Shown piece by piece: positions 1-32,016 of a stretch of 32,016 nucleotides of DNA; the first letter of the stretch is position 1; every line of letters starts with the position of its first letter. The stretch is from Candidatus Poseidoniales archaeon (GTDB taxonomy: Archaea > Thermoplasmatota > Poseidoniia > Poseidoniales > Thalassarchaeaceae), in assembly GCA_012959435.1 (NCBI GenBank), contig DUDF01000045.1:1-32016 (forward strand). The letters are read 5' to 3'. The notes beneath the pieces were generated by a model. That model was not told where the DNA came from. It made no database searches and worked only from the letters and a program-made list of their open reading frames with translations. A program made the translations under genes and the position numbers.

Positions 1-1403
1 GCTTTTGCTCGTTTCTTTTCGCCACTAGAGATTTTGATTTTTGTTTCTTCAATTGCCTTTTTTGCACCAACGGTCTTGTCCTTTTGTTTGCGTCCAGCAT
101 CAAAATATCGTTGCGCATTTTGGTGAACAGTTTGGTCTAAGTGCAACTCAATCCTTTGTTCAGGCTCACCATCTTCGTCTGGCAGATAAGCCTTCATCGT
201 CCGCTTGGATGGGTCCAGTGATTCAATCCATTCAATACTCTTGACTTGGCTGCGGATATTATCCCATCCATCGGCTTCTATTGCCGACAAAGTTTGCGAC
301 AGAAGTGTATCAACATGACCCCAATTATCTTGAATTGAGATACCAAGTTGTTGTTGTGATTTTCCTTTTGCTTCAAAGCCAATTATTGCTCTTTCTTGTT
401 GAACTAAGCGGCGCTCAAGTGAACTCCCATCGTCACGTTGTTGGCGGTCATCAACCATTTGCGTCGCCTTTTCTTGTTGGCGTCGAGCCATCGCTGTTGC
501 ATCCCAGCCACCTTTCCAAGTATCTACTGCAGCAGCCAGAGTGGGGAATTCGATTGAATAATCATCATCATTTGCAGGTAATAAAAATGGCAACGCTTCG
601 ATAGCATGTTCATCAAAAACCTGGTCGCGAACAAGTGGATTCCCGTCTGCTTTTGCTAACTCTTCTTCTGCGGTACTTGCTAGTATACAGTGGCCACCAT
701 TACCGTTATCCAATTGTTTAGTTAGTGAATGTAGGCCACTGACTAAGTCTGCGATTTCATCTTCATCTAAGTCAATAGCCATTCGGTCAACCGAAATTTC
801 AGCAATCCCACAGATTGCTTCAGCATAAGCACCAGCCAAATTTGCCCGGCTTGCTAATGTTCTGACAATGTCTGCATCACTTTCCGCCAATAATGGTGCT
901 AACTCTTCCACAGTCAGGGTTCTTGGGTCAACTTGTGCTGGCGGAAATTCATAGTTTTCACCGCGCTTCAAAACTCGCTTAGCGTATTTTACATTGGTTA
1001 ATGGTTGAATAATGACTCCTTCTGAGTCAAGAAGCAAAACATTACCATCGCGGAACATCTCAATAACTAGACTGCGTAGTCCATCTTTAGTCTCAAAATC
1101 AAGAGTGATAATACGGTCAAAAGCGTGTTGTCGCACATTGACAAAACGTCCATTGAAAAGGTGTTTGCGCATCAGCATTGAGAAAGAAGAGGGGTTTGGA
1201 GGCATTGGTCTGTCACGTCTTGAAAGATAGATTCTCTTACCACGAACAACTACTAGATCAATCTGGGCTTCTTCCTTGGGGTTTAGCCTCAGAACTACTT
1301 GCTCCCAATGTGGATGGTATGATTTACGTGCTCGTGAACCGATGTAAGGTCGCAGTTCGGCGACAATTCTCGCCACGTCAAAACTGCTCATTTGTCCTTT
1401 CAT
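1..1403 (-). CDS. NFACT family protein (Rqc2/RqcH/NEMF-like), C-terminus cut off by window edge
   Basis: This frame is open from the ATG at 1403 to the left edge (467 codons), but the ORF track lists only its plus-strand shadows. My translation begins MKGQMSSFDVARIVAELRPYIG and continues with PPNPSSFSMLMRKHLFNGR, QHAFDRIITLDF and VIEMFRDGNVLLLD, which follow the archaeal and eukaryotic NFACT-N domain. The Asp of SFDV and the Asp-Arg of FDRI match residues known to matter in Rqc2/RqcH. Family knowledge: these proteins bind 60S/50S subunits carrying stalled peptidyl-tRNA and, in bacteria and yeast, recruit tRNA for C-terminal tailing. The visible part ends in a charged, probably coiled-coil region; the NFACT-R part should lie off-window. 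A GGAGGGTGAT Shine-Dalgarno-like stretch (1407-1416) precedes the ATG, and a second ATG four codons in is possible. The family call is secure; a role in rescue in this organism is inference. Confidence 0.88.
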   Translation of the reverse strand, partial: MKGQMSSFDVARIVAELRPYIGSRARKSYHPHWEQVVLRLNPKEEAQIDLVVVRGKRIYLSRRDRPMPPNPSSFSMLMRKHLFNGRFVNVRQHAFDRIITLDFETKDGLRSLVIEMFRDGNVLLLDSEGVIIQPLTNVKYAKRVLKRGENYEFPPAQVDPRTLTVEELAPLLAESDADIVRTLASRANLAGAYAEAICGIAEISVDRMAIDLDEDEIADLVSGLHSLTKQLDNGNGGHCILASTAEEELAKADGNPLVRDQVFDEHAIEALPFLLPANDDDYSIEFPTLAAAVDTWKGGWDATAMARRQQEKATQMVDDRQQRDDGSSLERRLVQQERAIIGFEAKGKSQQQLGISIQDNWGHVDTLLSQTLSAIEADGWDNIRSQVKSIEWIESLDPSKRTMKAYLPDEDGEPEQRIELHLDQTVHQNAQRYFDAGRKQKDKTVGAKKAIEETKIKISSGEKKRAK

Positions 1404-1487
1404 GTCATCACCCTCCCTCGCTGTTGACCCTCGCGTGTCAATTACCACCCCAGCGCTGACCCTTCATCAAATACCCCATTGATTTAC

Positions 1488-1499
1488 TATTTTTGACGG
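1488..1499 (+). promoter_or_regulatory. Putative promoter of the LemA-family gene (TATTTTTGACGG)
   Basis: A T-rich box followed by ACGG lies 37 nt upstream of the ATG. Similar TTTTAACGG boxes precede two other plus-strand genes in the window (15991 and 21841). About 12 nt further on, CTCATAGGC repeats the sequence found in the aconitase promoter region. Pattern-based only; the start of transcription is not known. Confidence 0.35.
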
Positions 1500-1535
1500 C
1501 CATAGACTCATAGGCGACTTAACCTTCGGGCGGCC

Positions 1536-2270
1536 ATGGCAGGAATCTTGTTACTAGTGGCTGTAGTAGTCGTAATCATACTGTTAATGCTAATTTTTTG
1601 GATAATTAGTGCATACAATCGTATGGTTGACTTGCGCAATGAAGTTGAAAATCAGTATCAAAATTTAGAGACACAGATAGGAGTCAAAGACCAAAAGATT
1701 GCATTTGTTGAAGAAACAGATTTAGCGCAATTAGGATTAGAGTCTTCGGTATATGACAAAATTATTGATGCGCGTAAAAAGTTTGCATCCGCTAAGAGCA
1801 GTGGTAATAGGGGCGATATGATGGCAGCAAATGGCCTGTTGGATTCAGTAATCCCACAGGTTCTTGCATTTGCAGAAGACAACCCTGAATTGACTTCTCA
1901 CCATGTATTAGTTGCTGGTCTTGAAGAAGGGGTTCAAGCAATAGCAAAGATGGCAAATGAAGTTGAGGAATACAATCAGGCAGCAAAGAATTACAACACA
2001 GTCACTGAGATGTTCCCCACTCTACTAGTTGCGCGCATGTTTGGTTTTGAGCGAGCTGACTTGTTTGATATATATTCTAGAGAACAAGTTGAACAGATGT
2101 TTGACCGTAGGGCAAGTCTTGGTAGTTTTGTTGAGTCAAAGAAATCCGATGCTGATTTGAAGACTGAGGGATTAAAGGATGAAATCGCTGCAACCGAGGC
2201 TGAAATCGAATTGATGAAGGCAAAGGCTGAACTTGCTGCAATGAAAGAGAAAATGGCTGAAGATGAGTAA
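1536..2270 (+). CDS. LemA family protein, membrane-anchored, with C-terminal coiled coil
   Basis: The 244-residue protein begins with a strong hydrophobic helix (about residues 4-26) followed by YNRMVDLRNEVENQYQNLETQI, which matches the LemA start. The diagnostic LemA end is clear: EYNQAAKNYNTVTEMFPTLLVARMFGFERADLFD, about residues 143-178. Family knowledge: LemA proteins have a short N-terminal tail, one membrane helix and a long helical bundle. Their biochemical role is unresolved. Unlike short bacterial LemA proteins, this one continues about 65 residues beyond the FGF motif into an Ala/Glu/Lys-rich coiled coil (about 200-244), possibly a partner-binding arm. Its stop codon directly abuts the stop of the convergent GIDE-domain gene. 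The ATG at 1536 places the hydrophobic helix right at the N-terminus. Confidence 0.85.
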   Translation: MAGILLLVAVVVVIILLMLIFWIISAYNRMVDLRNEVENQYQNLETQIGVKDQKIAFVEETDLAQLGLESSVYDKIIDARKKFASAKSSGNRGDMMAANGLLDSVIPQVLAFAEDNPELTSHHVLVAGLEEGVQAIAKMANEVEEYNQAAKNYNTVTEMFPTLLVARMFGFERADLFDIYSREQVEQMFDRRASLGSFVESKKSDADLKTEGLKDEIAATEAEIELMKAKAELAAMKEKMAEDE

Positions 2271-3824
2271 TCAAATTGCTGTTACCATTAACATAATGCT
2301 ACTGAGTATGAGGAAAGCGCTTGCACCATATCGGCTGATTGTAGAGGACTTAGCTTTCAGAACTGAAAACTCAGTTCCTTTTTGGATGACTGCATGTCGA
2401 CGAGGTGCATCTTCTCCAACTGCAACTAATGTGTGATGGACTCTGCTGGCATTTTCTGAAACAGTCCCCCTTGGTATCTCATCGTGTGGGCGACTTTTGA
2501 TGCGCGCCATTGTGTATACTGGGTCACCTAATTGTAATCCGTATAACTCCCATCTGTGTTTTCTCACATCACCTTTGGTGTAAAGGCCATTACCTCCTTT
2601 TCTGCCAGGGTTATCCGACCCCCAAATTTCATCAAGAGGTGAATTTCTGAATGTAGGTAGGTCAACTATTATCCCACCACTCCCATCATGTAACATGAAA
2701 GGAGAAGCACTACTGTCACCGCGGATCGATTTCCATGCACATTCGGTTTTAGTATGCCACTTTCCTTCACTATCTCGGTATCTAGTTTTCCAGCAATGGT
2801 ATATGCTGTATGACCATGACCATCCAACAAGATTGTCAAAAGTCCAATTAGAATCACGATAATTGTCTACATGTACGGTCTCTAAAGGCTCAAATGATGC
2901 AGGTCTAACTTGACCAACTAATTCATTATGACCTGCATCAATGAATTTTACAATTGATGTCACAGTATCCCATGCTTCCATCACTCTCTTATTCTGGAAA
3001 TAAGAGATGGTGACAGAAACAGCCCCAATTACTAGTCCAGCCAATAAGAATGGCATTGTTGATTGCCGCTCTTCACCTACAGGGACGGAAAGCCAAACTC
3101 CCACGAGGAACATTACCGAGAATGTATGGAATAGGAATCGAGATGTGATTTGTGGTGGCGTAGTATTGTATAATGCACGGTATCGATGATGGCGTGGGTG
3201 TTCACCAAAAATCATTTCTTGGGCGTTTAATGTATCAGCCTTTTTGATTACCTTTTTCATCTGTTCATATGCTTCTGCTTCAGTAGCAAATCTCTCATCT
3301 TCTTCACCATCAGTATAGGTGACCCATTCTTCGCCATCTTCTTTGACTTGTATAGCGGGGCCATCCTGCTCATAGCGAGCCAGAGGATCAGGTAGCCATG
3401 CACTTACTTTTTCATTCCATTCAACTCTATCTAAATGCCACTTTGAAGGGTCCATTGGTGGTAATGGCGGCACAGACCATGTACCACTTTGGCTACTATC
3501 TGGTAACATGTCTTTCATCATATTATTGAATGGATTAGGGCTAGCAAAACCGAGTATCATTAATCCGATTGAACCGTAAAAGAGTGGCTCTACTTGAGTG
3601 GACATAATGCTAGTCATTATTCCAAAACCAAGTGCAAGCGCACCCAACCCCCAAATAATCCAAGTTACAACTGAACTAGGCCAAGTCCAGCAGAAGTTTT
3701 TCGGGAGTAGTGGCTTTTTTTCCTCCCCCTCAATACCTGCACCATCAACAATATTGGACAATTTTTCATCTTCAACATTGGAATCAGAGGCAATATTTGC
3801 CAAATTTTCATCTTTGCCTCCCAT
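2271..3824 (-). CDS. GIDE-domain (MUL1-like BAM domain) multi-pass membrane protein
   Basis: This 517-residue protein has an acidic N-terminus, then hydrophobic helices near residues 48-68, 80-97, 228-247 and 253-272, and a C-terminal helix that ends the protein. Between the last two helices is a beta-rich region: HNELVGQVRPAS, then WSWSYSIYHCW, ASPFMLHDGSGGIIVDLP, and later LGDPVYTMARI and a final KGTEFSVLKAKS before the helix. This order (GxV start, xPFxLxDGxGxxxVD, GDPVYxxA, last helix) matches the GIDE/BAM domain known from the mitochondrial ligase MUL1. No RING finger is visible, as in prokaryotic GIDE proteins. An acidic insertion (about residues 165-200) lies between the first and second helix pairs. 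Convergent LemA shares the locus. The GIDE call is fairly secure; function is unknown. Confidence 0.68.
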   Translation of the reverse strand: MGGKDENLANIASDSNVEDEKLSNIVDGAGIEGEEKKPLLPKNFCWTWPSSVVTWIIWGLGALALGFGIMTSIMSTQVEPLFYGSIGLMILGFASPNPFNNMMKDMLPDSSQSGTWSVPPLPPMDPSKWHLDRVEWNEKVSAWLPDPLARYEQDGPAIQVKEDGEEWVTYTDGEEDERFATEAEAYEQMKKVIKKADTLNAQEMIFGEHPRHHRYRALYNTTPPQITSRFLFHTFSVMFLVGVWLSVPVGEERQSTMPFLLAGLVIGAVSVTISYFQNKRVMEAWDTVTSIVKFIDAGHNELVGQVRPASFEPLETVHVDNYRDSNWTFDNLVGWSWSYSIYHCWKTRYRDSEGKWHTKTECAWKSIRGDSSASPFMLHDGSGGIIVDLPTFRNSPLDEIWGSDNPGRKGGNGLYTKGDVRKHRWELYGLQLGDPVYTMARIKSRPHDEIPRGTVSENASRVHHTLVAVGEDAPRRHAVIQKGTEFSVLKAKSSTISRYGASAFLILSSIMLMVTAI

Positions 3825-3832
3825 TTTGCTCT

Positions 3833-3840
3833 ACCTCCTT
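3833..3840 (-). promoter_or_regulatory. Strong Shine-Dalgarno site (AAGGAGGT) of the GIDE-domain gene
   Basis: On the minus strand AAGGAGGT lies 8 nt before the ATG at 3824 and fixes that start. The upstream NUDIX-MBL gene ends at 3866, so the two genes are probably co-transcribed and this one is translated from its own ribosome binding site. Confidence 0.75.
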
Positions 3841-3865
3841 GAACTTTGGTGAACTTCCCAATCCT

Positions 3866-5395
3866 TCATCGTGTCGCAAGTTTCCACTCCGAATCAATTT
3901 GTTGAATATCTCCTGCTCTTTGGTGGGCGAGAAGATGTGATAGCGTTTGGTCTATCTTGAGAATTGGGTGGGCATCGGGAGTGTCATCGTAAGCGTAGCC
4001 AGCAATTTGAGTGATTTCACTCATCCCATTTTTCACTGCATCTAATACCCTTGCATGTCTAGCCCTTCTATGTGTGAGATATCGATTCAGTAGTTTTTCT
4101 GGCACAGGGGAAAGAGGACCATGAGCAGGCAAAAGAATAGGGGGTTTCAAGTCACGCAATCTCTCAAGGCTAGAGAGATATTTATCCATGTCACCATCAC
4201 TTGGAGGCACTAGAATTGTACCTACCATCACAGCCATATCTCCTGAAATAATACCAACTTCATTTGATAGACAAATATGTCCTGGGCAGTGGCCAGGTGT
4301 TTCTAGAACATTCCATGTTCTCCCACTCAAGGTGAATGTATCACCATCTTTCAGAACCTTGTCAGTATCACACGTGGGGATCACGGTGTGAGTCTCTGAA
4401 GTTGCCCAAATCGGCGCTTGATAGATTTCTGAAATCCTAGCCAAATCACCAATATGATCAGGGTGGCGATGAGTGAAAATGGTTGCAATGACTTTGCTAC
4501 CGCGTGATTCTGCTGTTCGAATTCTTCGCTCTAGATATGCAAGCCCATCATCAGATTTTGCTGCTGGGTCAACGACTACTAAGTCGCCACCCATATCTCC
4601 AATGATGTAGCAATTAGTATGGGTGGCGGGAGGCAGCGTTTGGGTTGGAAGAGGGATACATTCAACGCTAGGAGCGAACTCTATTCGATGTTCACCACAA
4701 GGTGGATTTTCAGACATTGTTGATGTAGCTGATTCAATATCTCCTCCCGATTTCTTGAGAGATGCAATCATATCGCGAAGAAGAGTAATTTGAGGTGGTG
4801 GGATTCTCATTTCACTATTATTCCAAGCGTCAAGTGCTTGCATTGGAGTTAACCAACGAAACTCATCAAATTCACTTCGCCCACTGGGTAGTTTTGGCTC
4901 TGGTGGATTTGAGTCATGCAGGTGGAAGAAGCGATTAGTAAAGCGCATTGGGGCGAGAGGTGGCGTAGTTCGGATTGAGATTATTTTGAATCCGTTAGAA
5001 TTAGCACTAAGGCTACCTCGCTTTACATGAGGGTACCAGTTTTCACCATTTTCTATTACTTCATCTCGTACATTTTCGTCAACAAATACAATGCCATTTT
5101 CACTATTGGTCCAACCAACCTCTTCTACAATTTCCCGCATTAAAGCGGCAAGGGCAGCACCATCCTCATCAGCTGATAATTGAGGTAATTCATTGGCAGC
5201 AATGCGGTCAAATCGAGTCACGCCGCCACCAGGGAAGGCCCAGAAATCAGGAAATGAAGGCATCTGGGAAACTCTGTGGCAAAATAGGATTTCAGCCCCT
5301 TCATCACCATCACGTGTAATCACTAGAGATGCAGAAGGTCGTATCCGCGGGTCTGCCATCTCAGGCATCACGAATCCTTCGGGCACCTCGCTCAT
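3866..5395 (-). CDS. NUDIX hydrolase fused to LACTB2-like metallo-beta-lactamase-fold hydrolase
   Basis: Two domains are evident in one 509-residue chain (residue numbers from the ATG at 5395; the track uses a GTG four codons earlier). Residues about 15-210 are NUDIX: WAFPGGGV, then REIVEEVGW (87-95), the core of the Nudix box. The gap between the glycine strand and REUxEE is longer than canonical, as in NUDT19-like members, and the first box Glu is not in place. Residues about 235-509 are an MBL fold: HRHPDH (309-314), PGHCPGH (H369), ISGD (D386) and PAHG (H425) complete a two-metal site. The C-terminal tail, starting near YLTHRRARHARVLDAV, matches the helical end of LACTB2. Family knowledge: NUDIX enzymes cleave nucleoside-diphosphate-linked compounds, and LACTB2 is a single-strand RNA endonuclease. 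The substrate here is unknown. Confidence 0.85.
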   Translation of the reverse strand: MSEVPEGFVMPEMADPRIRPSASLVITRDGDEGAEILFCHRVSQMPSFPDFWAFPGGGVTRFDRIAANELPQLSADEDGAALAALMREIVEEVGWTNSENGIVFVDENVRDEVIENGENWYPHVKRGSLSANSNGFKIISIRTTPPLAPMRFTNRFFHLHDSNPPEPKLPSGRSEFDEFRWLTPMQALDAWNNSEMRIPPPQITLLRDMIASLKKSGGDIESATSTMSENPPCGEHRIEFAPSVECIPLPTQTLPPATHTNCYIIGDMGGDLVVVDPAAKSDDGLAYLERRIRTAESRGSKVIATIFTHRHPDHIGDLARISEIYQAPIWATSETHTVIPTCDTDKVLKDGDTFTLSGRTWNVLETPGHCPGHICLSNEVGIISGDMAVMVGTILVPPSDGDMDKYLSSLERLRDLKPPILLPAHGPLSPVPEKLLNRYLTHRRARHARVLDAVKNGMSEITQIAGYAYDDTPDAHPILKIDQTLSHLLAHQRAGDIQQIDSEWKLATR

Positions 5396-5418
5396 CAGAC
5401 TGCCCACGTAACCCCTCG

Positions 5419-5427
5419 CTTGAAATC
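5419..5427 (+). promoter_or_regulatory. Putative TATA-like box (CTTGAAATC) of the small membrane protein gene
   Basis: CTTGAAATC lies about 23-31 nt upstream of the ATG at 5450, the usual archaeal spacing from TATA box to transcription start. The mRNA would then be leaderless, which favours the ATG over the TTG at 5420 used in the ORF track. A similar TTGAAA box precedes the tRNA at -30 to -36. Confidence 0.4.
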
Positions 5428-5449
5428 TCTTGCACCCATCCGAGCCTAC

Positions 5450-5608
5450 ATGAGTAGGGATGACCCCATCGCTCCACTTCTCGAAGAGGTGGAAAAAGAC
5501 CGGAGGAGAAAGGCCATCACATCACGAATTGCAAGGATTTCTCTTGCATGGTTCATGATTCTCTTGATGATAGGTTGGGTTTCAAAATACGCCTACCGAT
5601 TAATCTAA
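5450..5608 (+). CDS. Small single-pass membrane protein (52 residues), unknown function
   Basis: From the ATG at 5450 the product reads MSRDDPIAPLLEEVEKDRRRKA, then one hydrophobic helix (about residues 28-47: ARISLAWFMILLMIGWV) and a short tail. The basic stretch before the helix suggests a cytoplasmic N-terminus. The gene is divergent from the NUDIX-MBL gene and lies 108 nt upstream of the lipoprotein gene. I recognise no family. Coding support comes from the clean amphipathic-plus-helix layout and a plausible leaderless promoter, so it could still be chance. Confidence 0.5.
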   Translation: MSRDDPIAPLLEEVEKDRRRKAITSRIARISLAWFMILLMIGWVSKYAYRLI

Positions 5609-5716
5609 TCAGAAGGACCAATATTCATGGCTTTACAAATCTAGTTTTATTTGTTCTTCTCAAATTTCATAGATGATTATAGTAGGGCAACATACTTGCG
5701 TAATTGCTTGGTCGAT

Positions 5717-7192
5717 ATGCATATGCGAGTGAAGGCATTGCTCATGTGCGTCTTGATGGCTTCGTTTTCACTATCAGGTTGCTTTGGTAACGATGGGCCG
5801 TCCGAAGTTATTGATGCCCCCTCAGGTCCCGAAGGTATCTTCGTGACAGGGGCAGACGGTATGCCCGTTGATGTTGAACCACTATCTATGAATTTCACCT
5901 TCAGTGATATTGGTGAAGATGCACCTGAACCAAGTATTGGCGTTACATCCAGTGGCTGCGTATTCTTCATTGCCCTTGAGAAGGTCATGCGTTCTTGTGA
6001 TTATGGCGAATCATGGGAGGACGTCGCAGGTCCGATGTGTGCATTCCAGACCAATGACCCGTGGGGCTGGGTTGATCCTGTTACCGACCGTATATTCGCT
6101 GTTCAGATGCAGGGTCTTGAGACATCTTGGATATGCTGGAGCGATGATGATGGTGAATCTTGGTTGGGCAATCCACATGACTCTGGTACGACTCCAATCA
6201 ATGATCACATCAAACTAGCAACCGGCCCATGGACTAGTAGTGGATACGGCATCCCTGGTCAAATCTCTCAAGCATTCTATGAGACGGCTGTGTACTATTG
6301 TTACAACAAACTCGCAGGCATCTTTTGTTTCACCAGTTTTGATGGAGGCGCTACATTTGACACCGGCGGACTAATCTTCGGTTTGGCCACCACCAATGGT
6401 GGCCTTCATGGAGCTATAACTTCCGCACCGGATGGTACTGTCTACGTAACTCCTAGAGTTGAAACACCCACCGTCATCGTTTCTGATGACAACGGGCTAT
6501 CTTGGTTTGATCGAACTATGGGTGAGGATGTCGGTACACCGTATCCACGCAAGAATTCGGAGGTTGCTACTGATACTGAATCCAATGCATACCACATCTG
6601 GACGGGGGCTGATGAAGGCGTTTACATGTCGAGGAGTACTGATTCGGGCCAGTCTTGGGAACAAACCAGCATTCGAATCAGCCCAGTCGAAGTCATCTCG
6701 ACTGTATTCCCTCAAGTTGATGCCGGTGACCCTGGAAGGATTGCGATTACCTATCTGGGGAGCGAGAACGCGAGTGAATTGAACCAATCCGACCTTGATG
6801 GGAATCCATGGGATGGCAATGCCCACTATGCGAATTCTAACGTCAGCTATTACCTGTATGTTACCTACAGTTTGAACGCGCTCGATGAAAACCCAGTATT
6901 CCACACTGTCCGCGCCTCAACTGATCCGGTGCAGGTTGGTAGCATATGTCTGAACAGCGGTGATTGCCGTGATATTGGTGGCTCGAATCGGAACTTGCTT
7001 GATTTCAACGACCTGCATATTGATCAAGAGGGTCGAGTTTACATCGCGTTCGCAGATGGTTGCACTGGCGATTGTGCTACTGGAAACAATTCCCAACCTG
7101 AAGATTCTCGGACCAGAAGAGGCATCATGTGTTATCTTGAAAGTGGGCCAAGTCTCTACGAATCATTAGGTGTTCTTGCAGAACCCAATTAG
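5717..7192 (+). CDS. Secreted lipoprotein with Asp-box (BNR/sialidase-like) beta-propeller
   Basis: The track start is a TTG at 5651. I prefer the ATG at 5717 (or 5723), because MRVKALLMCVLMASFSLSGCFGN is then a compact lipoprotein signal peptide with the lipobox LSGC. The mature chain contains at least five Asp boxes of the form S-x-D-x-G-x-S/T-W/F: SCDYGESWED, SDDDGESWLG, SFDGGATFDT, SDDNGLSWFD and STDSGQSWEQ. This is the signature of a six- or seven-bladed sialidase-type propeller. I could not assign sialidase catalytic Arg or Tyr residues, so enzyme activity is not claimed; many archaeal members probably only bind. Cysteine pairs such as CLNSGDC and CTGDC suggest extracellular disulfides. 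A TATA-like GATTATAGT lies 35-43 nt upstream. The stop is separated by one base from the convergent FMN reductase stop. Confidence 0.82.
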   Translation: MHMRVKALLMCVLMASFSLSGCFGNDGPSEVIDAPSGPEGIFVTGADGMPVDVEPLSMNFTFSDIGEDAPEPSIGVTSSGCVFFIALEKVMRSCDYGESWEDVAGPMCAFQTNDPWGWVDPVTDRIFAVQMQGLETSWICWSDDDGESWLGNPHDSGTTPINDHIKLATGPWTSSGYGIPGQISQAFYETAVYYCYNKLAGIFCFTSFDGGATFDTGGLIFGLATTNGGLHGAITSAPDGTVYVTPRVETPTVIVSDDNGLSWFDRTMGEDVGTPYPRKNSEVATDTESNAYHIWTGADEGVYMSRSTDSGQSWEQTSIRISPVEVISTVFPQVDAGDPGRIAITYLGSENASELNQSDLDGNPWDGNAHYANSNVSYYLYVTYSLNALDENPVFHTVRASTDPVQVGSICLNSGDCRDIGGSNRNLLDFNDLHIDQEGRVYIAFADGCTGDCATGNNSQPEDSRTRRGIMCYLESGPSLYESLGVLAEPN

Positions 7193-7193
7193 T

Positions 7194-7691
7194 TCATCGC
7201 ACCAGATTATCAATCATGGCATCAATTGTCTCAGGATTTGCTTCTTTATCTCGGCCAGACATACAGGCACGACCGATAACATCAGCTCCAATGTAAGAAA
7301 ATTGTTGTCGCATTGCCATGATGACGTGTGCACCACCACCACCACTATGTGTGGCTAGGCCAACTGGCTTCCCGGTACACATTGTGCGGAAGTTTTGCCA
7401 ATCTCTAGACAACCAAGCAAGGGCATTATTCAAGGTGGGGGGCATCGAACCATTGTACTCTGGAGCGATTACAATCCAAGCATCAGCTTGTGTCATAGTG
7501 TCGACTAGGTCAGAGATATCAGGCGTTTGTTCAGGATTGTTTGTACGTGCTATGGTAAACATTGGCAGGTCCATTTCAGCCAAATCAATAACCTCTGCCT
7601 CATGCCCTTTTTCAGCCGCGGTTGATGCAAAAGTTTCTGCAAGTTCACGGTTAGTTCCGGAAGTAGCGGCAATCATCAGAAAGCGAGCCAT
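7194..7691 (-). CDS. NAD(P)H-dependent FMN reductase (flavodoxin-like)
   Basis: The 165-residue product from the ATG at 7691 starts MARFLMIAATSGTNRELAETFASTAAEKG. Its SGTNRELAE loop is where the FMN phosphate binds in this family. WIVIAPEYNGSMPPTLNNALAWLSRD is the diagnostic PEYNxSxPxxLKNAxDW block of NADPH_FMN_red proteins (azoreductase/chromate reductase-like). Length is near normal for the family. The track start (GTG at 7751) adds 20 residues that do not fit the fold, so the internal ATG is preferred. Family knowledge: such enzymes reduce free flavin, quinones or other acceptors in the cytoplasm. The natural acceptor cannot be told. The gene sits between the lipoprotein gene (convergent) and tRNA-Gln. 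Confidence 0.88.
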   Translation of the reverse strand: MARFLMIAATSGTNRELAETFASTAAEKGHEAEVIDLAEMDLPMFTIARTNNPEQTPDISDLVDTMTQADAWIVIAPEYNGSMPPTLNNALAWLSRDWQNFRTMCTGKPVGLATHSGGGGAHVIMAMRQQFSYIGADVIGRACMSGRDKEANPETIDAMIDNLVR

Positions 7692-7768
7692 GTAACTGCG
7701 AGTGGCAATTGACTCTTGAAGTTGTGTGGCGTTAATCAACTTTAGAATCACAACAGTGAATGATAGGT

Positions 7769-7844
7769 TGGTAGCCCCTTCCAGATTCGAACTGGAGTCC
7801 TATGATCCAGAGTCACAGATGATGGACCTCTACACTAAGGGGCT
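7769..7844 (-). tRNA. tRNA-Gln (anticodon CUG), 3' CCA encoded
   Basis: On the minus strand the 73-nt body starts AGCCCCTTAGTGTAGAGG. The acceptor stem AGCCCCT pairs fully with AGGGGCT. The anticodon stem is TGTGA/TCATA (one G-U pair) around loop CTCTGGA, giving anticodon CUG at 7808-7810. The T arm is TCCAG-TTCGAAT-CTGGA. The discriminator base is A and CCA follows in the DNA (7769-7771). The GTGTAG D-arm and ATCATC segment resemble archaeal tRNA-Gln. No intron is present. Confidence 0.93.
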
Positions 7845-7870
7845 GTGTGTAAGGGTTGCGAGTAGCCTCA

Positions 7871-7880
7871 GTTATTTCAA
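7871..7880 (-). promoter_or_regulatory. Putative TATA-like box of tRNA-Gln (TTGAAATAAC)
   Basis: The box is 27-36 nt upstream of the tRNA 5' end on the minus strand, the distance expected for an archaeal TATA box. It resembles the TTGAAATC before the small gene at 5450. Confidence 0.4.
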
Positions 7881-7910
7881 GCCAACCGATAATTAATCGC
7901 TTCTGAGATT

Positions 7911-8126
7911 TTATTCATCGGGTGTTCTCTCAGATTTCTCTTCACTGAAATCTCGAGTATGACCTGATTCACGTAATTTGGCTAAGCGGTCTTGACTAAC
8001 ATCCGCTCCCTTTTCTTCAAATTCGTTAAACCATCGGTCAAGAAGCCAGGCGAATAGCATACCTATTGGATCAGGTAAAATGATGATGAGACCAACAATA
8101 ATTGCTGCCCAATAGTACCATTCCAT
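7911..8126 (-). CDS. Small membrane protein (71 residues), last gene of the kor operon
   Basis: MEWYYWAAIIVGLIIILPDPIGMLFAWLLDRWF forms one long or two short hydrophobic helices (about residues 5-30). A charged cytoplasmic-looking tail rich in Glu, Lys and Arg follows. The ATG at 8126 is 9 nt after the aldo/keto reductase stop, on the same strand, so it is very likely co-transcribed with korA, korB and the reductase. I do not recognise a family. It could be an assembly or anchoring factor for a neighbour, but nothing in the sequence shows this. Confidence 0.7.
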   Translation of the reverse strand: MEWYYWAAIIVGLIIILPDPIGMLFAWLLDRWFNEFEEKGADVSQDRLAKLRESGHTRDFSEEKSERTPDE

Positions 8127-8135
8127 GCCCTCACC

Positions 8136-9026
8136 TCAGGTTTCGGAAGTCGGGTCCCACCCTGAAACATAGTGTTCATCGAGAGTTTTTAACTCATCTA
8201 ATTGGGTGTCTAACTTAACTTTGAGGCAACCAAGATTTTCCTTAATCCGCCCTTCGTTACTTGATTTAGGTATAGTAATACAACCTATATCCATGCACCA
8301 TTTTATTGCTACTTGTGCTGGTGTACAACCTATTTCATGTGAAATTTTTACTAATTTTTCATCTAAAACTTTGTCTCCCCTTGCTAGGGGTGAATACGCC
8401 ATTACAGTTGCACCAACCGCTTCGGTGGCTGCGCGTAGAGCATCTCTTTGTAGCCAAGGGTGAATCTCTATTTGGTTGACTGAGGGCATATAGGTAGCGT
8501 AACTTCGCATTTTGTCAAGGTGATGAGCCCCGTAATTTGAAACTCCGATTGCCCTTGTCCAGCCCTGTTTCAAGCACTCTTCCATGCCTTTCCATGTCGG
8601 TTTCCGATGGTAGGGGTCTTTTGGTGGTGCATGCACCAAGTATAGGTCAACATACTCAAGTCCAAGATTTTTTAATGATTCTTGACAGCGTTGTTGCACC
8701 GCCTCAAATCCAACTGCATGTGGGCGACGAAGTTTTGTTGTTACAAATAATTCTTCGCGTGTGATGATTCCATCCTCAATCGCTTCTGCAATGGCTTCAC
8801 CAACTTCGTGTTCATTTTCATACGCCATTGCCGTGTCAATATGCTTGTAACCCAACTTTAGGGCAGCAAGCACCGCTTGTTTGCACTCCCCTTCTTCTTT
8901 CATCAGAAAAGTTCCGAGACCAAATTGTGGCACTTCAGAAGTGTAAGCAACTTCTCCGTTTGTAGTTGCATGGCCGATGGTAAGAGTTGGTCCCATATGT
9001 TGTAAGCGGAGGCCATCCACTTTCAA
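8136..9026 (-). CDS. Aldo/keto reductase
   Basis: The 296-residue length and motifs fit the AKR (TIM-barrel, NADPH-dependent) family. The catalytic tetrad is complete: Asp64 and Tyr69 in HIDTAMAYENE, Lys98 in VTTKLRR and His132 in YLVHAPP. PQFGLGTF opens the barrel, GWTRAIGVSNYG and VNQIEIHPW are typical AKR strands, and IPKSSNEGRIKENL is the NADPH 2'-phosphate-binding end. The predicted start is TTG at 9026, 7 nt after the korB stop; an ATG at residue 11 is an alternative. Family knowledge: it reduces aldehydes or ketones; the substrate is not evident. Its place in the kor operon suggests a link to 2-oxoacid or aldehyde metabolism, but that is inference. Confidence 0.92.
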   Translation of the reverse strand: MKVDGLRLQHMGPTLTIGHATTNGEVAYTSEVPQFGLGTFLMKEEGECKQAVLAALKLGYKHIDTAMAYENEHEVGEAIAEAIEDGIITREELFVTTKLRRPHAVGFEAVQQRCQESLKNLGLEYVDLYLVHAPPKDPYHRKPTWKGMEECLKQGWTRAIGVSNYGAHHLDKMRSYATYMPSVNQIEIHPWLQRDALRAATEAVGATVMAYSPLARGDKVLDEKLVKISHEIGCTPAQVAIKWCMDIGCITIPKSSNEGRIKENLGCLKVKLDTQLDELKTLDEHYVSGWDPTSET

Positions 9027-9033
9027 ACCCTAC

Positions 9034-10056
9034 TCAGGCACGTAAGTCGCCAAGTAATGAAGCCAAATCCTCTTCACTTGGTCGCAATTGTTCATTTGTC
9101 AGTTCGGAAAGTGGCGTATCTGAAAGATTTAGCATCTCATCTAATGTCTTAGGCTCTGGATTGTAATACAAGAGTCCAGTAACATGTCTTTGATCCTGTT
9201 CAGCATGATGGATTTGCGAAAGTGCAGCCACCGCATCAGATGGGTCATGGTTTCCTCCAATGGTTTCAAGTCTGAGGGTTGAGCCATCAAACAGAGTGAT
9301 ATCCTTGAATTCCCCTTCTGGGACTTCAACATCGGCAATTGGTTGGAATGTGGGGATGTAGTCGTATGCATGGAGTTCTGATTGGTTATCTTTCACATAT
9401 CCATATGAACGGAAAGATTCGTCATTATTACTGAAGGTTACACACGGTGAAATCACATCAATTATCGCGGTTCCTCGGTGACTCATAGCCGCCCTCATTA
9501 GAGATGTTAATTGCTTCTTTGAGCCGGAGAATGAACGAGCGACGAATGTGCATCCAAGATTGATTGCCATGGCGCACAAATCTATTGGGGGGCTCTCATT
9601 TGCTTCTGCTTTTCTTTTCTGAGAGCCCTTTTCAACAGTAGCTGAATATTGACCTTTTGTCAGTCCGTAAACACCGTTATTTTCAATGATGTAAACCATG
9701 TTTAGATTTCGGCGTATTGCATGGATGAATTGTCCAATTCCAATACTTGCAGTATCCCCATCCCCTGAAACGCCTATGTAATGCAAATCTTTGTTGGTTA
9801 CATTTGCTCCAGTTGTTACTGACGGCATTCTACCGTGAAGTGTATTGAATCCATGTGATTTACCGAGGAAGTATGCCGGTGTCTTTGATGAACAGCCAAT
9901 ACCACTCATCTTAGCAATTCTGTCGGGTTGAATGCCATTTTCCCACGCTGCTGTGATTACAACATTGGAAATTTGATCGTGCCCACAACCAGGACAAAGT
10001 GAAGATGGCCCACCCTTGTAGTCATCCTTGGGTAAATCAATAATATTCAACTTCAA
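9034..10056 (-). CDS. korB: 2-oxoacid:ferredoxin oxidoreductase subunit beta (2-oxoglutarate type)
   Basis: The beta subunit binds thiamine diphosphate and one [4Fe-4S] cluster. All four expected cysteines are visible: Cys21 and Cys24 (LCPGCGH), Cys55 (GIGCSSK) and Cys205 (ISPCVTF). The TPP motif is GDGD (98-101) through ENN (125-127), followed by GVYGLTKGQYS as in KorB-type subunits. With KorA it would oxidatively decarboxylate a 2-oxoacid, probably 2-oxoglutarate, to the acyl-CoA while reducing ferredoxin. Specificity is inferred from family resemblance and from aconitase nearby. The start is TTG overlapping the korA stop (TTGA), with the Shine-Dalgarno GAGGTGA just upstream, so translation is probably coupled. 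At 340 residues it is a little longer than minimal KorB because of a C-terminal extension. Confidence 0.92.
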   Translation of the reverse strand: MKLNIIDLPKDDYKGGPSSLCPGCGHDQISNVVITAAWENGIQPDRIAKMSGIGCSSKTPAYFLGKSHGFNTLHGRMPSVTTGANVTNKDLHYIGVSGDGDTASIGIGQFIHAIRRNLNMVYIIENNGVYGLTKGQYSATVEKGSQKRKAEANESPPIDLCAMAINLGCTFVARSFSGSKKQLTSLMRAAMSHRGTAIIDVISPCVTFSNNDESFRSYGYVKDNQSELHAYDYIPTFQPIADVEVPEGEFKDITLFDGSTLRLETIGGNHDPSDAVAALSQIHHAEQDQRHVTGLLYYNPEPKTLDEMLNLSDTPLSELTNEQLRPSEEDLASLLGDLRA

Positions 10057-11837
10057 GACATCACCTCTAGTAACTTTTCCCGAATCATTTCAGAATATTT
10101 TCTTGCCCTTGGGGGTAGTCCATCAGAGAAGGCGACGCTATGCACACGTGGCACCAATTTAATTGGTAATTCCTTGCGCAGTATGCCGTACAATTGACCA
10201 TCACGGTTAACTTCTAACACAATTATTTGTTCATGGTTGGCCACAAACTCTTCAACAACGGGTGAGATAGGCAGGGAGCGTAACCTACACTGACTAACCT
10301 TCAGGCCTGTTGCTTCCAAAATATCATCAATTTCTTGAATGGTATTTTCCATTGAGCCGTAGTAAATAATCCCTACTTGCATCTCGGGCTCTTCTCTAAG
10401 AATTGGTTGAGGAAGAACAGTTCTAGCCCCGTCAATCTTTCTCTTTAATCTCGCCATGTTGGCAACATAAACCTCCGGGTCTTCAGAGTATACTGCATCT
10501 TCATCATGACCGGTTCCGCGATAGAGTATTGGTTCAAGCCCACTCCCGGGTAAAGTTCTGTAACAGATTCCATCGCCATCAACATCACGGTAACGGCCAA
10601 AATTTTCAATAGCGTCAATTTCTTCTTGTGAGTGCAAGACTTTGCCCCGGTCCATTTTTTCTGGGTAGTCAAAACCATTGCAGATCCAGTGGTTCATTCC
10701 AAGGTCAAGGTCTGAGAATCCAAAGACAATGGTTTGAAATCTCTCTGCCAAGTCAAATGCACGCCATCCAAACTCGAAACACTCCTCTATGGTGCCCGGT
10801 ATTAACACGAGATGTTTTGTGTCTCCATGTCCTACTTCATAGAGCATAGAGAGGTCACCTTGCTGAGTTCTAGTAGGTAAGCCAGTTGAAGGGCCTACAC
10901 GATTAACATCCCAAATTACCCCGGGTACTTCGGAGAAATAAGCTAGCCCAACGAATTCTGACATCAATGAAATCCCTGGCCCTGATGTGCAAGTCATAGC
11001 ACGGCCACCAGCCCAGCCAGCACCAACTACCATTCCAGCAGCGGCTAATTCATCTTCACTTTGGATGACAGCACAAGTGAGTTGTTCATTGTCATCACTA
11101 CGTAGTCTTGGGAGGTGGGAGATTATTCCTTCAGCGATAGATGTGGATGGTGTGATTGGATACCATGACAGCATTGTAACTCCGCCAAATAACGAGCCAA
11201 GAGCAACCGCTTCGTTTCCATCAATAATGAAAGACTCAGGGTTTACCTCCCTTGCTTCAAGGGCGTATGGGCATATTTGTTCAAAATTTTCAACAACATA
11301 TTCTCGGCCAAGGGTGATGGCAGTCGCATTCAACTCAATCGCCTTTGCTTTGCCATTGAATTGTTTGTTTACAGCGTTGTCTAGAATTGTGCTATCAAGT
11401 CCAATTAATTCAGCAATAACTCCTACATAGACCATATTTGCAATCATACGAGCCAACTTTGGATTCAATCCGCGAGCAATGGTTGTCATTGGAATTGGAT
11501 AGAGAATTAAGTCATCCCTTTCAACTGGCAACTTGACATCTGAGTTGTAGATTACCACGGTTCCAGATTCAAGAGATGCAATATCATTGTCCCATGTTGC
11601 TTTGTTCATCAAAACTTGGATATGTGTACGGTCACCAGGTGCTTGATAGCCAGCATCAGAAACACGGATGATGTACCATGTTGGAAGTCCTGAGATGTTT
11701 GAAGGAAATAGGTTCTTCCCACTAACTGGCACTCCCATCTTAAACATGGATTGGAGTAGAATTAGATTAGCCGATTGGGACCCCGTCCCATTCGCTGTAG
11801 CGATATTGAATGTGAAGTCGTTGACGATGGTTTCCAT
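10053..11837 (-). CDS. korA: 2-oxoacid:ferredoxin oxidoreductase subunit alpha (fused gamma-alpha)
   Basis: The 594-residue chain is the fused form. Residues about 10-180 are the gamma domain (GTGSQSANLILLQSMFKMG and GDRTHIQVLMN). Residues about 205-594 are the alpha domain, starting GNEAVALGSLFGGV and carrying SWYPITPSTSIAE; the YPITPST motif at 226-232 is the hallmark linked to 2-oxoacid binding in archaeal enzymes. TCTSGPGISLMSEFVGLAYFSEVP and WDVNRVGPSTGLPTRTQQGDL are further family blocks. The C-terminal segment (EMQVGIIYYGSMENTIQEI) matches the KorA/PorA end domain. The ATG at 11837 is well placed. It heads an operon with korB, an aldo/keto reductase and a small membrane protein. The promoter region resembles that of aconitase. 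Confidence 0.93.
   Translation of the reverse strand: METIVNDFTFNIATANGTGSQSANLILLQSMFKMGVPVSGKNLFPSNISGLPTWYIIRVSDAGYQAPGDRTHIQVLMNKATWDNDIASLESGTVVIYNSDVKLPVERDDLILYPIPMTTIARGLNPKLARMIANMVYVGVIAELIGLDSTILDNAVNKQFNGKAKAIELNATAITLGREYVVENFEQICPYALEAREVNPESFIIDGNEAVALGSLFGGVTMLSWYPITPSTSIAEGIISHLPRLRSDDNEQLTCAVIQSEDELAAAGMVVGAGWAGGRAMTCTSGPGISLMSEFVGLAYFSEVPGVIWDVNRVGPSTGLPTRTQQGDLSMLYEVGHGDTKHLVLIPGTIEECFEFGWRAFDLAERFQTIVFGFSDLDLGMNHWICNGFDYPEKMDRGKVLHSQEEIDAIENFGRYRDVDGDGICYRTLPGSGLEPILYRGTGHDEDAVYSEDPEVYVANMARLKRKIDGARTVLPQPILREEPEMQVGIIYYGSMENTIQEIDDILEATGLKVSQCRLRSLPISPVVEEFVANHEQIIVLEVNRDGQLYGILRKELPIKLVPRVHSVAFSDGLPPRARKYSEMIREKLLEVMS
10061..10067 (-). promoter_or_regulatory. Shine-Dalgarno site GAGGTGA inside the korA end, deciding the TTG start of korB
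   Basis: On the minus strand GAGGTGA lies 4 nt before the TTG at 10056, whose last two bases are also the first two of the korA TGA stop. There is no ATG nearby that would keep LPKDDYKGGPSSLCPGCGH complete, so the TTG is the likely start. Confidence 0.7.
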
Positions 11838-11907
11838 CTTGTTCTGAGTCCCCTTTTTGGGTTTGTCCTACGGACAGCAACCTCTCCCTTGCGACTTTGG
11901 GCGTAGC

Positions 11908-11925
11908 ATGAGCCTCTTCATATTT
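11908..11925 (-). promoter_or_regulatory. Putative korA promoter element, shared with aconitase
   Basis: The minus strand reads AAATATGAAGAGGCTCAT, 70 nt before the korA ATG. The aconitase upstream region has AAATTTGAAGTGGCTCAT (13198-13215), 16 of 18 identical. The AT-rich left half could be a TATA box, which would leave a leader of about 50 nt for korA. The leader holds the small inverted pair GTCC-GTA-GGAC and a CCCAAAAAGGG. Confidence 0.5.
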
Positions 11926-11956
11926 TCCTTCTATTTTTAGTGCTATTCGCCAATGA

Positions 11957-12020
11957 ATCGATTACATTCGATGAATCAAGAAATGTAGATTCATGTCAGT
12001 AGTAATTCAACACATTGAAT
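11957..12020. repeat. Cluster of short inverted repeats in the korA/cyclophilin intergenic region
   Basis: The 264-nt region between the divergent korA and cyclophilin genes contains no convincing gene. It holds ATCGA-TTACAT-TCGAT (11957-11972), ATGAATC-(10 nt)-GATTCAT (11971-11994) and ATTCAA-CACA-TTGAAT (12005-12020). An extra ATGAATC is at 11953-11959 and an extra GATTCAT at 12071-12077. The recurring ATTCA/TGAAT arms suggest binding sites for a dimeric regulator. AT-rich DNA produces such pairs by chance, so this remains tentative. Confidence 0.4.
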
Positions 12021-12101
12021 GCCTTTCCCTCCATATTACCAAACATTTACCTCTTTTCGCGGGAGCGAGTGATTCATCAATGAGACGCTTGTCGGCGGTT
12101 C

Positions 12102-13178
12102 ATGATTCCGAGTGGATTGAAGGAGGCGTGGGAGACTGCTGAGAAGCAAATAGACGCTGGTGAACATGATGATGCCTTGAAAACATTGAGGGCATCTTGG
12201 TCAGAACATGGTGACAAAGCCAACCACGCAAACACATGGACTTTAGTCGGTGATGCAAAACAAGCATTGGCAGATGGCAGTTCACCAGTAAACCGCAAAA
12301 TGTTGCGGGAAGCAAGCAAAGCTTACCAAAGTGCACTGAAGAAGGATCCAAAGCACCGTGATGCCCGTCGCGCTTCTAACGCCTTACAGGCAAAAATGGA
12401 TGGTTTAGGTATTAGAACATCTAGCCTGCCAAAATTAATTGATGATGGTACCCCGACAATCTACGGCTTGTTATCAATTATGTTGGTTGGGATGCTCCTA
12501 TTGTCTAGCATCAAGTACATGCCTGAAATCAAGGCAGCACTACACTTTACTTCAGAAGAATCATCAGATTGGGATGCAACCCTTGTAATTGAGTTAGACT
12601 CTCAAGCAGCGCCAAAAACGGTTGATTCATTCAAAGACCATGCCCGTAATGGCAGATACGATGGCATTGCATTCCATCGTGTAATTGATGGTTTTATGGT
12701 TCAAGGCGGTGATATTGAGAATGGTGCTTATCCATTGACAGGGGGCGGGGCTGGCTCAGGGGGCTATTCTGCAATCTGGTATGGCCAAGGTGACCAAAAC
12801 GACATTACAACTTGGACAATACCTGATGAATTTGATTGTGCTGAAACATCAGAAGGTTCAGGGCAATGGGTGGGGACTTGTCATGTGCCTGGTGCCCTCT
12901 CAATGGCAAACTCAGGTCCAAATACTGGTGGTAGTCAATTCTACATTGTTGACAAAGATTCAACACCTTCACATCTTAATGGGGCACACACAATCTTTGG
13001 ATTGGTTACTGATGATAGCACTTACTTGGGTAGTGGCATTGGTGGGATTGAATTGGTTGATAAAATCAGTTTAGTTCCAACAATTGGTGGTGGTGACGAC
13101 AAACCACTGAACCCACCTTACATTCACAGCATTGAGATAGATGGTAACATGGCTTACATGCACCTAATCATCCCATAA
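12102..13178 (+). CDS. Membrane-anchored cyclophilin-type peptidyl-prolyl isomerase with N-terminal TPR-like region
   Basis: Three parts are visible in 358 residues. Residues about 1-100 are helical and TPR-like (KEAWETAEKQIDAGEHDDALKTL and MLREASKAYQSALKKDPKHRDARR). Residues about 118-138 are one membrane helix (YGLLSIMLVGMLLLSSI). Residues about 155-358 are a cyclophilin domain: AFHRVIDGFMVQGGD with the catalytic Arg, GALSMANSGPNTGGSQFYI and LNGAHTIFGLV. Arg and Lys before the helix suggest a cytoplasmic N-terminus and an outward-facing isomerase. The cyclophilin part has an insertion (YSAIWYGQGDQNDITTWTIPDEFDC...GTC) with two Cys, which suits an extracellular domain. It may help fold the many secreted proteins encoded here (inference). 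Aconitase follows after 86 nt on the same strand. Confidence 0.9.
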   Translation: MIPSGLKEAWETAEKQIDAGEHDDALKTLRASWSEHGDKANHANTWTLVGDAKQALADGSSPVNRKMLREASKAYQSALKKDPKHRDARRASNALQAKMDGLGIRTSSLPKLIDDGTPTIYGLLSIMLVGMLLLSSIKYMPEIKAALHFTSEESSDWDATLVIELDSQAAPKTVDSFKDHARNGRYDGIAFHRVIDGFMVQGGDIENGAYPLTGGGAGSGGYSAIWYGQGDQNDITTWTIPDEFDCAETSEGSGQWVGTCHVPGALSMANSGPNTGGSQFYIVDKDSTPSHLNGAHTIFGLVTDDSTYLGSGIGGIELVDKISLVPTIGGGDDKPLNPPYIHSIEIDGNMAYMHLIIP

Positions 13179-13184
13179 TTGGTT

Positions 13185-13196
13185 GGTTCTTAGAAC
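13185..13196. repeat. Inverted repeat GTTCT-T-AGAAC upstream of aconitase
   Basis: It lies just after the cyclophilin stop, within GGTTGGTTCTTAGAACGAAA, and directly upstream of the putative aconitase promoter. The same GGTTGGTTC followed by a GAAC arm recurs at 21848-21864. It could be an operator, or part of the end of the cyclophilin transcript. Confidence 0.35.
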
Positions 13197-13197
13197 G

Positions 13198-13215
13198 AAA
13201 TTTGAAGTGGCTCAT
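13198..13215 (+). promoter_or_regulatory. Putative aconitase promoter element AAATTTGAAGTGGCTCAT
   Basis: The element begins 67 nt upstream of the ATG at 13265 and matches the korA element in 16 of 18 positions. Behind it lies CTATATTGAAGG, a second TATA-like candidate. The leader (13229-13258) contains four homopolymer blocks, GGGGG, CCCC, CCCC and GGGG; the last, 6 nt before the ATG, could act as ribosome binding site and could pair with either C block. Confidence 0.5.
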
Positions 13216-13264
13216 AGGCTATATTGAAGGGGGCCACCCCTGCCCCGTTTAATTGGGGAAAAGA

Positions 13265-15937
13265 ATGAGCGAAGTCAGCGAGTTCGAAATGAGTGATGGG
13301 ACTCTAGGTCAGTTCTACTCTTTACCAGCAAAAGAAGCTGATTGGGGTGTTTCACTTTCTGACCTTCCATATTCTATCAGAGTATTACTTGAGGCGGCAT
13401 TGCGAAATGCCGATGGATTTCTAGTAACTGATGCTGATGTAGAGAGGATTGCAAATTGGAATCCAACAATGACTCCAGCCGAAATTCCATTTATGCCAAG
13501 CCGAGTAATTCTACAAGATTTCACCGGTGTCCCAGCAGTTGTTGATATCGCCGCGCTGCGCGATGGAATGGTAGAATTAGGTGGGGACCCCAAAAAAGTC
13601 AATCCACAAGTTCCAGTAGACCTAGTCATTGACCACTCAGTGCAGGTTGATTATTCAGGTCTTATTCCAGATGCGCGCGAACGTAACTTAGAGATTGAAT
13701 ATGAGCGCAACATGGAACGCTATCAATTTCTCAAATGGGGGCAGCAAAGTTTGGATAATTTCCGCGCTGTTCCACCTGGGAGAGGGATTGTCCATCAGGT
13801 AAACCTAGAGTGGCTAGCAAGTGTCGCCCGAGAAGAGGATGGTGTTTGGTTAAACGATTCACTGGTGGGCACTGACTCGCACACGACCATGATCAATGGT
13901 TTGGGTGTTTTAGGTTGGGGTGTTGGTGGAATTGAGGCTGAGGCTGTGATGCTTGGACAGCCGATTTACATGCTATTACCAGAAGTAGTTGGTTTTGAGT
14001 TGACAGGAAGTTTGCAGTCAGGTGTGACCGCTACTGACATGACTTTGCGTATTGTTGAGATACTTCGTGAGTACGGGGTTGTTAGTAAATTCGTAGAATT
14101 TTTTGGTGGTGGTCTTGCCAACATTACTCTTCCAGACCGAGCTACAATTGCTAATATGGCGCCTGAATACGGGGCAACATGCGGATTTTTCCCAGTTGAT
14201 GAAACAACACTTGAGTACATGCGACTTTCAGGTCGGGATGAAACTCATGTTGAAAATGTGAAGCGATACTTGAAAGCTCAAGGGATGTTTTTGAATCCTG
14301 ATTCAGCAAATCCAAAATTTACTTCTACACTTTCACTTGATTTGTCTACTGTTGAGCCGTCTCTAGCAGGTCCAAAAAGGCCTCAAGACCGAGTCAATCT
14401 ATCAGATATGAAAGCGCATTGGATTGGTAGTTTGACCGCTCCTCTTGGCCACCAAGGTCACGGGCTTGGTGCTGATGCAGCGTCGTTAAAAATTCAGGTT
14501 GAAGGGGAAGATTACTGTTTGACTCATGGCGATGTGGTTATCGCCGCAATCACATCTTGTACTAACACTTCCAATCCATCTGTAATGCTTGCTGCAGGGT
14601 TAGTTGCGCGCAACGCGCGTGCCCTTGGTATGACGATTAAGCCGTGGGTTAAACCAAGTTTAGCACCCGGGAGCAGGGTCGTAACAGAGTATTATGATGC
14701 TGCAGGTCTTAGTGAAGATTTGTCAGCTCTTGGTTTCAATAATGTAGGCTATGGGTGTACCACTTGCATCGGTAATTCAGGACCATTGGCGGAGAACATC
14801 GAGTCAGCAATTGATGCAGGAGATTTGATCGTTGGAAGTGTAATTTCTGGTAACCGAAATTTCGAAGGAAGAGTTCATCAAAAGGTAAAAGGCAGTTATC
14901 TTGGAAGTCCACCTTTAGTTGTAGCATATGCATTAGCTGGGACTCTAAATATTGACATTCAGAATGATGTAATAGGCCAAGATTCCAACGGGAACGATGT
15001 TTTCTTAGCCGATATTTGGCCCTCAGATGAGGACATCCAGGCTACGGTAGCCGCCTCAATTAGCCCTGAGATGTTCCGCAAACGTTACGCCGATGCAACC
15101 AACGAGCCGCGATGGAATGCAATTCCTTCATCACCAAGTGACTTGTATCCTTGGGATGATGATTCAACCTATATTCGATTACCTTCATTCTTTGAAGGTA
15201 TTTCACTTGAATTAGATGAAATAAAACCAATAATTGGTGCTCATGTTTTACTGATGTTAGGGGACTCGACAACGACAGATCATATTTCTCCTGCGGGGGC
15301 ATTTCCCCATACTGGTCCAGCCGGTCAATACCTAATTGAAAATGGTGTGAAGCCGCGCCATTTCAACTCGTTTGGAAGCCGGCGCGGTAATCACGAAGTG
15401 ATGATGCGCGGTACATTTGCTAATGTCCGGATTAGAAATAAAATTGCACCAGGAACTGAGGGGGGATTCACAACTTTCTTTCCAACTGGAGATGTTACTT
15501 CAGTGTTTGAAGCTAGCATGCGTTACCAAGAGAATGGGACACCATTAGTAGTACTTGCAGGCTCGCAGTACGGCACTGGTAGTAGTAGGGATTGGGCTGC
15601 GAAAGGTACATTATTACTCGGTGTGAAGGCAGTTATTGCCACATCATTTGAGAGAATCCACCGTTCCAACTTGGTCGGCATGGGTGTACTGCCTCTGACC
15701 TTCTTAGAAGGGCAAGACCCAGATAGTTTAGGGTTGGATGGGAGTGAGAAATTTGACATACCAGCCCATGGGGAAATGGTGCCGATGAGTACCATGGTAG
15801 TGACAGCTCACAAGGGAGATGGGACTAGTTTCAATTTTGATGCAATAGTGAGGCTTGATACACCTGTTGAAGTAGAATATTACAACAATGGTGGCATTCT
15901 TCAAACAGTGCTGCGAAATCTTGCAGTAACTAAATAA
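13265..15937 (+). CDS. acnA: Aconitate hydratase (AcnA/IRP type)
   Basis: Aconitase converts citrate to isocitrate using a [4Fe-4S] cluster in the cytoplasm. From the ATG at 13265 the protein is 890 residues, the normal AcnA length. The cluster cysteines are Cys432 ([10 protein letters not shown]) and Cys498/Cys501 ([12 protein letters not shown]). Other landmarks are [34 protein letters not shown] in the N-terminal half, and in the swivelling domain [38 protein letters not shown] and [16 protein letters not shown]. The track start is a TTG four codons upstream; the ATG has GGGGAAAAGA before it and is preferred. The promoter element shared with korA suggests both oxidative and ferredoxin-linked TCA-cycle steps are co-regulated. 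Confidence 0.96.
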
Positions 15938-15955
15938 TAACAGCACTATATTTTG

Positions 15956-15995
15956 GGGGAACGAAAGCAGTAGTCCCCTACCTTTTAATTTTTTA
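15956..15995 (+). terminator. Possible terminator after aconitase (hairpin plus T tracts)
   Basis: GGGGA (15956-15960) and TCCCC (15974-15978) can pair around a 13-nt loop, followed by CCTTTTAATTTTTTAA. Archaeal termination mainly needs T tracts, which are present, and the next gene has its own promoter-like box in the same T-rich stretch. Confidence 0.35.
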
Positions 15996-15999
15996 ACGG
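15989..15999 (+). promoter_or_regulatory. Putative promoter of the giant SGNH protein gene (TTTTTTAACGG)
   Basis: TTTTAACGG (15991-15999) is identical to the box upstream of the 210-residue gene at 21841 and close to that of the LemA gene. It lies 59 nt before the ATG at 16058 and 41 nt before the TTG at 16040. Confidence 0.4.
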
Positions 16000-16057
16000 C
16001 GATTATCCTTAGACGGGTAATCGCAATCGGTATAGGTGAGTGTTGAATGTTGGGTCT

Positions 16058-19000
16058 ATGACCCAGAGGCAGGTAAGGCATTCTTTTATCCTCGTCATCC
16101 TTCTATTAGTGAGTACAGTAGGCATTCATTTTGCTATCGCTAACAATCCAAACTTACATGATGACGAATCGGTGTTGAGTTCTAGTCCGAACTCAATGGA
16201 AGTATTGATGTTAGGAAATTCCTACACTCAAGCGAATAATCTTGAATCATTGACAGAATCATTGTTAACAAATTATTTTGCTAATTCAAATGTTGACAGA
16301 TTAGCCGCAGGTGGTTTGAATCTAGCCGACCACTCAAGCAGAGTTCAAACATCTGGCCACCAGTGGAATACTACTCTCAACAATGGAAACTACGATTGGA
16401 TAGTGTTACAAGATCAAAGCCAAGTACCCAGTTTCCCCACCACTTCCCAATATTGGCAGGATAGTTTGTCAGGTGCAGTCGTTCTCAATGAAATGATTGA
16501 GGATAATGGTGCAGAAACGGTTCTCCTAATGACTTGGGGTCGGAGAAATGGCGACCAAGACAATCAGTGGCGCAATCCAGACTTTTTGACAATGCAGGCG
16601 AATTTGGATTCTGGTTATCGGCTATATGCAGAAAATGTCAGCACAGCCAGTCGTCCTGTGTGGCTAGCTCCAGCAGGATTAGCTTTCAAGCATATTTATG
16701 ATGAAATTGTGGCATCAGGTGGGACGCCTGAGAACTCAGGAACTTTGTTTGACAACCTCTATTCATCAGACGGAAGCCATCCCTCGTTATCCGGTAGTTA
16801 CCTAACATCTTGTGTGGTTTATGCAACTATTTCAGGGTCAAACCCAGTTGGCTTGAATGGGCCGTCAGGCCTTAGTTCATCACGCATTCTTGAATTGCAA
16901 GAAGCCGCTTCAGCAACTGTGTTTAACAATACTCAAAATTTAGTATATCCATGGCACCGGGCATCTTCCTCCACTTTTTCAAATGGTAATTCTAGTGTGG
17001 TTTTACATCCTGCCCTCAATGAGACAGCAGGATTGACTCACCGACCAGGTCAGCGGATTAATGGAGCCAGTCTTAATCTCACGGTTTCTGGTTTGCAGGA
17101 GTGGTCAAACACAACCAATCAAATGAGCGCTCTTGCTCCTAATTCTACCATGATTGGGACAACTGTTGACGCTAATAGGCAACTCCGATTAAACACTTCA
17201 AGTGGAGGAAGTGTGCCAAATTCAGGGACAAATAATACTGTAATATCTAGTTCGGTGACAATGAGTGGAAATCATTCTTATGATACCCTACACTTGTTAT
17301 GTGGGATTGTAAGTTGTGGTGAGATTTCAGTATCTGGGGGTCCATTACGCATATACGCTAATGTAATCAAAATTGAGTTAGGGACTTCAATAGTTGCTGA
17401 TGAATTAGTGGTTGGTAATTGGGGTGTAGGCGGTTCTACAGCGCGCGCATCAAATGGAAAAAGCCCAGGCGCAGGTGGTGGAAGTCACGGCACTAGTGGT
17501 GGCTCAGGTGGCGGCACAAATGGTGGTGCAGGTGGGACTACCTATGGTAATGGTTCAGAACCAGGTTCGTCAGGTGGTAATGTCACTTATATCAATCCAA
17601 ATGGCCAAGTAGCCAATGACGCGAATGGCGGTTACGGTGGCGGTGTCATTGAATTATATGCCCGCGTTATCTACATGAACGGTTCTATTTCTGCAAACGG
17701 TGGACGTGGTGATGATGGTGCTACACCTCCAGGTGGCAGCGGTCCAGGAGGCAGTGGAGCAGGTGGAGGAAGTGGCGGTTCAATTTCCCTCATGGCAAAT
17801 AGCGTCTACATCGGACCTAACGCTGTGTTAACTGCTGAAGGTGGTGATGGTGGTGATGGTGAGGATGGCTCCTGTGCGCCAGGTAATCCTTGCTTATTCA
17901 TGTATGATGGAGGCCACGGTGGCGGAGGTGGAGCTGGCGGAATTATCTTGCTAGCAACCACTGCTAATAATCTGAATAATAATGGGGCAACTAGCGTTAA
18001 TCCAGGTAGGGGAGGTGCTGGCGGCGCCCCATATGGCACTGGCTCACGCGGGACAGTGGGAAACAATGGCAACACTGGTTACTCGTTTACAGGGACATTC
18101 GCTGGATGGTCCGGTTCACTCGTCTATATCTACAATGGGAATTACACCAGCCCAATCCTAGGCAGACAGGGATTAATCAATGTTCATGGGGTAGTTAGGA
18201 TACCCAATAGCCAACCTGCTAACACCTCAATTGTAGCTACTTATCGATATTCAGTAGATGGCTCATCTTGGTCACAGTGGGACTCGTTCAATCTTACTTT
18301 TGAGGAACTTCCTGCATTCTCTCTGATTCAATTCAATTTTTGGCTATCAACAACCAATAATACTACAACTCCCAGAATTAATTCCATTGATTTAGATTTG
18401 TCAAACTGGTATTCAATAGATGATTTTAGACTATCAATATCTAACACGACGGGTGGTGCACCGTTCTGGTATTTCCCACATAATCTAGGGGTTGTTAGGG
18501 ATTCCAACCCACTTTTCAGCCAATTTGGTGGTCCGACAACTTTTCAAATATTTGTTCCAACCAACGCCACTCCAATTGGTTCTGGATGGATACATATTAT
18601 TCCACCAACTTTCAATGTTGATTCAAATATTACGATCTCACTCGCAGGCAATACTATTCTATCAATCAACAGTAGTCAATTCCCTGCAATGGGTATGACC
18701 ATTGAATTGAATAATTCACTGTTACAAACGAATTGGAAAAATAATTTATCCGGCACTAATGGGCCAGCCGGAATAGCGTGGGGTAATTTAGAATTAGATT
18801 GTTCAGCACAAGGCTCGTACATGGGTAATTTCGCTAGTTCATTCGTTATCGTACCCTATGAATTAACTGAAACATTAGGGGCGAATGGAACTATTGTAAC
18901 AGCACTAAATGACCATGTGAATAGGACTGGTGGGAGGTGGGCTGAAGCAACTTTCAGTACATTCCCAGTAATGAGCCAAGGCATCACATTAGATTCACAT

Positions 19001-21805
19001 GAGATTGTTTTAGACGCACTCTCGGTCAACTTCATAGACGATATTTTGCCGGAAGTTAGTGGTATCACCTTCTATGTGGACGGGCAAGAAGTCACTGAGG
19101 CTAGAGTTGGGGATTTGATTGAGATTCGTGTTAGTGTATTGGGCAATGAATCAGATGCCACGATTGAGTGGCATTTGCAAGGGCTCGGCAGCATCTCTTC
19201 ATGGCCTCCCGCCTCACTTTCATTCATGGGTTGGGATACTCTTCACAATAACTACATTACATTTTATGATACATCTCAACATTCTGCGGAGTATGGTGAT
19301 TCGATGGCATTATGGCTATGGATGACTGATGCTGCAGGAAACTCACGCACACCGTCTGGAGTTGGTGCGTGGTACGAGACATTGATTCTAAGGCCGGTCT
19401 TCCCCGATTTCGAGTTAATGACAGTGGGTGGCTGCGAGCGAGTCATTGTCGCGGTATGTGAGACGCAGCCAGGGGTTGAATTGGTATTCCAAGCGTCTGC
19501 AGTTCAAGATCGGTCAGATCTCAACATGTTTGTTCATATCATCAATCCAACTGATACTGGTGATGATTTCGTGGTTCCTTTGTATTGGCATGATATATCA
19601 AAAGTTTATGATGGTTCAATTTCCCTTTCCACTGCTGAACTTGGTTGGTGGGATATCAGATTCAGAGTTATAGATATTAATTTGAATGAAGAAAACTGGT
19701 CATCAGCGGTGATTGATAAAGTCCATGTTATTGATACAACCTCGCCAGATGAAGGTCAATTAACTGTTGTAAGTGAAGATAATTCAAGCCTTTCTTGGGA
19801 AGTATCTGGCCAATGGCTAGCCACCTCTCGTGACAACTCAACTGCAAGTTTAGAAATCAATGGCCCCGATGGTTTTTCTATGTCTATTCCACTATCTGAC
19901 CCTGTAATGAACGACCCACTCAACATTTCTTCCTATGTTGCTCTTGGTTCAGAAGAAACAATGGGGATTGGTGCCTCTAGTGCTAATAACAGTACAACTG
20001 GAATTATATTTGAAGGATTAAACCAAACTTGGCCGGGACTAACTCTGACGAATATCTCAGATTCATGGGGTTCAGTTACGACTTTCCTCTCTAAACAGTA
20101 TGATATTAAGGCTGCAAATCCAGATATTATTACAATAATTCCAATCCGTGACTACAAATCCTCATCAACTAGTATTTGGCAATCATCTTATCCAACATTG
20201 CTTGATGCTCTTGCGCCGACTGGTGCTCAAATCTTTATTGGAGTTATGGAAATTGATCCTGATTATATCTGCCACATTGGTTCGGGGCCAGCTGGTTGCT
20301 ACCAATATGGAGAGTTCCAGACTATTACTGAAAAGAGCAAGATTATCACGGAAATAGCCTCATCAAGACCTTGGGTGACTTTAATTCCACTATCTGATGA
20401 CGGCCCAGAGCACCCGGAGTGGATTGATGGCAATGATGATTTCACAGATGCTGGGCACCGTTCCATTGCAACTGAAATGTTGCATGGGATAAATGGCAAA
20501 TTAGATACTAGATACTTCAGTATAGAGGCAAATTATACACAAGATTTGACTACACTTTCACCAGGGGTGTACGAATTTGAAATGCAAGTGATTGATGAGT
20601 TTGGTAACATCGCTGATGATGAAGTGCCAGGCCCCGATGCAACCATGTCACTGCTTCCGGCTGATGGCATTTTGTCATTGATAATTCAGTCACCAGTACC
20701 TACCGTTTTGCATCCGGGGTCTTTTGATATCGCATATGATGCGATATGTTCAATCGATTGTTCAATGGAACTTGAAATATTCCTAAATGGAGAATTAATT
20801 GAAGTGATTAATCCAACTGGCGGAGCAGGAACTTACACCGTCACAATCCCAACAATTGGAACGCATACCATTTCCATGGTTCTTTCAACTTCTGATTGGC
20901 AAGTCACTTCACAGACAGCATCTTTGGAAGTTTTTGCAACGCCACCACCGGCACCGGAATGGCACATCTCGTGTAGTAACTATGATGAGGAACTTACATT
21001 GCCAAGTATTGCATACAATGGGAAAATAGGAAATTTTTCTTCATCAACGCACTTTATCAAATGTACAGTTACAAATAGTGGTGATGCTAATGGATTTGTT
21101 CACCTTTCTCCCAATTCGTCTTTTGATCCGTTTGAATGCACGTCAACAGTGTTTGAGATATCTCCCGCTGGACGGGCAGAATTTGATTGTACTGCAGAAG
21201 AGAGTGATGAAACGTCGGGAATATTCCCACTTTTGTTAGAATTTGAACAGGTTGGTGAATCTGCTAACACATCAATTGGAGGCTGGGATACTACTGTAGT
21301 AATGTTGTCACCACGTTTTGTCGCAGATGAGATTGTTAGTGATAATCAGCTAGAAGGAGAAGATGGCACAACAGCAGAGGTTGCAGGGAAAACACCGTTT
21401 AATTGGATGATTTCAGCATTCGTTTTGATTTTGGTCGGGATTGGTGCAATCAGTATAATGTTTGCAATGCGCGATAGAAGAGAGCCAGAGATTCTAGAAG
21501 TCAATGAGGATTCGCTATTCAATGATAAAATGAGGACCTCGGAAGAATCTGCAGAATTGGAAACTATTCATCCTTCAATTGTAGCAGAGCAGGATGAACC
21601 AACGGAACTAACTCCTGTCAGTCCAGAACTCAATCCCATTGTGGACCATGTTATCTCGGAAGGTGAGACAGAGATTCTTGATTCATATCTAAATCTACCC
21701 AGTGGTGGGGAATATCAGGTGACCGATGGGGTTACTGTATACGAGCACCCAGATGGGTCTCGATGGCAACAAGAAGAAGGCGGTAAATTTCACCGGCTTG
21801 CTTGA
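16058..21805 (+). CDS. Giant secreted SGNH-hydrolase/glycine-rich/Ig-like surface protein, C-terminal membrane anchor
   Basis: About 1915 residues. A signal peptide (MTQRQVRHSFILVILLLVSTVGIHFAIA) is followed by an SGNH hydrolase domain of DUF4886 type: VLMLGNSYTQ with nucleophile Ser55, YDWIVLQDQS, and DGSHPS with Asp238/His241. Residues about 460-680 are very glycine-rich repeats alternating with beta strands (GGVIELYARVIYMNGSISANGG), suggesting a beta-helix or adhesin-like stalk. Ig-like modules follow. Near residues 1290-1465 is a second SGNH-like segment, SSYVALGSEETMGIGAS to DFTDAGHRSIA, with no Ser at the nucleophile position. N-x-S/T sequons are abundant. A membrane helix (about 1783-1806) precedes a cytoplasmic tail ending in a small aromatic/glycine module (YEHPDGSRWQQEEGGKFHRL). 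The TTG at 16040 is an alternative start. The domain layout is secure; the substrate (a surface or environmental glycan ester?) is not. Confidence 0.85.
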   Translation: MTQRQVRHSFILVILLLVSTVGIHFAIANNPNLHDDESVLSSSPNSMEVLMLGNSYTQANNLESLTESLLTNYFANSNVDRLAAGGLNLADHSSRVQTSGHQWNTTLNNGNYDWIVLQDQSQVPSFPTTSQYWQDSLSGAVVLNEMIEDNGAETVLLMTWGRRNGDQDNQWRNPDFLTMQANLDSGYRLYAENVSTASRPVWLAPAGLAFKHIYDEIVASGGTPENSGTLFDNLYSSDGSHPSLSGSYLTSCVVYATISGSNPVGLNGPSGLSSSRILELQEAASATVFNNTQNLVYPWHRASSSTFSNGNSSVVLHPALNETAGLTHRPGQRINGASLNLTVSGLQEWSNTTNQMSALAPNSTMIGTTVDANRQLRLNTSSGGSVPNSGTNNTVISSSVTMSGNHSYDTLHLLCGIVSCGEISVSGGPLRIYANVIKIELGTSIVADELVVGNWGVGGSTARASNGKSPGAGGGSHGTSGGSGGGTNGGAGGTTYGNGSEPGSSGGNVTYINPNGQVANDANGGYGGGVIELYARVIYMNGSISANGGRGDDGATPPGGSGPGGSGAGGGSGGSISLMANSVYIGPNAVLTAEGGDGGDGEDGSCAPGNPCLFMYDGGHGGGGGAGGIILLATTANNLNNNGATSVNPGRGGAGGAPYGTGSRGTVGNNGNTGYSFTGTFAGWSGSLVYIYNGNYTSPILGRQGLINVHGVVRIPNSQPANTSIVATYRYSVDGSSWSQWDSFNLTFEELPAFSLIQFNFWLSTTNNTTTPRINSIDLDLSNWYSIDDFRLSISNTTGGAPFWYFPHNLGVVRDSNPLFSQFGGPTTFQIFVPTNATPIGSGWIHIIPPTFNVDSNITISLAGNTILSINSSQFPAMGMTIELNNSLLQTNWKNNLSGTNGPAGIAWGNLELDCSAQGSYMGNFASSFVIVPYELTETLGANGTIVTALNDHVNRTGGRWAEATFSTFPVMSQGITLDSHEIVLDALSVNFIDDILPEVSGITFYVDGQEVTEARVGDLIEIRVSVLGNESDATIEWHLQGLGSISSWPPASLSFMGWDTLHNNYITFYDTSQHSAEYGDSMALWLWMTDAAGNSRTPSGVGAWYETLILRPVFPDFELMTVGGCERVIVAVCETQPGVELVFQASAVQDRSDLNMFVHIINPTDTGDDFVVPLYWHDISKVYDGSISLSTAELGWWDIRFRVIDINLNEENWSSAVIDKVHVIDTTSPDEGQLTVVSEDNSSLSWEVSGQWLATSRDNSTASLEINGPDGFSMSIPLSDPVMNDPLNISSYVALGSEETMGIGASSANNSTTGIIFEGLNQTWPGLTLTNISDSWGSVTTFLSKQYDIKAANPDIITIIPIRDYKSSSTSIWQSSYPTLLDALAPTGAQIFIGVMEIDPDYICHIGSGPAGCYQYGEFQTITEKSKIITEIASSRPWVTLIPLSDDGPEHPEWIDGNDDFTDAGHRSIATEMLHGINGKLDTRYFSIEANYTQDLTTLSPGVYEFEMQVIDEFGNIADDEVPGPDATMSLLPADGILSLIIQSPVPTVLHPGSFDIAYDAICSIDCSMELEIFLNGELIEVINPTGGAGTYTVTIPTIGTHTISMVLSTSDWQVTSQTASLEVFATPPPAPEWHISCSNYDEELTLPSIAYNGKIGNFSSSTHFIKCTVTNSGDANGFVHLSPNSSFDPFECTSTVFEISPAGRAEFDCTAEESDETSGIFPLLLEFEQVGESANTSIGGWDTTVVMLSPRFVADEIVSDNQLEGEDGTTAEVAGKTPFNWMISAFVLILVGIGAISIMFAMRDRREPEILEVNEDSLFNDKMRTSEESAELETIHPSIVAEQDEPTELTPVSPELNPIVDHVISEGETEILDSYLNLPSGGEYQVTDGVTVYEHPDGSRWQQEEGGKFHRLA

Positions 21806-21838
21806 AACCAAATGAGCAAATGATGATTGATTTCGTGT

Positions 21839-21864
21839 TATTTTAACGGTTGGTTCAAGAACCA
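21839..21864 (+). promoter_or_regulatory. Putative promoter and operator of the 210-residue gene
   Basis: TTTTAACGG (21841-21849) is followed at once by TGGTTC-AA-GAACCA (21851-21864), a 6-bp inverted repeat with a 2-nt centre. It sits between the putative TATA-like box and the GTG start at 21884, a position where a bound repressor would block initiation. Confidence 0.4.
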
Positions 21865-21883
21865 CCTCTATCCGCTATAGGTC

Positions 21884-22516
21884 GTGGTAGACGAAATACG
21901 CTCCTGCTACCGGTTCCGGTCGCCAGATGATGGCATCGTGATTCTTATTGAGGGAGAAATGGATTGGGTTGAGTCTTGGCGAGGGAAAATTGGCCTCGAC
22001 GACATCGGATTACTAGAGAGACTTAGCATAGGTTCAGACGGCGATCCAATTATGACTTCATCTTCATCAACCCGAAGCGTCAGTAAACCACTTCCAGGCC
22101 CCACTCCAAATCCTGAGAGTGTGTTGACCGTACGCAGAACAATAGGTGAACTGAATATAGAAGAAGAGATGGCGAAACTTGGAATCTACAAAGAGGAGTC
22201 TCCAAGCGTTGGTGATTTGAGGGCAATTCTTGATGAGTATGACGAAGCACCAAAACCACCACAAGGTTCACCCTCGACCGAGCCAATAGCGGAAGGATGG
22301 CTACGCGAGGCACTACGAATTGCAGTTCGCAGATTTGGTGTGATGGGACTTCCTGTTGACGTGATTGTTGAAACAATTCACGGACGTCATGATTTAGACG
22401 ATGAACTTGTGGGTGGCTGGCTTGAGACACAGTATCAGTTAGGAAAACTTGTCAAGATTTACGGTGGGACTAGAGAGGGTTTTGGTCCTTCTCCAACGTG
22501 GCTTGACGCAGTTTGA
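21884..22516 (+). CDS. Uncharacterised cytoplasmic protein, possible C-terminal winged helix
   Basis: 210 residues from a GTG start. No signal peptide or membrane helix is seen. Residues 1-55 form a compact mixed domain (RSPDDGIVILIEGEMDWVESWRGKIG). Residues about 57-135 are Ser/Pro/Glu-rich and probably disordered, with a short helix (IEEEMAKLGIYKEE). Residues about 137-205 (EGWLREALRIAVRRFGVMGLPVDVIVETIHGRHDLDDELVGGWLETQYQLGKLVKIYGG) have the helix-helix-helix-strand look of a winged-helix module, including a plausible wing (GKLVKIYGG). I cannot name a family. It sits alone between two giant surface-protein genes, all on the plus strand, and could be a regulator of that locus; this is inference. 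Confidence 0.7.
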   Translation: MVDEIRSCYRFRSPDDGIVILIEGEMDWVESWRGKIGLDDIGLLERLSIGSDGDPIMTSSSSTRSVSKPLPGPTPNPESVLTVRRTIGELNIEEEMAKLGIYKEESPSVGDLRAILDEYDEAPKPPQGSPSTEPIAEGWLREALRIAVRRFGVMGLPVDVIVETIHGRHDLDDELVGGWLETQYQLGKLVKIYGGTREGFGPSPTWLDAV

Positions 22517-22561
22517 AGATGCAAAAATAATACTATTTCTGGAATAAATGATTGCCATTAT

Positions 22562-22582
22562 ATCAACTAATTTTGTGTTGAT
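22562..22582. repeat. Inverted repeat ATCAAC-(9 nt)-GTTGAT between the 210-residue gene and the second giant gene
   Basis: The 6-bp arms flank TAATTTTGT. In the 220-nt spacer before the giant gene this could be a terminator stem for the upstream gene or an operator. The rest of the spacer holds TTTTTCACACACG (22652-22664) as a possible promoter box and no gene I can support. Confidence 0.3.
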
Positions 22583-22736
22583 TATGCGGTGGGCTGGGGA
22601 ACTAACACTCAGAAACAATAATCGTTGTACTGCGTGACAATTGGTATAGCATTTTTCACACACGCGCACGAAAGGGGTAATAAGAAAGCCCAAAGTCGGT
22701 TGGTCTTGTATGTCGAGCCATACCTTTGAACTGAAT

Positions 22737-25700
22737 ATGAACAAGGCACGGGTCAAAGCCGTCGCACTAGTCGCACTGATGGTATTGTCAACTTCGTTGG
22801 CAGTGCTGGATGTTTCGGCGAGTAATTCGAAGCAATACCCAGTAACAAGGAATCCTCTGGACCTTGCGACTGGTGACTTTGATTGTGATGGTGATGACGA
22901 TATTGTGACCGCGAGCGAGATGGGGAACTTCTTGTCCATTCTCTGGAATGATAATGGAAATTACCAAGATAGAACTGACCTTTGGGTTTCTAACAACGCA
23001 AGCCGCCGTGCTGGATTCACTGATATCGCTGATGTTGGTGGTGTTGAAGTGGGCGACATTGATGATGATGGAAAGGACGACATAGTATTCTACCAAGGAA
23101 ACATTCAGGTTTTTGGTGGTACAGAAGTAATCCGTGGAAATCTAACGGTCTTGAGGAATGAGGACTGTGCTGGGACTTTCAGCGAGGATGCAGTTTATAC
23201 AATGGGTGACATCGTATGGAACTTCCAAATTGGCGATGTTAACGGTGATGGAGCAGATGATATTGTAGCTCTTGAATTACAAGATTTGGCTTCAGGTACA
23301 CAGCGTCTCTTAACTTATCTTGGTGGTTCTCAGCGTAACAATATTGCGACAAATCATAAGATCACAACTCTTGATAATCTCGCTAACAAGGTCTACGCAG
23401 ACATTCGGCTCGGAAATTTCGGCGAGGCTGTTGTGGGCGGTCCTATCGGAAACGATTGCGATGATTTAGATGCATTCTTGCATTATTGGCCAGGGTTCAA
23501 TGCAGCAACAGGATTCTCAGACGGTGATTGGGATAACGTTTCTATCGTTGAATTCGAATGTACGCTCGATACATTCGCAGCATGGAATGACCCTAACAAG
23601 CAACACACAATCAAGTTGAATTCCGAAAGTGGTAGCTTTGACATCGCTGATGAAGATAATGATGGCAAGATTGACACTATGGCAATCACGAATTTGACAA
23701 CTGTTGTGTTACAGAGTTGTGCAGCGGCTCCTTGCCCATCACAGAATAATTGGCAACAAATTGCAGTTTCTCCGACTATAGGGTCATTTATACCGGCTTC
23801 AGTTGAATTACAGGATGTCAATCAAGATGGAAGCATTGACTTAGTTGTTCCAACCACTTCCACCATTACCAGTTTGGTCGGCCAAAGTGGTAATACTGTG
23901 ACATCATATTCGATGGATAACCTAGAGGAATTGAATACTGTTCAAATTATTCTATCTGATGGCAGTGGTGGATACTATCAACCACAATCAATGCCAGTCG
24001 GCCGTAGACCAACTATGGTTCTTGTAGGGCAGTTTGCTGGTGGTCCAACCAGCGCTCTTGACTTGGCAATCGGTAACCGTGACTACACTTACCAATACTC
24101 AAATGGTGCACTACACATTGATTCAAAGGGGTGTGCTTTTGACCCACTAAACCCGCAACTGAATGGTTTTGGATGTGGTAATCTCGATGCGATCTCTGTT
24201 GTTCAACTTGATAACGAAGACGTTGGGATATCAGGCATGACTGTTTCACCAGCAAGTTTCAATCCAGATACTGGGAGGATGACGATTGGTGAAGGTACCC
24301 GTGAGGTGAATGTTACTGTGCAAAACACAGGGCTTAATTCCATCACTGGAAGCGTGGATGTTGATGTTTCAGTCAAGGAAATCACCGGTGGAGTAGACAC
24401 GACAGTTTACTCAAATGACTATGAAACAGCGGGAATTTCTAACTGTGGTACAGGTTGTACTTGGGCTTATGCAGATTATGACCAAGAGTCATATTTCTGG
24501 CATGAAGAGACAGCATCAAACCATTCTGCTAATCCAGAAGGTGACGAAGCGGATGTCAATCCGACTGACTACATGTGGGCAGGGACATGGCAACCGAATG
24601 CAACTGCTGGGAACCAGATGGAAAGCGGATATCTATCTAATCAAGATGATGGACTAATCTTGGAAGACATCGATTTGACCGGTGCTGACGCAGCATCACT
24701 CGAACTTGATTTGTATTGTAGTGTAGGTTACTCTGTTGTCCATTACGTGAACTCTCAAGGTTCAATCTCGGGAATGGTGATTTACGATGATTCGTGTAAC
24801 ATTGATGTTTATACTGATGATGAGGGATGGGTCCCTATCATCTATCGTGGTGGTTATGATGCTGTAAGACTTAACGAGTATTACAGTAATGGTGGTTCAG
24901 TAGAATACACAAGTAGAATTTACCATATCTTCGGTACAAATTACAGTTGGATGGACCTCAAAGGAAACAATTCACTGGATTTGACACCATGGGCTGGAGA
25001 TACAATTGACCTCCGATTCCGTTTCCGTACTGGATACGAAGGAAGTGTAGGACGTGACAACACTTCACGTAACACTCAGTGGGACGGTATGGCGTTTGAC
25101 AACTTAACAATCAAGAAGACAATCACACAGTTCGGCCAAATCCAGCCAGTTTCACAAAGTCTGAACCTCAATAACTTCGCCCCAGGCGACGAGCAAACCA
25201 TTACCCTAAACGCATATTTCACAAATGGTACTGAATACATGGTTGAGAGTGCTCTAACATCTCCTACTGGATTCAGTAATGAGGATGCAAGCAACGATGA
25301 TATGCGTTGGAAGATGGACGTGCTAAACTTGTATGACCCAGCGGTTAAGGAGATTACATCTCAAGACCGAGGTGCGTTGTATGCATCTGGAGATATGCCG
25401 ATTGATGTTATTGTTGAGAATGCTGGAAACACCGTGATGGATTTTGATATCAAAGCAACAGTGTATACTGCTCAGCCAACTGCTCTTTTCACCAACCCGT
25501 GTAAAGATGTTGAGGACTTCGAGCCAAGCGCATGTGCTTACATGTACGGTGATGACAGTGATGGTGATGGTGGAATCGTAGATGATACTGCTTCAAATGT
25601 CCAAAACGCAATTGTCCCAGGTAACCGACCATTGTTTGGTGGTAACGCATACTGGTTCGGCCATCCTGATTCAGGATACGGTGACAATTGGAATGAGTCA

Positions 25701-28700
25701 ATGACGCTACAAACTATTGATTTGCGTAATATGGGTGGCGATTTCGCTTACCTGACCTTCGATTACTTTGCAGAGGCTGATTACCTCAGTGATCAAGATG
25801 GTAATATTGTTGGAGTCAATGAGTATGGTGCGCTAGAAATCAGCTGGCGCAAAGGCTCACAAACTTACCAAGGCCTTGTCTATGGTTCGTGGAATGACTA
25901 CAATGAGAATGGTATTATTGGTGGTCCAAACCAAAGTTGTGAAGACATCGATGACGATGGTGTCTTTGACGAAGTTGAGTATATGGGAGACCACACTGAC
26001 CAAGACAATTATGTTATATGGTTTGATAGCGAAGGTATCGTGAAGTCAGTCACCCTTGACTTGACTCACATCGTGATACAGAACCGTACTGGTCCTTCCA
26101 ACAACTGGCGAACCGAGTGTACGTCAATGGATGGTGCTGAAGTTGATTTGACTTTCCGCTTCATGACAAATAGTGATGGTATTAATGGTAGTTCTGGATT
26201 CGCTGGTTTCGCTCTTGACAATATTACTGTGCAGGAGTATACATTTACTTCCGACCAAACTTACTACACATCTGTGACCAACATTGATGCTCGCGAGGAG
26301 CGTAATGTCTCCATTGGAGTACATAACTTCCAGCAGGGTATTTATCGAATTGATGTAATGAGCATATTTGACAATCAAACAGCTGGAAATAATTGGACCA
26401 ATACTAAGGAAGTAGCTCTTGGTAACAACGTGTCAAAGGTTATCTTCGAGGTTGCGTCTGTTGATGTAACATTGTTCCGTCCTGATGTTCTAGATTGTGT
26501 TGAAGATGTTGATTATGACTGCGTCTATCCGTTTGACGCTGCACTTACTCACCAGTTTACCGTACCATTGAGCAATGGTGTATTAGCAGGTGACTACAAT
26601 ATCTACCTAGATATCGTTGATTCCTCCGGGACGACAGTATCTTCAACAACTTCCACTAACAGCCCGATAACTCTTGAATCACATGAGAATAATCAAGCAA
26701 CTTTCCAGCCTTTCAACGGATGGATAGACGGCGAGACCTATGACTTACGATTCTTCGCACAACTTGTTGATGGAACCGCATCAGGAAACCAGCGCAACTT
26801 CACAATCACATTTGCAAGCATGGTGGATGTAGCGATTCTCTCAAACCCAACTGACCAGAATCGGTTGCAGAGTGTGAAGATGGACTTGCAGGCAATGGGA
26901 ATGACCTACACTCAGTTTAGACAGAGTGATTGGGATACCTACCTCGCTAGTGGGTGGTTGGACCATTACGACAAGGTCCTATTGCCTTGGCAGACTACTG
27001 CTAATGTCCAAGCAGGTAATTACTATGGCCGACTTGGAGAATCAGCAACTGAGAACATCCTCAAGAATTACATGATGGCTGGTGGTACTGTTGAAATCCA
27101 TCTAGGTCCTTATGCTGAAGGATTGGATGATAATCTACTGTATAACATGGTTATTCTAAACCGTGACACAGCAGGTAATCAAGTTGAGCACAGTGATCTC
27201 AACATTGCTGACCCATACCACCCTCTTCTTATGAATGTCAGTAGCACTGCATGGCTTGGTATGAACAATGGTAACTATGTTGCAAATGCCGCACTTTCAA
27301 CAGCAAGTGCAGGTTCAAACAAACTTCCAACACCATGTGGTGGGCTTATCAATGCACAGCAGGGTACATTCCACAGTCTACTAAACCATGACTCAGATTC
27401 TAGCATGCACATGCTAGCAACTTGTGGAGTTGGTAGTGGTGGTCTTATTGTAAGTACAATTGATGTAGAGAACCCAAGTGTCTCAGAACCATATGGGAGC
27501 ACTTCGTCACCTCTTCGTAGCAACCTGCTTGCATACCAAGTATCTCCTTACCCAACTGAACTCGGTATCGCTGGTAACGGATGGGATTTAACCATCAATG
27601 GCGCAGCCCCATCAGAAGCTGATAACTCAGGAGAATATTCTGATACAGTTTACCTTAAGTCAGGCAGTGTAGTTGATTTCGGATTTACATCAACTCTAAC
27701 TGGATTGAATGCAGACTGGGAAATCCGAGGTGCAACTGACTGGAACCGCAATCAGTTCCCACCCAACACAGAATTCGCTCACAGAGGGGATGATTCTCAT
27801 CAGGTAACTTTCTGCCTTATTGATACAAATCCTGACGGCACTGGTTGTATTCAAGATGCAACATGGCAAGTAACACTGTATCTTCACGATGCTGAAGGAC
27901 ACACAAGAATCACTCACATTACTCTACAAACAAACGATATCTTGGCAGACGAGTCAGACCCAATTGCTAATGTAACTGTAGAGGAGCACCCGCTCTACGC
28001 TGATAGTTTGGAGGACCATGGAACCAAGGAATCAGGTGGGTCAACTTGGCCAGTCTATCTTGCAAAGTTATCTGCCAGTGGAGATGTGAAGGTCAAGTTC
28101 GATGCTTGTGGTTCACAAGACCCCGATGCAATGGGAGATGAGAGCGGAATCACACTCTACACATGGAAGGTTTACCAGGATTACCCATGGAATAACCCAT
28201 CCAACGATTATGACGGACACACCTTTGAGCGCACTGCGGCAATGGGTTGTGACTGGACTTACACTTTCTACAATCAGACTGCAGACCCATCAGGATTTGC
28301 TGAGAACCCAATCCGAATTGAATTGGAAGTTATTGACCGAGCAGGTCGTGACTCAGAGAAGGTCAAGATGTACTTCGTAGTGGTCCCAGAGGACTACGGC
28401 GATGACCAACCAGTTTGGGAAATCAACACTCCATTAGATGGTTCTACTCAGACAGGAGAATATGTCTGGGTTAATGGTACTGTGATATCAGGAAGCGAGA
28501 ATGGAGATGTAGCAATTGAAGCAGCACTCGATTCATCAATTCTAAACGAGACTATTGACAACAAGGTACAGCAATTGCGAGATGGGAAATTCGCAGATGT
28601 TCGTAACCTTGGAGATGGTTCAGGATTCAGTTTGAAGTTGAAGTTAGAGGACCTATACGATGAGAACGGCTCTACCCAGACTATCTATCTGAAGATTGTT

Positions 28701-29081
28701 GAAGGTGATGGTCAGACATGGACTCTATATCAGCAGATTGATGTCAATCTACCACCCGTTGAAGTCAATGTTGACCCTTGTGTTGCAGACCCATCTGCCG
28801 AAGGATGTGGTGATGGAACTACCGACACACAAGGTGGCGGAATGTCCAACACACTACTCTACACTGGACTTGGCGCAGTTGCTCTACTAGTAATTGTCAT
28901 CATTACTATGCTCGTTCTACGAATGCGTGGCGGTAAGGAAGATGTTAGTGGATTCGCTGGAGTCGATGATATGGACCCACAGGAAGCATATGTTCAGCAG
29001 TTGATTGCACAAGGATATCCAGAGGATACTGCACGACAATACGCAGCCCAATATGCAGGGCATTTCCAAGATCAACAGTAG
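22737..29081 (+). CDS. Giant FG-GAP/VCBS-repeat surface protein with C-terminal membrane anchor and UBA-like tail
   Basis: About 2114 residues from the ATG at 22737; the track ATG at 22710 adds nine residues before the signal peptide MNKARVKAVALVALMVLSTSLAVLDVSA. Residues about 40-420 hold FG-GAP/VCBS calcium-binding repeats: DFDCDGDDDIV, DIDDDGKDDIV, DVNGDGADDIV, DEDNDGKIDTM and DVNQDGSIDLV. A CARDB-like Ig module follows, then two long jelly-roll-like domains ending WDGMAFDNLTI and FAGFALDNITV. Residues about 1362-1600 (VDVAILSNPTDQNRLQSVKMDLQAMGMTYTQF and YMMAGGTVEIHLG) look like a class I glutamine-amidotransferase or ThuA-type Rossmann fold without an obvious catalytic Cys. PKD/Ig-like domains, a membrane helix (about 2039-2062) and a cytoplasmic tail (EAYVQQLIAQGYPEDTARQYAAQY) follow. 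The role is probably adhesive or binding. Confidence 0.87.
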   Translation: MNKARVKAVALVALMVLSTSLAVLDVSASNSKQYPVTRNPLDLATGDFDCDGDDDIVTASEMGNFLSILWNDNGNYQDRTDLWVSNNASRRAGFTDIADVGGVEVGDIDDDGKDDIVFYQGNIQVFGGTEVIRGNLTVLRNEDCAGTFSEDAVYTMGDIVWNFQIGDVNGDGADDIVALELQDLASGTQRLLTYLGGSQRNNIATNHKITTLDNLANKVYADIRLGNFGEAVVGGPIGNDCDDLDAFLHYWPGFNAATGFSDGDWDNVSIVEFECTLDTFAAWNDPNKQHTIKLNSESGSFDIADEDNDGKIDTMAITNLTTVVLQSCAAAPCPSQNNWQQIAVSPTIGSFIPASVELQDVNQDGSIDLVVPTTSTITSLVGQSGNTVTSYSMDNLEELNTVQIILSDGSGGYYQPQSMPVGRRPTMVLVGQFAGGPTSALDLAIGNRDYTYQYSNGALHIDSKGCAFDPLNPQLNGFGCGNLDAISVVQLDNEDVGISGMTVSPASFNPDTGRMTIGEGTREVNVTVQNTGLNSITGSVDVDVSVKEITGGVDTTVYSNDYETAGISNCGTGCTWAYADYDQESYFWHEETASNHSANPEGDEADVNPTDYMWAGTWQPNATAGNQMESGYLSNQDDGLILEDIDLTGADAASLELDLYCSVGYSVVHYVNSQGSISGMVIYDDSCNIDVYTDDEGWVPIIYRGGYDAVRLNEYYSNGGSVEYTSRIYHIFGTNYSWMDLKGNNSLDLTPWAGDTIDLRFRFRTGYEGSVGRDNTSRNTQWDGMAFDNLTIKKTITQFGQIQPVSQSLNLNNFAPGDEQTITLNAYFTNGTEYMVESALTSPTGFSNEDASNDDMRWKMDVLNLYDPAVKEITSQDRGALYASGDMPIDVIVENAGNTVMDFDIKATVYTAQPTALFTNPCKDVEDFEPSACAYMYGDDSDGDGGIVDDTASNVQNAIVPGNRPLFGGNAYWFGHPDSGYGDNWNESMTLQTIDLRNMGGDFAYLTFDYFAEADYLSDQDGNIVGVNEYGALEISWRKGSQTYQGLVYGSWNDYNENGIIGGPNQSCEDIDDDGVFDEVEYMGDHTDQDNYVIWFDSEGIVKSVTLDLTHIVIQNRTGPSNNWRTECTSMDGAEVDLTFRFMTNSDGINGSSGFAGFALDNITVQEYTFTSDQTYYTSVTNIDAREERNVSIGVHNFQQGIYRIDVMSIFDNQTAGNNWTNTKEVALGNNVSKVIFEVASVDVTLFRPDVLDCVEDVDYDCVYPFDAALTHQFTVPLSNGVLAGDYNIYLDIVDSSGTTVSSTTSTNSPITLESHENNQATFQPFNGWIDGETYDLRFFAQLVDGTASGNQRNFTITFASMVDVAILSNPTDQNRLQSVKMDLQAMGMTYTQFRQSDWDTYLASGWLDHYDKVLLPWQTTANVQAGNYYGRLGESATENILKNYMMAGGTVEIHLGPYAEGLDDNLLYNMVILNRDTAGNQVEHSDLNIADPYHPLLMNVSSTAWLGMNNGNYVANAALSTASAGSNKLPTPCGGLINAQQGTFHSLLNHDSDSSMHMLATCGVGSGGLIVSTIDVENPSVSEPYGSTSSPLRSNLLAYQVSPYPTELGIAGNGWDLTINGAAPSEADNSGEYSDTVYLKSGSVVDFGFTSTLTGLNADWEIRGATDWNRNQFPPNTEFAHRGDDSHQVTFCLIDTNPDGTGCIQDATWQVTLYLHDAEGHTRITHITLQTNDILADESDPIANVTVEEHPLYADSLEDHGTKESGGSTWPVYLAKLSASGDVKVKFDACGSQDPDAMGDESGITLYTWKVYQDYPWNNPSNDYDGHTFERTAAMGCDWTYTFYNQTADPSGFAENPIRIELEVIDRAGRDSEKVKMYFVVVPEDYGDDQPVWEINTPLDGSTQTGEYVWVNGTVISGSENGDVAIEAALDSSILNETIDNKVQQLRDGKFADVRNLGDGSGFSLKLKLEDLYDENGSTQTIYLKIVEGDGQTWTLYQQIDVNLPPVEVNVDPCVADPSAEGCGDGTTDTQGGGMSNTLLYTGLGAVALLVIVIITMLVLRMRGGKEDVSGFAGVDDMDPQEAYVQQLIAQGYPEDTARQYAAQYAGHFQDQQ

Positions 29082-29097
29082 TGAGCAGTTGGCAACG

Positions 29098-29115
29098 TCG
29101 GGGCTGTAGCCCCGA
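29098..29115. terminator. GC-rich hairpin after the second giant gene
   Basis: TCGGGGC-TGTA-GCCCCGA forms a perfect 7-bp stem 17 nt after the stop codon. It is followed by AAAA rather than T residues, so it is not a classical terminator. It may be an mRNA 3'-end stabiliser or pause site. It lies upstream of the likely ahcY promoter. Confidence 0.35.
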
Positions 29116-29165
29116 AAACACCTAACCGCTGAGCGTAGGCTCTCATCCGATTCCCTCCCTCGTGC

Positions 29166-29174
29166 TTTTGAACC
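29166..29174 (+). promoter_or_regulatory. Putative TATA-like box of ahcY (TTTTGAACC)
   Basis: TTTTGAACC is centred about 26 nt before the ATG at 29196, which fits a leaderless or near-leaderless transcript. GGGCGGAG just before the ATG could alternatively serve as a weak ribosome binding site. Confidence 0.35.
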
Positions 29175-29195
29175 AAAGCCATCTCGGGCGGAGCA

Positions 29196-30461
29196 ATGGA
29201 CGAAGCTGATGAGTACAAGGTCGCTGACATTAGTCTAGCCGAAGAAGGCGCCCTCAGAGTTGATTGGGCACGCAGTAGGATGCCTGTGCTCGCTCTTCTG
29301 AAAGAGAATGCGGAGAAAGAACAACCCCTAGCAGGTATGACTGTCGCCGGTTGTTTACATGTTACCAAAGAGACTGCAGTGCTAATCGAAACGATTGCAG
29401 CTGCTGGCGCTAAAGTTTCATGGTCAGGTTGTAATCCTCTCTCAACCCAAGATAATGTGGCTGCTTGGTTAGCAAGAGAAGGGTATGGGATTTATGCATG
29501 GCACGGCCAGTCAGTAGATGACTTCTACTGGTGTATTGACCAAACAATTGATGCAGGTCCCACCTTGACTTTGGACGATGGCGCAGACCTAATATTCAGG
29601 GTTCATGATTCACGTACCGATGCAATGGACAAGGTGGTTGGCGGCACAGAAGAGACCACCACAGGTGTCCACAGACTGAGAGGTATGGCGGATGCGGGAA
29701 AACTCAGGTATCCGGTTATTGCAGTAAACGATGCAATCACAAAGTGGGATTTTGACAATGTTCACGGAACAGGGCAGTCAACATTAGATGGGATACTGCG
29801 AGCAACTTCGGTATTATTAGCAGGCAAAACCTTTGTTATTGCTGGTTATGGTCACTGTGGTAAAGGATTAGCAAATCGAGCCCGAGGAATGGGCTCAAAT
29901 GTTGTGATTACAGAGATTGACCCTCTAGCCGCTCTCAAGGCTCACATGGATGGATTCCGAGTGATGCAAATGGATGATGCTGCAAAAGTAGGAGATATAT
30001 TTTGTACTGCGACTGGAATGGTTGATGTGCTAGTCGGTCGCCACTTTGAGTCAATGAAGGAGGGGGCAATTGTCTGCAACACTGGTCATTACGATTGTGA
30101 AATCAATGTCCCAGATTTGGAATCATTGTCTGATTCAGTGCGCACGATACGCACTGACAATGAGGAGTTCTTGATGAAAAATGGGCGTCGGATCCACTTA
30201 CTTGCTCGCGGGCGTTTAGTTAACTTAGCAGCAGCAGAAGGCCACCCTTCTGAAGTGATGGATATGTCATTTGCAAATCAATTCCTCTCCCTTTGCTTAC
30301 TAGCGGCTGAAGGGAAGGGTTACGATAACTTGGTCTATGATATCACTCATCAGCAAGATTCAGAATTGGCTGGTTTCAAACTAACAGCAGAAGGAAGAAA
30401 ACTCGATGAGTTAACAGCCGAACAGAAAGCATATCACGAAGATTACTCTCATGGAACTTGA
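29196..30461 (+). CDS. ahcY: Adenosylhomocysteinase (S-adenosyl-L-homocysteine hydrolase)
   Basis: The enzyme hydrolyses S-adenosylhomocysteine to adenosine and homocysteine, using bound NAD+, and so clears the by-product of methylation. The 421-residue length is that of archaeal enzymes, which lack the insertion seen in many bacterial ones. Family blocks: LHVTKETAVLIETIAAAGAKVSWSGCNPLSTQDNVAAWL, GGTEETTTGVHRL (catalytic Glu region), VNDAITKWDFDNVHGTGQS (active-site Lys and Asp), AGYGHCGKG (NAD+ loop), GHYDCEIN, and HPSEVMDMSFANQFLSLC near the C-terminus. The last residues keep the LTAEQKAYHEDYSHGT pattern. Start at the ATG after GGGCGGAGCA. It converges on the TPR-like gene with an 18-nt gap. 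No methionine-cycle neighbours are in view. Confidence 0.96.
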   Translation: MDEADEYKVADISLAEEGALRVDWARSRMPVLALLKENAEKEQPLAGMTVAGCLHVTKETAVLIETIAAAGAKVSWSGCNPLSTQDNVAAWLAREGYGIYAWHGQSVDDFYWCIDQTIDAGPTLTLDDGADLIFRVHDSRTDAMDKVVGGTEETTTGVHRLRGMADAGKLRYPVIAVNDAITKWDFDNVHGTGQSTLDGILRATSVLLAGKTFVIAGYGHCGKGLANRARGMGSNVVITEIDPLAALKAHMDGFRVMQMDDAAKVGDIFCTATGMVDVLVGRHFESMKEGAIVCNTGHYDCEINVPDLESLSDSVRTIRTDNEEFLMKNGRRIHLLARGRLVNLAAAEGHPSEVMDMSFANQFLSLCLLAAEGKGYDNLVYDITHQQDSELAGFKLTAEGRKLDELTAEQKAYHEDYSHGT

Positions 30462-30479
30462 TAACTAATTCTTAGTTGT

Positions 30480-31487
30480 TCATTCTTCCTCTTCAAAAAA
30501 GAGGTCAACAGTCGTCATATCAGGGATATTTGGATTCCAATTCTTTGGCAGTGGCTCACCCGACTCAACAACTTTCTCCAGTCGTTCCTGAAATGCTGTT
30601 GTTCTGTAATTAAGCAGTGTTTGGTAGAGTTTTAGTGGCCGCCAATCGTTAGGGAAGCATGTTTTCCCAGAACTCATTTCGACATCTGTCGCTCTGATTA
30701 CATTGTATGCCGAACGATTCAATCTACGCGTCAAAGATTTTGACCACTTTACTCCGATGAGAACCGTTCCGACAACTAACAAAAATCCTGAAACCATTGG
30801 GATCCAAGTTGAGCCTGAGAACTCAAGGGAGTTCCATAATAAAACTTCAGACATAACAATTGGTCCAGCTAACATTAGGAAAGTTAGTTGTTCATTAGCG
30901 GGCTTTTTCTTTCTCTGAATTTCAATATCTTTCCAGCCAGGGTGGTCTTTTTCCCAAGGACGAAAAATTAGGGTTTTTTCTCGTTCTGCTGCCTTTTTTA
31001 CCGTTTCATGTAGGCGTGCGGTTCTCATTAATTGGCTATGAGCCATCGCATCCATGCCTTCAGCCCAAAGTTGGTTTAGGCGCTCAGCAGAGATGGCATA
31101 TTGACCAAGATCAGCCAAAATTGCAATTTGTTCAATCAATGGTTCTGGGTCTGTTGGGGAAACTTCACGGCGCAGTTGCCACCAAACAAGCGCTTCCTCT
31201 AGCATACCTAGTTCTTGCACTAATATTTGGCCACCACGCCACCAAGCGGGGCGGTTTTCAGGGTCATATTCAATAGATTTTCGACATGCCCTTAGGCATC
31301 GAGAAACTTCTCGTAGATTTGGTTCTCCATGTTGGGGGAGTTCAAGATTAGCGCGCATCCACCAAGCATCTGGATGTTCAGGGTCGGCAGCTATTATTTC
31401 ATCAGATAGGCGACACATCTCATCTCTATCGCCTTCATCTTGAGCGTCTAAGGCATGTAACCATAAGTCCTCAACATCAACTTCCAT
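30480..31487 (-). CDS. TPR-like protein with two membrane helices, unknown function
   Basis: 335 residues. The N-terminal 150 or so residues are helical-repeat (TPR) like: LWLHALDAQDEGDRDEMCRLSDEIIAADPEHPDAWWMRANLEL, CRKSIEYDPENRPAWWRGGQIL and ALVWWQLRREVSPTDPEPLIEQIAIL, each carrying the DPExxxAWW turn. A basic linker (about 180-200) leads to two hydrophobic helices near 203-222 and 230-250, forming a hairpin that leaves both ends in the cytoplasm. The C-terminal 80 residues are soluble (YNVIRATDVEMSSGKTCFPNDWRPLKLYQTLLNYR) and end in an acidic EEEE. I do not recognise the C-terminal domain. It may be a scaffold for a membrane complex; no partner is evident. Confidence 0.75.
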   Translation of the reverse strand: MEVDVEDLWLHALDAQDEGDRDEMCRLSDEIIAADPEHPDAWWMRANLELPQHGEPNLREVSRCLRACRKSIEYDPENRPAWWRGGQILVQELGMLEEALVWWQLRREVSPTDPEPLIEQIAILADLGQYAISAERLNQLWAEGMDAMAHSQLMRTARLHETVKKAAEREKTLIFRPWEKDHPGWKDIEIQRKKKPANEQLTFLMLAGPIVMSEVLLWNSLEFSGSTWIPMVSGFLLVVGTVLIGVKWSKSLTRRLNRSAYNVIRATDVEMSSGKTCFPNDWRPLKLYQTLLNYRTTAFQERLEKVVESGEPLPKNWNPNIPDMTTVDLFFEEEE

Positions 31488-31642
31488 ATCCTATCGGAGA
31501 GGGCATGGGTTCTCAATCCCACCGGCTCAATAATTTCATTCTTTTACTTCAATGGAGAGCACATTTACTTGCCACTCATTGGAATTATTGATGAAGGATG
31601 ACTGCATGACGAGGCTTGGGTGAAACAATTCCAAAGGTGAAG

Positions 31643-31804
31643 ATGCCGAAAAAAGGTTGGCCACGGCTACCTAAAAGGCGGATATTTAGGCGTTTAATCC
31701 GAAGAACAGGATTGCCACCCTGCCCAGAATGTCATTCATTCAAGATGAAACGAGATGAACGTAAAAATGAGTTATACTGCACCGAATGTGGGAGCACAGT
31801 GTGA
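31643..31804 (+). CDS. Zinc-ribbon miniprotein (53 residues)
   Basis: The product MPKKGWPRLPKRRIFRRLIRRTGLPP is strongly basic and is followed by a zinc ribbon CPECHSFKMKRDERKNELYCTECGSTV, with two CxxC knuckles 15 residues apart. The ATG at 31643 is preceded by AAAGGTGA; the track start is a TTG nine codons upstream. A basic arm plus ribbon is common in small archaeal ribosomal, RNA polymerase-associated and nucleic-acid-binding proteins, but I cannot assign a named family. Its TGA stop at 31802-31804 abuts the stop codon of the convergent RGG-tail gene. A ten-codon upstream reading frame (MKDDCMTRLG, ATG at 31590) overlaps the TTG and may be chance. Confidence 0.72.
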   Translation: MPKKGWPRLPKRRIFRRLIRRTGLPPCPECHSFKMKRDERKNELYCTECGSTV

Positions 31805-32016
31805 TTAGTTATCTCGGTTCTTGAAAGGATTATTTGGGCTAGTCTTTGATCTATGGCCACCACGCTTAGGTCCGCTATTTCCGTCTCGGCCTTGGGCACG
31901 ATCCCCCCAATGACGGGGTTTTGAGGCACCGCCTCGGTTTCCACCACGGTCTCCGCCACGGTTCCCTCCACGGTCACCGCCTCGGTTCCCTTGGTATCCA
32001 CCACGGTCTCCGCCAC
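31805..32016 (-). CDS. C-terminal RGG-rich tail of a protein entering from the right edge
   Basis: The track gives a different minus frame (MAETVVDTKGTEAVTVEG...), but the neighbouring frame reads GGDRGGYQGNRGGDRGGNRGGDRGGNRGGASKPRHWGDRAQGRDGNSGPKRGG and ends KNRDN at the TAA at 31805-31807. RGG/RG repeats with Asp, Asn and aromatic residues are typical RNA-binding tails, for example of DEAD-box helicases, Gar1-like or cold-shock proteins. The folded part lies beyond the window, so the parent protein cannot be named; a DEAD-box helicase is a reasonable guess. The basic, Gly/Arg-rich content makes this frame far more plausible than the track frame, whose Val/Thr/Glu repeats are a by-product of the same codons. 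Confidence 0.7.
   Translation of the reverse strand, partial: GGDRGGYQGNRGGDRGGNRGGDRGGNRGGASKPRHWGDRAQGRDGNSGPKRGGHRSKTSPNNPFKNRDN
31922..32016. repeat. Degenerate DNA repeat encoding RGG units
   Basis: Units such as CCACCACGGTCTCCGCCACGG and CCTCGGTTTCCACCACGG recur in tandem with small variations, with period about 9 to 12 nt. They are explained by the RGG coding frame on the minus strand. The array continues off the window. Confidence 0.7.

Follow-up and report, generated by a model that had tools for sequence, protein, structure and literature searches.

A LemA-family protein and an enlarged RING-less GIDE-domain protein share inheritance and sequence evolution in Poseidoniales archaea

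The LemA and GIDE genes and their products

The window analysed here, a stretch of 32,016 nucleotides, is the entire contig (C45) of a Poseidoniales archaeal genome, G000, which is about 77% complete. It contains genes encoding a LemA-family protein and a GIDE/BAM-domain protein as direct convergent neighbours. This arrangement had been described in a sequence-only reading, whose coordinates proved exact; the two stop codons abut, with 0 bp between them. Because the genes are convergent and abutting, a shared operon is ruled out for this pair. The features of both genes are listed below, with evidence in brackets.

1536..2270, + strand: LemA-family membrane protein, 244 aa, ATG start (open reading frame; matches to PF04011 and PDB entry 2etd)
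1539..1607, + strand: LemA N-terminal transmembrane helix, residues 2-24 (hydropathy 3.58; AF2 helix, pLDDT 85-93)
1734..2087, + strand: LemA helical-bundle domain, residues 67-184 (Pfam match to PF04011)
2136..2267, + strand: LemA C-terminal charged helix, candidate coiled coil, residues ~201-244 (alignment; AF2 helix; heptad register)
2271..3824, - strand: GIDE/BAM-domain multi-pass membrane protein without RING, 517 aa, ATG start (open reading frame; hhalign family match)
3600..3671, - strand: GIDE TM1, residues 52-75 (hydropathy, AF2)
3537..3590, - strand: GIDE TM2, residues ~79-96 (hydropathy 1.2; AF2 helix 81-94)
3144..3536, - strand: GIDE soluble acidic insert between TM2 and TM3, residues 97-227 (alignment; low AF2 confidence)
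3078..3143, - strand: GIDE TM3, residues 228-249 (hydropathy, AF2)
2985..3056, - strand: GIDE TM4, residues 257-280 (hydropathy, AF2)
2346..2963, - strand: GIDE (BAM) beta domain, residues 288-493 (profile matches, AF2)
2739..2795, - strand: GIDE Cys344 and Cys362, across a predicted beta hairpin (all-or-none covariation)
2277..2342, - strand: GIDE TM5, residues 495-516 (hydropathy, AF2)

Downstream of LemA, positions 2360-2377 can form a hairpin resembling a terminator, which was rejected as such because it falls within GIDE coding sequence and because some relatives lack its T run. No anti-phage defence match was obtained for the window pair in a PADLOC profile search. Adjoining the GIDE gene, positions 3866-5407 (- strand) encode a single protein with an N-terminal NUDIX and a metallo-beta-lactamase domain (MBL-NUDIX), which flanks the LemA/GIDE slot in many relatives. 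Positions 5651-7192 (+ strand) encode a secreted protein or lipoprotein with BNR repeats (weak Pfam matches), relatives of which also adjoin LemA in G049 and G127. The window additionally carries two very large open reading frames on the + strand, one of 1921 aa without any Pfam match (16040-21805) and one of 2123 aa with a match to FG-GAP repeats (22710-29081).

The LemA assignment was confirmed by a single-sequence Pfam search, in which residues 67-184 matched PF04011 with 62 bits against a gathering cut-off of 26.2, and by a PDB match to Thermotoga LemA (2etd, E 3.5e-14). The MamQ model NF040966 scored 51 bits, far below its cut-off of 250. Like the other members of the family, Thermotoga LemA and MamQ included, the window protein has one membrane helix at its N-terminus and then a helical bundle, as predicted from hydropathy and from AF2, the confidence of which was medium to low outside the membrane helix. 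By contrast to the family, the subtype found in genera g1 and g5, to which the window LemA belongs, has a charged, candidate coiled-coil helix in place of the usual C-terminus, and the motif RYDxxPNLxxxVKGYxxHE common in LemA relatives (usually RYDMIPNLV..VKGYA) is replaced in it. Despite this replacement the window protein is, as judged by its profile match, a LemA, the motif not being a gathering criterion. The C-terminal helix was modelled at residues 205-243 with low-to-medium confidence, and its best heptad register has 67% L/I/M/V/A at positions a and d. The unusual helical extension noticed earlier is thus present, and alignment showed it to be limited to the window subtype, being common to g1 and g5, and to a related variant in other genera (G003, G046 and G079).

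Assignment of the second protein to the GIDE family required comparison at the family level. As a single sequence it scored 12.4 bits against PF12483, below the cut-off of 23.6, and a single-sequence NCBIfam search gave nothing above cut-off, so that the profile check of the sequence-only reading failed for the isolated protein. It succeeded with the family alignment (A1), assembled from relatives and comprising 42 sequences: its profile matched nine canonical archaeal GIDE proteins with an hhalign probability of 99.3% (E 1.2e-20), 26 of the 42 members matched PF12483 at E <= 0.1 (best 1.6e-7), and several orthologues exceeded the Pfam cut-off (28.8, 29.3 and 25.3 bits). On account of these three lines of sequence comparison, GIDE homology is established for the family and, via the family, for the window protein. 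A PDB fold search with the AF2 model of the GIDE protein yielded no match at E <= 0.001 (best 0.04), and the best E value in a PDB profile search with the family was 0.28. No GIDE relatives were found on viral contigs. The AF2 model matched uncharacterised proteins of Tupanvirus, Klosneuvirus and Satyrvirus in BFVD (E 1e-6 to 1e-8), and on the basis of these model matches giant viruses may encode GIDE-domain proteins.

Members of the GIDE/BAM family (PF12483), which comprises archaeal RING-less GIDE proteins and eukaryotic MUL1/MAPL/MULAN, share with the window protein a membrane helix, the GIDE beta domain and a C-terminal membrane helix. The window protein differs from them in its extra helices, its acidic soluble insert, the absence of a RING and its Pfam score below cut-off; since the canonical archaeal members compared have only about 250-320 aa, against 517 in the window protein, the Poseidoniales form is enlarged. 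Five membrane helices are predicted, arranged as a TM1-TM2 hairpin, the acidic insert, a TM3-TM4 hairpin, the beta domain and TM5. In the AF2 model the beta domain, flanked by TM4 and TM5 according to both hydropathy and AF2, had pLDDT values mostly of 82-96 in blocks of ten residues, with a single block of 52 at 451-460. The membrane association claimed earlier for both proteins is in line with these predicted helices, and the acidic insertion claimed for the GIDE protein was likewise found, with 24 D+E versus 15 K+R in residues 96-230.

The window GIDE protein contains only three cysteines, Cys45, Cys344 and Cys362. Among 42 GIDE homologues, Cys344 and Cys362 were both present in 23, both absent in 19 and in no case present singly, with six changes on the tree, covariation of the kind typically seen with a disulfide or some other function of paired residues; the two face each other in a predicted hairpin. 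In three g5 orthologues (L005, L007 and L008) the insert contains a DnaJ-type zinc knuckle, CxxCxGxG..CxxCxG, which is absent from the window protein; this motif scored below the Pfam cut-off and was seen directly in the sequence. With regard to topology, the two hairpin loops carried the least positive charge (family net means -0.9 and -2.9), and the insert and TM5 flanks were positive. From these charges, the positive-inside rule would predict that the acidic insert and the GIDE domain are cytoplasmic; the zinc knuckle in the g5 orthologues fits a reducing compartment. Running counter to this, the all-or-none cysteine pair could argue for an outside location of the GIDE domain, comparable to that in MUL1/MAPL, where the domain is exoplasmic, in the mitochondrial intermembrane space.

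Co-occurrence, gene order and joint evolution in relatives

The presence of both genes was surveyed in 146 Poseidoniales genomes, which are MAGs mostly 75-97% complete and in which joint absence of neighbouring genes can be inflated. Both genes were found in 88 genomes, GIDE only in 1, LemA only in 5 and neither in 52. A species tree of 100 genomes, built from L1, L10 and a third conserved protein, was used to correct for phylogeny. It gave 14 independent contrasts for the presence of LemA, and GIDE changed the same way in 12.5 of them on average and the opposite way in 0.1 (median p 4.9e-4). One of the LemA-only genomes, G109, is a contig-edge case, with LemA ending at the edge; in G065 both frames, LemA and GIDE, are cut at their 3' side by a contig end, as expected from an assembly break at the convergent junction. 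Co-occurrence was also observed with the two genes on different contigs (e.g. G003, G028, G046, G048, G054, G079 and G111), so that contig loss explains the pattern at most in part, and whole clades were devoid of both genes. TPM showed no such association in the same genomes, 14 of the 25 with TPM having LemA versus 93/146 overall. M48 (HtpX-type) peptidases were nearly absent from Poseidoniales, with weak matches in 3/146 genomes, and were found in 10/14 control genomes; neither an M48 nor a TPM match was found in G000 (~77% complete) or in four other sampled g1 genomes.

Two further LemA loci were recorded in this survey. A second LemA in a genome of family f2 (L054, on G059:C58) has a score and frame length nearly as in the f1 genome G079 and is probably a MAG contamination. 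In G139, LemA (L112) directly follows thyA-folA-like genes without GIDE, in a context that in genus g3 holds GIDE followed by LemA.

Adjacency of the pair, as seen in the window, was conserved in related genomes in a gene-neighbourhood survey. Convergent adjacent pairs were found in nine Poseidoniales genomes, and co-directional pairs, with GIDE preceding LemA at gaps of 0-88 bp, in seven (G021, G034, G040, G058, G067, G056 and G083). In the convergent arrangement, most g1 and g5 genomes have 0-4 bp between the two genes and G122 has 43 bp; the GIDE frame predicted in G132 shares 120 bp with LemA. Most f2 genomes have the two genes 2-12 kb away from each other or on separate contigs. In genus g1, G000, G017 and G044 have the diverged convergent pair in a slot bounded by the MBL-NUDIX and NFACT genes, and in G063 only the NFACT side of this slot was recovered, the contig ending inside GIDE. 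The same slot in G122 is occupied by a pair of the typical subtype in flipped order, both partners differing together.

Ten sampled Thermoplasmatota outside the order had GIDE, which was directly followed by LemA in seven of them (G146, G218, G241, G313, G321, G327 and G329), with gaps of -82 to 37 bp in those for which the starts of both genes were determined. In the remaining three, LemA was 1.6 kb away (G174), on another contig (G172) or without any match (G178). Other LemA genes of Thermoplasmatota adjoin M48 or TPM genes. Beyond this phylum GIDE was sampled on plasmids only, by tblastn, and haloarchaeal GIDEs alone were found; none of six such plasmid GIDE genes had an adjacent LemA, and the pairing is therefore not universal. 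The recurrence of the pair in prokaryotic genomes, stated in the sequence-only reading, stands for Thermoplasmatota and fails at these six loci. On a Natronorubrum plasmid (L146) the GIDE gene adjoins an M48 peptidase gene, and on a Salinirubellus plasmid (L147) a prohibitin gene. The neighbours of archaeal LemA/GIDE loci were mostly metabolic genes.

The two protein trees mirrored each other beyond the species tree. Patristic distances of LemA and GIDE correlated at 0.88, and the partial Spearman value given the species tree was also 0.88, reached in 0/2000 permutations; without the diverged clade the partial value was 0.56, likewise reached in 0/2000, the gene trees being quick trees without bootstraps and the permutation of distance matrices leaving some shared history in these values. 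No branch of the LemA tree is longer than that of the g1/g5 subtype, whose branch in the GIDE tree is among the longest as well, and the window pair is of this most diverged subtype, in which the predicted coiled-coil tail of LemA accompanies the enlarged five-helix GIDE protein. In both trees the pair of G058 groups with genus g3, away from its genus-mate G046 (AU p 7e-9 and 4e-51), and the flanking genes of G058 differ from the g3 context. This is as if the pair had been transferred as a unit, contamination of the MAG by a single contig being the alternative. Family membership and the joint inheritance, loss, rearrangement and sequence evolution of LemA and GIDE are thus computational observations.

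Function of the pair and alternative explanations

It is highly likely that LemA and GIDE are functionally linked, and because they co-occur, are repeatedly adjacent in different orientations and have mirrored trees, they very probably constitute one membrane system, as had been supposed from the window alone. The opposite reading, in which the pair has no joint function, would attribute the pattern to linked inheritance on the same DNA segment combined with missing contigs. It draws on the incompleteness of Poseidoniales MAGs, in which adjacent genes go missing together, and on the loss of adjacency in most of family f2. However, neither linkage nor missing contigs would account for co-occurrence across different contigs, for whole clades without both genes, for adjacency in varied contexts and orientations that extends outside the order, for trees mirrored beyond the species tree or for TPM lacking such an association, and we consider this reading very improbable.

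As an explanation of the whole, we tentatively propose, at somewhat less than even likelihood, a two-protein membrane module in which LemA is a scaffold that recruits GIDE for the assembly or quality control of membrane complexes. LemA, a single-span protein with a helical bundle, would serve as scaffold or adaptor, and the GIDE protein, multi-pass and with its beta-sheet domain positioned at the membrane surface, would be its dedicated partner. At the cytoplasmic membrane, oligomers of LemA would draw in the GIDE protein, which there would assemble, monitor or protect membrane protein complexes as a form of envelope quality control. Physical interaction of the two proteins and the orientation of their soluble domains are inferred in this model, and the quality-control role would follow by analogy, the LemA/GIDE pair possibly filling the place that a pairing of LemA with an M48 (HtpX-type) peptidase has elsewhere. 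In other Thermoplasmatota, LemA likewise lies beside a gene for a membrane-linked partner, M48 or TPM; in Poseidoniales, from which M48 is nearly absent, the partner is instead GIDE. Across the phylum the neighbour of LemA varies between M48 peptidase, TPM and GIDE genes, which suggests that LemA is a scaffold with interchangeable membrane partners. MamQ, described as the sole member of the LemA family with a link to a known process, functions in the early biogenesis of the magnetosome membrane and in protein recruitment (PMC4902198), and it is because of this role and of the alternating neighbours that the LemA-scaffold model is favoured.

Three other roles for the pair were weighed against the LemA-scaffold model. 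In one, the pair would shape membranes or form vesicles, LemA scaffolding and GIDE organising curvature or the lateral sorting of proteins. MamQ is needed for regular magnetosome membranes (PMC4902198) and MAPL marks mitochondria-derived vesicles (PMC3783979), as their cargo, which together with the genetic linkage of the two families speaks for such a role; nevertheless, aberrant membranes still form upon deletion of mamQ (PMC4902198) and nothing at the archaeal loci, with their mostly metabolic neighbours, points to vesicle formation, so that we regard this role as unlikely. GIDE could alternatively sense redox state or metals at the membrane and signal through LemA, with the all-or-none cysteine pair (23/19/0 of 42, six changes) and the DnaJ-type knuckle of the three g5 orthologues as sensing elements. 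Absence of the cysteine pair from almost half of the homologues implies that this would not be a general mechanism, and no output domain is visible, which leaves the sensor with a rather small probability. The sequence-only reading had considered a relation to the ancestry of the organellar MUL1 system, and the GIDE domain is indeed homologous to the PF12483 family, MUL1 included. An E3-ligase-like or ubiquitin-type system ancestral to MUL1 is nonetheless extremely unlikely and that claim was not upheld: unlike MUL1/MAPL, a eukaryotic E3 ligase with a C-terminal RING finger, the window protein has three cysteines only and ends with TM5 (residue 517), leaving no RING; a published phylogeny groups the BAM/GIDE proteins of prokaryotes in a single clade, separate from eukaryotic MAPL, the prokaryotic proteins lacking RING (PMC4457424); and no match to E2 (PF00179) or to the MUL1-type RING (PF13920) was found in 60 family genomes, a weak argument given that the controls were also silent.

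A conserved role of the BAM domain has been stated to be an open question (PMC4457424), and no paper linking LemA with GIDE/BAM was found in the open-access literature. A more far-reaching and speculative reading, which we hold to be improbable, is that LemA and GIDE are an obligate, previously undescribed archaeal two-protein membrane system, that GIDE/BAM proteins ancestrally worked with LemA on membrane protein complexes, and that the RING of MUL1 was added later and the original partner lost.

Of LemA and the GIDE/BAM domain, molecular function is known only for MamQ and for RING-bearing eukaryotic MUL1. The genetic link reported here gives each family a named partner, by which function becomes testable, and Poseidoniales offer a clean case, because M48 is hardly available there as an alternative partner for LemA, which persists nearly always together with GIDE. 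The finding also offers a partner for the RING-less form of the GIDE domain.
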